DNA from: Clostridia bacterium
Lineage (GTDB): Bacteria > Bacillota > Clostridia > Christensenellales > Borkfalkiaceae
DNA: 58,647 bases
Direction: 5' to 3'
Assembly (NCBI GenBank): GCA_029066845.1
Contig: JAIEFR010000024.1
Coordinates: 1 to 58,647 of the forward strand
Shown: positions 1 through 58,647 of the stretch, piece by piece
How positions within the stretch are numbered: the first letter of the stretch is position 1
How the letters are laid out: the number at the start of each line of letters is the position of its first letter
The notes under the pieces: generated by a model
What the model was told of the DNA's origin: nothing
Database searches by the model: none
What the model saw: only the letters and a program-made list of their open reading frames with translations
Program-made: the position numbers and the translations under genes

Positions 1-235
1 GCGTAACCCATACAGGTAGCTACTGCAAAGCAACCCTATGGCACACCCGCTTAACCGTTTAGTGCTGCTATATCCCTATCCTGACACGGTTCGCGGCGGC
101 GGATTGCATAAGACCTTGTTATCAACACCCCTTATACGGGGCAGCCTTCCATTTCAGAAGTCGAGAGGGGCAGTTCAGTCCTGCTGTAGCGGATTGCAGG
201 TACAGGGCACCGCTATCTCCCCACTTAGCACGGTA
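1..235 (-). ncRNA. ffs: SRP RNA, long bacterial type (3' end cut by window)
   Basis: Scaffold RNA of the signal recognition particle, which brings nascent membrane and secreted proteins to the translocon. On the minus strand the 5' part reads as the Alu domain (GTGCTAAGTGGGGAG, then GCGGTGCCCTGTACCTGCAA), closely matching what I recall of the B. subtilis scRNA. The Ffh-binding S domain is at 62-87: GTGTCAGG, a stem closed by a GGGA tetraloop of the GNRA class, then AGCAGCAC. About 30 nt of the 3' Alu strand should lie before position 1. The 5' end is inferred from the TATAAT box at 241-246. The long form with an Alu domain is typical of Bacillota. The apparent 78-codon reading frame over it (38-274, plus) is not a gene. 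Confidence 0.93.
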
Positions 236-240
236 GGGGC

Positions 241-270
241 ATTATACCATACCGCGTGTAAAATTTGCAA
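241..270 (-). promoter_or_regulatory. Promoter of SRP RNA gene
   Basis: On the minus strand TTGCAA (265-270), an 18-nt spacer, then TATAAT (241-246) preceded by TGG, an extended -10 (TGnTATAAT). Transcription should begin near 234. Confidence 0.8.
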
Positions 271-297
271 CTAAATTTTCAGGCAATTGCAAATAAC

Positions 298-326
298 TTG
301 ACTTTTAAACGGCAATAACATAGAAT
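298..326 (+). promoter_or_regulatory. Promoter of the mrp gene
   Basis: TTGACT (298-303), 17-nt spacer, TAGAAT (321-326). It is divergent from the SRP RNA promoter and about 27 nt upstream of the mrp start; an AGGAG ribosome site follows at about 340. Confidence 0.75.
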
Positions 327-352
327 GAAAGCGAGATAAAAGGAGTAGAAAA

Positions 353-1183
353 ATGTCGGAAAATTGTACTCACGATTGTTCGTCGTGCGGAGCGGACTGT
401 TCCTCGCGCAAAGCGGAAAGTTTGCAGAAAAAGCCGCACAAGCTCAGCAAAATTAAAAAGGTAATCGCCGTAGTATCGGGCAAGGGCGGCGTAGGCAAAT
501 CTATGACCAGCGCAATGCTGGCGGTATCTTCGCAGCGCCGCGGCTTCAACACCGCGCTTATGGACGCCGACATAACGGGACCTTCCATACCCAAAATGTT
601 CGGCATACACAGCCGCGCAATGGGCGGTAACGGCGGAATTCTGCCCGTGGACTCCAAAACGGGCGTGCAGGTTATGAGTATGAACGTCCTTCTCGAAAGG
701 GAGGACGAGCCCGTCGTATGGCGCGGTTCGCTCATTTCGGGCACGGTTTTGCAGTTCTGGACGGACGTCGTGTGGGAGGACGTGGACTTTATGTTCGTCG
801 ATATGCCCCCCGGCACGGGCGACGTACCCCTTACAATCTTCCAGAGCCTGCCGCTTGACGGCATAATAATCGTAACCACGCCGCAGGACTTGGTGGGAAT
901 GATTGTTCAAAAAGCCGTAAATATGGCTACTATGATGAATATTCCCATTCTGGGAATTGTAGAAAATATGAGCTATATCACCTGCCCCGACTGCGGCAGA
1001 AAGCTGAGTATTTTCGGCGACAGCGCGGTGGACGCAATCGCTTTGGAGCACGGCATACCCCGCGTTGCCAAAGTTCCCGTTGACAGGGAGCTTACAACCG
1101 CCGCCGATTCTGGCACGATAGAGGATATAAAGACCAACTACCTGCAGGAATTTTTCGATAAAATCGCCGCAGACCTGTCCTGA
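353..1183 (+). CDS. mrp: Mrp/NBP35-family P-loop ATPase (Fe-S cluster carrier)
   Basis: Cytoplasmic ATPase of the Mrp/ApbC/NBP35 family, whose members bind and transfer [4Fe-4S] clusters to apo-proteins. Visible features: an N-terminal cysteine set (C5, C9, C12, C16), the deviant Walker A motif GKGGVGKS at 43-50, the MPPGTGD switch near 151-157, and the conserved CPDC pair (C211, C214) that binds the cluster in the dimer. Length (276 aa) is normal for the clostridial form with the N-terminal cysteines. The start is fixed by AGGAG eight bases before the ATG. It stands alone between the SRP RNA and the giant surface protein. I see no client gene next to it, so its target is unknown. Confidence 0.93.
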   Translation: MSENCTHDCSSCGADCSSRKAESLQKKPHKLSKIKKVIAVVSGKGGVGKSMTSAMLAVSSQRRGFNTALMDADITGPSIPKMFGIHSRAMGGNGGILPVDSKTGVQVMSMNVLLEREDEPVVWRGSLISGTVLQFWTDVVWEDVDFMFVDMPPGTGDVPLTIFQSLPLDGIIIVTTPQDLVGMIVQKAVNMATMMNIPILGIVENMSYITCPDCGRKLSIFGDSAVDAIALEHGIPRVAKVPVDRELTTAADSGTIEDIKTNYLQEFFDKIAADLS

Positions 1184-1246
1184 CCCACAATATATTGTGT
1201 TTTATGCAAAATTGACAACTATTTTTAAAAATTTTGTCGAAAGGTA

Positions 1247-1275
1247 TTGAAAAAATTAAAAAAGTGTGATATAAT
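1247..1275 (+). promoter_or_regulatory. Promoter of the giant surface protein gene
   Basis: TTGAAA (1247-1252), 17-nt spacer, TATAAT (1270-1275) with an extended TGA in front. AAGGAG at 1302-1307 is the ribosome site for the ATG at 1315. Confidence 0.8.
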
Positions 1276-1314
1276 TCCAACACTCAAAGTATTTGTTACG
1301 TAAGGAGAAATATT

Positions 1315-4300
1315 ATGAAGATGTTTAAAATGACCACTGGGGGGGGGCAAGCACTTTTAAGAAATAAGCAAAGTGCCGTAAAGCGCGCGTTGCTTTATAT
1401 ACTCACGCCCATATTCTGTGTCGGACTTTGTCTTGGCACAGTTTTTTCATTTTCAAATAGAGATAATAAGGTAAGTGCAAGCGCGGATGCAGCGGCGGCT
1501 CCCGCTTCTATTTTAAACCTGAACGGTGAATTAAAGACCGCGCTTAAAGGTGGACAGAAGGAAAACGTATATTTCGGCACAAACAACGGCAGCACGGTGA
1601 AATGGCGAGTTTTGGATACGGGCGATAACAACAAGTACGGCAGCGGTATGCTTCTTTGGGCTGATAAACAGGTTGGTGATTGTAAGTATAACCTTCGTAC
1701 CAACGCTGAATACGCGTTCTGGGGAACCAGCTATATTCGCTCGAAGTTAAATGGTCCCTCTGCGCCTTACTATCCTACGATAGGCGGCGGCATCGCTACG
1801 GTCCCAGATGAGGATTCCTGGTACAGCAAACTCTTCAAACCTTACGAAAAGTCGTCGGTGGTGAAGGTATCATATACGACGGACGACTGGGGCTTTGACA
1901 ACTCGTCGTGGCTGGCGGATCATAAGTTTGCATATAAAGATATAGTCGCCGATAATTGGGTTAATGGTAAATATAAAGAGTCTGCACTGGGCACGAGCTT
2001 TGGGCTATACGCGACGGTATCGGACGGAAACGGCGTGCAGGAGCGCACGAACGACTGGCTGTTCTTATTGGACTACTACGACATAAATAACGTAAGTTAC
2101 GGCTTTGTCGATAGTGACGGGAAGACTTACGCCCAAAAGGTTTCGACCGGTTGGGATGCTGCTACCTCGGATTTTTATCCCGGCGATTTCCCTGGTACTG
2201 GTCAAAGTATCGACCCCACCAGGATAGCCGACTATCTGAAATTCACTGACACGAAGTCCTTTTATTGGCTTCGTCCGGCGGGGCGAGTCTATGAAGGGGA
2301 GTCGGCTGGGCTTATGGTTTCTTCGGGTGGTAATGTCACCCGTGGTGTTGACTCGTGGGGGGTACGTCCTGCTTTTAATCTGGAAACGAATAACGTGGTA
2401 TATGCAACGGCTGCGTCGCTGAATTCAATGGGTTCAACGCTGTCGTCGGTGAATACCGCGGCAGCCAATGACGACGGCAAACCGGCATACAAACTGTACA
2501 TAAAAGGCGAAAGTTACGAAGCAAATACTACTTCTGCAAAGTCGTATATGGCGGTGAATAACAGCACTATAACTGTTGCATACAATAACCCCGCAAATAT
2601 TTCAAGCGGCAATTTGGTATTGCTTTTAAGCAAAGCGGACGGTTCGGTTGAGTATCAGGCGGAACGGAGCGTAAGCGGAGTTGTATCCGGACTCAATACG
2701 GTAACTTTCACGCTGCCTGTGAGCGTTACGTACAGCGATTATAACGTTTCGATGCTGTACACTTCCGAATATGACGGCTCTTCGTCCGAAACGGTTCACT
2801 GCTTGTATAAACTGGACAGCCTTTTAAACACGCCGTTCGAATTCAGCACGGAATACAACAACTCGTTAAAGTGGATAACCAATTTGGAAAGTGCGCAAAG
2901 ACCGAGTTGGTATAACGAAAAATTGCACGGCAACAGTGCGTTTGTGTCGGTACAGTCGATAGTGTATACCGACAATATAGGAGCGCACACAAATGAAACC
3001 GTGCAAACTAGCGATGTTAAAGCGGCGGGCACGTACGCAGTTACCTTGCATCTTGCGGAAGGCTTAAAGTGGAGCACGGGCGACAGCGACGACAAGACTT
3101 TCGATTTAGTCGTTGACAAAGCCGACCCTACGGTTACCGCCACTGTGGGCATAAACAACATTTACGTTACAAACGGCTTTCCGAAAAATGGGGACGGAAC
3201 GGCAAACGTAACCAATACGGCAGCCGGCGGCACTCCGGGTACATTCACCTGGAACGTCGGTCAAACGCCGAGTACAAGCACGCCTACGTATACCTGTAAG
3301 TTCACGCCTACCGATATCAACAACTTCAACACCAAGGATGATTGCCCCGTAAGCGTTACTTTTGTAGAGGACGAGGTTACGGGTGTAACTGCAAGCGTTG
3401 CCGTGGACGGTACCGGCACGGATAAGCTTTATACTTCTAACACTCTCGATAAGCTTAAAGCCGCGCCCTTTAGCCTCACAGTTAAACTCGTTCACGCAAG
3501 CGGTTATCAGGAAGAAGCTTCGGATTATACTATAAAGGTATTAAATGACGGTGTGTTGCAGGACTATTTCCACGCGGGCACGAACACCGTGCAGGTGGAA
3601 AGCAACGGCTACGATTGCAGCTTTACCGTTGAAGTTACTGCGGCGGAAATCGACAGTATCAAGGATGTTGACTTTAATCAGAACGGAAGGACCATTTATC
3701 CAAACACCCCTTTGGATAGTATAGAAGACTTGTTTACCGTCAGGGGGTATTGGAATTACAATATAACCAAGTTCGAAACGCTTGATAAGGACAACTTTAA
3801 GCTTGACGGAACTCTCGTTCCCGGTACCGGCACTTCAACTCTTTTCGTAGTGTATACGAAGGGCGGCGCGGAACAAAGATATCCTATTCCTGCCGGTGTA
3901 CTGAATAAAATTACCGTTGATTATCTTACCTACGATATGGACGGCGTTGAGCTGACGGGAGAAAAGACCGTAACTTACGACGGTGACTCGCACGCGCTTA
4001 CTTTGACGGGCACGCTGCCGGACGGCGTAACCGCAGGGAATATAACCTACACCAAGCAGGGCGGCACTCCGACTACGACCGCACCGACGGATGCGGGCAC
4101 TTATACGGTTAAGGTAAGCTTTACAGGCGACACTGTAAATTACAAACCTATAAACGACGTAACCGCAACATTGACCATAAATAAGGCTACGGTTACGGGA
4201 ATTGTTTTCGAGGATGCGGTTAAGCCCGAAATTACGGGAACGACTTACACGCTGGAAGCGACGGGTTATCCTTTGTGGGTAAACGTTACTTACAGCGTAA

Positions 4301-6657
4301 CGGATAAGGACAAAAATCCGCTTACCGGAATATCTTTCAGTGCGGCAGGCACGTATAATTTTACGGCAACTTTCACTATCGACGCCGCGCACGTAAATAA
4401 TTACGAGGCTATAAACCCCATAACCAAAACGCTTACTATATCGGATAAGCCGCCCGTTGACGGCGCGGACGATATAGTTGTGGAGGCTACGATAACCGTA
4501 ACCTATACGGGCTCGCCCGTGGACTATTCGGCAAAGAACGTGCCCGACAGCGTTACTCCTTCCTATACGATAGTAAAAAAGGACGATGCGTCTTTCAGCG
4601 GCACGGACATAATAAATGTCGGCGTTTATACGGTTACTGTCAGCTTCCAGACGCCTGCGGACAAAGCGCCCATTGCAAGCAAGACCTGCGTTGTGACGGT
4701 TGTAAAAGCGACCGTCAATATGGACGGCGTTGAGTTTGCAGACAGGACTGTTACGGGCAACGGAAAGCCGCACAAGGTGGAGGCAACCAATCTGCCCGAC
4801 GGCGTTACGGTTGAGTACGAGTATGGCGGAAAGAAGCAGACGACACCGTTCGAATTTGTTGACGTAGACAAGTACACCGTTAAGGCGCATTTCACTTACG
4901 TGGACGAGAACAACTACGAGCCGATAGATTTCAAAGAAATGACTCTGACCGTAAGCGACGCGGTTGTGGAAAGCATTTCCGCAAAGGTAGAGGACGGCGC
5001 GAAGTTCGATATTAACGGCACGCTTGACGACGTTAAAGCCAAGCTGACCGCAACGGCGCATTTCAACAACGGCACGACGGAGCAAGTCAAAGCCGAAGAT
5101 CTGGCAATCACCTGCGCAACCCTGCGCGACGGCGGCTTGCTGGAAGTAGGCACGCAGATTATTACGGTTACGTACAACGACGGCACGCAGGACTTTACGA
5201 CCACGGTACAAATCGAGGTTGCAAGGGCAAAGGTTGCGCTGCCCGTATACAGCGGCAGTCTTAGATACACGGGCGACGTTTTGAAGCCCGCGGTAAGCGA
5301 CTTTACCGGCTTTGACGGCGCGCTTATGGCGTTTGTGGAAAGCAAGACGGTTGCAGGCTTGAACGTAGGCGCATACAAGGCGGTGTTCGCGTTGAAGGAT
5401 AGTGAACGTTACGAATGGGCAACGACAACGACCTATAAAAAGGCGGTGTTTGCGGCAGTCGCATACGAGGAAGTCGTGCTTGAAGATTACGAAGCGGCGG
5501 TTGACTGGAATCTTGCAAGAGCCAGGATAACTGCAACCAAGGCAAACGGCAAGCTTCCCATATTTGCAAGTGAAAGCTATACGGGTTCGTTCGCGGAAAT
5601 AGTAGGTTTGAAGTACTACACGGACGAAACCTGTGCGGAAGAAATTCCCGCAGACGAGCTTGCGTATTCCACCAAATATTTTGTAAAAGCCGAGCTTTTG
5701 GACACAGCTAACTTCGAGCTTGACGAAACGGCAATGACTTTATCCAAAACGGCGTTCGAATATACTACGCCCGAAAAGCAGCTCACCGTTTGGGAAACGA
5801 TAGTTAAATTCCTTTCCGCAAACTGGCTGTGGATAGTAATTGCGGTCGTTGCATTGATATTGTTAATCACGCTGATTGCCCTGGCAGTGCGCGCGGCAAA
5901 GAGAAAGCGCGAGCGCGAGGAGCAGAGGCTGGCAAAGGAAGAGCGCAAGGAAGAGGAGCGCAGACTGCGCGAAGAAGAACGCCGCCGCGAGGAACGCGAG
6001 GAGCGTATGGCGCGTTTGTCCCAGCCTCAGATGATGATGCCGCAGATGATGCCTCAAATGCCTCAGATGCCCCAGGGTCAGCCCCAGTACGCACCTCAGG
6101 CACCGGCGGCAGGCGGCGGCACGGTTACCGAAGCGCAGTTTATGCAGATGCAGTCCGAAATTGCTACTTTAAAAGCCGAGGCAACGCTCAGGGCGGAGGC
6201 GGCTTTAAGGGCGGAACAGCAGATTGCGCAGACCAAGTCCGATTTGCAGTATGCAAGCATAATGGCACGGCTGGGCGGCGAGCAGTTTGTTCAGGGCGGT
6301 ATATCGCTTGACAAGCTGACCGAGCTTATCAGAACGGAAGTCAACAACGCGTTCGAGAGCAGGGAGAAGAAGGCGGCGGCACCCACCGCGCCCGAAACCA
6401 GTGCGGCAACGCCCGTTGCAACGCAGGTTCCCCCCGATGCGGTTATGACCACGGTGACTACTACCAAGATAGACACGACCAAGAAGCCCGCGCAGCCCTT
6501 ACAGGCAAGCGCGCCCGCTCCCGCAACCAGGACGGTGGTGCGTAACTTCGTTGCGCCTATGCCCGTGGACGACGGAAGAGTGTTCGACGTGGGTGGCTTC
6601 TACACCCCCGCGGACCCCGTTGATTTGGGTATGAACGACGAGGAAAATAAAGACTAA
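1315..6657 (+). CDS. Giant cell-surface protein: DUF6273-like domain, Ig/MBG-like repeats, TM anchor, cytosolic tail
   Basis: A 1780-residue single-gene unit. Order: GGG tract at codons 9-11, a hydrophobic export segment (about 24-46), a DUF6273-like domain at about 55-365 (WRVLDTGDN at its start; YWLRPAG and GVRPAFNL near its end), then about 1,100 residues of beta-sandwich repeats. Several repeats have the MBG-like pattern (TVTYDGDSHALTLTGTLPDG, DAGTYTVKVSF, LTINKA). One membrane helix follows at about 1503-1527, then a very basic/acidic coiled coil, a Met/Pro/Gln-rich stretch and a further alpha-helical cytosolic region, together about 250 residues. There is no LPXTG motif; the protein is held by the helix and projects a tail into the cytoplasm. 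Probably an adhesin or envelope-sensing protein; substrate unknown. The G9 tract could switch it on and off. Confidence 0.85.
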   Translation: MKMFKMTTGGGQALLRNKQSAVKRALLYILTPIFCVGLCLGTVFSFSNRDNKVSASADAAAAPASILNLNGELKTALKGGQKENVYFGTNNGSTVKWRVLDTGDNNKYGSGMLLWADKQVGDCKYNLRTNAEYAFWGTSYIRSKLNGPSAPYYPTIGGGIATVPDEDSWYSKLFKPYEKSSVVKVSYTTDDWGFDNSSWLADHKFAYKDIVADNWVNGKYKESALGTSFGLYATVSDGNGVQERTNDWLFLLDYYDINNVSYGFVDSDGKTYAQKVSTGWDAATSDFYPGDFPGTGQSIDPTRIADYLKFTDTKSFYWLRPAGRVYEGESAGLMVSSGGNVTRGVDSWGVRPAFNLETNNVVYATAASLNSMGSTLSSVNTAAANDDGKPAYKLYIKGESYEANTTSAKSYMAVNNSTITVAYNNPANISSGNLVLLLSKADGSVEYQAERSVSGVVSGLNTVTFTLPVSVTYSDYNVSMLYTSEYDGSSSETVHCLYKLDSLLNTPFEFSTEYNNSLKWITNLESAQRPSWYNEKLHGNSAFVSVQSIVYTDNIGAHTNETVQTSDVKAAGTYAVTLHLAEGLKWSTGDSDDKTFDLVVDKADPTVTATVGINNIYVTNGFPKNGDGTANVTNTAAGGTPGTFTWNVGQTPSTSTPTYTCKFTPTDINNFNTKDDCPVSVTFVEDEVTGVTASVAVDGTGTDKLYTSNTLDKLKAAPFSLTVKLVHASGYQEEASDYTIKVLNDGVLQDYFHAGTNTVQVESNGYDCSFTVEVTAAEIDSIKDVDFNQNGRTIYPNTPLDSIEDLFTVRGYWNYNITKFETLDKDNFKLDGTLVPGTGTSTLFVVYTKGGAEQRYPIPAGVLNKITVDYLTYDMDGVELTGEKTVTYDGDSHALTLTGTLPDGVTAGNITYTKQGGTPTTTAPTDAGTYTVKVSFTGDTVNYKPINDVTATLTINKATVTGIVFEDAVKPEITGTTYTLEATGYPLWVNVTYSVTDKDKNPLTGISFSAAGTYNFTATFTIDAAHVNNYEAINPITKTLTISDKPPVDGADDIVVEATITVTYTGSPVDYSAKNVPDSVTPSYTIVKKDDASFSGTDIINVGVYTVTVSFQTPADKAPIASKTCVVTVVKATVNMDGVEFADRTVTGNGKPHKVEATNLPDGVTVEYEYGGKKQTTPFEFVDVDKYTVKAHFTYVDENNYEPIDFKEMTLTVSDAVVESISAKVEDGAKFDINGTLDDVKAKLTATAHFNNGTTEQVKAEDLAITCATLRDGGLLEVGTQIITVTYNDGTQDFTTTVQIEVARAKVALPVYSGSLRYTGDVLKPAVSDFTGFDGALMAFVESKTVAGLNVGAYKAVFALKDSERYEWATTTTYKKAVFAAVAYEEVVLEDYEAAVDWNLARARITATKANGKLPIFASESYTGSFAEIVGLKYYTDETCAEEIPADELAYSTKYFVKAELLDTANFELDETAMTLSKTAFEYTTPEKQLTVWETIVKFLSANWLWIVIAVVALILLITLIALAVRAAKRKREREEQRLAKEERKEEERRLREEERRREEREERMARLSQPQMMMPQMMPQMPQMPQGQPQYAPQAPAAGGGTVTEAQFMQMQSEIATLKAEATLRAEAALRAEQQIAQTKSDLQYASIMARLGGEQFVQGGISLDKLTELIRTEVNNAFESREKKAAAPTAPETSAATPVATQVPPDAVMTTVTTTKIDTTKKPAQPLQASAPAPATRTVVRNFVAPMPVDDGRVFDVGGFYTPADPVDLGMNDEENKD
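1339..1347 (+). repeat. G9 homopolymer inside the coding start (possible phase-variation tract)
   Basis: Nine consecutive G encode Gly-Gly-Gly at codons 9-11 of the surface protein. With G8 the frame meets TAA within five codons; with G10 it meets TAA within seven codons. Any non-triplet slip would therefore abolish the protein. G runs of this length are well known slipped-strand contingency loci in other bacteria. Confidence 0.7.
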
Positions 6658-6672
6658 ATAAAAAAGGGAGAG

Positions 6673-6700
6673 CCCCGCGGCATTTCGCCGCGGGGTTTAT
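6673..6700 (+). terminator. Rho-independent terminator (convergent)
   Basis: Stem CCCCGCGGC / GCCGCGGGG with an ATTTC loop, followed by TTTATCGTTTT. An A-run on the left side (6658-6665) may let it serve the minus-strand operon too. Confidence 0.85.
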
Positions 6701-6723
6701 CGTTTTGCTGTAACAACATTCGT

Positions 6724-7455
6724 TTACTTCACTTTCTTTTCGGGCAAAAATTTCCAATAGCGCACGGGCATATAGCCTTTCATCTGCTTTTCGTGCGGAC
6801 GGCTTGCAATGTTGACCGAATTATAATACTGCCGCCACAGATTTTCAAAATACGCCTCGTATTCCGAAAGATAAATCTCGGCGGAGTCGGCGTATGTTAT
6901 TACGATTTCGTGCCCGTCAAATAGCGCCGCCCTCTTGCGCTTTACGTCGTGAATGACAAATTTTTTGCTTGCAAATCGCGCGGCAAAGTGTCGCGCGATT
7001 ATGTCCGTAATGTCGTTGTCGGGAGAGTAGGGGGCGTAAAGCACGCCGTCGGCGTTCTCCATAAACCGCAAGAAGCCCTTCATTCTGTGTACTTCGCCGA
7101 AAACGCGCGTGCGTATTTCGGTCATTTCAATCACTGTAGGGTTGGCAAGCATCGCGCGCACCGCGCCCTTGTGCGCTACAATCAGCTTTATATATTCGAA
7201 CGCCACGTTTTCTTTAAGCGTGTGATTGCTTCTCAAAAGCAGGCTTATGTCTTCCTCGGCGCCGCCGTCCAGCTCGTTCAGCTTTGCCCTAACGCGCGCG
7301 GCTTTTCCCTCGTTTGTGGCAACGTCCTTAACCTCGAAGCCAAGTCCCAGCTGAACGCTGCGCTCCGAGGTAATAATACAGTCCCTGTCGTTATAAGCTT
7401 CGAACACCGCCGTGTAAAAATTTTCTTCTGTGCCGTCCACAATGTAATACGTCAT
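6724..7455 (-). CDS. TIGR03915-type DNA metabolism protein (partner of radical SAM repair protein)
   Basis: A 243-residue soluble protein of the family annotated as probable DNA metabolism protein, which travels with the TIGR03916 radical SAM protein and in other genomes is often fused to or beside a uracil-DNA glycosylase domain. Recognisable stretches are EVHRMKGFLRF near the middle and PVRYWKFLPE at the C terminus. No glycosylase domain is fused here and none is nearby. The ATG overlaps the TGA of the upstream gene by four bases, so the two are translationally coupled and share one SOS-type promoter. The biochemical role is not established; a nucleic-acid role is inferred from partners and regulation. 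Confidence 0.85.
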   Translation of the reverse strand: MTYYIVDGTEENFYTAVFEAYNDRDCIITSERSVQLGLGFEVKDVATNEGKAARVRAKLNELDGGAEEDISLLLRSNHTLKENVAFEYIKLIVAHKGAVRAMLANPTVIEMTEIRTRVFGEVHRMKGFLRFMENADGVLYAPYSPDNDITDIIARHFAARFASKKFVIHDVKRKRAALFDGHEIVITYADSAEIYLSEYEAYFENLWRQYYNSVNIASRPHEKQMKGYMPVRYWKFLPEKKVK

Positions 7456-8708
7456 ATTTCACCCGTGAGGGCGCTCAACGCAACCGAGGGGGAGGAAAAC
7501 ATACTCAGCTGTTCCTCGTTCTCTCTGATTCCGTCCAGAAGCAGTGCGGCTTTAACGGCGTTTCCGCTCTCCAAGCCGTAAAATTTGCCCTTACAGGTAA
7601 TAAAATGCTTCGCCCTCTTAAGTATTATGCGCATTTTTGCAAGATTATCAAAGTCCAGCGCACCGTATTTTCTCGCCTGCATTATGCGGTACGCGCTCTT
7701 TGCGCCTATTCCCGGCACGCGCAAAAGCACTTCCAGCGGCGCGGTGTTGATTTCTACGGGGAAGAGGTGCATATTGCGCATAGCCCACGCGCATTTGGGG
7801 TCGAAGTCGAGGGGGAGGTTGTCGCCCTCGTCGCATATCTCGCGTACGTCAAAGCCGTAAAAGCGTATCAGCCAGTCAGCCTGGTAAAGTCGGTGCTCTC
7901 TTAAAAGCCCCGCGCCGACGGTCGGCAGCTTGGGACTTTCAACCACGGGAACGTAGGAGGAGTAGTAAACCCTTTTCAGTCCCATCTTGCGGTACAGCGC
8001 TTCGGTCAGCCGCAGTATCTGTCCGTCGCTCTCGGGCGACGCGCCTATAATCATCTGCGTGGTCTGCCCCGCGGGTATAACCTTGCCCTTGCGCACCTTG
8101 TTTTCCTTGTCGTAAATCTGCGCGGTGCTCAGCTTTTTCATCGGCAGCAGCAGGCTTTCCTTTGTCTTTTGCGGCGCAAGCAGTTTAAGCGACTTTTCAC
8201 TGGGCAGCTCCACGTTGAAGCTCATTCTGTCAACGTACTTTGCGGCGCGCATAATAATCTCATCGTCGGCGTGCGGAATGCCCTTTAAGTGTATATAGCC
8301 GTTGAAATTGTAAACCTTGCGCAGCTTGACAACCGTTTCGCACAACAGCTCCATAGTGCGGTTGGGCGTGTCGAACACCGCGGAGGAGAGGAACAGCCCC
8401 TCGATATAGTTGCGCATATAAAAATTTATAGTGAGATTGCAAATCTCGTCGGGAGTAACGCGCGCCCTTCTCACGTCCGCACTGCGCCTGTTTGGGCAGT
8501 ATTCGCAGTCGTAAAGGCACTCGTTGCTCATTAAAATTTTCAGAAGGGATATACATCTTCCGTCGGGGGTAAAGGAGTGGCATATCCCGCCGACGGAAGA
8601 ATTCCCGAGCCCGCCCTTCGTGTTCACCCGTTTAGATCCCGAAGAGGAGCAGGAAACGTCGTACTTGGCGCTTTCGGTTAAAATTGTAAGTCTTTCGGCG
8701 TCCAACAT
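7452..8708 (-). CDS. Radical SAM DNA modification/repair protein (TIGR03916 type)
   Basis: A 418-residue putative DNA modification or repair enzyme. The radical SAM cluster motif CLYDCEYC (CxxxCxxC) lies near residue 65. A helix-hairpin-helix DNA-binding motif (LLRVPGIGAKSAYRI) lies near 330, as in nucleases and glycosylases. The N terminus LTILTESAKYDVSCSSSG is characteristic of the family. It is the first gene of the operon; GAGGT precedes the ATG by about ten bases. A perfect LexA box sits on the predicted transcription start, which independently supports induction by DNA damage. The lesion or base it acts on is unknown. Confidence 0.9.
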   Translation of the reverse strand: MLDAERLTILTESAKYDVSCSSSGSKRVNTKGGLGNSSVGGICHSFTPDGRCISLLKILMSNECLYDCEYCPNRRSADVRRARVTPDEICNLTINFYMRNYIEGLFLSSAVFDTPNRTMELLCETVVKLRKVYNFNGYIHLKGIPHADDEIIMRAAKYVDRMSFNVELPSEKSLKLLAPQKTKESLLLPMKKLSTAQIYDKENKVRKGKVIPAGQTTQMIIGASPESDGQILRLTEALYRKMGLKRVYYSSYVPVVESPKLPTVGAGLLREHRLYQADWLIRFYGFDVREICDEGDNLPLDFDPKCAWAMRNMHLFPVEINTAPLEVLLRVPGIGAKSAYRIMQARKYGALDFDNLAKMRIILKRAKHFITCKGKFYGLESGNAVKAALLLDGIRENEEQLSMFSSPSVALSALTGEI

Positions 8709-8758
8709 ACTGCGTTTACCTCAACAAATACGCACGGAAAACCCGTTCTTTTCCGTAA

Positions 8759-8772
8759 CGAACAAATGTTTG
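8759..8772 (-). promoter_or_regulatory. LexA (SOS) box
   Basis: CGAACAAATGTTTG fits the Gram-positive LexA/DinR consensus CGAACRNRYGTTYG at every position. It covers about +1 to +14 of the predicted transcript of the radical SAM operon, where bound LexA would block initiation. Confidence 0.85.
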
Positions 8773-8779
8773 TATTGCT

Positions 8780-8808
8780 ATAATATCACTAAAAAACCCG
8801 TCTGTCAA
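8780..8808 (-). promoter_or_regulatory. Promoter of the radical SAM operon
   Basis: On the minus strand TTGACA (8803-8808), 17-nt spacer, TATTAT (8780-8785). Start expected near 8773, at the edge of the LexA box. Confidence 0.85.
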
Positions 8809-8862
8809 CCGCTTTTTTGGAAATTTTATTAAAAGTTTCACTCATTTTTCATAATCTGCCCA

Positions 8863-8897
8863 TTGTCGTTTGCCGTCAGGCGGTTTATAATTATAAT
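8863..8897 (+). promoter_or_regulatory. Promoter of the two-component system operon
   Basis: Two overlapping options: TTGTCG (8863-8868) with a 17-nt spacer to TATAAT (8886-8891), or TTGCCG (8870-8875) with a 16-nt spacer to TATAAT (8892-8897). GGGAG precedes the ATG. Confidence 0.7.
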
Positions 8898-8927
8898 AGA
8901 GATTAGGAAATACGGGAGCCGGAAATT

Positions 8928-9593
8928 ATGAAAGTTCTTATTGTCGATGACGAGGATATGATCCGCAACGTGCTCAAAGAGTACGTAGAGTTCGAGGGTA
9001 ACGAGGCTTACGAAGCCGCCGACGGAATGGAGGCGGTGCGTATGTGCAAGGAGGGAGATTTCGACGTCGTTTTGATGGACGTTATGATGCCCCGCCTGGA
9101 CGGCTTTTCCGCAGTCAAGGAAATCAAAAAATTCAAGGATATTCCCGTCATTATGCTCTCGGCGCGCGGCGAGGAGTACGACAAGCTTTTCGGCTTCGAG
9201 ATAGGCGTGGACGACTACGTGACCAAGCCGTTCTCGCCCAAGGAGGTTATGGCGAGAATTAACGTCGTGACCAAGCGCAGAAAGCAGAAGGAAGAAACGG
9301 GCGACGTCGTCACGTTCGAGGGGCTGACGGTGGACTTTGCGGGGCGCAACGTTTTCGTTGACGGCGAAAAAGTCGATTTAACGCCCAAGGAATACGAAAT
9401 TCTATTTTACTTTATAAAGAACAAGGGCATCGCTTTAACGCGCGAAAAGCTGTTGTACGACGTGTGGGGCTTCGATTTCTACGGCGACGACCGCACGGTG
9501 GATACGCACATAAAGATGCTGCGCGCAAACTTAAAGCAGTACCGCAAATTCATTGTCACATTAAGAGGTGTAGGCTATAAGTTCGAAGTCTGA
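8928..9593 (+). CDS. OmpR/PhoB-family response regulator
   Basis: A DNA-binding response regulator of 221 residues. The receiver domain (about 1-118) has the acidic pair in VDDED, the phospho-acceptor D51 in VLMDVMMP, and the lysine of TKPFSP near residue 100. The C-terminal winged helix (about 125-221) ends in the typical TLRGVGYKFEV. The sensor kinase gene follows directly, so this is a cognate pair. No target operon is evident beside it and I cannot assign the signal. Receiver sequence resembles the PhoP/YycF/VanR class broadly; a specific name is not justified. Confidence 0.93.
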   Translation: MKVLIVDDEDMIRNVLKEYVEFEGNEAYEAADGMEAVRMCKEGDFDVVLMDVMMPRLDGFSAVKEIKKFKDIPVIMLSARGEEYDKLFGFEIGVDDYVTKPFSPKEVMARINVVTKRRKQKEETGDVVTFEGLTVDFAGRNVFVDGEKVDLTPKEYEILFYFIKNKGIALTREKLLYDVWGFDFYGDDRTVDTHIKMLRANLKQYRKFIVTLRGVGYKFEV

Positions 9594-9597
9594 AAGG

Positions 9598-11043
9598 GTG
9601 CGCGAAGACAAGCCTAAACGCCCCAAACAATTAAAACTCAAAAGAATAAACAGCACGACCACGATTCTGTGGAGGTATTTCGCCTTTTTCGCGCTGGGCG
9701 TCATAACCGTAATAGCTCTTGTCTGTTACGGTATTTTGGGCAACACTATAATGTCGCAGGAAAAGCGGCGCGTGCGCTCGGTGGGCGAGGAAATGACGCT
9801 TACCGTAAGCGACAGCCGCGTGCCCGAAGCGCTTATCATCCAGAAGATTGCCGACTATTCGCTTACCGACGGCGTGGACGTCTTTATTTTTGCGCCCGAC
9901 GGCACGGTGCGTGCGGGTGCAGCCGTTCAGCCCGAAAAGCTTCAAGCGCTGTACGATTCCGTAAACGCCAAAGTGGGCGAGTGGGAGGACGGAAAGAAAG
10001 CGGAGTTTTCCTCGCGCGACGGCAACAAGACGACCTTCAACTACGCCTCGTGCGTGCACCTGCGCGGCGAGGAGCCTTGCAAGCTGCTCGTCCGCTATCC
10101 CGTAACTCACATTGCGGCGGCTATAAACCAGATTAAAATTTACGTGCTTATAGTGTCACTTGCCGCGTTTTTAATCGCCTTTTTCATTTCCTATTCGCTT
10201 GCCAACAAGCTGTCCGGTCCCATAAGAAATATTTCGGGCACGGCAAAAAAGCTTGCCGCGGGCGATTACGAAGTGCAGTTCAATTCCGCCGAGTATGCCG
10301 AGATTGCAACCCTTTCGGACACGCTCAACTATATGAAGGACGAAATACGAAAGAGCGACCAGTTCCAGAAGGAGCTGCTAGCCAACGTCTCGCACGACCT
10401 CAAAACGCCGCTGACTATGATAAAGGCATACGCCTCTATGATACAGGAAATTTCGGGCGACGACCCCGAGAAGAGGGCGAAGCACTTGCAGGTAATTATC
10501 GACGAAGCCGACCGCCTTACGGGCTTGGTCAACGACATTTTGAGCACTTCCAAGATAACCTCAGGGCTGGAACAGCTGAATAAAAAGGTCATAAATTTAA
10601 CCGAACTTTTATACGGAGTCATAAACAAATTCAGCTACCTGCAGGAAACGCAGGGCTACAACATAATGGTGGACGTGGAGTCCAACCTGTACACCCTCGC
10701 CGACGAGGAGCAGATTTATCAGGTCATATACAACCTTATATCCAATGCCGTCAACTACACGGGAGAGGATAAGACGGTTTATATCTCGCTCAAATTCGAC
10801 GCGGAGGGGCAGCGCATAAAATTTGCCGTACGCGACACGGGCAAGGGTATTGCGGAGGACGAGCTCGCCCACATCTGGGACAGGTACTACCGCAGTAAGG
10901 ACAGTCACCTGCGCCCCGTCAAGGGCACGGGACTGGGTCTGAACATAGTCAAGGTCATATTGCAAAAGCACGCCTTCAACTTCGGCGTTAACACAAAAGA
11001 AGGCGAAGGCTCGACCTTCTTCGTCGATTTCCCCGTAGCTTAA
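9598..11043 (+). CDS. Membrane sensor histidine kinase (HAMP, HisKA, HATPase)
   Basis: Partner kinase of the preceding regulator, 481 residues. Two membrane helices (about 24-47 and 181-203) flank an extracytoplasmic sensor domain of about 130 residues. HAMP follows (about 203-256), then the dimerisation domain with phospho-acceptor H266 in NVSHDLKTPLTM, and the ATPase domain with N box (LISNAVNYTG), G1 (DTGKGI) and G2 (KGTGLGL). The start is a GTG five bases after the regulator stop; no ATG in that frame is available upstream and an AAAGG lies too close to be a good ribosome site, so translation is probably coupled. A strong terminator follows immediately. Confidence 0.93.
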   Translation: MREDKPKRPKQLKLKRINSTTTILWRYFAFFALGVITVIALVCYGILGNTIMSQEKRRVRSVGEEMTLTVSDSRVPEALIIQKIADYSLTDGVDVFIFAPDGTVRAGAAVQPEKLQALYDSVNAKVGEWEDGKKAEFSSRDGNKTTFNYASCVHLRGEEPCKLLVRYPVTHIAAAINQIKIYVLIVSLAAFLIAFFISYSLANKLSGPIRNISGTAKKLAAGDYEVQFNSAEYAEIATLSDTLNYMKDEIRKSDQFQKELLANVSHDLKTPLTMIKAYASMIQEISGDDPEKRAKHLQVIIDEADRLTGLVNDILSTSKITSGLEQLNKKVINLTELLYGVINKFSYLQETQGYNIMVDVESNLYTLADEEQIYQVIYNLISNAVNYTGEDKTVYISLKFDAEGQRIKFAVRDTGKGIAEDELAHIWDRYYRSKDSHLRPVKGTGLGLNIVKVILQKHAFNFGVNTKEGEGSTFFVDFPVA

Positions 11044-11046
11044 ATA

Positions 11047-11086
11047 AAATCAACCGAGGGTAACGCCCTCGGTTGATTTATTTTTT
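11047..11086 (+). terminator. Rho-independent terminator of the two-component operon
   Basis: Stem AAATCAACCGAGGG / CCCTCGGTTGATTT followed by ATTTTTT. The right arm contains the -35 element of the next gene. Confidence 0.9.
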
Positions 11087-11101
11087 GCGCGGTGTTATAA
11101 T
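11073..11101 (+). promoter_or_regulatory. Promoter of tcdA, placed for a leaderless mRNA
   Basis: TTGATT (11073-11078), 17-nt spacer, TATAAT (11096-11101), then six bases and the ATG at 11108. The normal start distance puts +1 on the A of the start codon, and there is no Shine-Dalgarno sequence. Confidence 0.75.
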
Positions 11102-11107
11102 GCGGTT

Positions 11108-11806
11108 ATGCAGGAAGAGTTTAAAAGGACCGCCCTTATGCTGGGCGAAGATGCAATAGAAAAACTTTCGAAGTGCCGCGTAGCCGTGTTCGGTCTGGGC
11201 GGCGTTGGCGGTTACGTCGTTGAAGCGCTTGCGCGCGGCGGCGTGGGCGCGCTCGATTTAATCGACGGCGACAAGATTTCAGTCACCAATATAAACCGTC
11301 AGATTCTGGCTTTGCAGACGACCATAGGCGAGTATAAGGCGGAGGCGGCAAAGCGGCGCGTTGCGGAAATAAATCCGCATATATGCGCTGTCGGGCACAG
11401 TATCTACTTTGACGGCGCAACTTTAAGCGACTTCGATTTCACCGCCTACGACTACGTAGTGGACGCCATCGACAGCGTTACTTCCAAGCTGCTCCTTGCC
11501 GAGCAGTGTCAAAAGGCTGGCACGCCTCTTATATCCTGTATGGGCACGGGCAACAAGCTCGACCCTATGGCGTTCAAGGTCGCTGACATATCAAAGACTT
11601 CGGTCTGTCCGCTGGCGCGCGTAATGCGCAGGGAGCTGAAAAAGCGCGGCGTCGAAAAACTCAAAGTCGTCTATTCGGAGGAAACTCCGCGCCGTGCAGA
11701 TAACGGGGAGGAGGATGCGCGCGTTCCCGCCTCGGTGTCCTTCGTGCCGCCCGCCGCGGGGCTTTTAATCGCCGCAACGGTAATAAAGGAGTTGCTCGGT
11801 CTTTAA
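11108..11806 (+). CDS. tcdA: tRNA threonylcarbamoyladenosine dehydratase (E1-like)
   Basis: ThiF/HesA-fold ATP-dependent enzyme that cyclises t6A37 of ANN-decoding tRNAs to ct6A. The 232-residue protein has the nucleotide-binding GLGGVGGYV at about 29-37, the downstream acidic residue in LIDGD, the conserved INRQI stretch, DAIDSV, and MGTGNKLDP, all typical of the TcdA/CsdL family. A Cys-containing VCPLARVMR segment and a short C-terminal helix complete the fold. It is transcribed alone from its own promoter. The start has no ribosome site and appears to be leaderless. No csdA/csdE-type sulfur-transfer gene is adjacent. Confidence 0.93.
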   Translation: MQEEFKRTALMLGEDAIEKLSKCRVAVFGLGGVGGYVVEALARGGVGALDLIDGDKISVTNINRQILALQTTIGEYKAEAAKRRVAEINPHICAVGHSIYFDGATLSDFDFTAYDYVVDAIDSVTSKLLLAEQCQKAGTPLISCMGTGNKLDPMAFKVADISKTSVCPLARVMRRELKKRGVEKLKVVYSEETPRRADNGEEDARVPASVSFVPPAAGLLIAATVIKELLGL

Positions 11807-11858
11807 CGCGGTTACAAATTCTTCCATTTAAATTTTGCGGCTTTTGTCAATAATTCAT

Positions 11859-11915
11859 TTGCTTTTTTTCAAAGCCGGTTTTATAATTAAACATAACTAA
11901 AAAAACTTTTGTTCA
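11859..11915 (+). promoter_or_regulatory. uvrB leader: weak promoter and degenerate LexA-like site
   Basis: TATAAT at 11882-11887 with only a weak -35 (TTGCTT, 11859-11864, 17-nt spacer). Twenty bases further, 11902-11915 reads AAAACTTTTGTTCA: one half (GTTC) fits the LexA box, the other (AAAC) has lost a base. Plausible as a weak SOS site since uvrB is SOS-controlled in Bacillus, but not proven. Confidence 0.4.
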
Positions 11916-11925
11916 CATTCCGAAA

Positions 11926-13893
11926 ATGCAATTCAAACTCAAATCGAAATTCAATCCCACGGGCGACCAGCCGCAGGCGATAGAGCAGCTTGTGGAGGGC
12001 GTAAAGGACGGAATACGCACGCAGGTGCTTCTGGGCGTAACGGGCTCGGGCAAGACCTTCACTATGGCAAACGTCATAAAAGAGGTCAACCGCCCCACGC
12101 TTGTCATCGCCCACAATAAAACGCTTGCGGCGCAGCTGTGCAACGAATTCAAGGAGTTCTTCCCCGAAAACCGCGTGGAGTATTTCGTTTCCTATTACGA
12201 CTACTATCAGCCCGAAAGCTATATCCCCTCGACCGATACCTATATCGAAAAGGATATGAGCTTAAACGACGAGATTGACAAGCTGCGCAACTCCGCGACC
12301 AGCTCTCTCGGCGAGAGGGAGGACGTCATAGTCGTCGCTTCGGTTTCGTGCATTTACGGCCTGGGTGCGCCCGAGGAATATTTCCGCCTTTCAATATCGC
12401 TGCGCCCGGGCGATGAGCTTTCGCGCGACGCGCTGATCCGCAGACTTGTCGAAATACAGTATCAGCGCAACGACACCGACTTTCACCGCACCTGTTTCAG
12501 GGTGCGCGGCGATACGGTGGAAATCTTCCCCGCAAGCAATTCGGAGGTGGCAATCCGCGTCGAGTTTTTCGGCGACGAGATTGACAGAATATGCGAAGAG
12601 GACGCGCTTACGGGCAATATAATTTCCCAGCTTTCGCACGTGCTAATCTTCCCCGCAAGCCAGTACGCCGTCGGCAACGACAAGATGCAAAGCGCGCTCT
12701 CTATGATAGAGGTCGATATGCAAAACGAGGTCAAGGCGTTCCGCGACGAGGGCAAGCTTTTGGAGGCGCAAAGGCTGGAACAGCGTACGCAGTACGACCT
12801 GGAAATGATGCGCGAAATAGGCTATTGCAGCGGCGTTGAAAACTACTCGCGCTACTTCGACGGGCGCGCCCCCGGCGAGCCGTCTTTCACGCTGTTGGAC
12901 TATTTTCCCGCAGGCAAATTTTTAGTGTTCATAGACGAAAGCCATATGACTATACCGCAGATACGCGCAATGTACCACGGCGACCGCTCGCGCAAGGACA
13001 ACCTTGTAGGCTACGGCTTCCGCCTCAAATCGGCGTACGACAACAGACCGCTGACCTTCGAGGAATTCGACGCGCGCGTGCCCCAGCTCATCTGCGTTTC
13101 GGCAACGCCCGCCCCCTACGAAATGGAGCAGGCGGGGCAGGTGGTGGAACAGCTCATACGTCCCACGGGACTATTAGACCCCGAGGTGACAATACGCCCC
13201 ACCAAGGGACAGATTGACGACCTTCTGGGCGAGATAAACTCAGTCGTAGCCGGCGGCGGCAAGGTGCTCGTCACCACTATGACCAAGCGTATGGCGGAAA
13301 ACCTTACCGACTATTTAAAGGAGCACGGCAAGCGCGTGCGCTATATGCACTCGGACATAGACGCGCTGGAGCGCATCGACATAATCAACGGACTGCGCGG
13401 CGACGAATTCGACGTGCTGTGCGGCATCAACCTTTTAAGGGAGGGGCTGGACCTTCCCGAGGTCAAGCTGGTTGCAATTCTGGACGCGGACAAGGAAGGC
13501 TTTCTGCGCAGCGAAACCTCGCTTGTGCAGACCATAGGCAGAGCGGCGCGTAACGCCGAAGGGCGCGTTATAATGTACGCCGACGAAATAACCGGCAGTA
13601 TGCGCCGTGCAATCGACGAAACCGAACGCCGCCGCAAGATACAGAGCGAGTACAACAAGGCGCACGGAATAGTGCCCAAAACCATAATAAAGGAAGCCAA
13701 AATCTCGCTTGGTATAACCAGCAAAAAGAGCTCGTCGGACGATATAAAACTTGCGGATATTCCCGCGGAAATCGAAAAATTGAAGGCGCTTATGAAGATT
13801 GCTTCCGCACAGCTGGACTTCGAACGCGCAATAGAAATCCGCGACACCATTTCCCAACTCAAAAAGAAGCTTTTGAAAGCTAAAAAATCATAA
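11926..13893 (+). CDS. uvrB: Excinuclease ABC subunit B
   Basis: Damage-verifying helicase of nucleotide excision repair; it is loaded by UvrA and recruits UvrC. Visible in 655 residues: Walker [16 protein letters not shown] near 38, the beta-hairpin tyrosines in [12 protein letters not shown] near 93-104 that insert into the duplex, the DESH box near 337, helicase motif V/VI (GRAARN) near 540, and the C-terminal UVR coiled coil that contacts UvrC. The N terminus [20 protein letters not shown] matches the family start, so ATG 11926 is right although there is no Shine-Dalgarno sequence. uvrA follows after five bases. Confidence 0.96.
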
Positions 13894-13898
13894 AGAAA

Positions 13899-16712
13899 AT
13901 GAAAGAAGAAATTTACGTTAAAGGCGCAAAGGAAAACAATTTAAAGAATATCGACGTCCACATTCCCCGCAACAAACTCACGGTTTTCACGGGGCTTTCG
14001 GGCAGCGGTAAATCGACGCTCGCTTTCGATACGATTTTTGCCGAGGGGCAGAGGCGGTATATCGAAAGCCTTTCGTCGTACGCGCGCCAGTTTTTGGGGC
14101 AGATGGAAAAGCCCGACGTCGAGCTTATCGACGGGCTTTCCCCCGCAATTTCAATCGACCAGAAAACGACGTCGCACAACCCGCGTTCGACTGTCGGCAC
14201 GGTCACGGAAATTTACGACTATTTCCGTCTGCTGTTCGCGCGCGTGGGCGTTCCCCACTGTCCCGAGTGCGGCAGGGAGATAAGGCGGCAGTCGGTTGAC
14301 GAAATCGCCGATAAGGTTATGCTTATGCCCGCGGGCAGTAAGATTATGGTGGAAGCCCCCGTCGTCCGCGGCAAAAAGGGCGAGTTCGTCAAGGAGCTTG
14401 CATCCTACAAAAAGAGCGGTTACGGCAGGGTGAAAATCGACGGCTCGGTCTACGACCTGCAGGAAGAAATTCACTTGGAAAAGAATATCCGTCACAATAT
14501 ATCGGTAATAGTTGACAGGTTAGTCGTCAAGGAGGGCGTTTTAAAGCGCCTTACGGACAGCCTGGAAAGCGCGCTCAAACTCGCCGACGGACTTGTGGTC
14601 ATCGACTGCGAAGGGAAGGAGGATTTGTATTCCACCAAGTACGCCTGCCCCGACTGCGGAATATCCTTAGAAGAAATCGAACCCCGACTGTTCTCGTTCA
14701 ACACCCCTTGGGGCGCGTGCCCCGAGTGTTCGGGTCTGGGCTTCAAGCAGATAATCGACCCCGACCTGATTTGTCCCGACAAGAGCAAGTCGCTCAGAGA
14801 CGGCGCGATTAAAATAAGCGGCTGGAATCTGGACAGCTCGGCAATGACCCAGATGTATCTTTCCTCGCTTTCCAAGGTCTACGGCTTCTCGCTGGACGTT
14901 CCCGTAAGCGAGCTGCCCGACGGCGTATACGATATGCTTATGTACGGCAACGGCGGCGAAAAGATTGATTTGCAGTACAACGCGCACCGCTTTTCGGGAA
15001 GCTATAAAACCGCGTGGGAGGGCTTTGCCGCCAACCTGCAACGCCGCTACAATCAGACCAGTTCGGACAGCGTTAAGTGGGATATAGAGCGGTATATGCG
15101 CACGTCGGACTGCCCCTGCTGTCACGGCAAACGCCTTAAAAAAGAGGCGCTTGCTGTCACCGTCGGAGGTAGGAATATCGCCGAAATCTGCGATATGTCG
15201 GTGGAGGATTTAAGGGCGTTTTCCGACTTTTCCTTCTTCACGCCCACCGAGCATATGATTGCGGACAACATAATAAAGGAAATCAACAGCCGCATAAGCT
15301 TTATGGAAAACGTGGGGCTGGGCTATCTTACTCTGTCGCGTTCGGCGGCAACCCTGTCGGGCGGCGAGAGCCAGCGCATACGCCTTGCAACGCAGATAGG
15401 CAGCGCGCTCACGGGCGTTTTATATATTCTCGACGAGCCGTCCATAGGTCTGCACCAGCGCGATAACCTCAAGCTTTTGAATTCGTTAAAGGGCTTGCGC
15501 GATCTTGGCAACACGCTCATAGTGGTGGAGCACGACGAGGATACAATCAGGGCGGCGGACTATATAGTTGACATAGGACCCAAGGCGGGCGTGCACGGCG
15601 GCGAGGTCGTCGCGTGCGGCACGCAGGAAGATATTATGGCTCAGCCGCTGTCCATTACGGGCGACTTCCTCGCGGGGCGCAGGAGCATAAAGGTCCCCGA
15701 AAGGCGCGCCCAAAGCGACGGCAGATTTTTCAAGCTCAGCGGTTGCCGTCAGAACAATTTAAAGGGCATAGACGTGCAGTTCCCCGTCGGGCTTATAACT
15801 TCGGTTACGGGCGTTTCGGGAAGCGGCAAGTCCAGCCTTGTCAACGAAATTCTATATCCATATCTCGCAAACAAACTCAACGGCGCGCGCAAAAAGCTTG
15901 GCAACGCGGAAGGGTACGAGGGCATCGAATATTTCGATAAGGTCATCGCAATCGACCAGCAGCCCATAGGCAGAACGCCGCGCAGTAACCCCGCAACGTA
16001 TACGGGCGTATTCACAATGATACGCGACCTTTTTGCCGCCACACCCGACGCCAAGGAGAGGGGATACAAGAGCGGAAGGTTTTCCTTCAACGTCGCGGGC
16101 GGCAGGTGCGAGCACTGTCAGGGCGACGGCATTTTGCAGATAGCAATGCACTTTCTGCCCGACATCTTCGTTCCGTGCGAGGTATGCGGCGGCAAGCGCT
16201 ACAACCGCGAAACGCTGGAGGTCAAGTACAAGGGCAAATCCATTTCCGACGTGCTGGAAATGACCATAGACGAAGCGGCGGAATTCTTCGCGCCCGTTAC
16301 TTCCATATACAACAAACTGAAGACGCTTGTGGACGTCGGGCTCGGCTATATCAAGCTAGGACAGAGCGCAACCACGCTTTCGGGCGGCGAGGCGCAGAGG
16401 GTAAAGCTTGCGACAGAGCTTTCGAAGCGCGGCACAGGTAAGACCTTCTATATCCTGGACGAACCGACTACCGGTCTGCACACCTACGACGTCGAAAAGC
16501 TGGTCAATATTCTTGCGCGGCTGCGCGACGGCGGCAACACGGTTGTGGTGATAGAGCATAATCTGGACGTTATAAAGACCTCCGACTGGATAATAGATTT
16601 AGGACCGGAGGGCGGCGACAGGGGAGGCACGCTGATTGCCTGCGGCACTCCCGAACAGGTTGCGCAGTGTGAGCAAAGCTACACGGGGCAATTCTTGAAG
16701 GATATTTTATAA
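13899..16712 (+). CDS. uvrA: Excinuclease ABC subunit A
   Basis: DNA-damage sensor ATPase of nucleotide excision repair, 937 residues, forming the UvrA2B2 complex with the preceding gene product. Two ABC modules are visible: Walker [14 protein letters not shown] near 30 and [13 protein letters not shown] near 640, with signature motifs [14 protein letters not shown] near 490 and [14 protein letters not shown] near 830, each followed by a LDEP Walker B. Zinc-binding CxxC pairs are present in each half (CPECG near 124, CPDCG near 252, CEHCQG and CEVCGG near 735-765). Length is normal. The start at 13899 has only a weak ribosome site and is probably coupled to uvrB. uvrC is not in the window. 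Confidence 0.96.
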
Positions 16713-16725
16713 ACGGAAAATTTCA

Positions 16726-16766
16726 AAAGTGCGGCGGAGCTGAAAAGCTCCGCCGCACTTTACTTT
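16726..16766 (+). terminator. Rho-independent terminator after uvrA
   Basis: Perfect stem AAAGTGCGGCGGAGCT / AGCTCCGCCGCACTTT with a GAAA loop, followed by a short T-rich stretch. Confidence 0.9.
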
Positions 16767-16847
16767 ATACAAACCTTAACAAAATAAAGCAGCGCGGAAT
16801 ACCTTGATAGTACGGTAAAAATCTATCTGTAAGGAAGTGCTCTCAAT

Positions 16848-17357
16848 ATGCCCAAACCTCTCATTGCGGAAGGGGGATATCCCTCGCTTAAGGACCTACA
16901 ATGCGACGCCTACGCCGCGCGGATAATTTCCTCGGCATACGCCACTTCGGCAGGCGAATTAAACGCTACGTTGCAGTATATCTATCACTCAATCAACTTT
17001 GCGTACAAAAATGACGAAAAGCGGGCGGAACTTTTAAAGAGCATTGCAATCGCCGAAATGCACCATCTAGACCTGCTGGGCGAAGCCCTTATGCGGCTGG
17101 GCGCGCCTCCCGTGTACAGCTTTGCGCCGCCCGCGCACTACAACTTTTATTCCACTAAATTCGTCGCCTATTCGCGATCGCTGCGCAATATGATAGAGGA
17201 CGACATAATGGGCGAAAAGTACGCCATATACGGCTACGAACGTATGCTGCCGCGCCTTAAAAACGACACTCTGCGCGCGCTTATCTGCCGCATACTCGAA
17301 GACGAGCAGCTACACGTAGAAGTATTGAAATCGAGCTTGGAGGGACTATCCTGTTGA
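16848..17357 (+). CDS. Ferritin-like diiron protein
   Basis: A 169-residue four-helix-bundle protein. Carboxylate and histidine ligands can be placed: E37 (GELNATLQY), E70 and H73 (EMHH), E123 (MGEKYAIYGY), E153 and H156 (EDEQLH), the EX(n)ExxH-EX(n)ExxH pattern of rubrerythrin, bacterioferritin and manganese catalase relatives. No rubredoxin domain is present. Likely binds two iron or manganese ions and deals with peroxide or stores metal. Spore-coat CotJC-like catalases are distant relatives, but sequence outside the ligands does not support that name. Start is fixed by AAGGAAG about ten bases upstream. Its TGA lies inside the -35 element of the next gene. Confidence 0.8.
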   Translation: MPKPLIAEGGYPSLKDLQCDAYAARIISSAYATSAGELNATLQYIYHSINFAYKNDEKRAELLKSIAIAEMHHLDLLGEALMRLGAPPVYSFAPPAHYNFYSTKFVAYSRSLRNMIEDDIMGEKYAIYGYERMLPRLKNDTLRALICRILEDEQLHVEVLKSSLEGLSC

Positions 17358-17382
17358 CATAACCGCCAATAAGATGTAAAAT
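17354..17382 (+). promoter_or_regulatory. Promoter of the BaiN-like flavoprotein gene, leaderless arrangement
   Basis: TTGACA (17354-17359), 17-nt spacer, TAAAAT (17377-17382), six bases, then ATG 17389. Predicted +1 is the A of the start codon. Confidence 0.8.
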
Positions 17383-17388
17383 TACACT

Positions 17389-18570
17389 ATGCAAAAATAC
17401 GATGTTGCCGTAATAGGCGGAGGCGCCGCAGGGCTTGCGTGCGCGGTGAGCTTAAAGCGGCGTGAACGTAATTTATCCGTAATAATTATAGAGGCGGGTG
17501 AGCGCGCCGGCAGAAAAATCGCGGCAAGCGGCAACGGTCAGGGAAACCTTTCCAACGCCGATATGCGCGCGTGCCATTACCACGGAAGCGGCTTGTCGCT
17601 TGCCGAAAAGCTGTGCTGTACGGGTGCGTACAATCCGCTTGATTTGTTCGATTTTCTGTTCACTACCGATAAGGCGGGGCGCATATATCCCGCGGGCAAA
17701 CAGGCTTCGGCTATCTCCGACTGCCTTTTGCGCAATGCGGAAAAACTCGGCGTTGCGTTAAAGCTTTCAACCAAAGTCACGGCAATAGAAAGGGGCTTCA
17801 AGCTGACGTTGTCGGACGGCTCGCGCATTGCGGCGGACAGGGTTGTTCTGGCGGCGGGCGGCAAGGCGCAAAAGCAGTTCGGCACGGACGGCGGCGGATT
17901 TGCCCTCGCACAGTCGCTGGGGCATACGGTAACTAAGCTGGAGCCGTCGCTCGTTCAGCTCAAATGCGACACGCGCCATATCAAGACGTTAAAGGGCATA
18001 CGCACCGAATGTAAGGTCACAGCTTACGGCGCGGACGGCGCGCTGCTGGGCACGGCTTCGGGCGACGTCATATTCACAGACTACGGCGTTTCGGGCAACG
18101 CAATATTTTATATATCCGCATACTGCGCGGGGGTGAACGGCGCAAAGCTCTCGCTTGAATTTCTGCCCGAAATTTCCAAAGAGGAAATCGTGCGCGACGT
18201 GGAGCGCAAGGCAAAATGCGGCTATCCGCAGTCAGAGCTTTTATGCGGCACTCTGCACAACCAGCTCGGCAGGGCGGTAATAAAACGCTGCCAAAGCGGC
18301 GCGCCCGAGGAGATTGCCTCTATGGTTAAAAACTTCACGCTGGACGTCGAGGGCAGTCTGGGCTTCGACTACGCGCAGGTCACAAAGGGCGGCGTACACG
18401 CAAAGGACGTCGGCGACGATTTGCAGAGTAGGCTGGTGTCAAATCTCTATTTTGCGGGCGAGGTTCTGGACGTGGACGGCGACTGCGGCGGCTACAATCT
18501 GACGTGGGCTTTCGCAAGCGGTATGCACGTTGCCAAGTGCATTTCCGACAGTTACAATTCCGATGATTAA
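17389..18570 (+). CDS. BaiN/HI0933-family FAD-dependent oxidoreductase
   Basis: Flavoprotein of 393 residues in the aminoacetone oxidase/BaiN family. The N-terminal dinucleotide-binding motif VAVIGGGAAGLACAV is at about 7-21, followed by EAGERAGRKIAASGNGQGN, the family hallmark. LAAGGKAQKQFGTDGGGFALA lies mid-protein, and the C-terminal FAD motif YFAGEVLDVDGDCGGYNL is near 350-368. BaiN of bile-acid degraders reduces steroid enoyl intermediates, but most family members have no known substrate and no bai genes are near. Its last eight bases overlap the start of the next flavoprotein, suggesting one operon with coupled translation. Confidence 0.88.
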   Translation: MQKYDVAVIGGGAAGLACAVSLKRRERNLSVIIIEAGERAGRKIAASGNGQGNLSNADMRACHYHGSGLSLAEKLCCTGAYNPLDLFDFLFTTDKAGRIYPAGKQASAISDCLLRNAEKLGVALKLSTKVTAIERGFKLTLSDGSRIAADRVVLAAGGKAQKQFGTDGGGFALAQSLGHTVTKLEPSLVQLKCDTRHIKTLKGIRTECKVTAYGADGALLGTASGDVIFTDYGVSGNAIFYISAYCAGVNGAKLSLEFLPEISKEEIVRDVERKAKCGYPQSELLCGTLHNQLGRAVIKRCQSGAPEEIASMVKNFTLDVEGSLGFDYAQVTKGGVHAKDVGDDLQSRLVSNLYFAGEVLDVDGDCGGYNLTWAFASGMHVAKCISDSYNSDD

Positions 18571-20101
18571 GCGTTTGGATAACGTAAAACTTCCCCTGGG
18601 CAAACCCGAAAGCGACCTTCTAAAAATCGCCGCAAAGAGTCTGGGCAGGGAAGTAAAATTTTTTAAAATAATAAAAAAATCTCTCGACGCGCGCGACAAG
18701 CGCAACATCTTCTGGCTGTATTCAATCGCCTTTTCTTCAACCGCGGAGGAGGAGCAAAAGCCGACGTTAGAAAGAGTTAAAAACCCGCCGACAGTCGCCG
18801 TTATAGGCGGCGGTCCTGCGGGGCTTTTCTGTGCCGTGCGCCTTGTCGAGCACGGCTTTAAACCTGTCGTAATAGAGCGCGGCGAGTGCGTGGAGGAGCG
18901 CAGACAGACCTGCCTGAATTTCTTTGATAACCGCGTGTTAAACCAAGAGAGCAACGTGCAGTTCGGCGAGGGCGGCGCGGGCGCATTTTCGGACGGCAAG
19001 CTCAACACGCGCACAAAGGACGGACTCAACCGCGACGTGCTTTCTCTGTTCGTAAAGTTCGGCGCACCCGAGGACGTCGCCTATCTCAACAAGCCCCACG
19101 TCGGCAGCGACAAGCTGTACGGTGTGCTTCAAAATCTGCGCGCGTTCGTCACCGCAAACGGCGGCAGCTATATGTTCGATACCAAGCTGGTCGGCATAGG
19201 ACAAGCGGACGGCGCGCTTAAGTCTTTAAAACTTCAAAACGTCAAGAGCGGAAAGACCACTGAGTTGAACGTGGACTGCGCAGTGCTTGCCGTCGGTCAC
19301 TCGGCGCGCGACACCTACGAAATGCTCAATGATAGCGGCGTGTATATGGAAGCGCGCGACTTTGCCGTGGGGGTCAGGGTGGAGCACCTTGCCCAATCGA
19401 TAGGTCTTGCGCAGTACGGCGAAAATTATAAGCTTCTGCCGACGGCGGACTATCAGCTGGTCAGCCACGCGCACGAACGCACGGTATTCACTTTCTGTAT
19501 GTGCCCGGGCGGCGTAGTCATTCCCGCGGCAAGCGAGAAAGGCGGAGTGGTCGTCAACGGTATGAGTATGCGCGCACGCGACGGCGCAAATTCCAATTCC
19601 GCGCTTATGGTGCAGATGCACCGTTCCGATTTCGGGTCGGACGATTTGTTTGCGGGCGTCCGCTTTCAGCGCGAGCTCGAACGAAACGCATTTATTGCGG
19701 GCGGCGAAAGCTACCGCGCGCCCTGCCAGCTTTTTAAAGACTTTGCTGCGGACAGGCAGTCGTCGGGCTTTGGCGAGGTCAAGCCGACGTACGCGGCGGG
19801 CACGGCGTTCGCGCCCCTTTCGCAGGTGCTTCCCAAGGTTGCGGTGCAGGCGCTCAAAGCGGCAATACCCGATATGGGCAGAAGGTTAAAGGGCTTCGAC
19901 AGTCCCGACGCGCTGCTGACGGGCGTGGAAACGCGCTTCTCGTCACCCGTAAAGATAGTCAGGGGAGAGGACTTGCAGTGCGTATCTTTAAAAAATCTTT
20001 ATCCCTGCGGCGAGGGCAGCGGTTACAGCGGCGGAATAACTTCCTCCGCGGCGGACGGCTTGAAGGTTGCCGAAACCATCTTTGCGCGCTATTTACAATA
20101 A
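18563..20101 (+). CDS. COG2509-family FAD-dependent dehydrogenase
   Basis: A 512-residue flavoprotein of unknown substrate. Residues 1-85 form the basic N-terminal domain of this family. The dinucleotide motif VAVIGGGPAGLFCAVRL follows near 92, then RGECVEERRQTC, FGEGGAGAFSDGKLNTR, the conserved SHAHERTVFTFCMCPGG, and a C-terminal EGSGYSGGITSSAADG FAD motif. I chose the ATG at 18563 rather than one eleven codons earlier because the family begins just before KRLDNVKLPLG and the ATG sits in the stop region of the upstream gene (overlap of eight bases). Likely co-transcribed with it. No redox partner is evident nearby. Confidence 0.87.
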   Translation: MIKRLDNVKLPLGKPESDLLKIAAKSLGREVKFFKIIKKSLDARDKRNIFWLYSIAFSSTAEEEQKPTLERVKNPPTVAVIGGGPAGLFCAVRLVEHGFKPVVIERGECVEERRQTCLNFFDNRVLNQESNVQFGEGGAGAFSDGKLNTRTKDGLNRDVLSLFVKFGAPEDVAYLNKPHVGSDKLYGVLQNLRAFVTANGGSYMFDTKLVGIGQADGALKSLKLQNVKSGKTTELNVDCAVLAVGHSARDTYEMLNDSGVYMEARDFAVGVRVEHLAQSIGLAQYGENYKLLPTADYQLVSHAHERTVFTFCMCPGGVVIPAASEKGGVVVNGMSMRARDGANSNSALMVQMHRSDFGSDDLFAGVRFQRELERNAFIAGGESYRAPCQLFKDFAADRQSSGFGEVKPTYAAGTAFAPLSQVLPKVAVQALKAAIPDMGRRLKGFDSPDALLTGVETRFSSPVKIVRGEDLQCVSLKNLYPCGEGSGYSGGITSSAADGLKVAETIFARYLQ

Positions 20102-20139
20102 AAACATAATTTGTTCATACAGTTTACACATTGACGGAC

Positions 20140-20238
20140 TATAATAGCCTCACAACAAAGTTCCGCACACACTAACTTTTTTCATATTCTCTCTTAAAAG
20201 AAAACACACGGCACAAACGTGCAGTGTGTTTTCTTTTT
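20140..20238 (+). ncRNA. Possible small RNA (promoter-like box to terminator)
   Basis: This 186-base gap holds a TATAAT (20140-20145) with no clear -35, then about 45 bases without a reading frame, then a terminator. Transcription from it would give an RNA of roughly 85-90 nt. The weak promoter makes the call uncertain; the terminator alone may simply serve the flavoprotein operon. Confidence 0.3.
20196..20238 (+). terminator. Rho-independent terminator after the flavoprotein operon
   Basis: Stem AAAAGAAAACACAC / GTGTGTTTTCTTTT with an inner GCAC/GTGC helix; the right arm itself provides the T-run. Confidence 0.85.
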
Positions 20239-20287
20239 GCCGCGCGTGGCATATTCGGCGCCCGCCCGCGAATAGAATTTATTTGAA

Positions 20288-21007
20288 ATGAAAAACAGTC
20301 TGTTCACCCAAATGATATACCGTATAGTGCTCTGCTGCGTTGCGGGGCTCGCAACGCTGTTGTCGTTCAGATTCTTTTATAACGTCTACACGAACGACAG
20401 CACGTGGGATTTCGTAAAGGGCGTTTCCGACCTGAACCTGAATTTTTTAAAGTACTACACTAACATTTCCAACTGGCTGGTCTTCGGCGTATCGGTTGCG
20501 GTGCTCGCGGACAACGTAAAGAGGGTGCGGGCGGGCGAAAAATACGGACACAACAGAGTTGTGCCCGCGCTCAAATTTATGACTACCGTAATGATTGCCG
20601 TCACCTTTCTGGTGTACAGCACTATGCTCGAAAACCCGTTTACAATAAGGTACTGGCGTAACCTGTACAACCTTTCCTGTCACGTCTTTTCGCCTGTTTT
20701 GTTCGTGCTCGACTTTATGCTTTTCGACGAGCACAGGACGGTAAAGGTTTACTACCCCGTGCTCGGTCTTATATTTCCATTGATTTACTTTTTTTATATA
20801 CTGCTGCTCGGCGCGTGCATACCCGACTTCAAATATCCCTATTTCTTCCTCGACGTAGATAAATACGGCTACGGTATAGTGGGGCTGGGCGTGCTTGCGT
20901 TCACTGCGGGCTTCCTCATAATCGGCTACCTGCTATGGCTGTACGATAAACTTATAAAAGTAAACGGCAAGTGGAAGCTGGTTTTCAGCCGATCGTTTCA
21001 ACGTTGA
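20288..21007 (+). CDS. Pr6Pr-family integral membrane protein
   Basis: A 239-residue protein with about six membrane helices. Family signatures visible are KYYTNISNWLVF (helix 2), the CHVFSPVLFVLDFMLFDEH segment, PLIYFFYILL and YPYFFLDVDKYGYG. Pr6Pr proteins are distantly related to the FAR-17a/AIG1 hydrolases, but no bacterial function is established. There is no Shine-Dalgarno sequence; a TAGAAT at 20273-20278 would give a leader of about three bases. Its last 23 bases overlap the 3' end of the convergent pyruvate kinase gene, so the two messages are complementary there. Confidence 0.8.
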   Translation: MKNSLFTQMIYRIVLCCVAGLATLLSFRFFYNVYTNDSTWDFVKGVSDLNLNFLKYYTNISNWLVFGVSVAVLADNVKRVRAGEKYGHNRVVPALKFMTTVMIAVTFLVYSTMLENPFTIRYWRNLYNLSCHVFSPVLFVLDFMLFDEHRTVKVYYPVLGLIFPLIYFFYILLLGACIPDFKYPYFFLDVDKYGYGIVGLGVLAFTAGFLIIGYLLWLYDKLIKVNGKWKLVFSRSFQR

Positions 21008-22406
21008 TAAGGTTGCTGTTGCCGCTCTTGCCGTTGGGCGTACCGCCGGTAAGAACAATCCTGTCGCCCTTGCTGACAAGCCCCGTATCTATTGCGGCGC
21101 GCTTTGCGTAGTGGAAGAGTACGTCCACGGAATAGAACTCCTCGCTCATAACGGGTATAACGCCCCAGCTCAGCGCAAGCTTTCTGTAAGCGCGTTCGTC
21201 CGTGGTCATACCGATAATGTCAATCATAGGTCTGAAACGCGAAACCGTTCTTGCCGTGCCGCCCGTACGCGTGCACACGACTATAACCTTTGCGCCGATG
21301 TCCTCGGCAAGCGTGCAGGCGGAGTGGGAGAGCGCTTCCGCAAGATTTTTAATGTGATAGTCGCTGTCCTTTATATACGCAATGTAGCTGGTGTTCAGCT
21401 CGGCCTGCTGCGCGATTTTCGCCATCGCCTTAACCGCCTCTACGGGATACATACCCGCAGCCGTCTCGCCGGAAAGCATAATGGCGGAGGAGCCGTCGTA
21501 AACGGCGTTTGCAACGTCGGAAATTTCCGCTCTGGTAGGTCTGGGCTGTTTAATCATAGATTCCAGCATTTCGGTTGCCGTAATAGAACGCTTTCCGCGT
21601 CTGCGGCATTTGTTTATAATTGTCTTCTGAATTGCGGGCAGCTCCTCGAAGGGAACTTCAACGCCGAGGTCGCCGCGCGCAACCATAACGCCGCCGCACA
21701 CGTCGATAATGGAGTCGAGGTTGTTTACGCCCGAGCGGCTTTCGATTTTCGCAATCAGCTCGATCTGGTCGTCCTTGTCGCCGCACTCTCTCAGCCAGTT
21801 CCTCACGTCTATAAGGTCCTGCGCCTTGGATACGAAGGAGCACGCAACGAAATCTATTCCCTGCTCTACGCCGAACTTCAGGTCTGCTTTGTCCTGCTCG
21901 GAAAGGTATTCCATTTCCAGCTCCTTGTCGGGGAAGAACATCGACTTGCGGTTGGAAAGCTCGCCGCCGACGATAACCTTGCAGATAACGTTGGGCTTTT
22001 CAACCTTAACTACTTCGAATATTATAAGACCGTTGTTCAACAAAATTTTGTCGCCGGGGAACATCTGCTCGCAGATGCCGGCAAAGGAAACGGAAACGCG
22101 CGTCTTGTCGCCTTCAACCTCGTCGGTGGTAAAGGTAAAGGTATCGCCGTCTTTTAAATTGACCTTGCCCTTCGCAAAGGTCTTAATGCGGAATTCGGGA
22201 CCCTTGGTGTCCAGGAGAATGGGCAGTGGCACCTTCTTTTTTTCGCGCACCCTCTTGATAAGGTCAATCTTAACCGCGTGTTCCTCGTGCGTTCCGTGCG
22301 AGAAATTGAGTCTGGCAACGTTCATACCCGCGTCAATCATCTTGGATAAAACTTCTTCGCTTTCGCTTGCGGGACCGAGCGTACATATAATCTTTGTTTT
22401 CTTCAT
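20985..22406 (-). CDS. pyk: Pyruvate kinase
   Basis: Converts phosphoenolpyruvate and ADP to pyruvate and ATP, the last step of glycolysis. The 473-residue protein begins KKTKIICTLGPAS; NFSHG with its potassium/substrate asparagine is at about 34-38, LDTKGPEFR near 66-74, the catalytic lysine in IELIAKIESRSG near 222-226, and the metal-binding MVARGDLGVEVP and ATEMLESM (LESMIKQPRPTRAE) stretches follow. The C-terminal allosteric domain is present, but not the extra PEP-synthase-like domain found in Bacillus. GGGAG precedes the ATG. It is monocistronic on the minus strand. Confidence 0.95.
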   Translation of the reverse strand: MKKTKIICTLGPASESEEVLSKMIDAGMNVARLNFSHGTHEEHAVKIDLIKRVREKKKVPLPILLDTKGPEFRIKTFAKGKVNLKDGDTFTFTTDEVEGDKTRVSVSFAGICEQMFPGDKILLNNGLIIFEVVKVEKPNVICKVIVGGELSNRKSMFFPDKELEMEYLSEQDKADLKFGVEQGIDFVACSFVSKAQDLIDVRNWLRECGDKDDQIELIAKIESRSGVNNLDSIIDVCGGVMVARGDLGVEVPFEELPAIQKTIINKCRRRGKRSITATEMLESMIKQPRPTRAEISDVANAVYDGSSAIMLSGETAAGMYPVEAVKAMAKIAQQAELNTSYIAYIKDSDYHIKNLAEALSHSACTLAEDIGAKVIVVCTRTGGTARTVSRFRPMIDIIGMTTDERAYRKLALSWGVIPVMSEEFYSVDVLFHYAKRAAIDTGLVSKGDRIVLTGGTPNGKSGNSNLINVETIG

Positions 22407-22436
22407 AATTAACTCCCAAAAATTTTTTACGCTTTT

Positions 22437-22465
22437 ATTTTAGAATAAATGAAAGTAAATTGCAA
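22437..22465 (-). promoter_or_regulatory. Promoter of pyk
   Basis: On the minus strand TTGCAA (22460-22465), 17-nt spacer, TAAAAT (22437-22442). Confidence 0.7.
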
Positions 22466-22483
22466 TAATTATCTCGGAAATAG

Positions 22484-22513
22484 TTGTACAAAAAATAAAA
22501 ATCGTGTTAAAAT
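22484..22513 (+). promoter_or_regulatory. Promoter of rnpB
   Basis: TAAAAT (22508-22513) with an extended TGT, and a weak -35 TTGTAC (22484-22489, 18-nt spacer). +1 falls at about 22520, exactly before helix P1. Confidence 0.65.
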
Positions 22514-22520
22514 GTAAAAA

Positions 22521-22876
22521 ATCCGAGTTAATTATACGGTTGCGGGCAAAGAAATTTGCGTGAGGAAAGTCCGAGCATCACAGGGCAAGGGTGCCTGTTA
22601 ACGGCAGGTGAAGGCGACTTCAAGGAAAGTGAACAGAAATATACCGCAGCTTTTAGCTGTAAGGTTGGAATGGCGAGGTAAGAGCTCACCGTGGCGGCGG
22701 TAACGCTGCCAGCCAGTCAAACCCCACCCGATGCAAGATTGGGATAATACCTTATTTAGATATAGGGGCTGCCCGTCCGGTATTATCCGTTAACATCGCT
22801 CGAACCGTTCGGCGACGAACGGTCTAGATAGATAACCGTACACGACAGAACTCGGCTTACAGATTAATCTCGGATT
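22521..22876 (+). ncRNA. rnpB: RNase P RNA (bacterial)
   Basis: Catalytic RNA that removes 5' leaders from pre-tRNAs. The 5' conserved block GAGGAAAGTCCGAGCATC is at 22561-22578 and its P4 partner ACAGAACTCGGCTTACAG lies near the 3' end (about 22845-22862). Helix P1 is closed by ATCCGAG (22521-22527) and CTCGGAT (22869-22875). The internal arrangement looks like the common ancestral (A) class rather than the Bacillus B class, judged by eye from the conserved blocks only. The gene fills most of the roughly 540-base gap between pyk and the next coding sequence. Confidence 0.95.
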
Positions 22877-22892
22877 TTGAATTTTAAAATAT

Positions 22893-22921
22893 TTTACTTC
22901 CCAGTATACTGGGAGTATAAT
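22893..22921 (+). promoter_or_regulatory. Promoter with a 14-bp palindromic operator in its spacer
   Basis: TATAAT at 22916-22921; weak -35 TTTACT (22893-22898, 17-nt spacer). The perfect palindrome CCCAGTATACTGGG (22900-22913) fills the spacer, the classical place for a repressor. Candidate regulator unknown. Confidence 0.65.
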
Positions 22922-22950
22922 TTATATACATATTTACGGGAGGAAAGAAA

Positions 22951-23277
22951 ATGCGTTGTAAATATTGCGGAAGAGAAACAAGTGGCAACGCGGAGATTTG
23001 TTCTTATTGTATATTGCAACTAAAGTCAAAAAATAGTATTGACAGTAGCAGTAAGCCGCCGGAAAACACGATAGCGGTAGTGGGCTTTGTCCTTTCGTTT
23101 TTTGTTGCTATCGCCGGTTTGATTTGCTCGATAATCGGTTACAATAGGGCGCTAAACGATGGTGCGCCTCATAAGGAGCTTGCTAAGGCAGGTATTATTT
23201 TGAGTGCCATTGCTACGGTGTGGGGATTTATCGCAATCATAATTTATGTTTCGGTAATTATAACCGCACTGATTTAA
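22951..23277 (+). CDS. Zinc-ribbon plus DUF4190-like small membrane protein
   Basis: A 108-residue protein. The N terminus MRCKYCGRETSGNAEICSYC holds two CxxC pairs, a zinc ribbon, then a polar linker and two membrane helices (about 42-63 and 82-107) with a short charged cytoplasmic loop (YNRALNDGAPHKELAKAGI) characteristic of DUF4190. Function unknown; such proteins are often envelope-stress genes. A GGGAGG ribosome site precedes the ATG. Expression is probably repressed through the palindrome inside its promoter. It sits alone between rnpB and a shared terminator. Confidence 0.75.
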   Translation: MRCKYCGRETSGNAEICSYCILQLKSKNSIDSSSKPPENTIAVVGFVLSFFVAIAGLICSIIGYNRALNDGAPHKELAKAGIILSAIATVWGFIAIIIYVSVIITALI

Positions 23278-23299
23278 GACTTTTTAAATGAATAGAATT

Positions 23300-23333
23300 A
23301 AAAGGCGTGCCTTCGGGCACGCCTTTTTTAAAC
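23300..23333. terminator. Bidirectional terminator
   Basis: Stem AAAAGGCGTGCC / GGCACGCCTTTT around a TTCG loop, T-runs on both strands. The tmcAL stop codon lies in its right flank. Confidence 0.9.
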
Positions 23334-24473
23334 CAAAATCATTTTTTCGTTAGGGTTGTCGAGAATAAGCGGAGTGCTCAGATACCGCCATAAGCCGTAT
23401 GCTTTGGACGACAACTCCGCGCACATTTGTGCGCTTTCGGTGTTTTCTGGAGTAACCGTCAGCAGAGGGAGCAGCTCGTCCGCGCGTTCCTTTTTAACCG
23501 CAAGCACTTTGATTGGCAATTTGCTCTGCAAAAATTCCTGCGCTTGGTCGGCGTACAAGCCCAAAAGATTTGCGGTAAGTATGCGCCTGATGCGCGCCTT
23601 GGAATAGCGCTTGGAACACGCTAGCTCGGTAATTTCTTCGAAGGAGTGCCCGAAAGCAAGACTTTTCAGTCTGTTTTCCAGCCCCTCGGTACAGCCGTAA
23701 ACGCGCTTCAAATTTTCCTTGTCGCAAAGGTACAGCCAGTCCGCGGCAAGGCGGCGGAACCTCTCGCCGTTATCGGCGGATTTTATAAAGTCGTCATATG
23801 AACATTCGGGCATTTCGCTCTTGATTTGCGGGGTGTCGGCGTTTGCGCGTATGCCGCTCGCCGAAGAATATCCCCCAGCAAGCCTCTCGTCGTTAAAGCC
23901 CGCGCCCACGCGCTTTACGGGTACAAGTTTTATATCTGCGCCCGCGCTCAGTATGGCTTTCGCGTATTCAACGCCCAGCACGTTGTTGGGGGAGGAGAGC
24001 AACTCGCCGTTGCCGCCGCACGCCCCGAACGCCGCGCCGTAGCTCTTTATATAACTTTCGCCCCCGTCGAGGTGCTTTTCAAGCGTAGCCTTAAAAAGCG
24101 CACTCTCGTTAGTCAGAATTTTGGCGGCACTTTCGAATTTTCCGCCGTCCTCGCAGCTGCTCTCGCAGCCGAACGCAACGCATTTGACCTGCGGTATCGA
24201 CGAAATAATACTAACCGCACCCTTTGCAAAAATTTCCGCGGGCGCAACGGCAAAGTGGGCGGGCAGTTCGACGACGGCGTCTGCGCCGCATAAAATCGCG
24301 TGTTTGGCACGCAAAAATTTGTCGGTGCGGCATATTTCTCCGCGCTGCGTAAAGCTTCCGCTCATCACGCACAGCACCGCGTCGCAACCGCTCAGCTCGC
24401 GCGCACGCCGCAGTAAATATGCGTGACCGTTATGAAAGGGATTAAATTCACAAATAATAGCACAAATTTCCAT
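23328..24473 (-). CDS. tmcAL: tRNA(Met) cytidine acetate ligase
   Basis: Acetylates C34 of elongator tRNA-Met (ac4C) using acetate and ATP; the B. subtilis homologue is YlbM. The 381-residue protein has the nucleotidyl-transferase motif ICEFNPFHNGHAYLL at about 7-21 (HxGH type, here HNGH), SGSFTQRGE near 39-47, ELPAHFAVAPAEIFA and FGCESS, all conserved in the family. The C-terminal half (SYDDFIKS onward) is the tRNA-binding region. It is divergent from pta-ackA, the acetate-producing pathway; its own acetate substrate is therefore made next door. No strong ribosome site is seen. Confidence 0.93.
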   Translation of the reverse strand: MEICAIICEFNPFHNGHAYLLRRARELSGCDAVLCVMSGSFTQRGEICRTDKFLRAKHAILCGADAVVELPAHFAVAPAEIFAKGAVSIISSIPQVKCVAFGCESSCEDGGKFESAAKILTNESALFKATLEKHLDGGESYIKSYGAAFGACGGNGELLSSPNNVLGVEYAKAILSAGADIKLVPVKRVGAGFNDERLAGGYSSASGIRANADTPQIKSEMPECSYDDFIKSADNGERFRRLAADWLYLCDKENLKRVYGCTEGLENRLKSLAFGHSFEEITELACSKRYSKARIRRILTANLLGLYADQAQEFLQSKLPIKVLAVKKERADELLPLLTVTPENTESAQMCAELSSKAYGLWRYLSTPLILDNPNEKMILV

Positions 24474-24480
24474 TTTAATC

Positions 24481-24509
24481 TTTACAACCGCAAAAATTTA
24501 TTATATAAT
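24481..24509 (+). promoter_or_regulatory. Promoter of pta-ackA
   Basis: TTTACA (24481-24486), 17-nt spacer, TATAAT (24504-24509), giving a leader of about 75 bases. AAGGAG precedes pta. Confidence 0.75.
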
Positions 24510-24589
24510 GATACCGTTCAATAATCCGCCGTCTACTTGTATTATAAAGCATAAAAGCGGATAAATAAAGCATTTTAAGGAGTTTTGAT

Positions 24590-25594
24590 ATGGGATTACT
24601 TGAAGAGATTAAGGCAAAGGCTGCCGCACGCAAAAAGACCATAGTTCTTTGCGAGGGCGAGGACAAGCGCGTTATCGAAGCCGCGGCTAAGATAACCAAG
24701 GAAGGCATTGCCAAAATAGTTCTTATAGGTAATAAAGAGGAGTGCGCAAAGGTTGCGCCCGGCGTTGACCTTACGGGCGTTACGCTCATCGATCCGCTTA
24801 CGTCGGACAAGACCGCAAAATACGCGGCGATTTTATACGAAGCAAGAAAGGCAAAAGGTATGACCGAGGAGCAGGCGGCAGAGCAGGCTAAGGACAGAAC
24901 TATGTTCGGCGCGCTTATGCTCAAAGCGGGCGACGTTGACGGCTACGTTTCGGGCGCCTGCCATTCTACGGCAAACACGCTCCGTCCCGGCTTGCAGGTT
25001 GTAAAGACCGCCCCCGGCATCAAGACCGTATCTAGCTGTTTCATAATGATAGCCCCCGAGGGTGAAAACAAATACAATCCCGACGGCGTTGCTGTATTCG
25101 CGGACTGCGCAATCAATATCGAGCCCGACGCACAGCAGCTTGCCGACATCGCGGTATCCTCCGCAAAGACGGCAAAGGCAATCGCCGGCATCGAGCCCAG
25201 AGTAGCAATGCTTTCGTTCTCGACCAAGGGAAGCGGCAACGACGACAAATTCTTCAAGTCCGTTCCCAAAATGCAGGAGGCAACCGCGCTTGCAAAGGAG
25301 ATGGCTCCCGACCTCGCGCTCGACGGCGAATTCCAGTTCGACGCGGCAGTCGCTCCCGAAGTTGGTCAGCTTAAAGCTCCCGGCTCCAAGGTAGCTGGTC
25401 ACGCAAACGTATTCGTGTTCCCCAACATCAACGCGGGCAACATCGGCTACAAAATCGCACAGCGTTTCGGCGGCTATATGGCAATCGGTCCCATTTGCCA
25501 GGGCTTTGCAAGACCTCTGAACGATTTGTCGAGAGGCTGCAACGTGGAAGATATCGTTGCTACCGTCGCAGTTACTGCATTACAGGCAGAGTAA
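24590..25594 (+). CDS. pta: Phosphate acetyltransferase
   Basis: Transfers the acetyl group of acetyl-CoA to phosphate, first step of acetate formation with ATP gain. It is the short clostridial form, 334 residues, without the N-terminal DRTGG regulatory domain. Conserved blocks: LCEGEDKRVIEAA near 16-28, TMFGALMLKAGDVDGYVSGA near 103-122, ML.FSTKGSG near 204-212 and FPNINAGNIGYKIAQRF near 276-292. AAGGAG is positioned well for the ATG. ackA follows after 19 bases in the same operon. Confidence 0.96.
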   Translation: MGLLEEIKAKAAARKKTIVLCEGEDKRVIEAAAKITKEGIAKIVLIGNKEECAKVAPGVDLTGVTLIDPLTSDKTAKYAAILYEARKAKGMTEEQAAEQAKDRTMFGALMLKAGDVDGYVSGACHSTANTLRPGLQVVKTAPGIKTVSSCFIMIAPEGENKYNPDGVAVFADCAINIEPDAQQLADIAVSSAKTAKAIAGIEPRVAMLSFSTKGSGNDDKFFKSVPKMQEATALAKEMAPDLALDGEFQFDAAVAPEVGQLKAPGSKVAGHANVFVFPNINAGNIGYKIAQRFGGYMAIGPICQGFARPLNDLSRGCNVEDIVATVAVTALQAE

Positions 25595-25613
25595 TTTCAA
25601 GGAGAGAAAATAA

Positions 25614-26804
25614 ATGAAAATATTGGTAGTTAACGCAGGAAGCTCTTCACTTAAATATCAGCTTATAGATATGGAAACCGAAGCCGTACTTGCAAAGGGC
25701 GGCGTTGAAAGAATAGGTATTCCCGGTTCGCTCTTAAAGGCAAAGGGTAACGGCAAGGAAAAGGTATACACCCAGGATATGCCCAACCACAAGGTTGCAA
25801 TTGAGCTTGTGCTTTCCGCATTGCAGGACGGCGAAATCGGCGTTATCAAATCGATGAACGAAATCGGCGCGGTAGGTCACAGAGTAGTTGCCAGCGGCGA
25901 ATACTTCAAAAAGCCCACGCTCGTCAACGATGAGGTTATCAAAACGCTTGAAAAGACCTTCGAGCTTGCGCCCCTGCACAATCCCGCGGCGGCTACGGGC
26001 TTAAAGGCTTGCATAGAGGTTATGCCCAAAACGCCTATGGCGCTCGTATTCGATACGTCCTTCCACCAGACGATGCCCGAAAAGGCGTATATGTTCGGTA
26101 TCAAGTACGAAGATTATAAGGAATACGGCGTAAGAAAGTACGGCGCGCACGGCACCAGCCACAAATTCGTTTCTGCGGAAGCGGCAAAGTATCTCGGTAA
26201 AAAGCCTTCGGAGCTTAAAATAGTAACCTGCCACCTCGGTAACGGTTCGTCCATTTCGGCGGTTGACGGCGGCAAGTGCGTTGATACGTCTATGGGCTTC
26301 ACTCCTTTGGACGGCGTGCTTATGGGTACGCGTTCGGGCTGCATAGACGCGTCTGCGGTTGAATTCCTTGCAAGAAAGAAGGGCTTGAACCACGCGGATA
26401 TGGTAACTTACCTCAACAAGCAGTGCGGCGTTGCTGGTATTTCGGGCGTTTCTTCCGACTTCCGCGACCTTGACAACGGAGCAAAGGAGGGCAACGCAAG
26501 GTGCGCTCTCGCTCTGGATATGTTCAATTACCAGACCAAGAAATTCGTCGGCTCCTACGCTGCGGCAATGGGCGGACTTGACTGCATAGTGTTCACCGCA
26601 GGCATCGGCGAAAACTCGCCCGGCGTTCGCGAAGGCGTTTGCGAAGGACTTGAATTCCTCGGCGTGCAGCTCGACAAGGCGGAAAACGCAAAGCGCGTGG
26701 ACGGCATACACGAAGTATCCGTCAAGGGCAGCAAGGTAAAAGTGCTTGTAATTCCTACGAACGAAGAGCTTGTAATCGCAAGAGAAACGGCGGAACTTTT
26801 ATAA
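25614..26804 (+). CDS. ackA: Acetate kinase
   Basis: Converts acetyl phosphate and ADP to acetate and ATP. The 396-residue ASKHA-fold protein has the N-terminal NAGSSSLKYQL signature at about 6-16, GHRVVASGEYF, the catalytic Asp in FDTSFHQTMP near 148-157, the conserved arginine in YGAHGTSHKFVS, the phosphate loop HLGNGSSISA near 208-217, and FTAGIGENSP near 326-335. AAGGAGAG precedes the start. Together with pta this shows substrate-level phosphorylation to acetate as an energy route. Confidence 0.97.
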   Translation: MKILVVNAGSSSLKYQLIDMETEAVLAKGGVERIGIPGSLLKAKGNGKEKVYTQDMPNHKVAIELVLSALQDGEIGVIKSMNEIGAVGHRVVASGEYFKKPTLVNDEVIKTLEKTFELAPLHNPAAATGLKACIEVMPKTPMALVFDTSFHQTMPEKAYMFGIKYEDYKEYGVRKYGAHGTSHKFVSAEAAKYLGKKPSELKIVTCHLGNGSSISAVDGGKCVDTSMGFTPLDGVLMGTRSGCIDASAVEFLARKKGLNHADMVTYLNKQCGVAGISGVSSDFRDLDNGAKEGNARCALALDMFNYQTKKFVGSYAAAMGGLDCIVFTAGIGENSPGVREGVCEGLEFLGVQLDKAENAKRVDGIHEVSVKGSKVKVLVIPTNEELVIARETAELL

Positions 26805-26831
26805 AAAAGCGCAATTACGGCGCGTTTTGAG

Positions 26832-26861
26832 TTGACAAAGCGCGCAAACGTAATATATAAT
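26832..26861 (+). promoter_or_regulatory. Promoter of yceD-rpmF
   Basis: TTGACA (26832-26837), 18-nt spacer, TATAAT (26856-26861). The leader to the yceD ATG is only about 13 bases and has no Shine-Dalgarno sequence. Confidence 0.75.
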
Positions 26862-26880
26862 CGTGTAGTCGGCTCAGAAT

Positions 26881-27285
26881 ATGATATTAGAGATTAAAAA
26901 GCTAATGGCAAGGGCTGCTTACACGGGCGAATTTTCGTTCGAATATCAGCCGCCGCAGGAAAGTATATTGATTCCGTTATGCCGTATAGAAGGCGGCGTA
27001 AAGGTGACGGGCGATTACGAAATTTTCGAAAACGACGAGGTGGAAGTAACCTTAAAGATTTCATATCTTCTCGTCGGTTCGTGCAGTTACTGCCTTGCGG
27101 AAGCGCAAAAGCCCGTTGAGTATTCAACCGACGTGTTGTTCGTAACCGACAAAGACGATTGCGACAACTACGTTTACGACGGCAACAGGCTCGACTTATC
27201 GACGGCCGTAAACGACGCATTGCTTTTCAGTCAGCCCAAAGTTTTGCTATGCAAAGAGGACTGTAAAGGCGGCAAATTCAACTAA
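26881..27285 (+). CDS. DUF177/YceD-family protein
   Basis: A 134-residue protein of the YceD family that almost always sits directly before rpmF; in other organisms it has been linked to 23S rRNA accumulation. The family CxxC-type pattern is present as SCSYCLA near 73-79 and LLCKEDCKGG near the C terminus, where these proteins usually bind zinc. The N terminus is acidic and the middle (EVEVTLKISYLLVGSCSYC) beta-rich. It precedes rpmF by 25 bases and shares its transcript. Confidence 0.85.
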   Translation: MILEIKKLMARAAYTGEFSFEYQPPQESILIPLCRIEGGVKVTGDYEIFENDEVEVTLKISYLLVGSCSYCLAEAQKPVEYSTDVLFVTDKDDCDNYVYDGNRLDLSTAVNDALLFSQPKVLLCKEDCKGGKFN

Positions 27286-27310
27286 GACAAATATAGAGAG
27301 GTGATAGATA

Positions 27311-27499
27311 ATGGCAGTACCCAAGGGAAAACAGTCCAAGAGCAGAACGAATAAGAGATTCGCTAACTATAAGGCTACGGCTCCTACGCTTGTAGAGTGC
27401 CCTCATTGTCACGAGCTTATGCAGGCGCACAGGGTCTGCAAAAACTGCGGCTACTACGATAAGGTAGAAGTCGTTGCTCAGTCCGACGCCAAGAAGTAA
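27311..27499 (+). CDS. rpmF: 50S ribosomal protein L32
   Basis: A 62-residue ribosomal protein. The N terminus AVPKGKQSKSRTNKRFANYK is diagnostic. Four cysteines in CPHC and CKNC form the zinc ribbon, so this is the C+ paralogue, normally used when zinc is plentiful. GAGGTGATAGATA gives the ribosome site. It ends the yceD-rpmF unit; plsX, often next in Bacillota, is not here. Confidence 0.97.
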   Translation: MAVPKGKQSKSRTNKRFANYKATAPTLVECPHCHELMQAHRVCKNCGYYDKVEVVAQSDAKK

Positions 27500-27518
27500 T
27501 AAAATAGAAAAATAAGGT

Positions 27519-27546
27519 AAAGCGGGCAGTAATTTGCCCGCTTTTA
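27519..27546 (+). terminator. Rho-independent terminator after rpmF
   Basis: Stem AAAGCGGGCA / TGCCCGCTTT followed by TATC; loop GTAATT. Confidence 0.85.
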
Positions 27547-27560
27547 TCATATAAAATTCT

Positions 27561-27589
27561 TTTACAAATTTTACGATAAATGATATAAT
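27561..27589 (+). promoter_or_regulatory. Promoter of nfnAB
   Basis: TTTACA (27561-27566), 17-nt spacer, TATAAT (27584-27589) with extended TGA. AAGGAG precedes the nfnA ATG. Confidence 0.8.
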
Positions 27590-27610
27590 ATACATAAGGA
27601 GTGTATAAAT

Positions 27611-28453
27611 ATGTATAAAATCGTTAAAAAACGCGTTTTAAATCCTACCGTAACGATGATGGACATCTACGCGCCGATGGTCGCAAAAAAGGCGCAGGCG
27701 GGTCAGTTCATTATTTTGAGAGTGGACGAGGACGGCGAAAGAATACCCCTCACCGTCGCGGGCTACGACAGGGAAAAGGGAACGGTTAAAATAATTTTTC
27801 AGATAGTGGGCGGCACGACGATGCGCCTCAATGCCAAAAACGAGGGCGAATATATCTGCGATTTCGTAGGGCCTCTTGGCTGTGCCACCAAGACCGACGG
27901 CATTAAAAAGGTGTGCATAGTCGGCGGCGGCGTGGGCTGCGCAATCGCCTTGCCCGTTGCCCAGCGCTTCAAGGAGCTGGGTTGCGAGGTCCATTCAATA
28001 ATCGGCTTCCGCAACAAGGATTTGCTCATTCTGGAAGACGAATTCAGAGCTTGTTCGGATAAGCTCATCATTATGACCGACGACGGAAGCTACGGCAGAC
28101 AGGGCGTGGTAACCGTGCCTTTAAAGGAAGAAATAGAGGCGGGCGAGCAGTTTGACGAGGTCATTACCATAGGTCCGCTCATTATGATGAAATTCGTAGT
28201 CGCAACCACTAAGCCCTACAATATCCCCACAACCGTATCAATGAACCCCATTATGATAGACGGCACGGGTATGTGCGGCGGTTGCCGCTTAACGGTGGGC
28301 GGTCAGACAAAGTTTGCCTGCGTGGACGGTCCCGACTTCAACGGCTTCGAAGTGGACTTTGACGAGGCTATGCCGCGCGCTTCCGCATACGCGGATTTCG
28401 AACGCCGCGAAAGAGAGGCGTGCTGCAATCTCTTCACTAAGGAGGTCAAGTAA
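27611..28453 (+). CDS. nfnA: NfnA: small subunit of NADH-dependent ferredoxin:NADP+ oxidoreductase
   Basis: A 280-residue sulfide/dihydroorotate-dehydrogenase-like FAD/NAD-binding protein. The FAD domain occupies about 1-95 (VDEDGERIPLTVAGY carries the flavin contact RIPLT). The NAD domain begins at CIVGGGVGCAIALP near 101. A [2Fe-2S] site is formed by the C-terminal cysteines in GMCGGCRLTVGG and KFACVDGP. The large subunit follows directly (stop and start adjacent), the arrangement of the flavin-based electron-bifurcating NfnAB complex that links NADH, reduced ferredoxin and NADPH. It could alternatively feed another acceptor, but pairing with nfnB makes Nfn most likely. Confidence 0.9.
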   Translation: MYKIVKKRVLNPTVTMMDIYAPMVAKKAQAGQFIILRVDEDGERIPLTVAGYDREKGTVKIIFQIVGGTTMRLNAKNEGEYICDFVGPLGCATKTDGIKKVCIVGGGVGCAIALPVAQRFKELGCEVHSIIGFRNKDLLILEDEFRACSDKLIIMTDDGSYGRQGVVTVPLKEEIEAGEQFDEVITIGPLIMMKFVVATTKPYNIPTTVSMNPIMIDGTGMCGGCRLTVGGQTKFACVDGPDFNGFEVDFDEAMPRASAYADFERREREACCNLFTKEVK

Positions 28454-29866
28454 ATGGCTATTCAACCTAAGAAGAATCAAATGCCCGTACAGGACGCGAA
28501 AGTGCGCGCCCGCAATTTCAAGGAGGTTGCGCTCGGCTACACTCCCGAAATCGCCGTTGCGGAAGCAAACAGATGCTTAAACTGCAAAAACAAACCCTGC
28601 GTTTCGGGCTGTCCCGTCAACGTGGAAATTCCCTCTTTTATAACCAAGATTAAGGAAGGCGACTTCGAGGGCGCTTATGCGGTAATTTCGCAGAGCTCGT
28701 CCCTGCCCGCTGTGTGCGGCAGAGTTTGCCCTCAGGAGAGCCAGTGCGAAAGCAAGTGCACCTTGGGCATCAAGTTCGAGCCTGTCGGCATAGGCAGACT
28801 TGAAAGGTTTGTTGCCGACTGGCATAATCAGAATTACAAGGGCGAAATAACCGTGCCGCAGTCCAACGGTCACAGGGTTGCCGTCGTCGGTTCTGGTCCT
28901 TCGGGCTTGACCTGCGCGGGCGACCTCGCAAAAAAGGGCTATAAGGTCACCGTTTTCGAGGCGCTTCACCTTGCCGGTGGCGTACTCGTCTACGGTATTC
29001 CCGAATTCCGTCTGCCCAAAACCATAGTGCAGAAGGAAGTTGAAACGCTTAAAAAATACGGCGTGGACGTAGAAACAAACGTCGTAGTCGGCAAGACTAT
29101 CACCATTGACGAGCTTTTTGAAGAGGGCTACGAGGCGGTATTCGTCGGCAGCGGCGCGGGTTTGCCCAGATTTATGGGTATCCCCGGCGAAAGCTTGAAG
29201 GGCGTGTATTCGGCAAACGAATTTTTAACGCGCAGCAATCTTATGAAAGCGTATAAGGAGGACAGCCAAACGCCCATTCTTCACGGCAAAAACGTGGCTG
29301 TTGTCGGCGGCGGCAACGTCGCAATGGACGCGGCGCGCACGGCTTTAAGACTGGGCGCGGACAACGTCTACATCGTTTACAGGCGTTCTATGGAGGAGCT
29401 TCCCGCCAGAGCGGAAGAGGTTGAGCACGCGCAGGAAGAGGGCGTCAAATTCGAAATTTTGCGCAACCCCGTCGAACTTCTGGGCTATAACAATCCAGAC
29501 GACAGGCGCGACCCCAAAAACGGCAGCGTAATCGGAATGAAGGTCATCAAGTGCGAGCTGGGCGAACCAGACGAAAAGGGCAGAAGACGCCCCGTAGAAG
29601 TGCCCGGCAGCGAGTACGTAATCGACGTTGACTGTGTAATTATGTCCATAGGCACCAGCCCCAACCCGCTCATCAAGAGTACGACCGAGGGGCTTGAAGT
29701 CAACCGTCACGGCGGCATCATCGTCGAGGAGCAGACCGGCAAGACCTCCAAGGAGGGCGTATACGCGGGCGGCGACGCGGTTACGGGCGCGGCGACCGTC
29801 ATTCTCGCAATGGGCGCTGGCAAGACCGCGGCAAAGGCGATTGACGAATATCTTTCCAAAAAGTAA
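28454..29866 (+). CDS. nfnB: NfnB: large subunit (GltD-like NADPH-dependent oxidoreductase)
   Basis: A 470-residue homologue of the glutamate synthase small subunit. Two [4Fe-4S] sites are formed by cysteines in CLNCKNKPCVSGCPV near 35-50 and CGRVCPQESQCESKC near 87-102. The FAD motif VAVVGSGPSGLTCAGDL is near 141, the NADPH motif VAVVGGGNVAMDAARTAL near 279, and the C-terminal GVYAGGDAVTGAATV closes the FAD site. Often annotated as gltA (homotetrameric glutamate synthase), but no large glutamate synthase subunit is present and nfnA is directly upstream. Role: NADPH supply coupled to ferredoxin in an anaerobe. Confidence 0.9.
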   Translation: MAIQPKKNQMPVQDAKVRARNFKEVALGYTPEIAVAEANRCLNCKNKPCVSGCPVNVEIPSFITKIKEGDFEGAYAVISQSSSLPAVCGRVCPQESQCESKCTLGIKFEPVGIGRLERFVADWHNQNYKGEITVPQSNGHRVAVVGSGPSGLTCAGDLAKKGYKVTVFEALHLAGGVLVYGIPEFRLPKTIVQKEVETLKKYGVDVETNVVVGKTITIDELFEEGYEAVFVGSGAGLPRFMGIPGESLKGVYSANEFLTRSNLMKAYKEDSQTPILHGKNVAVVGGGNVAMDAARTALRLGADNVYIVYRRSMEELPARAEEVEHAQEEGVKFEILRNPVELLGYNNPDDRRDPKNGSVIGMKVIKCELGEPDEKGRRRPVEVPGSEYVIDVDCVIMSIGTSPNPLIKSTTEGLEVNRHGGIIVEEQTGKTSKEGVYAGGDAVTGAATVILAMGAGKTAAKAIDEYLSKK

Positions 29867-29879
29867 GCATTATAATAAT

Positions 29880-30296
29880 ATGGTAATGGAAATAGAGCTT
29901 GAAAAACTCACAGATTACGCGCAGAGCGTAAACGTAATATGCGACGGGGCGGCGGAAACCTATGCCGTCGGCACGCAGGAATTCAAGGCAATCTGCGCCG
30001 AATGGAACAATATGCTGGACGGCGCGCACGAGATGCCCGCTTTCGGCGTAAGTCTTAACGACTACACGGTCAAGGAAATGAAGAGCGGTGTGTGGGTGGA
30101 ATTCGATTTCGGGAGCACGTTGTCCGCAAACGGTATGCCGTTCGACAGACTGCTTGTAAACGCGCAACCCGAAGGGTATGGCTTCAACATAATAAGGCAC
30201 ACGGCGGAGAGCGGTTACGACGGCAGGTGCTTTTATTACGACTTAGCCGGTAAAACTACAAGCGCTTTCTATAACTGTCTTACAAATTTAAAATAA
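29880..30296 (+). CDS. Hypothetical protein
   Basis: A soluble 138-residue protein I do not recognise. It begins MVMEIELEKL; a second ATG at 29886 is equally possible. It is acidic, with GVWVEFDFGS and GYGFNIIRH stretches that suggest a small alpha/beta fold, no cysteines in metal patterns and no membrane segment. A TATAAT (29871-29876) sits only a few bases before the start with no clear -35, and no ribosome site is visible, so it may be expressed from a near-leaderless mRNA or by read-through from nfnB, whose stop is 13 bases upstream. A terminator follows. Confidence 0.7.
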   Translation: MVMEIELEKLTDYAQSVNVICDGAAETYAVGTQEFKAICAEWNNMLDGAHEMPAFGVSLNDYTVKEMKSGVWVEFDFGSTLSANGMPFDRLLVNAQPEGYGFNIIRHTAESGYDGRCFYYDLAGKTTSAFYNCLTNLK

Positions 30297-30302
30297 AAAA
30301 AT

Positions 30303-30331
30303 AAGCCCCGCGCAGTTTGCGCGGGGCTTTG
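30303..30331. terminator. Bidirectional terminator
   Basis: Stem AAGCCCCGCGCA / TGCGCGGGGCTT with a three-base loop and AT-rich flanks on both sides, between convergent units. Confidence 0.88.
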
Positions 30332-30337
30332 AAATAT

Positions 30338-30586
30338 TTATATACTCTGTTTATAAGCTTCTATCGCCTTGGAAAGCTGGTCTGGACAGGAGGTGCCGTT
30401 GCGGCAAATCGTGCCCTTTAAAATCGAGGCAACCTCGTCTATATCTCTGCCCTCGCAAAGCTTTGCAACGCCCTGCAGATTTCCGCGGCATCCGCCCACG
30501 AAGCGGAGGGAGTGCATCTTATTGTTTTCGTCAACCTCGAATTCTATTATCTGGGAGCAGGTCCCGCTCGTCTTATAACTAAACAT
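30338..30586 (-). CDS. TSCPD domain protein (TIGR03905 type)
   Basis: An 82-residue small protein. It starts FSYKTSGTCSQIIEFEVD and contains GGCRGNLQGVAKLC and the name-giving TSCPDQL near the C terminus. Three conserved cysteines (in GTCS, GGCRG and TSCPD) could bind metal. The same domain ends some class II ribonucleotide reductases, but this stand-alone family has no known job. The start is set by CGGAG about seven bases before the ATG. It lies 11 bases downstream of the DUF4364 gene and is probably co-transcribed. Confidence 0.88.
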   Translation of the reverse strand: MFSYKTSGTCSQIIEFEVDENNKMHSLRFVGGCRGNLQGVAKLCEGRDIDEVASILKGTICRNGTSCPDQLSKAIEAYKQSI

Positions 30587-30597
30587 ATCAATCTCCG

Positions 30598-31122
30598 TTA
30601 GTCGCACAGATTTTCGTAAATAACCGAATAAACGTCCGCGGCTTTTTCTTCCCATTTTTTATATATTTTGTTTGCCGTCTTTCTGTCGGAAACAACGAAT
30701 TTCAATTCAAGCATAGGCTGAACGGGCGCAAGTATTTTCAGAAAAACGGTGTAGGTGCCGTCCTTGTTCTGATAGTAGTCCGCGCGGCACTCCTGCCTGT
30801 TTTTGTACTTTGCGCTGTTCTTTTTTACAAAGCGCGAAATTTCCTCCCTGACGCTCTTGGGAATGTTAATATAAAAGTTCGCAAGCGTTTCCCTGCCGTC
30901 GGGGGTAATGGAATAAAGCGTATCTTCGTCCTCGCTGACGACGTAAATAAAATTGTCGTCTATAAGCTTGTGAATGACGTTAACGCAGTCCATATAACCC
31001 ATCCAGTCGTTGGAGGTGGAGCACATATCGACAATAGTCCTTTCGGACAAAGCGCTTTCCATCTTATCGAAAACGAATAAAATTATTAACTTGTTAGTGG
31101 GTGTTTCCGAAGATTTTATCAT
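30598..31122 (-). CDS. DUF4364-family protein (PadR-like winged helix)
   Basis: A 174-residue protein conserved in Clostridia. The N-terminal 85 residues form a likely winged helix (NKLIILFVFDKMESALSERT, then LIDDNFIYVVSEDEDTLYSI and TPDGRETLANF, the wing and dimer region). The C-terminal half (YNGTYTV-like beta strands around DGTYTVFLKIL) is specific to the family. It is probably a DNA-binding regulator, but targets are unknown. It has its own promoter and is followed by the TSCPD gene. Confidence 0.85.
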   Translation of the reverse strand: MIKSSETPTNKLIILFVFDKMESALSERTIVDMCSTSNDWMGYMDCVNVIHKLIDDNFIYVVSEDEDTLYSITPDGRETLANFYINIPKSVREEISRFVKKNSAKYKNRQECRADYYQNKDGTYTVFLKILAPVQPMLELKFVVSDRKTANKIYKKWEEKAADVYSVIYENLCD

Positions 31123-31164
31123 ATTGCGCCGTCGTTTTGTATTGATTTGCGAAAATGCTTACTA

Positions 31165-31193
31165 ATTATAACTAATATTTGATGCAAAATCAA
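31165..31193 (-). promoter_or_regulatory. Promoter of the DUF4364-TSCPD unit
   Basis: On the minus strand TTGATT (31188-31193), 17-nt spacer, TATAAT (31165-31170). A divergent extended -10 (TGATATAAT, 31233-31241) serves the plus-strand gene at 31269. Confidence 0.75.
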
Positions 31194-31268
31194 GATATTT
31201 AGGCGAAAAATATTTTATTTTGTATTTATTTGTGATATAATGAATAAAACTCTATTAGTGGTGGATAA

Positions 31269-32063
31269 GTGGAAACGACTAAAACTCAGCTTAAAGGTTT
31301 TTTAAATAAGTGCCGCGAAGTCAGAAATTGCAAGTTTATAATGGCTACGACCAAGATAAAGGATTTGTTAAAGGCGATAGTCAACAGCGCCGACCTTTAC
31401 GAACTTTTCAATACGGTTGCCGCCAATTTCGACTACGTTGCCGCCAAGCAGACCTGCTTTGTCGAGGCGGAAGGCGGCTACGGCAACAGCAAGCTCGTGC
31501 TTCCCGATACTATCGGTGACAGGCTGGCTTTCATATTCTGCCTTCTTGTTGAATTTGACCGCAACGACATCAATTTCAACGCGTTTTTACAAAAATATTA
31601 TCCCAAGGACGGCAGCTATTATGCAAGCTACCAGCTCTTTTGCGACGAAATTATAGGCAGTCTGGAAGTCATAATCTGCGATATTTACGCCGAGGAGCTT
31701 TCCGAAGGCGAACATCCCGAGGCGTTGCCCGTACCCGCAAAACAGGCTCAGTTGCCTCCCGCAGGCACGCAAAAGCCGACGGCTAAGGCACCGGGCGCAA
31801 AAATCGCGGCTTCGGTAAACACCGTATGTATGTTTATCGAAAGCGAAAAGGAGAGCGTTGAGGACTCCGACCTCGGCGACGAGGAAAAGGAAGCTGCGCG
31901 CACCATTTTAGAAAGTCTTTCCGCGGCGGTCAGGGCAGGGGACGCTCAGAATATAAAGGCGCTCATTTGCGGATATAATTATCTGGTAATGTCTACCGAA
32001 TTTGTCAGCGACACTCTTTCCGCATTGTTCGAATCTCTCGGCGATCTGGTCGGCTCTCTATGA
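31269..32063 (+). CDS. Hypothetical protein, two helical domains joined by a linker
   Basis: A 264-residue soluble protein I do not recognise. It starts with GTG (METTKTQLKGFLNKCREV). Residues 20-150 are helical, with a tryptophan-free acidic region; a Pro/Ala/Lys linker (about 155-180) follows, then an acidic helical domain. The stop overlaps the start of the Nudix gene by four bases (ATGA), so the two are coupled. An extended -10 TGATATAAT lies at 31233-31241. Frequent neighbourhood with a Nudix enzyme might suggest a house-keeping role, but nothing in the sequence gives a function. Confidence 0.75.
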   Translation: METTKTQLKGFLNKCREVRNCKFIMATTKIKDLLKAIVNSADLYELFNTVAANFDYVAAKQTCFVEAEGGYGNSKLVLPDTIGDRLAFIFCLLVEFDRNDINFNAFLQKYYPKDGSYYASYQLFCDEIIGSLEVIICDIYAEELSEGEHPEALPVPAKQAQLPPAGTQKPTAKAPGAKIAASVNTVCMFIESEKESVEDSDLGDEEKEAARTILESLSAAVRAGDAQNIKALICGYNYLVMSTEFVSDTLSALFESLGDLVGSL

Positions 32064-32584
32064 ATTTTAAGGAAGAAAAGCTGTCGTCGCGCGTCGTTTA
32101 CGACGGTAAAATTTTAAGGCTGGAAGTGGATAAAGTCCGTCTGCCAGACGGTTCGGAGTCTGTGCGCGAGTGCGTCCGCCACTCCGGAGGCGCGGCGGTG
32201 CTTTTAATCGTCGAAAACAAAATCGCGCTCGTAAAGCAGTACCGCTATCTGTACGGAAAGGAAATATACGAAATTCCCGCAGGCAAAATGGAGGCGGGCG
32301 AGGACCCCGCGGTTGCCGCACTGCGCGAATGCGAGGAGGAAACGGGCTACCGCGCGCAGGTTAAGCACCTGCTGGATATATATCCGTCGCCCGGTTATAC
32401 CGACGAAATTATTCATATCTATCTTGCGGAGTGCGGCGAATTCAAAGGTCAGCACACCGACGAGGGCGAATTTTTAACCTGTGAATTTATACCGCTTGAA
32501 AAAGTGATAAAAATGATAGAGAGCGGCGAGATTTGCGACGCTAAAACCGTCGCGGCAATATATAAGTATCTATCAATAAAATAA
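32060..32584 (+). CDS. Nudix hydrolase, ADP-ribose pyrophosphatase type
   Basis: A 174-residue Nudix enzyme that most likely splits ADP-ribose to AMP and ribose 5-phosphate. The Nudix box GKMEAGEDPAVAALRECEEE followed by TGY fits Gx5Ex7REUxEExGU exactly, starting near residue 75. The preceding QYRYLYGKEIYEIPAG and the following YPSPGYTDEIIHIYLAE are typical of the NudF/YqkG subgroup, where the proline-glycine stretch after the box marks ADP-ribose preference. Translation is coupled to the upstream unknown gene; a terminator follows. Confidence 0.92.
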   Translation: MNFKEEKLSSRVVYDGKILRLEVDKVRLPDGSESVRECVRHSGGAAVLLIVENKIALVKQYRYLYGKEIYEIPAGKMEAGEDPAVAALRECEEETGYRAQVKHLLDIYPSPGYTDEIIHIYLAECGEFKGQHTDEGEFLTCEFIPLEKVIKMIESGEICDAKTVAAIYKYLSIK

Positions 32585-32585
32585 T

Positions 32586-32612
32586 AAAGGGGGTCAATCC
32601 GACCCCCTTTAA
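32586..32612 (+). terminator. Terminator-like hairpin after the Nudix gene
   Basis: Stem AAAGGGGGTC / GACCCCCTTT with an AATCC loop. The T-run is short (part of the stem), so efficiency is uncertain. Confidence 0.7.
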
Positions 32613-32634
32613 CTTTGCTTACCGAACGGCTCGC

Positions 32635-32850
32635 TTAGTTGCAGCCGCAACCGCAACCGCCGTTACCGCCGCAGAACAAGCTGTTCAGCGTGCCGTTTTT
32701 CCACATACTGTAGATGAGAGCAATAAGTATGGGCGTACAGCTACCGGCAAGAACGCCTTCCAGTCCGTTGCCGCTGCAACCGGACGCGATAAGTAACAGA
32801 ATGAGTATCCACAGACAGCTGTTGCAGCCGCCGATGTTAAAAAGGTTCAT
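32635..32850 (-). CDS. Small membrane protein with Gly/Cys-rich tail
   Basis: A 71-residue protein preceded by a strong ribosome site (AGGAGG, seven bases before ATG). It has two hydrophobic segments (about 11-23 and 33-50) and a C-terminal tail CGGNGGCGCGCN with four cysteines; further cysteines lie at both ends of the first helix. The clustered cysteines suggest metal binding or disulfide cross-linking. A similar Cys/Gly cluster opens the collagen-like protein at the end of the window. A role in the spore or cell envelope is a guess. A TGACCT-TGC-AGGTCA dyad is upstream. Confidence 0.75.
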   Translation of the reverse strand: MNLFNIGGCNSCLWILILLLIASGCSGNGLEGVLAGSCTPILIALIYSMWKNGTLNSLFCGGNGGCGCGCN

Positions 32851-32900
32851 AGTTTTCCTCCTGTATTTTACTCTGCAAGGCGTTATGTAAAGGTTAAAAT

Positions 32901-32915
32901 TGACCTTGCAGGTCA
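32901..32915. promoter_or_regulatory. Perfect dyad TGACCT-TGC-AGGTCA
   Basis: Six-base arms around a three-base centre, about 50 bases upstream of the small Cys-rich membrane protein gene on the minus strand. Possible operator; no matching promoter with good spacing is obvious. Confidence 0.35.
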
Positions 32916-32983
32916 GCCACTTTCGTTATGCTTTATACTAAATAATATTTATCACGGCAAAAAAATGTTACCCGCCAATTCGC

Positions 32984-33012
32984 TTGCTTAATTGCGGGCA
33001 TAATGCTATAAT
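32984..33012 (+). promoter_or_regulatory. Promoter of the ECF-S/coaX/hom operon
   Basis: TTGCTT (32984-32989), 17-nt spacer, TATAAT (33007-33012) with extended TGC. An imperfect inverted repeat (CCCGCcAATT / AATTGCGGG, about 32971-32998) covers the -35 and could be an operator. The leader is about 130 bases. Confidence 0.7.
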
Positions 33013-33147
33013 TTAATAAATTTAATGAAATTTTAATCATTTTTGATAACTTTCGGCGGGTATTGCACCGCAAGCCCGACCGCGATAAAAGTATAATAAA
33101 ATTTTTTCTGCGGATATTCGTTATATGAAATCCGACGGAGGTGTACA

Positions 33148-33810
33148 ATGAAGGAAGACAAGGCGCATCTTGTCGCGTTTATAGGCGTAATGTTCGCGCT
33201 TATATTCGTCTTGTTTATGCTCGAAGGAGCGTTGTCTATCTTTGCAGGCGTATCCACCTGCGTGCTCTCGTTGCCCGTCGCCATCGCGCTGAGTATGTAC
33301 GACGACTGGAAAAAGAGCTTTATCGGCGGAACGCTTCTCGGCGTTGCAAGCTGCATTTTCTGCCTTATATTCGGTATGGCAGTGTATGCAAATCCGCTTG
33401 TTTCGGTGCTTCCCAGGCTGCTTCTGGGAATAACGGCGTACTGGTCGTATTTCGGACTTTCAAAGCTTTTCAGAAAGGCAAAGCATAAATATTTCAGGGA
33501 AATACTGCCTGCGTCAATCGGCGCGGTCATAGGCACGCTTACCAACACGGTTTTGTATATTCTCGCTATCGGCGTGTTCGTCGATAAGGACATTATGGGC
33601 GTCGGCACCCAGCTTATGCAGATTGCCGTAGCCATCTATTTCCCCATAGAGCTGGTTGCAAGCTTCGTACTCGTTCCTACCTACGTACTCGTTATGAAGA
33701 AGGTCAGCAACAAGTACGTGGTCAAAAAGAAGAGCGCTCCCGCCGTGCAGGAAGTCGCCGCAGAGAGTGCGGAAGCGGATACGGCGGAAACAAATACAGG
33801 TGAAGAATGA
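33148..33810 (+). CDS. ECF transporter S component, probably for pantothenate
   Basis: A 220-residue membrane protein with about five to six helices and a charged cytoplasmic C-terminal tail (VQEVAAESAEADTAETN). The pattern of helices and the conserved YLAIGV-like and PRLLLGITAYWSYFGLSK stretches fit the S (substrate-binding) subunits of energy-coupling factor transporters, which share EcfA/EcfT encoded elsewhere. The stop overlaps the start of coaX, the first enzyme using pantothenate, by four bases. That tight coupling is the main reason to propose pantothenate (PanT-like) as substrate; homology alone would not decide it. GGAGG precedes the start. Confidence 0.75.
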   Translation: MKEDKAHLVAFIGVMFALIFVLFMLEGALSIFAGVSTCVLSLPVAIALSMYDDWKKSFIGGTLLGVASCIFCLIFGMAVYANPLVSVLPRLLLGITAYWSYFGLSKLFRKAKHKYFREILPASIGAVIGTLTNTVLYILAIGVFVDKDIMGVGTQLMQIAVAIYFPIELVASFVLVPTYVLVMKKVSNKYVVKKKSAPAVQEVAAESAEADTAETNTGEE

Positions 33811-34586
33811 TAATCTGTCTTGACGTAGGCAATACGAATATAAAATTTGCGCTGTTCGAAGGCGAAAGCTTAAAGCTTTCGTTCCGCGTGGCAACCGAGC
33901 ACAAAAAGACGTCCGACGAATACGGCGGACAGCTTTTAAGCATTCTCGCTACCAACGGCATTGCCGTTTCGGACGTTACGGGCGGAATAATTTCCTCAGT
34001 AGTGCCGCCTTTGGACTATACGCTCGAGCGTATGTGCCGCACTTACCTCAAAATAAAACCGCTGCTTCTTGGTGCGGGCATTAAGACGGGGCTCAACCTG
34101 CGCGTGGACAACGCAAGGGAAGTGGGCGCCGACAGGGTAGTCAACAACGTTGCGGCGGTCAAAAAGTACGGCGCGCCTCTGATCGTCATCGATTTCGGAA
34201 CGGCAACCACGTTCAACGCTATCAACGAGCGCGGCGAATTTATCGGCGGCGTAATCGCTCCCGGCATAAAGGGCTCGCTGGACAGCCTTGTCAACGGTAC
34301 GGCAAAGCTGCCGCGCGTGGAAATCGAGCGTCCCGAAAAGGTCATCGGCACCAACACGGTCACGAATATGCAGTCGGGCATTGTTTACGGCTTTGCGGGA
34401 CTTGTGGAATATATCGTTAAAAAAATAAAAAAGGAAATGAAGGCGGAAAGCATTACAACCGTCGCAACAGGCGGCTTTTCGGAAATAATCGCCAAGGAAA
34501 TTTCCTGCATAGACAAGGTTGACAAGCTGTTGACTTTGGAAGGGCTCAGATATTTGTATTACTTAAATTCGGAGGCAAAACAATGA
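33807..34586 (+). CDS. coaX: Type III pantothenate kinase
   Basis: Phosphorylates pantothenate, first step of coenzyme A synthesis. The 259-residue ASKHA-fold enzyme has the phosphate motif CLDVGNTNIKFALFEG at about 3-18, the substrate contacts VGADRVVNNVAA near 109-120, the catalytic aspartate in VIDFGTATTFN near 128-138, and GIKGSLDSLVNGTAKLP near 155-171. Translation is coupled on both sides: ATGA overlaps with the ECF S component upstream and hom downstream. Confidence 0.95.
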   Translation: MIICLDVGNTNIKFALFEGESLKLSFRVATEHKKTSDEYGGQLLSILATNGIAVSDVTGGIISSVVPPLDYTLERMCRTYLKIKPLLLGAGIKTGLNLRVDNAREVGADRVVNNVAAVKKYGAPLIVIDFGTATTFNAINERGEFIGGVIAPGIKGSLDSLVNGTAKLPRVEIERPEKVIGTNTVTNMQSGIVYGFAGLVEYIVKKIKKEMKAESITTVATGGFSEIIAKEISCIDKVDKLLTLEGLRYLYYLNSEAKQ

Positions 34587-35863
34587 AAAAAGTCGGCGTT
34601 GCCATATTGGGACTGGGAGTCGTGGGCGGCGGAACCTATAAAATTCTCACCGAACACAGGGAGGATTATCAGCGCACCCACAAGATTGATTTAGTCGTCG
34701 AAAACGTGCTCGAACTCAGAAAGGAGCGCGCACTTGCGCTCGGCGTGGAGGAGAGCAAGATTGCCGACAACATTGCGGTCATCTGTTCCAACCCCGAAGT
34801 CGATATAGTAATCGAGGTTATGGGCGGAGTGGAGCCTGCTAAGACGTTCGTGCTTGCCGCGCTCAACGCGGGCAAATCGGTCGTCACCTCCAACAAGGAG
34901 CTGTTTTGCAAGTACAGTCACGAGCTGGAAAAGGCGGCAATTAAGAACCACTGCGGACTGTTTTACGAGGCAAGCTGCGTAGGCGGCGTTCCCGTTATCC
35001 GCGCGCTTCTGGACAACCTGCAGGGCAACAAAATCCTGTCTATGATGGGAATTATAAACGGCACGACAAACTATATTCTCACCAAAATGTCGCGCGAGGG
35101 CGCAAGCTATCAGGACGTGCTTAAAGAGGCGCAGAAACTCGGCTATGCGGAGGCGAATCCCGTTTCCGACGTGGAGGGCTACGACGCTACGTATAAGCTT
35201 TCCATTCTTTCCAGCCTTGCGTTCCACACTAAAATTCCCTACACCAAAATTTACCGCGAGGGCATCACGGGCATTTCCGTTGAAGACATAGAGTACGGCA
35301 AACAGTTCGGCTTCGTCATCAAGCTTCTTGCAATCGGCAAGAACGGCGACAACGGAATAGAGGTACGCGTTCACCCCGCGTTCATTCCCTGCGACCATCC
35401 GCTTGCAAGCGTAAACGACAGCTATAACGCGGTTTATATCACGGGCGACAGCGTAGAGGACGTTATGCTCTACGGCAGAGGCGCGGGCGCGCTTCCCACG
35501 GGCAGTGCAATCGTCGGCGACGTCATTTACTGCGCAACCCACACCAATTACAGATATTCGACCTTCACCAATACCGAGGACGCCGCGCCCAACACTAAGT
35601 TTATCGAAAATTTCGAAAGCGCGTACTATATCCGTCTGGAAGCAAACAACCGTCCCGGCGTGCTTGCAAAGGTTACGTCCATATTCTCGCGCTGCGGCAT
35701 AAACGTCGCGCAGATGATTCAGAAGGACGGCGAAGGCGACGTCGTACCCGTCATTTTCGTAACGCACAAGACCAAGGAGCACAGCGTAAACAAGGCGGTG
35801 GAGGAGATTAACGCTATCCCCGAAATCGCAAAGGTTGCCGCCGTTATCCGCGTAGTAAAATAA
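34583..35863 (+). CDS. hom: Homoserine dehydrogenase
   Basis: Reduces aspartate semialdehyde to homoserine for threonine and methionine synthesis. The 426-residue protein has the Rossmann motif ILGLGVVGGGTY near 8-19, VIEVMGGVEPA near 77-87, the SNKELF segment, NGTTNYILT near 159-167 and the substrate region EAQKLGYAEANPVSDVEGYDATYKL (split here over two motifs: AEANPVSDVEG and DATYKL). A C-terminal ACT domain (from about 350, YYIRLEANNRPGVLAKV) is the usual site for threonine feedback. It overlaps coaX by four bases, an unusual partner, and precedes an ATP-grasp gene. Aspartate kinase is 17 kb away in this window. Confidence 0.95.
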   Translation: MKKVGVAILGLGVVGGGTYKILTEHREDYQRTHKIDLVVENVLELRKERALALGVEESKIADNIAVICSNPEVDIVIEVMGGVEPAKTFVLAALNAGKSVVTSNKELFCKYSHELEKAAIKNHCGLFYEASCVGGVPVIRALLDNLQGNKILSMMGIINGTTNYILTKMSREGASYQDVLKEAQKLGYAEANPVSDVEGYDATYKLSILSSLAFHTKIPYTKIYREGITGISVEDIEYGKQFGFVIKLLAIGKNGDNGIEVRVHPAFIPCDHPLASVNDSYNAVYITGDSVEDVMLYGRGAGALPTGSAIVGDVIYCATHTNYRYSTFTNTEDAAPNTKFIENFESAYYIRLEANNRPGVLAKVTSIFSRCGINVAQMIQKDGEGDVVPVIFVTHKTKEHSVNKAVEEINAIPEIAKVAAVIRVVK

Positions 35864-35871
35864 TTTTTCAG

Positions 35872-36747
35872 ATGAAAGTTCTCGTCGTAGAAAACGCCTA
35901 TATAAAAAACAAGTCGCAGATTTCCCAGGCGGAAAGAATTGCAGAGGAGCTTAGGCTGCTCGGCGCGGCTGTCGATATAAAAAAGAATTTCAACCTTGCG
36001 CAAATCACGGGCAACCGCATAGCCGCGCAAGGTTATGCTTTTTGCGTCTTTCTCGATAAGGACAGGGTGGCGGCAAGGCTGCTTGAAAAGAGCGGTATGC
36101 GCCTTTTCAATACCGCTCAGGCTATTGAAACGTGCGACGATAAAATGCTCACCAATATCGCGCTTGCAAACTCCGGCTTTAACGTGCCCGACTGCGTTTA
36201 CGCGCCCCTTTGCTATCACGCAGAAAGCGAGGTGAGCGGCGGTTTTTTGAAAGAGGTTGAAAAAGCTCTCGGCTTTCCGCTGGTTGCAAAGACCAATTAC
36301 GGCTCGCTCGGCGCGGGCGTAACGCTCATAAAAAACGCGGCGGAGCTGCAAGCTTACGAAAAGCACAATCTCACTTTGCCACACTTCTATCAGAGGTTTA
36401 TCGACTGCGGCTGCGGCGAAGATATAAGGGTGCTTGTCGTGGGCGGCAGGTGCGTGTGCGCAATGAAGCGCAGGAACGAAAGCGACTTCCGCTCCAATAT
36501 CGAGCTGGGCGGCAGGGGCGAAAATTATCCGCTCGACAGTGAGCTGTCGGAGCTGTGCGTAAAAGTTGCACAAACGCTCAATCTGGACTACTGCGGCGTG
36601 GATATTCTTGCAGGCAGGGACGGCAAATACTACGTATGCGAGGTCAACTCCAACGCGTTCTTTGCGGCGGCGGAGGCGGTGTGCGGCGTAAACGTCGCCA
36701 AAGCCTACGCGGAATATATGATTAATAAAAGAAGCACACTACACTAA
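35872..36747 (+). CDS. RimK-type ATP-grasp ligase
   Basis: A 291-residue ATP-grasp enzyme that joins an amino group to an acyl-phosphate intermediate, as in RimK, LysX or the coenzyme F420/cyanophycin-type ligases. Visible: VVENAYIKNK near the start; the ATP-binding lysine in FPLVAKTNYGSLGAGVTLI near 139-157; QRFIDCGCGEDIRVLVVGG near 180-198; the R.NxxFRSN region (NESDFRSNIELGG); and the metal-binding DYCGVDILAG with CEVNSNAFF near 262-270. The substrate cannot be read from sequence. It is the last gene of the operon after hom, nine bases downstream. Confidence 0.85.
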   Translation: MKVLVVENAYIKNKSQISQAERIAEELRLLGAAVDIKKNFNLAQITGNRIAAQGYAFCVFLDKDRVAARLLEKSGMRLFNTAQAIETCDDKMLTNIALANSGFNVPDCVYAPLCYHAESEVSGGFLKEVEKALGFPLVAKTNYGSLGAGVTLIKNAAELQAYEKHNLTLPHFYQRFIDCGCGEDIRVLVVGGRCVCAMKRRNESDFRSNIELGGRGENYPLDSELSELCVKVAQTLNLDYCGVDILAGRDGKYYVCEVNSNAFFAAAEAVCGVNVAKAYAEYMINKRSTLH

Positions 36748-36773
36748 TAAATGCAGTGTGCTTCTTTTATTTC
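36724..36773. terminator. Bidirectional terminator with stops inside
   Basis: Arms AATAAAAGAAGCACACT / AGTGTGCTTCTTTTATT, 17 bp perfect, loop 14. The ATP-grasp stop lies in the loop and the lipoprotein stop in the right arm. Confidence 0.88.
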
Positions 36774-37846
36774 AAAAACCTAATTTTATGTTCAGTCATC
36801 CCGGGGTACAGATTTAACGACGGAGTGGTCGCTTGTTTTTTAAAGGCTTTCCAAACTTGTTCTAAATCCCATATACCCTCAATTTCAGTATAGAGATAAA
36901 TATCGTCAAATAAATGCTCGCCTTGGCTGTACACGTTATTGCTATCTGCAGCAATAGTGCATTCCGATAAATACGTCACACTCTCGTGCTCCTGTTTTTC
37001 ACCGTTCCATACGGTTTTGGTTTTCGGCACTGGGTAATATGTGGCGTGAACTATGCAACTTGCGGTCCGTCCGTCACCCATATCGACATTTAAAAGGAGC
37101 TGGTTGAACGATAAATAATATTTGAGATTACCGTCATTATCGATAAATGGTTTGTAATCATTACGTCCTGCACGCACGTTTTCAACTTTCCAATCGTCGG
37201 TAAAGGTGATATTGTAGACTAACGAACTCATTCCTGCCGTCGCAAGGCAGGGGTGTGTGGAACCGGCGCCATAAAAACTAAAATACTTGGCCCTCAGTTG
37301 TTCGGTAAATTCACCTTCACGAATAACGGCCTCAATACAGGTTAATGCATCCATATTATATCTAATAATATAATCGGGGTAATAGGCAAACCAACCGAGA
37401 TAATCTACGTAATTTAATTCGCCGCTTAATATTCTTTGATACAATTCCTCGTTTTCCGTTGTTCCAATTTCGTAAGAAAGTGTTTCGTCCTCCATTGAAT
37501 AATCGAAGTCCGAATATGTAAATATGTTTGCCTGATCGGTAAAAAAATTGTAATTCGAATTAAGTTCGCGTATTTCCAAATCTTTTAGTGTTTGTTCAAG
37601 CTCGTCAATTTTGTCGATCTTGTTTTTATTTTGCGCTTCAAGCTCGGATATTTTCTGCTGCAAGGCGGCAATTTCATCGCTGTAATCAGTATTTTGGTTG
37701 CTTTGCAAATCCTTTATCTGTTGTTCAAGTTCGGCTATTTTTTCACTGTAATCAGGCTGGTTATTACCACTGCAACCAAACATACCGACACACGCACAAC
37801 CAAAGCATATAAGTAAACAAGCTATTATTTTTGAAAACCTTTTCAT
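36767..37846 (-). CDS. Lipoprotein with N-terminal coiled coil
   Basis: A 359-residue predicted lipoprotein. The signal peptide KRFSKIIACLLICFGCACVG ends at a lipobox-like MFGC-SGNN; cysteine 24 would carry the lipid, followed by a polar linker. Residues about 33-92 form two or three heptad-repeat blocks (EKIAELEQQIKDLQ, DEIAALQQKISELE, DKIDELEQTLKDLE). The rest is a beta-rich domain without recognised motif. The gene is visibly more AT-rich than its neighbours, which may indicate recent acquisition. I start at the ATG 37846 because GAGGAA sits seven bases before it; the ATG at 37861 overlaps that site. Function unknown, probably envelope-related. Confidence 0.8.
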   Translation of the reverse strand: MKRFSKIIACLLICFGCACVGMFGCSGNNQPDYSEKIAELEQQIKDLQSNQNTDYSDEIAALQQKISELEAQNKNKIDKIDELEQTLKDLEIRELNSNYNFFTDQANIFTYSDFDYSMEDETLSYEIGTTENEELYQRILSGELNYVDYLGWFAYYPDYIIRYNMDALTCIEAVIREGEFTEQLRAKYFSFYGAGSTHPCLATAGMSSLVYNITFTDDWKVENVRAGRNDYKPFIDNDGNLKYYLSFNQLLLNVDMGDGRTASCIVHATYYPVPKTKTVWNGEKQEHESVTYLSECTIAADSNNVYSQGEHLFDDIYLYTEIEGIWDLEQVWKAFKKQATTPSLNLYPGMTEHKIRFLK

Positions 37847-37875
37847 AACGTAATTCCTCATTTATCGGCAGTTCA

Positions 37876-37904
37876 ATTATATTCTAATCGCAATACGTTG
37901 TCAA
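37876..37904 (-). promoter_or_regulatory. Promoter of the lipoprotein gene
   Basis: On the minus strand a full consensus: TTGACA (37899-37904), 17-nt spacer, TATAAT (37876-37881). Predicts strong expression. Confidence 0.88.
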
Positions 37905-38019
37905 GGTTCAGGCAGATTACTAATTTCTTTCAATCGATAATATAAATATAAAAGTTGTAGTTTTTACGGAAAAATCGCAAAATGGTAAAGTTTGTCGCAA
38001 ATCTTGCAAGAGTTTTATA

Positions 38020-38048
38020 TTGACGGAATTTAAAGTAAATGATAAAAT
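38020..38048 (+). promoter_or_regulatory. Promoter of the flotillin gene
   Basis: TTGACG (38020-38025), 17-nt spacer, TAAAAT (38043-38048). A small hairpin GAGCG/CGCTC (38067-38081) lies just before the GGGGAGGA ribosome site. Confidence 0.75.
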
Positions 38049-38096
38049 AATGTCGTAATAAAAAGAGAGCGCAAAACGCTCGGGGAGGATAAAAAA

Positions 38097-39536
38097 ATGG
38101 CACCTTGGCAAGTCGGTTTAACCGTCGGAGCAGTAGTACTAGCAGTATTCCTGATTTTGTTTTTCATCATAGGCTATATGAAAGCGCCGCCCGATACGGC
38201 ATACATCATATCGGGACCTTTCAGACGTAAAATTCTTATCGGTAGAGCGGGCTTCCGTATTCCCTTCTTCGAAAGAGTGGATAAGATTTCTCTGCGCGTT
38301 ATGCAGGTAGACGTCAAGACAAGCGAAGCCGTTCCCACCAACGAATTTATCAACGTCAACGTGGACGGCGTTGCCAACATCAAGGTTTCGTCCAATCCCG
38401 AACTTCTTAAAAAAGCGGCTGAAGCACTTCTGGGTATGAAGCAGGGCGAGCTGATAAGCCTCGTTACGCAGGTACTCGAAGGTAATATGCGTGAAATCGT
38501 CGGCTCCGTCGGCTTGAAGGAGATGGTGCAGGACAGACAGGGCGTTGCAAAAAAGATTACCGAAAACGTCGTTCCCGATATGGAAAAGCTGGGTATCGAG
38601 GTCGTAAACTTCAATATCCAGAACTTCAAGGACAACGCGGGCACCATAGAAAATATGGGTATCGACAACGTGGAGCAGATCCGCAAAAACGCGCAGATTG
38701 CAAAGGCGAACGCCCAGCGCGATATTGCCATTGCTACAGCAAATGCGGAGCAGGAGGCTAACGCCGTCAAGGTTGAAAGCCAGAAGCAGATTGCCGAGCA
38801 GAACGCCGCGCTTGCCGTACAGGAAGCGGATATGAAGGTTAAAGCGGACACCAAGAGGGCGGAAGCAGACGCAGCATACGCAATTCAGCAGGAAAATCAG
38901 CGTAAGACCATCGAAATCACCAAGGCGGACGCCGACATTGCAAGGCGCGAAAAGGAAGCCGAGCTTGCCGAAAAGGAAATCGCCATCAAGGAGCGTCAGC
39001 TCGACGCCGAAATCAGAAAGCAGGCGGACGCTATCAACTACAAGGTTGCAAAGGAAGCGGAAGCAGAGCTTGTAAAACGCCAGAAAGAGGCGGAAGCTAT
39101 GGCGTTCGAAGCCAAGAAGAAGGCGGAAGCGCAGAAAGCTCAGGCGGAAGCTTTGAGGTTCGCTATGGAGCAGGAGGCGGAAGGTATCCGCGCGAAGGGT
39201 CTTGCGGAGGCGGAAGCTATCGAAAAGAAAGCCGAAGCTCAGAAGAAGATGGGCGAAGCTTCCGTACTCGAAATGTACTTAAGCGCACTGCCCGACGTTG
39301 TAAAGAACGCCGCGGAGCCTCTGTCGAGAACGGACAAAATCGTTATGTACGGCGACGGCAACGCAACAAAGGTTGTAAAGGACGTTATGAACAGCGCAAG
39401 CCAGATAATGGAGGGCGTAAAGGAATCCACGGGTATCGACATCTCGTCGCTGCTTGCGGGTGTAGTGGGTGGTAAGGTCGCAGCCAATGCGGAAAAGAGC
39501 GAAGAGCCCGCAAAAAAGAGCGGCAAAGCAAAGTAA
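38097..39536 (+). CDS. Flotillin-family SPFH protein
   Basis: A 479-residue membrane scaffold of functional membrane microdomains. Order: one N-terminal helix (about 7-29), the SPFH/band-7 domain (about 30-205; SGPFRRKILIGRAGFRIPFFERVDK, here in shorter motifs RAGFRIPFFE and VVNFNIQNFKDN), then a long alanine/glutamate/lysine coiled coil with repeated KAEAE-type blocks (about 210-400), and a C-terminal hydrophobic tail. This is the FloT/YuaG layout; the partner NfeD-like gene (YuaF) usual in Bacillus is not adjacent. It is monocistronic with its own terminator. Confidence 0.92.
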   Translation: MAPWQVGLTVGAVVLAVFLILFFIIGYMKAPPDTAYIISGPFRRKILIGRAGFRIPFFERVDKISLRVMQVDVKTSEAVPTNEFINVNVDGVANIKVSSNPELLKKAAEALLGMKQGELISLVTQVLEGNMREIVGSVGLKEMVQDRQGVAKKITENVVPDMEKLGIEVVNFNIQNFKDNAGTIENMGIDNVEQIRKNAQIAKANAQRDIAIATANAEQEANAVKVESQKQIAEQNAALAVQEADMKVKADTKRAEADAAYAIQQENQRKTIEITKADADIARREKEAELAEKEIAIKERQLDAEIRKQADAINYKVAKEAEAELVKRQKEAEAMAFEAKKKAEAQKAQAEALRFAMEQEAEGIRAKGLAEAEAIEKKAEAQKKMGEASVLEMYLSALPDVVKNAAEPLSRTDKIVMYGDGNATKVVKDVMNSASQIMEGVKESTGIDISSLLAGVVGGKVAANAEKSEEPAKKSGKAK

Positions 39537-39568
39537 ACTGCCAACCGTTCGGATAAAGTAAAAAAAGG

Positions 39569-39598
39569 TCGGGGAAGTTGCAAAGCTTCCCCGGCATT
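39569..39598 (+). terminator. Terminator after the flotillin gene
   Basis: Stem CGGGGAAG / CTTCCCCG followed by GCATTTT. It overlaps an upstream in-frame ATG of the next gene, arguing for the later start at 39611. Confidence 0.8.
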
Positions 39599-39610
39599 TT
39601 AAAAACCGGT

Positions 39611-40279
39611 ATGAAAGATAAGCAAATAAACGAAAACAAGCCCTGGCTGCAGGTGCGCATACGCAACTGCGAGATTTACGAAGGCGGCGAACAGGTTTAC
39701 AGGCATTATATAAAGAGCAAGCGCGGTTATTTTTTTAACGCGTTTTTCGGCAAGAATTTCTTGAAGTATATGTTCTTTACGGTATTTGCCGCACTGCTGT
39801 ATCTCACCGCCAAGTATGCGTTCCGCCGCGACGATATGGACGAATTCTTCTACGCAATGTACTTTTTTATGGGACTGGGCGTATTTATGTGGCTTGTCGA
39901 TTTAACCATAAAGCTGTGGTTCTGGAAGTATACCAAACACGTCATAGTATCGGACAAAGGCATCTGGATAATGATCTTCAGTACCTTTTGGTGGAGCAAG
40001 GGATACGACGGTAAAAAGCACTTTTTCAGTCCGAGCTGGAGCTTTTATTCGTGGTCGGAGCTGGCAGGCGTCTTTCCCGAGCGCAGCCGCGTGTCCAAAA
40101 TCTGCAAGCTCAGCGACTTCGTTATGTGCAGGTGGGACGGCGAGCAGGCGGTGCGCTATCTCGAAACCGATGAGGTGGACGAGATAGAGGGATACGCCAA
40201 GAAGCATATACCCAAAAGCAAGTGGGTTAAAAAGCGCGCACCTAAGCGCAAATTCTCGATTTTCGACTTTATGACGTAA
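39611..40279 (+). CDS. Hypothetical membrane protein
   Basis: A 222-residue protein I cannot assign. Two or three hydrophobic helices lie at about 44-62, 72-92 and possibly 103-117; the flanks are strongly basic (KKHIPKSKWVKKRAPKRK near the C terminus). Aromatic residues are abundant (WWSKGYDGKKHFFSPSWSFY). The ATG at 39611 is chosen because the earlier in-frame ATG is inside the terminator hairpin of the flotillin gene. No ribosome site is clear. Position after a flotillin hints at an envelope role, which is only context. Confidence 0.7.
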   Translation: MKDKQINENKPWLQVRIRNCEIYEGGEQVYRHYIKSKRGYFFNAFFGKNFLKYMFFTVFAALLYLTAKYAFRRDDMDEFFYAMYFFMGLGVFMWLVDLTIKLWFWKYTKHVIVSDKGIWIMIFSTFWWSKGYDGKKHFFSPSWSFYSWSELAGVFPERSRVSKICKLSDFVMCRWDGEQAVRYLETDEVDEIEGYAKKHIPKSKWVKKRAPKRKFSIFDFMT

Positions 40280-40530
40280 AGGCTTACTCCGGATATTATA
40301 ATTCTGGCGTTGCATATCATTTTTATGCTCGTTGATTATTACGTAACTGAAAAGGCTACCGTAATCAGATATTGCAAAAGGATAAAAAAGCAAAAAAATA
40401 AGAGCCCGAATTGAAAACTTTCAACTCAGGTTCTTTGCTTGGCAACGCCGAACGGTTTAACCGTTCGGCGCACTTTTATAATATAGGCAAACACCTATCT
40501 GCTAAATTGCTTTTTTGGTTGATTATGAAA
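40280..40530. other. Non-coding stretch at the left edge of the AT-rich island
   Basis: About 250 bases without a credible gene. It holds a minus-strand terminator (40391-40435) and a perfect hairpin GCCGAACGG / CCGTTCGGC (40447-40469). A 29-codon frame at 40327 is too short to support. The abrupt fall in GC content begins near here. Confidence 0.6.
40391..40435 (-). terminator. Minus-strand terminator without an upstream gene
   Basis: Read on the minus strand: imperfect stem AAGAACCTGAGTTGAAA / TTTCAATTCGGGCTCTT, then ATTTTTTTG. No gene precedes it on that strand before tRNA-Ser, 3 kb away. It resembles the tRNA-Ser terminator at 43305-43346 in layout. Confidence 0.6.
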
Positions 40531-40559
40531 TTGATTTTTTTAATATTTTTTGATATAAT
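40531..40559 (+). promoter_or_regulatory. Promoter of the AT-rich island operon
   Basis: TTGATT (40531-40536), 17-nt spacer, TATAAT (40554-40559) with extended TGA. Confidence 0.78.
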
Positions 40560-40586
40560 TACTAGAACAAGTAAATGGAGCTACAA

Positions 40587-41432
40587 ATGTTAAAATTAGT
40601 TGATATTCTCAATATTAGAATTGAAGAATATAAGAGTTACAAAATTCATTTTGCAACAGGTGTATCTGATAAAAAAGAACCGTACAATAAGTTTCTAATC
40701 AATAAGTTTGATGAATGGCAAGCAGACCAGACAAATAAAAATTTTAATCGCGAATATGTTATTTCTTTGATTTATTACGATAAAGATATTTGGCTTTTCG
40801 GTGGTGTTTATAAAGTTAATAATCAAAATCCGCAACCTATATCTCATAATGATGATTGGAGTGGTTGGCGTTACGATTTAACACTTACAGATAATCAAAA
40901 AGATTTAATAGGCAGAGTTTTTGTTTATTATAAAAAAAGGTTTCGTGCCGCATACCCTTATTTAGAATTACAACCACAAAACGGTAACAAGCTTTCAGAT
41001 ATTTGTGTTTCTTCGATTTTGGACAAAAAAGTTACAATAAATGATTTTAATGGCTTTGATAATGTTAATATACCTTATCAAACTTTAAAGCACATTATAG
41101 ACAACAACATTGCAACTTGGAAATCTGCTTTATCTAATGTAAAGGGCATTTACTTAATTGTAGATACACTTACAGGTAAACAATATGTAGGTAGCGCATA
41201 CGGCGAAGATTGTATATGGCAACGGTGGTCTGAATATGCGAAAAACGGACACGGTGGAAATATTGAACTAAAAGAAATTTTGAATACAAACGATAGCGAT
41301 TATAAAAACAATTTCAAATACTCAATTTTAGAGGTTTGTAATATGAATTTGGGCAACGATTATATCATTGGTCGCGAAACCTATTGGAAAGAAGTTTTAA
41401 TGACAAGAAAATTTGGAATGAATAGCAATTAA
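40587..41432 (+). CDS. GIY-YIG nuclease-domain protein
   Basis: A 281-residue protein, first gene of the AT-rich island. The C-terminal domain carries the GIY-YIG core: GIYLIVDTLTGKQYVGSA at about 187-204 (GIY and YVG), the helix arginine in IWQRWSEY, and the glutamate in GRETYWKE near 267. The N-terminal 180 residues (DIWLFGGVYKV, DDWSGWRYDLTL) are a family-specific domain of unknown role, perhaps DNA recognition. Related folds include restriction enzymes such as Eco29kI and mobile-element endonucleases. I prefer ATG 40587, preceded by GGAG at six bases, over ATG 40575. Defence against foreign DNA is plausible but inferred. Confidence 0.8.
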   Translation: MLKLVDILNIRIEEYKSYKIHFATGVSDKKEPYNKFLINKFDEWQADQTNKNFNREYVISLIYYDKDIWLFGGVYKVNNQNPQPISHNDDWSGWRYDLTLTDNQKDLIGRVFVYYKKRFRAAYPYLELQPQNGNKLSDICVSSILDKKVTINDFNGFDNVNIPYQTLKHIIDNNIATWKSALSNVKGIYLIVDTLTGKQYVGSAYGEDCIWQRWSEYAKNGHGGNIELKEILNTNDSDYKNNFKYSILEVCNMNLGNDYIIGRETYWKEVLMTRKFGMNSN

Positions 41433-41451
41433 AATTGTTGGGGTAATATCA

Positions 41452-41979
41452 ATGCAATTTTGTGTTGTTGACACTGAAAGAATTAAGGGTATCAAAATCT
41501 ATTTGCTTTCCTATTTGGTTTATGATGAAAGTTATAAACTTGTTGAAAATAAAACACTCATTGACGACACTATTGATTTAAGTAATAGAAAAGCACCTAA
41601 AATAAAAGTTAAAATATTATGGAATAACTCTTCTATTGTTCAAGGATTTTCTGAAATATATAATATCTTTAAAAATACCGTTGCGAATAAACTACTTATA
41701 GTTTTTAGCAACACAGATATGAAAGCTATACAAACTAACTGTAAAGAATTAAATATTGAATACAATAAAACTATTGCCGTTGATTTGCAAAAGGCTTTAT
41801 TTGATTTGAGCAATTCATAAAAACATAAATGTAATCTTAAAGATTATTGTATTGCAAACAATATCGCTCATAATCCGCACATTCCAGAGTCGGATTGCTT
41901 TGCAACTTTTGAATTATATAAAAATTTAGTCAATACATATGGAATAGAATTTTTAAATAGCTATAAAAAGTTGCTTTAA
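41452..41979 (+). pseudogene. DEDDh 3'-5' exonuclease interrupted by an in-frame TAA
   Basis: The first open part (41452-41820, 122 aa) starts MQFCVVDTERIKG, the Exo I motif (DxE) of DnaQ-like exonucleases, and continues to LLIVFSNTDMKAI, an Exo II-like segment. A TAA at 41818-41820 stops it. In the same frame translation resumes without any other stop up to 41979 and includes IAHNPHIPESDCFATFELYK, the Exo III motif with H and D that completes the active site. The whole would be about 175 residues, a normal size for the domain. So either a recent nonsense mutation, a sequence error, or read-through. Without the second part the enzyme should be inactive. Confidence 0.8.
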
Positions 41980-42038
41980 ACTTATTGTTTCAATTAGGTT
42001 AAGATTTCGTCTTTAATTTATTTATTCGGGTAGAAATT

Positions 42039-43169
42039 ATGAATTTTAATGCATTATATTTGAAAGAAAACAAAGATGGTCAAAATGTCGAAGACTTTTT
42101 AGAGAGAACGTGGCATCAACCACATTGTACTGAAAATGAAATCAATAGAATATTATCGCCGCAGAATGCTAAGGATTTTTTATTAAAAAAGAGAGCTGAT
42201 ATTGTTGCCGATAACCCAAGATTTTATAGAGTATATTTAGCTTTAGCTAATCAAAAGACATATGTTTCATTTGAAAAGACATTTAATACTCAACATTATG
42301 AGGCATTTATTTCAAAATTATCTTTAACTGATAAATTAAAATGTAAAGATATTGCATACGGCGATATTTACGCAAACGATTTTAACGGATATGCCGCTAA
42401 GGATAAAGTTTGGGGAGATATTATTTATTTAAATACCAGTTTAAATTATTTCACTACTTTTATAAACTTAGCTTTATTAAATTTTAAGTTGAAAGTACCA
42501 GATAATATACGCATAAATTCATTAAGGATAGCTATTCGCATAGCATTACAGAATGAAGCTATGGATTTTTTATTAGACCCAAGAGGAATAATCCCCAAGA
42601 AGATATATGATAAAATTAATAAAATATCCCGAAATCAAATGCAATATCTTGCGGGGCACGAATTTTCTCATTTTTTATGCGGACATTTAAAAGATAAAAA
42701 ATTAACTAGAGCATTAACTTTTTCAGTTAATGATAAGAAATATTTTGATAATGTTTATAACAATTCCCAACTTGAAGAATTTGAAGCAGATATAAATTCG
42801 CTTACTAGACCGAAATATTCTAAAAAAGAATTTGAAGAAATAATTAGGTCAGCCCTTATTTGGTTTATCTCTTTGGATATTGTAGATTATGCTATATCTA
42901 TATTCGCACCTCGTTCAGACTTTTCTTACTCAACTCATCCATCCGCAAAGGATAGATTTGATAATATTGTAAAATATTTTAAAAATGAATTACCTAATAA
43001 TTTAAACGAAATCGAAGTTATAAAATATCGAGCTGAACAATTTAAAAGGTTTTTGCAAGAGGATATTTCTGTAAATTATGATTCCTATGATATGTATGGC
43101 TCTGCATATTTAGACGAGCCAAATACTAAATGGAGAGGAAAAGAGCTTATAGATAGAGTTGACTATTAA
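42039..43169 (+). CDS. HExxH metallopeptidase (M48-like gluzincin)
   Basis: A 376-residue protein, third gene of the AT-rich island. The zinc motif is HEFSH at 207-211 within YLAGHEFSHFLCGH; the probable third ligand is E249 in EEFEADINSL, the ExxxD/EFEAD pattern of M48 and related peptidases. THPSAKDRFDNI near 300 also resembles the M48 tail region (HPs.eeRi). No clear membrane helix is present; one hydrophobic stretch (ALIWFISLDIVDYAISIF) might be partly buried. Likely a soluble protease acting on a cellular or invading-element protein; the association with two nucleases suggests a joint system. GGGT precedes the start. Confidence 0.78.
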   Translation: MNFNALYLKENKDGQNVEDFLERTWHQPHCTENEINRILSPQNAKDFLLKKRADIVADNPRFYRVYLALANQKTYVSFEKTFNTQHYEAFISKLSLTDKLKCKDIAYGDIYANDFNGYAAKDKVWGDIIYLNTSLNYFTTFINLALLNFKLKVPDNIRINSLRIAIRIALQNEAMDFLLDPRGIIPKKIYDKINKISRNQMQYLAGHEFSHFLCGHLKDKKLTRALTFSVNDKKYFDNVYNNSQLEEFEADINSLTRPKYSKKEFEEIIRSALIWFISLDIVDYAISIFAPRSDFSYSTHPSAKDRFDNIVKYFKNELPNNLNEIEVIKYRAEQFKRFLQEDISVNYDSYDMYGSAYLDEPNTKWRGKELIDRVDY

Positions 43170-43221
43170 TTTTTTTGATATATAAATAAATTAAGGTTAG
43201 CTTTTCTTGGGCGTTAGATTT

Positions 43222-43277
43222 AGCGGTTCGATTTAGGTCAATGTTTGTCAATAAAATTAAAGTCGAACCGCTTTTTA
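43222..43277 (+). terminator. Terminator of the AT-rich island operon
   Basis: Arms AGCGGTTCGA (43222-43231) and TCGAACCGCT (43263-43272), extended by TTTA/TAAA, followed by TTTTATAG. The loop is long (about 25 bases). Confidence 0.7.
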
Positions 43278-43304
43278 TAGTGGCTCGGCTTTTTTAATGC
43301 AAAG

Positions 43305-43346
43305 AATAAGGACGTAAGTTGATAGTGTTCAACTTACGTCCTTATT
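43305..43346 (-). terminator. Terminator of tRNA-Ser
   Basis: Perfect 18-bp arms AATAAGGACGTAAGTTGA / TCAACTTACGTCCTTATT with a six-base loop, directly after the encoded CCA on the minus strand and followed there by CTTTGC. Confidence 0.8.
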
Positions 43347-43435
43347 GGCGCAGAGAAGAGGATTTGAACCTCCGGACGGGGTTAACCGTCACACGATTTC
43401 CAATCGTGCTCCTTAAACCACTCAGACATCTCTGC
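43346..43435 (-). tRNA. tRNA-Ser (anticodon GGA)
   Basis: On the minus strand: acceptor GCAGAGA pairs with TCTCTGC; D arm GTCTGAGTGGTTTAAGG; anticodon arm CACGATTGGAAATCGTG with loop TTGGAAA, anticodon GGA (reads UCC/UCU); a long variable arm (GACGGTTAACCCCGTC); T arm GAGGTTCAAATCCTC; discriminator G and encoded CCA. The long variable arm is the mark of a class II serine tRNA. It faces the AT-rich island with its 3' end. Confidence 0.96.
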
Positions 43436-43556
43436 ATAGATTAAAAATCAAGCATAAATATCATATAAAATTGCGCGCAAAAAATCAAGCGATTTTACCG
43501 CCGTAGTTTTATTTTTGCAATTATTTTTGTTCAAAGCCGTCAAAGCCGCCCGAACG

Positions 43557-43585
43557 TTGACAATATAAAGGGTGCGTGCTATAAT
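43557..43585 (+). promoter_or_regulatory. Consensus promoter, near-leaderless arrangement
   Basis: TTGACA (43557-43562), 17-nt spacer, TATAAT (43580-43585), a perfect consensus. ATG 43596 follows after ten bases, so the leader would be about four bases with no ribosome site. Confidence 0.85.
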
Positions 43586-43595
43586 AAAACGGAAT

Positions 43596-44153
43596 ATGAA
43601 AAAATTACTTATACCCTTCGTGGTCTTCATTTATTTAATGCAGATTTCGTTTATAGTTCTGTTCTCGCTTCCGCTGGAGCTGTTCGATTCGCAGTATGCG
43701 CTTCTTCTTTACATTCCGGTTATGGTGACGGGTTCGGTGGCGGCGGTGCTGGGGCTTGTCAATCTGGTTTACGGCTTCCTGCAAATCAGCCGCCCCGCGA
43801 AAGACGTATACAAAACGATTATGATAATCAAGCTCGTTCTGATGCCCTTTTTCATAATCAACTTCGTGCTCTGCGTGCTGGTTGCCGCGTGTCTGATTAT
43901 GCTTCCGTTTATCGCAATTATGGGCATAATTCTGGCGTTGCTGTTTATGCTTATGACCTACGCCATAATGATAGTAACGTCGGTATATAATATTTGCTAT
44001 TCGCTGTATAGAGTAAGGACATTAAAGCACGGATTTTTCGGAATGATAGTTCCGTTTATATTCCAGTTTTTCTTCGTGCTCGACTGCGTGGGCAGTATCC
44101 TTTTCTACATAAAGGAGCAGAACAACTGGCATATGCTCAGGCGCAACGTGTAA
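43596..44153 (+). CDS. Hypothetical polytopic membrane protein
   Basis: A 185-residue protein with about five membrane helices (roughly 5-25, 34-55, 68-88, 92-122 and 148-168) and a basic C terminus (HMLRRNV). I do not recognise a family. The ATG at 43596 is preferred to the in-frame start at 43572 because the latter lies inside the promoter. It has a perfect promoter and an own terminator (44169-44193), so it is a separate unit between tRNA-Ser and copA. Confidence 0.72.
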   Translation: MKKLLIPFVVFIYLMQISFIVLFSLPLELFDSQYALLLYIPVMVTGSVAAVLGLVNLVYGFLQISRPAKDVYKTIMIIKLVLMPFFIINFVLCVLVAACLIMLPFIAIMGIILALLFMLMTYAIMIVTSVYNICYSLYRVRTLKHGFFGMIVPFIFQFFFVLDCVGSILFYIKEQNNWHMLRRNV

Positions 44154-44168
44154 TCAAACGACAATATA

Positions 44169-44193
44169 GCTGTCCGTAACGGACGGCTTTTTT
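44169..44193 (+). terminator. Terminator upstream of copA
   Basis: Stem GCTGTCCG / CGGACGGC (one G-T pair), loop TAA, then TTTTTT. Confidence 0.85.
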
Positions 44194-44210
44194 AATTTAT
44201 TGCAAAGTGG

Positions 44211-44241
44211 TTTAATTCCTATTGACAAGGTAGGAATTAAA
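44211..44241. promoter_or_regulatory. Inverted-repeat operator over the copA -35 box
   Basis: Perfect 11-base arms TTTAATTCCTA / TAGGAATTAAA flank TTGACAAGG. The TTGACA (44222-44227) pairs with TATTAT (44245-44250) at 17 nt, so the -35 is the centre of the dyad. Likely binding site of a repressor, perhaps the ArsR protein encoded after copA. A second box TATAAT (44282-44287) lies six bases before the ATG. Confidence 0.7.
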
Positions 44242-44293
44242 TGTTATTATATAACGGCAGTTAAATATGTGCGTTTAAGGCTATAATATAACA

Positions 44294-46822
44294 ATGATTA
44301 AAAACTACGATATAACGGGAATGACGTGCTCTGCTTGTTCTTCGGGAATAGAGCGCGCCGTAAATAAAATAGAGGGAGTCGAAAAGGCGGAAGTCAGCCT
44401 TATGGGCAAGAGTATGCGCGTCGAGTTTGCAGAAGGCGACGCTCAGTCCGCCGTTGAAGAAAACGTTTTCGACTGCGTAATATCCCTGGGCTACGGAATA
44501 TATCAGGAGGGCGCGGCTCCCGAAGAAAAATCGGAAAGCGACGATAAAAAGCTGTTTATCCGCTTTATCGTTTCGGTGTGCATTTTGCTGCCCCTTCTGT
44601 ACGTTTCGATGGGGCATATGGTGCATTTTCCCGTGCCCTTCTTTATCGATCCTTCCAAGGGCTACGCGCAGTGGTTTGCGCTCTATCAGTTAGTGCTGAC
44701 CGCCGCGGTCATCGCCGTCAACTACAAGTTTTTCACAAAGGGCTTTATGGCGCTTGTCAAGCGCGTGCCCAATATGGATACGCTGGTCGCGCTCGGTTCG
44801 GGCGTTTCGTTTATCTATTCGCTGGTGCTCACCGTCCTCGTTTTCGTCGGGGCATATAACGGCAACGACGGGTGGTACGCAATGCATATGGATCTGCATT
44901 TCGAAAGCGCGGCAACCATTCTCGCGCTCGTCACCGTCGGCAAATGGCTGGAAGAAAAGTCCAAGCGAAAGACGGGTGACGAAATCGAAAAGCTCCTGCG
45001 GCTCGCCCCCGACACGGTTACAATCGAGGTGGACGGCGAAAGGAAGAGCGTGCCCGTTTCAAACGTAAAGCCGGGCGATATTGCCGTGGTAATGCAGGGC
45101 GACTACGTGCCGGTGGACGGCGTTGTGGTGGAAGGTCACGGCTTTCTGGATAAGTCGGCTATTACGGGCGAGAGTATGCCCGTGGAAGTCACCGTCGGCG
45201 ATACGGTAACGACGGCTTCGGTCAATACCGACGGCGTTATAAAAGTGCGTGCCGAAAGGGTGGGCGGACAGACTACGCTTGCCAAGATTATCAAAATGGT
45301 GCGCCAGGCGGGTGCTTCCAAGGCGCCCATACAGAAATTTGCCGATAAGGTTGCGGGCGTGTTCGTTCCGCTCGTCACCGTAATTTCGTTGCTGACCTTC
45401 GTCATATGGATGATTATAGACAGGGCTTTCGTGCCCGCGCATTGCGTTACCTACGCAATATCCGTGCTGGTAGTTTCCTGCCCGTGTGCGCTCGGTCTTG
45501 CCACGCCCGTTGCAATAATGACGGCTACGGGCAAAGCGGCTTCCCTCGGCGTGCTTTATAAGGATGCGGACTCGTTGCAGAGAACGAAGGAAATAAACTG
45601 CGTGCTGCTCGATAAGACGGCGACCATAACGCAGGGAAAACCTCAGGTGTCGGACGTGGTGCCCTTCGGCGTTCCCCTTGAGCGCGTGCTTGCTCTGGCG
45701 GGCGGCATAGAGGGCAACTCCAACCACCCCCTGGCAAAGTGCATTGCCGAATATTGCGGCGCGGGTGCGCAGGTTACGAATTTCGAATACATTGTCGCGC
45801 GTGGTGCAAAGGCACAGTGCGACGGCGTGACTTACCGTTTGGGCAACGCCGCGTTGCTTGACGGGATAAAGATTAGCAAGGAAGTCAAAGCGCAGGCCGA
45901 CGAGCTTTCCGCGCAGGGTAAGACCGTTACCTATCTTGCCGACGAAAAGCGCGTAATCGCTCTCATTGCGGTTACGGATGCGGTTAAGGAAACCAGCGCG
46001 GAGGCAGTGGAGCTTTTAAAGAGGCGCAATATAAAGCTTGCAATGCTCACGGGCGACGGACAGGTTGCGGCTTCCGCGGTTGCGCATAGCGTGGGGCTGG
46101 ACGACTTCGTTGCCGAGGTGTTGCCCGAAGATAAGCTGCGTGCGGTCGAAAATATGCAAAAGGTCGGCGCGACGGTTGCAATGGTAGGCGACGGAATAAA
46201 CGACAGCCCCGCGCTCAAAAAGGCGGACGTCGGCATAGCTATCGGCGACGGCACGGACGTCGCGATAGACAGTGCGGGCGTGGTGCTGGTTGGCGGCGAT
46301 TTGCGCGCCCTGGATACGGCTATAGATTTAAGCCGCGCAACCGTGCGCAACATAAAGCAAAATCTGTTCTGGGCGTTCTTCTACAACGCGGTAATGATTC
46401 CCGTTGCGGCGGGCGTGCTCTCGTCGGTCGGCTTTTACTTCACGCCTATGATAGCCGCGCTGTGTATGAGTTTGAGCTCGCTGTTCGTGGTGTTCAATGC
46501 GCTTAGGCTGTTGCGCTATAAAAACAAAAATCTTAAAAAGGAGAAAAAGCCCGAAGACGCGGCTGTCTCCGTTGAAAATAAAATAATCGAAGAGGAAGAA
46601 GGAATTATGAAAAAACTTATCACTGTTGAAGGTATGTGTTGCGACCACTGCGCGGCTAGGGTTGAAAAGGCTCTTTCCGCAGTTAGCGGCGTGGTATCCG
46701 CGGACGTCAAGCTGAAGAAAAACCTTGCCGTAGTCCGCAGCCGCGAGGAGATTTCCGACGAGGAAATCAAAAAGGTTATCGAGGATGCCGGCTATAAAGT
46801 TACCGATATAGTTACCAAGTGA
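44294..46822 (+). CDS. copA: Copper-type P1B ATPase with N- and C-terminal metal-binding domains
   Basis: An 842-residue metal-exporting ATPase. Order: HMA domain with GMTCSAC (9-15); eight helices; actuator TGES; CPC in the sixth helix (SCPCALGLATP, near 396-398); phosphorylation site; nucleotide-binding HP motif (NSNHPLAK); hinge VGDGINDSPAL; last helices with FYN and MSLSS, the signature of copper(I) pumps. Unusually, the catalytic motif reads DKTATIT (D440, A443) where DKTGTIT is nearly universal. After the last helix an acidic linker leads to a second HMA domain (from M772). It is probably repressed through the dyad at 44211-44241. The TATAAT six bases before the ATG also permits a leaderless message. 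Confidence 0.9.
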   Translation: MIKNYDITGMTCSACSSGIERAVNKIEGVEKAEVSLMGKSMRVEFAEGDAQSAVEENVFDCVISLGYGIYQEGAAPEEKSESDDKKLFIRFIVSVCILLPLLYVSMGHMVHFPVPFFIDPSKGYAQWFALYQLVLTAAVIAVNYKFFTKGFMALVKRVPNMDTLVALGSGVSFIYSLVLTVLVFVGAYNGNDGWYAMHMDLHFESAATILALVTVGKWLEEKSKRKTGDEIEKLLRLAPDTVTIEVDGERKSVPVSNVKPGDIAVVMQGDYVPVDGVVVEGHGFLDKSAITGESMPVEVTVGDTVTTASVNTDGVIKVRAERVGGQTTLAKIIKMVRQAGASKAPIQKFADKVAGVFVPLVTVISLLTFVIWMIIDRAFVPAHCVTYAISVLVVSCPCALGLATPVAIMTATGKAASLGVLYKDADSLQRTKEINCVLLDKTATITQGKPQVSDVVPFGVPLERVLALAGGIEGNSNHPLAKCIAEYCGAGAQVTNFEYIVARGAKAQCDGVTYRLGNAALLDGIKISKEVKAQADELSAQGKTVTYLADEKRVIALIAVTDAVKETSAEAVELLKRRNIKLAMLTGDGQVAASAVAHSVGLDDFVAEVLPEDKLRAVENMQKVGATVAMVGDGINDSPALKKADVGIAIGDGTDVAIDSAGVVLVGGDLRALDTAIDLSRATVRNIKQNLFWAFFYNAVMIPVAAGVLSSVGFYFTPMIAALCMSLSSLFVVFNALRLLRYKNKNLKKEKKPEDAAVSVENKIIEEEEGIMKKLITVEGMCCDHCAARVEKALSAVSGVVSADVKLKKNLAVVRSREEISDEEIKKVIEDAGYKVTDIVTK
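46607..46822 (+). CDS. Possible internal copZ: free copper chaperone from an in-frame start
   Basis: Within copA the ATG at 46607 is preceded by GAGGAAGAAGGAATT, a good ribosome site, and opens a 71-residue frame identical to the C-terminal domain: MKKLITVEGMCCDHC, a complete HMA fold ending DAGYKVTDIVTK. Length and sequence are those of a stand-alone CopZ. The purine-rich Shine-Dalgarno stretch also encodes the acidic linker EEEEG, so its presence could be coincidental. If used, one gene makes both the pump and its chaperone. Whether it is used cannot be seen from sequence. Confidence 0.5.
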   Translation: MKKLITVEGMCCDHCAARVEKALSAVSGVVSADVKLKKNLAVVRSREEISDEEIKKVIEDAGYKVTDIVTK

Positions 46823-46864
46823 CATAACTTTCGAATTTGTGACAGAATAAGTCAGAAACTTATA

Positions 46865-46894
46865 TTTACACAAGCACATATTACCTTGTATAAT
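46865..46894 (+). promoter_or_regulatory. Promoter of the ArsR-family regulator
   Basis: TTTACA (46865-46870), 18-nt spacer, TATAAT (46889-46894). The 226-base copA-arsR gap otherwise holds an approximately 150-base leader with no reading frame or riboswitch I recognise. Confidence 0.65.
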
Positions 46895-47048
46895 TATTTC
46901 GCTTCCCGAATGATAAGCGTCGCAATACTGTGTCGCGTTCCGCGCCGCCTTGGTCGTGTACTTCTGTGTACATTCCCTGCGGACGGTGCTCACGTTCCTT
47001 GTCTTGCTCGCTTCTGATTCGGGTGGACGGAGTAATAGAGGTGTGATT

Positions 47049-47387
47049 ATGCAGGATTTGATGTTGCTTGACAGACGTACGAAAGATTTGGTGAGAGAGT
47101 ATGTACCCGAGGGCGACGTCCTGGACAGCATAACCTGCTTTTTCGCAGTGTTCGCCGACCCTACGCGCGTGAGAATGTTGTCGGCGCTTGCCATCTCCGA
47201 AATGTGCGTTACCGACCTTTCGCGCGTGCTCGAAATAAACCAGACTACCGTCTCGCACCAGCTCCGCCTTCTGAAAAACCTGGGCATAGTAAAGAGCGAG
47301 AGGGACGGCAAAATCATAACCTATTCGCTTGTCAACGACACGGTCAACGACGTAATGCTCAAAGGCGTGGAGTTTTTGGGCTGTTAA
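47049..47387 (+). CDS. ArsR/SmtB-family metalloregulator
   Basis: A 112-residue winged-helix repressor. FADPTRVRMLSAL near 37 opens the domain; SEMCVTDLSRVL is the alpha-3 region where CadC/ArsR proteins hold ELCVCDL, here with only one cysteine; the recognition helix is TTVSHQLRLLKNLGIVKSERDGK. Further cysteines are C31 and the terminal C112. The metal sensed cannot be read off with confidence. It is 226 bases downstream of copA on the same strand with its own promoter, so it is a likely repressor of copA. GAGGTG precedes the ATG; a longer upstream frame has no ribosome site. Confidence 0.87.
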   Translation: MQDLMLLDRRTKDLVREYVPEGDVLDSITCFFAVFADPTRVRMLSALAISEMCVTDLSRVLEINQTTVSHQLRLLKNLGIVKSERDGKIITYSLVNDTVNDVMLKGVEFLGC

Positions 47388-47410
47388 AGCTTTTAAAGTC
47401 CGCTTTGTTG

Positions 47411-47439
47411 TTGCGTTAAGCTTTCGGCTGTGATATAAT
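47411..47439 (+). promoter_or_regulatory. Promoter of comEC
   Basis: TTGCGT (47411-47416), 17-nt spacer, TATAAT (47434-47439) with extended TGA. Confidence 0.65.
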
Positions 47440-47510
47440 GAAAGCGGTTGAGCAGGTTTCAGCCGCTTCGGAGCCAATCTCCTGCAAATATACTGCAAGG
47501 GGACTTACAG

Positions 47511-49574
47511 ATGAAAAAGCCGTTCAATCTGCGCCTGCCCGTGCTTATGGCTGCGGCGTTGGCGTCAGGCATAATATTTTCGGCGGTGCTCGCTTACTTC
47601 GGATTAAGCGGCATATATATTCTCATTCCTGCGGCGATTTCGTTTGCGGCTTGCGTGCCTGTTGCAATTTTCTACAAAAGCACGTCTAAGCCGCTTATAT
47701 TTATTTTTGCGGTTATTTTCTTTGTTGCGGGCGCGCTGTACGCTTACTGTGCGTATATGGCTCACTGCTCGACGGACGCGCCTCTCGGCGAGCTGGTGCG
47801 CATAACCGCAAGGGTGGAAGAAGTCGGCACGACTTCGGGCGGAAGCAGGTATCTCATACTCAACCGCGCCTCCGTATACGGCACACCTTTAAAAGGCAAA
47901 ATAATAGCGTACCTGGGCGACAACGCAGGCGACTATTGCGGGCGCGGCTATACGGTCACTTTCAGCGCGGTGCTCGGTAAGCAGGACTTTTTCTCGGGAG
48001 GGACTATCGCCTACCGCGCAACAGAAAACGTAAAGTACTATTGCTCGGTTACGGGCGGTCTGCAATCCAAATATCACTTTTCGCTGTTCGGCGAAATAAA
48101 CGCCGCAATTCAAAGTGCACTGTTCGACAATCTGGACGGCGAGACGGCGGCGGTGTGTTACGCGATGCTCACGGGCAATACCGCGGCGGTATCGGACGGC
48201 ACGCTTCAGGCTTTCCGCAACGGCGGCATAGCCCACGTGTTCGCGGTGTCGGGTCTGCATATCGGCGTCATCTACGGCGCGTTATCGTTCATTTTCGCAA
48301 AGGCAAGGGTAAACCGCTTCGTATCCGCGGCGGTAAAAATCGCGATAATCACGCTATATGCAGGCGTGTGCAACTTTTCGCCGTCATCTGTACGCGCGCT
48401 GGTTATGTGCTCGATTTTGGGAATATCCCCGTGCATATACCGCAAATACGACGGCTGGAACGCGCTGTCGCTCTCGGCAATTTTACTGTTGCTCATAAAC
48501 CCGTTTTATATGTTCGATACGGGATTTCTTCTGTCATATTCGGCGGCGACGGGAATTATTCTGATATCTCCGAACCTCAAACGGCTTTTGCGCTTTCTTC
48601 CCGAAAAGCTTCGCGGCGGACTGGCTGTCAGCCTTTCGGCGCAGTTTGCAACGGTGCCCGCGCTTATGACGACGTTCGGCAACGTTTCCGCAGCCGGGCT
48701 GTTTTTAAACATAATTTTCGTTCCCGTGATCTCGGCGCTGTACGTAATACTTTTCGTATGCACGCTGCTTGCCACGTTCATACCGCTTTTCGCGTCTTCG
48801 GTTTTGCCTACGGCGGTAGTGCCGTTGCAGCTCGCCGTCAACCTGATAGCGGAGTGCGGCTTCGAAAACGCGCTTATATCAACGGGTGCGGGCAACTGGC
48901 TGTTCGTGCCGTTTATTGCGGTTGCCGTTGCGCTGTCGGATAAATTCAATTTCGGACACAGACTCTTTCCGCGCGGCGCGGTTATAACGTCGGCGGTGCT
49001 TTCGGTTATGCTGGTTTTTGCCGCAAGGTCGGGCAGTGCCGTAACTTCGGTAACGTTTGATTCGGGATATTCGGGAGGCTCGGTGCTTATCAACACCCCA
49101 AGCGGCGCGGTTCTTATCGTCACGGATAATTACCGTTCCGTCCAAGATGTGCCCGTCGGCGTTCACACTCTCGTGGTGCTGGGCGACGAGGACAATCTGT
49201 CCGTATCGTTCGCACTCGGCGGCGGTTTCAATCGGGTATACGTTCGCGGCAGTGCGCTTCCGGTCACGGACATAGGTCCCGTTTCGGTGACGTATGCGGA
49301 TAACTTCGAAGCGTGCGGCGTCGCATTTTCTTTCGAGGGCAGCACGCTAATTGCGCAGACGGATGGGGTTACGATTTCCGTCGCACTCGAAGAAGACGGC
49401 GCGCTTTACGGCTCGCTCCTTGACCAGGCCGACTTCAATCTCTACTGCTACGGTTCGGACGGAGCCGTTCTGTACACGGGCAATCAAAGCTTCGGACTGT
49501 CTGTCTGCGGCGCAATGCGCTACGAAATTGCAAACGGAAAAATCCGACCTTCTTACGTAATACCAAAGGAATAA
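47511..49574 (+). CDS. comEC: ComEC/Rec2-type DNA uptake channel with degenerate C-terminal domain
   Basis: A 687-residue membrane protein that in competent bacteria carries single-stranded DNA across the membrane. Order: two N-terminal helices, the DUF4131/OB-like region (about 75-175), then the multi-helix competence domain with HVFAVSGLHIGVIYGAL near 245, VRALVMCS, and FDTGFLLSYSAATGII. The C-terminal metallo-beta-lactamase-like domain (from about 505; GSVLINTPSGAVLIV) lacks the HxHxDH zinc motif: the place reads HTLVVLGDEDNLS. So the nuclease function seems lost. ATG 47511 follows AAGGGG; an earlier in-frame start at 47448 is not supported. holA follows, as in many Bacillota. Confidence 0.88.
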   Translation: MKKPFNLRLPVLMAAALASGIIFSAVLAYFGLSGIYILIPAAISFAACVPVAIFYKSTSKPLIFIFAVIFFVAGALYAYCAYMAHCSTDAPLGELVRITARVEEVGTTSGGSRYLILNRASVYGTPLKGKIIAYLGDNAGDYCGRGYTVTFSAVLGKQDFFSGGTIAYRATENVKYYCSVTGGLQSKYHFSLFGEINAAIQSALFDNLDGETAAVCYAMLTGNTAAVSDGTLQAFRNGGIAHVFAVSGLHIGVIYGALSFIFAKARVNRFVSAAVKIAIITLYAGVCNFSPSSVRALVMCSILGISPCIYRKYDGWNALSLSAILLLLINPFYMFDTGFLLSYSAATGIILISPNLKRLLRFLPEKLRGGLAVSLSAQFATVPALMTTFGNVSAAGLFLNIIFVPVISALYVILFVCTLLATFIPLFASSVLPTAVVPLQLAVNLIAECGFENALISTGAGNWLFVPFIAVAVALSDKFNFGHRLFPRGAVITSAVLSVMLVFAARSGSAVTSVTFDSGYSGGSVLINTPSGAVLIVTDNYRSVQDVPVGVHTLVVLGDEDNLSVSFALGGGFNRVYVRGSALPVTDIGPVSVTYADNFEACGVAFSFEGSTLIAQTDGVTISVALEEDGALYGSLLDQADFNLYCYGSDGAVLYTGNQSFGLSVCGAMRYEIANGKIRPSYVIPKE

Positions 49575-49579
49575 CCACG

Positions 49580-50554
49580 ATGAAATTCACACAGCTAAAG
49601 GACGACATAAATGAGGGCGCAAAGCCCATATATCTCATCGAGGGCGACGACGCTTATTTCCGCACCAAGGCGGAGGAGCAGATAAAGTCGGCTTTTCTTG
49701 AAATGCCGGAGCTCAACTTCAGCACGTTCGACGGCGCGCAGTACAAGGGCGCAAACCTCACGGATATAACCTCCGCAATTTCGGCGTTCCCCTTTATGGC
49801 GGAAAAGCGCATAGTCAAGATAACCGACTTCTATCCTACCGAGGGCGATTACGAAAAGTATATCAAGCCCGTGTTCGAAAATTTTCCCGAAACGACTATT
49901 GCCATAATCGTCAACACGCAGGGCAAGAAGGGCGTGGATTTAAAGCGCAAAAAATGCGTGACCTATATAGACTGCAATAAGGCGGACAGGGAAACTGTTG
50001 CCAAGTGGGCGTACATCACTATGAAGCGCGCGGGCGTTGCTTCCTCGGTGGAGGCGTGCGAGGCGGTCGCCGATTATTGCCTGTGCGATATGGCAAGGGT
50101 AAGCAAGGAAGTTGAAAAACTTATCGAGTACGGCAGAGAGGGCGGCGTAAACAAGGCGGTCGTTGACGAGCTTGTTTATAAGGACGCCGACTACCGCGTC
50201 TACCAGATGACGGGTGCTATTGCCCGCCGCGACTACGACGGATTTTCCGAAATCTGCTACGACCTTTTGGACAAGGGCTTCGACGAAAACGCGGTTATAG
50301 GCTCGCTTTTAAACTACTTCAAAAATCTTTTAACGGTGCTGTCTTCCGATATGTCCGACAGGGAGCTTGCATCGTCCTTAAAGATGACCGACTACGTGCT
50401 GGGCAAGACCAGACAGCAGGCGCGCGCTGTGGGCGAGCAAAAGCTAATCGGGTATATAAACGCGCTCTACTCGCTGTCGTCTGCGTTCAAAAGCGGTCAG
50501 ATTACCCAAAGCGGCGCGTTCGAAAGCGCGATTGCGCGTATATTTTTCGACTGA
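49580..50554 (+). CDS. holA: DNA polymerase III delta subunit
   Basis: Clamp-loader subunit that opens the sliding clamp; 324 residues. The family opening KPIYLIEGDDAYFRTKAEEQIK is recognisable near 14-35, as is FMAEKRIVKITDFYP near 72. The three-domain AAA+ fold lacks a Walker A, normal for delta. The C-terminal collar domain (GFDENAVIGSLLNYFKNLLTVL onward) is present. Position directly after comEC is widely conserved in Bacillota and supports the call. Confidence 0.92.
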   Translation: MKFTQLKDDINEGAKPIYLIEGDDAYFRTKAEEQIKSAFLEMPELNFSTFDGAQYKGANLTDITSAISAFPFMAEKRIVKITDFYPTEGDYEKYIKPVFENFPETTIAIIVNTQGKKGVDLKRKKCVTYIDCNKADRETVAKWAYITMKRAGVASSVEACEAVADYCLCDMARVSKEVEKLIEYGREGGVNKAVVDELVYKDADYRVYQMTGAIARRDYDGFSEICYDLLDKGFDENAVIGSLLNYFKNLLTVLSSDMSDRELASSLKMTDYVLGKTRQQARAVGEQKLIGYINALYSLSSAFKSGQITQSGAFESAIARIFFD

Positions 50555-50669
50555 AAGTATAAAAATTCTGCTATATGCATTATTATTCTGTCAAAATGCT
50601 TTATTTTTTTTGTGAAAACTAATATAATAGTGTATGTATAGTAACTTTTACACGACGGAGATTTAATCA

Positions 50670-51509
50670 ATGGGAAAGGATTTCTGGATTGATTACTGGC
50701 AAAGAATAAAAAATATGGCTGTAAACTTCAATTACAGCTATATTCTCGAGTTCATAATCTTTGCATTGGCGTTCTATCTTGCGTTCAGAATTTTAAAGGG
50801 AAACAAGGGCGGTAAGCTTATCGCTCTGTTTTGCGTTACGGTAATAGTATTCGGTATTGCCTTCTCGCTTTCAACCTCAATCGATTCGCAGGCGCTCGTA
50901 CTTGTAATATTCCTTTTGGTCACCGTCGTAGTTATGATGTTCGACACCGAAATCAAGCGTTCTCTGCTCGGCACTGGTCCCAAAAAGCACCACGCCAAGG
51001 GCGATAGCCTTACGGTGCGCGACATCGAGTTTATAATCGACGAAATCACTCACGCCGTTCAGCATATGTCCAAAAACGATATAGGCGCTTTAATCGTGCT
51101 TTCCAACGGCAACCTGCCCGAAGGAATTATTTCCAGCGGTACGGTAATAAACGCGGATATCAACGCCCCTATGGTGGAGGCGGTGTTCTATCCAAAAGCG
51201 CCCCTGCACGACGGCGCAATGATTATAGAGGGACAGAAAATTCACGCGGCGGGCTGTTTCCTTCCGCTTATTCAGAACAACAACCTTCCCCAGGAGGTCG
51301 GCTCGCGCCACCGCGCGGCTCTCGGCGTAACTACGGTAGCTTCGGTAACGTCCATAGTCGTTTCGGAGGAAACGGGCGTTATCTCGATTGTAAGGAACGG
51401 CGAGGTCAAGAAAAAGTACGCAAACGACGCCGATTTGAGAAACGTGCTCAGCGACTATTTCTGGACCGATCTGACCGGTAACGAACCCAAGGAGAATAAA
51501 GCGCTATGA
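50670..51509 (+). CDS. cdaA: Diadenylate cyclase CdaA
   Basis: Makes c-di-AMP from two ATP; this messenger controls potassium and osmolyte balance. The 279-residue protein has about three N-terminal helices (27-42, 48-67, 74-92) and the DAC domain with the catalytic DGA (LHDGAMII near 178) and RHR (GSRHRAALG near 211). TATAAT at 50623-50628 is the likely promoter and CGGAG the ribosome site. Its stop overlaps the start of a tiny frame that is the anchor of CdaR, the usual regulator. glmM, normally third in this operon, is replaced by a DUF1015 gene. Confidence 0.95.
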   Translation: MGKDFWIDYWQRIKNMAVNFNYSYILEFIIFALAFYLAFRILKGNKGGKLIALFCVTVIVFGIAFSLSTSIDSQALVLVIFLLVTVVVMMFDTEIKRSLLGTGPKKHHAKGDSLTVRDIEFIIDEITHAVQHMSKNDIGALIVLSNGNLPEGIISSGTVINADINAPMVEAVFYPKAPLHDGAMIIEGQKIHAAGCFLPLIQNNNLPQEVGSRHRAALGVTTVASVTSIVVSEETGVISIVRNGEVKKKYANDADLRNVLSDYFWTDLTGNEPKENKAL

Positions 51510-51616
51510 AAAAGTTAGGTAAATTTCTTAAAGATTTATTCACAAAAAATATCGGCATCAAATTGCTTGCGCTCTTTCTTGCGGCTTGCACAGTAGTGCT
51601 TATAAACATCGTTTGA
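51506..51616 (+). CDS. CdaR/YbbR remnant: membrane anchor only
   Basis: A 36-codon frame too short for usual gene finders. It overlaps the cdaA stop by four bases (ATGA) and encodes KKLGKFLKDLFTKNIGIKLL followed by a hydrophobic helix ALFLAACTVVLINIV. This is the characteristic N terminus of YbbR/CdaR proteins (basic segment, NIGLKLL-type motif, helix), which normally carry three or four extracellular YbbR domains. None follows: TGA comes at once and the DUF1015 gene starts nine bases later. Either a functional micro-protein that still touches CdaA, or a decayed gene. Confidence 0.75.
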   Translation: MKKLGKFLKDLFTKNIGIKLLALFLAACTVVLINIV

Positions 51617-51624
51617 GGTGTAAA

Positions 51625-52812
51625 ATGAACGCTATCAAAATTCCCTCGATATTGCTTCCCAAAAACGTCGATATGGAGCTGTGGGCGGTAAACGCCTGCG
51701 ACCAGTTCACTTCGGACAAGAAGTATTGGGCTCAGCTTGACGCACTCATCGGGGACAACCCTTCGACGCTCAGGCTGATTTTTCCCGAGATTTATTTGAA
51801 GAACAAGCCCAAGGAGCGCATAGACGACATAAACGCACATATGCGCGACTATATCTATGGCGGCATTTTCGAAGAGGTGCACGGCGGCTTCATTTTAGTG
51901 GAGCGCACCACCCAGTCGGGCAAGCGCACCGGCATAGTGCTTGCAATCGATTTGGAGGAGTACGATTTCAATCAGGGCAGCAAGGCGCTCATCCGCTCTA
52001 CCGAGGCGACCATTCTGGAAAGAATACCGCCCCGCGTAAAGATAAGGGAGCACGCCCCTATAGAGCTTCCGCACGTTATGCTGTTGTACGACGATAAGGA
52101 AAACGAAGTGCTCGGCAGCGTAAGGCGCGGCAAGGTATTATACGATTTCGAGCTGAATATGGACGGCGGCCACGTCAAGGGTACGTATATTTCCAACGCG
52201 GAGCAGATTACCCAGAAGTTCTATTCGGTATGCGGCGGCGACAAATACGGCAACGGCGAAAAGCTTCTGTTTGCCGTGGGCGACGGCAACCATTCGCTGG
52301 CAACCGCCAAGACCTGTTGGGAGAACATTAAAAAGAAGCTCACGCCCGAGCAGGTGGCAAACCACCCCGCGCGATTTGCGCTGGTGGAGGCGGTCAATAT
52401 CTACGACCCCGCACTCACTTTCGAGCCTATCCACAGGCTTGTCAAGACGGACAAGCCGCAGGTTTTTGCCGAGGGATTAAAGACGAACGGCGGCAAAAAA
52501 GCATATGTTGTAATAGACGGCGTTTCTACCGAAATTCCGTTTACGGACGACGTGCCGCAGGGCATACGCGAGCTTGACGCATACATAGCCGACTTCATTG
52601 AAAAGAACGGCGGAGAGGTGGATTATATCCACGGTGAAGAGGAACTCAAAGGCTTTTCCTCAATGGGCGTCGGCGTAATTCTTCCCGCAATAGCCAAGGA
52701 CGATTTCTTCCGCCTGATAGTTACGGGCGGCAATCTTCCCCGCAAGACCTTCTCTATGGGCGAGGGCAACGAAAAGCGCTACTATATCGAAGGCAAAATT
52801 ATTCAGGGTTAA
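51625..52812 (+). CDS. DUF1015-family protein
   Basis: A 395-residue protein of a widespread family with no settled function. The opening IPSILLPKNVDMELWAVNACDQ is specific to the clostridial branch. VGDGNHSLATAKTCWE near 215-230 is the most conserved block (DGxHR/NHS), which has an enzyme-like look; ALVEAVNIYDPALTFEPIHRL follows. Often placed near serine or aspartate metabolism genes; here aspartate kinase follows. I start at ATG 51625, preceded by GAGGTG, not at the in-frame ATG 51586 within the CdaR remnant. Confidence 0.88.
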   Translation: MNAIKIPSILLPKNVDMELWAVNACDQFTSDKKYWAQLDALIGDNPSTLRLIFPEIYLKNKPKERIDDINAHMRDYIYGGIFEEVHGGFILVERTTQSGKRTGIVLAIDLEEYDFNQGSKALIRSTEATILERIPPRVKIREHAPIELPHVMLLYDDKENEVLGSVRRGKVLYDFELNMDGGHVKGTYISNAEQITQKFYSVCGGDKYGNGEKLLFAVGDGNHSLATAKTCWENIKKKLTPEQVANHPARFALVEAVNIYDPALTFEPIHRLVKTDKPQVFAEGLKTNGGKKAYVVIDGVSTEIPFTDDVPQGIRELDAYIADFIEKNGGEVDYIHGEEELKGFSSMGVGVILPAIAKDDFFRLIVTGGNLPRKTFSMGEGNEKRYYIEGKIIQG

Positions 52813-52865
52813 GCGTCGTACGGTAAAAATCCCAGTTTTTACGGTTGGCAAACCAAGGTAACGAA

Positions 52866-54185
52866 ATGACTTTAAAAGTATGTAAATTCGGCGGCACGTC
52901 TATGGCAGACGGCAACACGATGCAAGCCGTCAAAAAAATAATTCAAAGCGACGAAAAGAGAAAATTCGTCGTCGTATCCGCTCCGGGTAAGCGGTTCAAC
53001 GGGGATATAAAGGTCACCGACCTCCTGTATGCCTGCTACGACGAGCTCAAAGAAAAGGGCAACTGCAAGCAGGCTTTTGCAAGCGTTCGCCAAAGATTCG
53101 AAAGCATCGTTAAAGAGTTGAATATTCAGATGGATATCAAGTCCGTGCTGGACGAAACCGAGCAGCGCCTTAACGAGGAAAAGAGCAGCGACTTTACCGC
53201 TTCGCGCGGCGAATATCTTTCCGCGCGCATAATGGCGGAGCTTCTGGGCGCAAAGTTTATCGACAGCGAGGACGTCGTTTTCTTCAAGAGGGACGGACTT
53301 TTAGACGACGAAAAGACATACCGCGCAATTTCAGCGGCGGTACAGGGAGTTGAAAAGGCGGTCTTCCCCGGCTTCTACGGCAAGGGTAAGGACGGCAAGG
53401 TTAAAACCTTCTCGCGCGGCGGCTCGGATATTTCGGGCGCGATAGTGGCACGTGCGGTCAACGCCTCTGTCTACGAAAACTGGACGGACGTTTCGGGCTT
53501 TCTTGCCTGCGACCCCCGCATAGTGGAAAACCCCAGGCGCATCAAAAATCTTTCCTATAAGGAGCTTCGCGAGCTTTCGTATATGGGCGCAAACGTGCTC
53601 CATTCCGAAAGTATTTTCCCCGTGCGCAAGGCGAATATTCCCATCGTAATCAAGAACACTTTCCGCCCCGACGACGAGGGCACGGCAATTCTTCCCATCT
53701 CGCAGTACACCCCGGACGGCAACGTCGTCACAGGCATTGCGGGTAAGAAAAATTTCACCGTTATTTTAATTGAAAAGAACCATATGAATACCGAAATCGG
53801 CTACGTCCGCAAGGTGCTTTCCGTGCTGGAAAGGGAGGGCGTTTCGGTCGAGCATATCCCTTCGGGAATAGACACTATGTCTGTCGTTCTGGACAGCGAC
53901 GAAGTGCAGGGCTATAAGCTCGAACAGATTATCGAGGGCATAAAGAACGATACCGAACCCGACGTAATAAGGGTTATGGAAAACGTCGCGCTAATCGCAA
54001 CGGTTGGTCACGGAATGTCGTCGTCAATCGGTACTTCGGCGCGCCTGTTTAAAGCGATGGCGGAAGCAAATATAAACGCCAAAATGATTGACCAGGGCTC
54101 CAGCGAGCTTAACATTATCGTCGGCGTAAGAAACGAAGATTGCGAAAAGTGCATTGCCGCAATCTACCACGAATTCTTCGGTTGA
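52866..54185 (+). CDS. lysC: Aspartate kinase
   Basis: Phosphorylates aspartate, entry to lysine, threonine and methionine synthesis. The 439-residue protein has KFGGTSMADG at 6-15 (phosphate loop), SARIMAELLGAKFID, FSRGGSDISGAI near 182 and ENWTDVSGFLACDPRIV near 206-222. Two ACT domains at the C terminus (from about 295) are the normal feedback sites. AAGG precedes the chosen ATG 52866; the upstream in-frame start at 52845 has no ribosome site. No lysine riboswitch is visible: only 53 bases separate it from the upstream gene, and those contain a small GTAAAAA/TTTTTAC hairpin. Confidence 0.93.
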   Translation: MTLKVCKFGGTSMADGNTMQAVKKIIQSDEKRKFVVVSAPGKRFNGDIKVTDLLYACYDELKEKGNCKQAFASVRQRFESIVKELNIQMDIKSVLDETEQRLNEEKSSDFTASRGEYLSARIMAELLGAKFIDSEDVVFFKRDGLLDDEKTYRAISAAVQGVEKAVFPGFYGKGKDGKVKTFSRGGSDISGAIVARAVNASVYENWTDVSGFLACDPRIVENPRRIKNLSYKELRELSYMGANVLHSESIFPVRKANIPIVIKNTFRPDDEGTAILPISQYTPDGNVVTGIAGKKNFTVILIEKNHMNTEIGYVRKVLSVLEREGVSVEHIPSGIDTMSVVLDSDEVQGYKLEQIIEGIKNDTEPDVIRVMENVALIATVGHGMSSSIGTSARLFKAMAEANINAKMIDQGSSELNIIVGVRNEDCEKCIAAIYHEFFG

Positions 54186-54219
54186 TAAATTAGGTTGATA
54201 AAATATCGAATAAAATAAT

Positions 54220-54252
54220 GCCGCGCGGCAGTTATGCCGCGCGGCTTTTTTT
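54220..54252 (+). terminator. Rho-independent terminator after lysC
   Basis: Stem GCCGCGCGGCA / TGCCGCGCGGC, GTTA loop, then TTTTTTT. One of the strongest in the window. Confidence 0.95.
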
Positions 54253-54279
54253 CGTGCAAAAAAATTTTTGCGCAAACAC

Positions 54280-54314
54280 TTGACAGGTAACTGTATCTAT
54301 CCTATAATAACAGT
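54280..54314 (+). promoter_or_regulatory. Promoter and likely operator of the GntR/ABC operon
   Basis: Full consensus: TTGACA (54280-54285), 17-nt spacer, TATAAT (54303-54308). GTAACTGTA (54287-54295) and AACAGTAC (54309-54316) form an imperfect dyad around the -10, the expected place for autorepression by the GntR protein. ATG 54319 follows the -10 after ten bases, so the leader is about four bases. Confidence 0.8.
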
Positions 54315-54318
54315 ACAA

Positions 54319-54696
54319 ATGAAACTTATCGTTAATCCAAACGGCGAACAGCCCATATACGAACAGATTAAATTGCAGATAAAGCAGCAGATTGTCAACG
54401 GCGATTTGGCGCAGGGCACAATGCTGCCTTCTATCCGTATGCTTGCCAAGGAGCTGAAAATCGGCATAATCACCGCAAAGCGCGCCTACGACGATCTGAC
54501 GGAGGAAGGCTTTACGGAGTCCGTTGCGGGCAAGGGCGTGTTTGTGGCGAATACCGACAGGCAGAGGCTGACGGCAGCAGGGGAAGAGGAGCTTAAAAAG
54601 CGGCTTGCATCCTGTATGCAATATGCGCGCGCAAACGGCATCGATAAGCAGAGTTTTGAAAAAATCGTAAAGACCGTGTGGGAGGAAGATAAATGA
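54319..54696 (+). CDS. GntR-family regulator, YtrA type
   Basis: A 125-residue repressor. The winged helix is EQPIYEQIKLQIKQQIVNGD (about 9-28), then LPSIRMLAKELKIGIITAKRAYDDL with the recognition helix, and ESVAGKGVFVA as the wing. The short C-terminal tail (about 50 residues) is the YtrA subfamily layout, whose members control ABC exporters that respond to cell-wall antibiotics. The start 54319 fits the family N terminus; the earlier in-frame ATG lies within the promoter. It overlaps the ABC ATPase gene by four bases. Confidence 0.92.
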   Translation: MKLIVNPNGEQPIYEQIKLQIKQQIVNGDLAQGTMLPSIRMLAKELKIGIITAKRAYDDLTEEGFTESVAGKGVFVANTDRQRLTAAGEEELKKRLASCMQYARANGIDKQSFEKIVKTVWEEDK

Positions 54697-55574
54697 ACGC
54701 GATAGAAGTGGAAAATCTGAACATCGATTTCGGAAATTTCAAAATAGAAAATTTAAACCTTACGGTAAGGAAGGGCGCAATTACGGGTTTAATAGGTGCA
54801 AACGGCGCGGGGAAGACCACGCTTATCAAGGCGATTATGCGCGCCCAGAACGCCCAAAGCGGAAAAATTCTTTATTGCGGAAAAAGCTTTGCGGGCAACG
54901 AAACGGAAATTTTTTCCTCCGTAGCCTGCGTGTTCGACGGCGTAAAGTTTGCAATTACGGTAAAGCCCAAAAGGCTTGTAAAGTTGTACAAGAGCATATA
55001 CCAGTCCTTCGACGAGCAGAAGTTTTTGTCCCTTGCCCAAAAATTCAGCCTGCCGCTCGACTTGCGGGTAAGCAAGTATTCTTTCGGTATGCAGAAAAAG
55101 CTTTCGTTTATCCTTGCGCTGTGTCAGGGTGCGGATACGCTCATTCTCGACGAGCCTACTTCGGGCGTTGATCCCTTTGACAGAAACGAACTGACCTCGC
55201 TCATTCAGGAATTTATGATGGACGAAAACCACGCGGTGCTGTTTTCCACCCACGTCACCGAGGATCTGGATAAGATTGCAGACTATATCGTTATGATGGA
55301 TAACGGAAAGATAGTGCTTGACAAGGACAAGGAAAGTCTTACGGAGAGCTACCGTCTTGTCCGTGCCGCAGAGCTTACTCCCGAATTGGAAGCGTGTGCA
55401 ATCGGCGTCGTAAAGGATATGTTCGGGTATACTTTTATAACCCAAAATACGGAACTTTCGGGCGAGGGTTTGCAGACCAAAGTGCCCACGGTGGAGGAGC
55501 TTTTCGTGCACCTCGTAAGCCAGCGCAAAAGCGGCGGTGACGGGAATTCTTCTCAAAGCATTTTCGGAATCTGA
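54693..55574 (+). CDS. ABC transporter ATP-binding protein (YtrB-like)
   Basis: A 293-residue nucleotide-binding subunit. Walker A GLIGANGAGKTTLIKAI is at about 28-44, a degenerate signature KYSFGMQKKLSFILALCQG near 128, Walker B ADTLILDEPTSGVDP near 148 and the switch histidine in LFSTHVTEDL near 190. The C-terminal 60 residues are the extra domain typical of export ATPases of this class. Permeases follow immediately; together with the GntR protein they form one operon. Confidence 0.93.
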   Translation: MNAIEVENLNIDFGNFKIENLNLTVRKGAITGLIGANGAGKTTLIKAIMRAQNAQSGKILYCGKSFAGNETEIFSSVACVFDGVKFAITVKPKRLVKLYKSIYQSFDEQKFLSLAQKFSLPLDLRVSKYSFGMQKKLSFILALCQGADTLILDEPTSGVDPFDRNELTSLIQEFMMDENHAVLFSTHVTEDLDKIADYIVMMDNGKIVLDKDKESLTESYRLVRAAELTPELEACAIGVVKDMFGYTFITQNTELSGEGLQTKVPTVEELFVHLVSQRKSGGDGNSSQSIFGI

Positions 55575-55586
55575 CGGGTGAAGATT

Positions 55587-56354
55587 ATGAATAAAGTCAA
55601 AAAACAGTTCAAAGATTTCTGGAATTTTTACAGATTAACTATCTACGGCAATAACCAGAAGGAAACGGTAAAACTCTTTTCCTTTCCGACGCTTATAGCA
55701 TTTGTGGTGGCTTTTTTAGCCAATATTCATTTAGGCACTTCGGCTGCGTTCGGCTTTGTGCTTGTCACAAGCTTGATTGCCGTCCACGTCGGGCGCGTGA
55801 CCTTCGACAAAACGGCTCTTATCTCCGTTGCACCGTTCTCGCCCGCACAACGCGTGGTGTTTACCTATCTGACTATGCTTCTCAATGCATTATTCTTTTT
55901 TACCGCGGTTTCGGTATGCAGTGCGGTGGTTATTCTCATTTTAGCATTTATAGACTTCTGCATAACGGGCGACAGCGTTATATTTAAGTCTTCTATTTGG
56001 GAGCAAACGTTTATATCGCCAAACGCCGTAGGCGTAGCGATTCTTTCCGCCTTAATAATTTTCTTTGCCGCAATCGTCCTTTCGCATATAGACAAAACCA
56101 AAATCCGCAATATTGCAACCGGCGTATTTTTTGCACTCAACGAGGCGTTGATGCTGACCGTAATAAACATCGTCGGTTTATCTACGCAGAGCGGTGGAGT
56201 ACGCCGAGGGTTTTTCCTGTCTATCGATTTGGAAATGGTCGATAAGCTCGCCCACCCGTGGATACTGCTATTAGTCCTCGGCATAATTGCGGCGGCAGTG
56301 GCAGGCGTGTCGGTTTGGATGGTAATCAAACGGCATAAGTCAAGTAAGCTGTAA
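55587..56354 (+). CDS. ABC transporter permease-like membrane protein, copy 1
   Basis: A 255-residue protein with six membrane helices. It opens MNKVKKQFKDFWNFYRLTIYG, almost the same as the next gene, and shares the cytoplasmic motif APFSPAQRVVFTYLTM and the DKTKIRNIA loop. So the two are tandem duplicates forming a likely heterodimer with the ATPase. ATG 55587 follows GGGTGA; a GTG nine bases earlier is less likely. Substrate unknown; context favours export of an antimicrobial or lipid. Confidence 0.82.
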   Translation: MNKVKKQFKDFWNFYRLTIYGNNQKETVKLFSFPTLIAFVVAFLANIHLGTSAAFGFVLVTSLIAVHVGRVTFDKTALISVAPFSPAQRVVFTYLTMLLNALFFFTAVSVCSAVVILILAFIDFCITGDSVIFKSSIWEQTFISPNAVGVAILSALIIFFAAIVLSHIDKTKIRNIATGVFFALNEALMLTVINIVGLSTQSGGVRRGFFLSIDLEMVDKLAHPWILLLVLGIIAAAVAGVSVWMVIKRHKSSKL

Positions 56355-56364
56355 GGAGCGGTTT

Positions 56365-57150
56365 ATGAATAAAATCAAAAAGCAGTTCAAGGACTTTATT
56401 TCGTATTATAAGCTCTGCAAGTACGGCGTAAATCTGTCCGACGGCGAAACGGTAAAAAGCTATATACCCGTAATAGTTTGTATTTTTGCGAGTATGCTGT
56501 TTATGCTTTTACAATTTCATATTCAAAGAGTTCAGTCCGCAGGCGTTTTTGCTTTCTCTATCGAGATTTTTTATATAGTGTTTTTATGCGGCGGCGCAAT
56601 GAATATAGGAATAACTACCCGCAACAAACCTTCGATGCTCGGGGTTGCGCCGTTCACACCAAGGCAACGCGTAATATTTTCCTATATTGCCGCGCTCGTA
56701 AAAGCAACGGTCGTATTCGTTATGTGCTTTGCAGTAATGATATTTGCTCTTTTTATAGCTGGTTGCTTAATTTCGGCTGTACTGGGAGAATTCATCTTTG
56801 TGGTTGAAAACGATTTCAGCGAAGTTATGGTATATTCTTCGCGGTATACGCCCGCGTTCAACATTCTTCTCGGCGTGATCTTCTTTTTTGCGTATTTCGC
56901 AATCTGCAATATAGACCGCGCAAAATACCGCAATATTGCGGCAGTATGTTTTGCCGTAGGAATGGTTATTCTTTCAACGGTATTTGCGTACGTCTGCACG
57001 CCCGGTGCGGTTATAATGGATATAAACGACTGCCTCGACAGTCTTAAATATCCCTGGGTGGTTTTCATCGTCCAAGGCGTTCTGGCGGTCGGCGCAATAG
57101 TCGCTTCCGTGTTCGCAACAATCAGGCGTTTCAAATCTTCCCGAATATAA
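56365..57150 (+). CDS. ABC transporter permease-like membrane protein, copy 2
   Basis: A 261-residue paralogue of the preceding protein, opening MNKIKKQFKDFISYYKLCKYG, with six helices and the shared motifs APFTPRQRVIFSYIAA and NIDRAKYRNIA. AAGGAG lies seven bases before the ATG. It closes the operon; a strong terminator follows. Divergence between the copies is large, so the duplication is old. Confidence 0.82.
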   Translation: MNKIKKQFKDFISYYKLCKYGVNLSDGETVKSYIPVIVCIFASMLFMLLQFHIQRVQSAGVFAFSIEIFYIVFLCGGAMNIGITTRNKPSMLGVAPFTPRQRVIFSYIAALVKATVVFVMCFAVMIFALFIAGCLISAVLGEFIFVVENDFSEVMVYSSRYTPAFNILLGVIFFFAYFAICNIDRAKYRNIAAVCFAVGMVILSTVFAYVCTPGAVIMDINDCLDSLKYPWVVFIVQGVLAVGAIVASVFATIRRFKSSRI

Positions 57151-57167
57151 AAATGCGTTATATTCCG

Positions 57168-57197
57168 CCCCGCGCACACATAGTGCGCGGGGCTTTT
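57168..57197 (+). terminator. Rho-independent terminator of the ABC operon
   Basis: Stem CCCCGCGCAC / GTGCGCGGGG, loop ACATA, then CTTTT. Confidence 0.9.
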
Positions 57198-57224
57198 CAT
57201 ATAATGTAATACCGCCTTTTGATT

Positions 57225-58647
<1,423 letters not shown>

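Follow-up and report, generated by a model that had tools for sequence, protein, structure and literature searches.

Does the run of nine G near the start of a 1780-aa surface protein gene act as a switch of that gene, and does it stand by itself in the genome? The run (G9) lies on contig C17, a stretch of 58,647 nucleotides hereafter called the window, of a 1.56-Mb Clostridia genome (25 contigs, 99.1% complete). The features of the gene are as follows, where leader A is the leader type described below.

1247..1275, plus strand: promoter-like site of the leader cassette, TTGAAA (1247-1252), 17-base spacer and TATAAT (1270-1275), read from sequence
1303..1307, plus strand: Shine-Dalgarno-like AGGAG 5' of the ATG at 1315, read from sequence
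1315..6657, plus strand: ORF of the 1780-aa surface protein, left open by the assembled G9
1339..1347, plus strand: G9 tract forming codons 9-11 (Gly9-Gly11), the proposed slippage site
1358..1360, plus strand: TAA reached with 8 or 11 G (frame table, position read from sequence)
1365..1367, plus strand: TAA reached with 7, 10 or 13 G (frame table, position read from sequence)
1381..1490, plus strand: signal-peptide-like stretch (KRALLYILTPIFCVGLCLGTVFSF...), kept among leader-A paralogues, by eye with approximate limits
1432..2694, plus strand: N-terminal ectodomain segment resembling DUF6273, by profile score
5821..5895, plus strand: membrane-spanning stretch (WLWIVIAVVALILLITLIALAV), by eye with approximate limits
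5896..6654, plus strand: charged, Met/Gln-rich C-terminal tail, probably cytoplasmic
6673..6695, plus strand: GC-rich hairpin followed by T-rich DNA, terminator-like, read from sequence

Reading frame and position of the G9 tract

According to the frame table, the window ORF is open with 6, 9 or 12 G and ends after 14-18 residues with 7, 8, 10, 11 or 13 G, with the loss or gain of one or two G (7, 8, 10 or 11 G) giving a stop after 14-17 residues. This bears out the original prediction, in which G9 at 1339-1347 formed codons 9-11 in frame with the 1780-residue protein and one G more or less led to an early TAA (both 8 and 10 G stop early). The tract had also been named as the longest G run in the window, and it is indeed the sole run of at least 8 G on either strand. 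GGG makes up 12 of the 127 glycine codons of the ORF, three of these 12 being inside the tract. Dinucleotide shuffles of the window gave a mean of 0.21 matches to G9, and because 16 of 100 shuffles contained at least one such run, the length of the tract alone is weak evidence and only mildly unusual; it is the placement that carries the case. The G9 tract is a homopolymer near the 5' end of the gene, which is the position that characterises translational poly-G contingency loci. The terminator-like hairpin at 6673..6695 means that the gene is probably transcribed alone. At positions 1-233 on the minus strand, the window also contains a bacterial large SRP RNA, truncated by the contig edge.

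Predicted protein architecture

Searches of Pfam with the whole window protein found no family above cut-off, with the segment at 1432..2694 scoring 18.7 bits against DUF6273 (PF19789, cut-off 23.5), while seven of eight aligned family members matched DUF6273 at E-values up to 1 (best E 1.4e-9). Big_3 Ig-like domains were above cut-off in one paralogue, and an NCBIfam search with four proteins gave no match. A block in the C-terminal tail (PPDAVMTTVTTTKIDTTKK ... RNFVAPMPVDDGRVFDVGGFYTP, also PPDAVMTTVTTTKIDTTKK ... RNFVAPMPVDDGRVFDVGGFY) is almost invariant in 12 otherwise divergent paralogues, which suggests that these may share an intracellular partner, and we infer that the window protein is a membrane-anchored surface protein with a cytoplasmic tail. 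Several candidate similarities were set aside: matches to TMEM51, LYRIC and other Pfam families near the membrane-spanning and charged region were below their cut-offs, comparison with solved structures yielded six weak matches in the charged region, all to one proteasome subunit (E 0.04-0.08), and the predicted structure of the N-terminal ectodomain (8 sequences) was discarded at a mean pLDDT of 41.

Leader tracts in the paralogue family of the source genome

A search of the source genome with the window protein gave 60 matches, corresponding to 24 long ORFs of 1497-1954 aa (measured from the tract, the start or the contig edge), and with one extra leader fragment at the end of C14 the family comprises 25 members. 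The 24 proteins add up to 41,083 aa, about 7.9% of the genome. Leader A (MKMFKMTTGGGQALL..KRALLYILTP and variants) was found on 20 of the 25, namely 19 long ORFs and the C14 fragment, either intact or as remains at a contig edge, and the other five long ORFs have leader B (MKIKRKTF..), which is without the tract. The window gene had been singled out as the one gene suited to switching, a view that does not hold, as about twenty genes of this genome share its leader.

Twelve leader-A tracts are assembled, all at the same codons and 8-12 G long (one G8, three G9, five G10, two G11 and one G12); in the G12 copy and one of the G11 copies the preceding base is also G, and these act as 11 and 10. 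Only the three G9 tracts are in frame and the other nine are out of frame, and all eight out-of-frame genes with an assembled body are open for 1590-1883 codons. The remaining eight leader-A copies are truncated at contig ends, some of them with poly-G noise, and the fragment at the end of C14 (C14:38654) has further frame-breaking differences and a stop close to the contig end. Genome-wide, the G9 pattern gave 106 sliding matches, which were resolved by hand into 12 internal runs and the poly-G noise with which C9 ends and C12 begins. The tracts of Campylobacter are spread across many gene types, whereas here 11 of the 12 internal runs of at least 9 G are at leader-A tracts of a single paralogous family, and the twelfth is intergenic (C12:73041-73050). 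Loss of mismatch repair was considered as a cause and rejected: MutS is present, and hence the tract variation is not simply that of a genome without mismatch repair. Viral contigs were also scanned for a copy of the leader, and none was found.

The leader as a putative exchangeable cassette

The leader-A genes share the upstream promoter block, including the region at 1247..1275, and about 120 bases 3' of the tract, with similarity dropping outside these and a variable 5' UTR between the promoter block and the conserved post-tract stretch. Over 159 pairs within the source genome, the LLYILTPxF codons have a median synonymous difference of 0 (largest 0.75), compared with a median of 0.635 for the last 500 codons. 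Among 16 of the 19 long leader-A members, selected for having most of the leader assembled, leader distance was uncorrelated with body distance (r 0.02, P 0.40), and ectodomain distance was correlated with body distance (r 0.65, P 0.0002). The four-gamete test was failed by 47 of 78 pairs of informative leader sites. The leader type can also differ between species: leader B precedes C10+5585 and C9-161510, whereas L112 (73-74%) and L122 (56-58%), the reciprocal best hits of these two in JAIDIR, have leader A, with tracts that lie unassembled at contig edges. Together this suggests that leaders have been exchanged between paralogues by gene conversion, although part of the signal could come from chimeric short-read assembly across the repeated leaders.

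Leader tracts in related genomes

We expanded the comparison to related species, with one genome per species. A leader-alignment scan of the named genomes gave 24 loci in four MAG records, and three other species contributed ten assembled leader-A tracts, of which three are in frame (G9) and seven out of frame (G10-G11); the ATG of L116 is beyond the contig and its frame state was taken from the flank, while L128 has a further frame-breaking difference close to the contig end. Tract length, counted in these single genomes per species, is thus not fixed, and differs between homologues with their flanks kept, from 8-12 G in the 12 leaders of the source genome and 9-11 G in the ten others. One orthologous pair is C8 of the source genome (G10, out of frame) and L111 of CAMWWA (G9, in frame), which are reciprocal best hits with 89% identity in the ectodomain and a dN/dS of 0.163 over 948 codons.

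A C-terminal profile matched the family in 14 of the 93 genomes of the genus, with copy numbers that are lower bounds given the limited candidates scored per genome. Twenty regions from G010, G020, G021, G040, G074, G075 and G077 contained no run of at least 8 G, and their leaders were type B-like or unrelated to A, with the exception of a tract-less relative in G075. A further type, leader C (..TRIGGG.., for example GGGCALYSVKKEQAKRIGLFTLIMLFFC), is present in G010, G020 and G040; by our reading it is probably homologous to leader A, with a diverged sequence. All seven leader-C tracts are G10-G11 and out of frame, with some of these frame states taken from tract length close to a contig end, and in G040 the leader-C tracts of C95 and C352 are on contigs with the C-terminal domain. 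A leader of G039, related as judged by eye, encodes Gly-Gly-Gly by GGG GGA GGA, so that the run is interrupted; this indicates that the G run is not required for the peptide. In G091 five genes (L293-L297) were recognised by eye as type IV pilin-like, on the strength of the GFTIMELVIVIAVIAVLAAVLIP motif, and each has a tract of G9-G12 in its prepilin leader. Two of these tracts are in frame, and of the three that are not, one belongs to a gene (L294) with another break further downstream. When leader A, leader C and pilin-type tracts are pooled, 8 of 34 are in frame and 26 out of frame, which is compatible with one third in frame (P = 0.15 for at most 8). Of the out-of-frame genes, 18 have 400 or more codons assembled beyond the tract, and all of these but L294 are open (17 of 18).

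Contrary to what was assumed, long G runs are not rare in the genus: 85 of the 93 genomes have runs of at least 9 G. The pattern of a start followed by a tract gave 41 matches in 13 of the 93 genomes, while the control gave 26, likewise in 13 genomes, with G006 alone accounting for 14. A clear excess, 33 to 0, is confined to eight genomes (G000, G010, G020, G023, G040, G065, G078 and G091), which were chosen after the result was seen. Across the order the pattern was not enriched, with 19 matches in 9 of 396 genomes and 17 in 12 for the backward control.

G tracts in promoter spacers

The intergenic G10 at C12:73041-73050 lies in a second type of location, the 17-base spacer between TTGACA and TAACAT at C12:73031-73059 (L053:3032-3060), upstream of an ORF for a lipoprotein-like 587-aa protein. 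Here the G tract is between the -35 and -10 boxes and sets the spacer, as in porA-type switches. Genomes were searched with a matching pattern (TTGAC, 0-6, G8, 1-12, TANNNT), which gave 29 matches at 27 distinct sites in 19 of the 93 genomes of the genus (control 1 match), 386 matches in 79 of 396 genomes sampled from the order (overlapping -10 choices counted separately; control 1), and four matches in 3 of 277 genomes sampled from the class outside the order (control 2). Among the order matches listed, the window's genus left out, 111 distinct sites were typed; the -10 box agrees with TATAAT at five or six positions in 84 of these, and 71 of these 84 have a spacer of 14-20, most commonly 16 among the matches listed. 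By eye, 14 of the 27 sites in the genus precede an ORF with a lipoprotein-like start, and one lipoprotein promoter, orthologous by eye, has spacers of 15, 16 and 17 in three other species.

Reliability of tract lengths and alternative explanations

The contig ends at tracts in L049, L052, L216, L220, L221 and L222 have long poly-G noise on the C-reading strand, probably through two-colour sequencer signal loss at the G run. Tract lengths may also have been misjudged by short-read assembly, and at least 12 of the 50 contig ends of the source genome (hand count) are in or within ~150 bp of a leader, several of them with poly-G noise, all of which would fit length differences that are assembly or PCR artefacts at homopolymers. 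Such artefacts are nevertheless a most improbable source of the pattern as a whole: in seven genomes that were assembled separately (four with leader A and three with leader C), leaders that can be told apart by their flanks have tracts of different length, and errors sit poorly with 26 of 34 tracts being out of frame in front of bodies that are open in 17 of 18 cases. The tract could instead be a neutral passenger, in a leader repeated by duplication and gene conversion where Gly-Gly-Gly is tolerated and switching is unselected, and both the abundance of runs of at least 9 G in the genus and the homogenised leader DNA of the paralogues are in keeping with this. We regard it as very unlikely, since 9 of the 12 tracts in the source genome put a conserved body of 1500-1900 codons out of frame without decay, leader C keeps its tract despite diverged flanks, and tracts recur in the pilin-type leaders of G091.

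The intact out-of-frame bodies would equally be explained by steady low expression, if transcriptional slippage or ribosomal frameshifting still allowed expression of out-of-frame copies and the tract set a level rather than an on or off state. If the tract were a fixed frameshifting site, a single length should be maintained, whereas tract lengths vary among both paralogues and orthologues, and with two stops close behind the tract in both other frames this explanation is unlikely as well. It is highly likely, by comparison of these genomes, that the G tract acts as a contingency switch for phase variation at the level of translation.

Discussion

The best reading of our data is that a multigene surface family may phase-vary by slipped-strand mispairing. 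DNA polymerase would slip on the G run, adding or removing Gs; a run of 9 (likewise 6 or 12) would put the start in frame and the large surface protein would be made, while with the other tabulated lengths translation would stop after 14-18 residues at one of the two TAA codons. As the same cassette of promoter, start, G tract and signal peptide precedes about twenty paralogues of the surface protein, the subset on display would be stochastic in each cell lineage. We infer the slippage rate, its reversibility, and the expression, surface location and function of the family, whereas the tract, its frame logic, its spread over the paralogues and the length differences are read directly from the sequences. 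The proposal of a phase-variable envelope protein is supported at the level of sequence by the differing lengths among paralogues, the intact bodies of OFF copies and the G10/G9 orthologues, and the original prediction was very probably right on the role of the tract and underestimated its scope.

The mechanism is of a known kind. Bifidobacterium breve, like the source of the window a gut bacterium, belongs to a different phylum than the Clostridia. In B. breve UCC2003, the pilus loci bbr_0113 and bbr_1889 are described as undergoing replication slippage at intragenic G tracts, with a range of tract lengths within a population (PMC9187656). As far as that description goes, in both systems the G tract separates a start with a Sec signal from the remainder of a surface protein, with the frame restored at certain lengths only, and they differ in that B. 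breve has two pilus loci in sortase operons where we find about twenty free-standing giant paralogues with one leader. Variation within a population is a feature described for B. breve, the tracts here having been read from assemblies. In Campylobacter, poly-G/C tracts, with a cut-off of 7 or more G, are reported to peak at 9 (53%) and 10 (26%) repeats (PMC6321876), and the source genome resembles the phasome as outlined there in its putative translational poly-G switching, its mostly 9-10 G tracts and its many loci per genome. The porA switch of Neisseria meningitidis is described as a G run between -35 and -10 (PMC3639595), a layout like that of C12:73031-73059 and similar sites in the order and distinct from the tract class of the window gene. 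Unlike porA, the downstream genes are often predicted lipoproteins rather than a porin, and are known here from their sequences.

A literature search, with most subscription journals and preprints outside its coverage, found neither poly-G phase variation in this lineage nor a description of an exchangeable poly-G leader on about twenty giant Clostridia paralogues in an order rich in poly-G promoter spacers. On balance, it seems probable that poly-G slippage is a general regulatory regime of this mostly uncultured order of Clostridia, with promoter-spacer tracts throughout the order (in the window's genus frequently upstream of lipoprotein genes) and, in the clade to which the window belongs, a leader cassette that can be exchanged and that gives about twenty giant surface proteins per genome their independent on and off states. 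The cassette would move by gene conversion, and bodies would thereby gain or lose switchability. We describe a Clostridia genome, from a bacterium that is not known to be a pathogen, with a putative set of switches devoted to one surface-protein family, in an order with many promoter-spacer G tracts. If this is true, such genes would be mistaken for pseudogenes in annotations and would interrupt assemblies, and a single strain would contain a large surface diversity.
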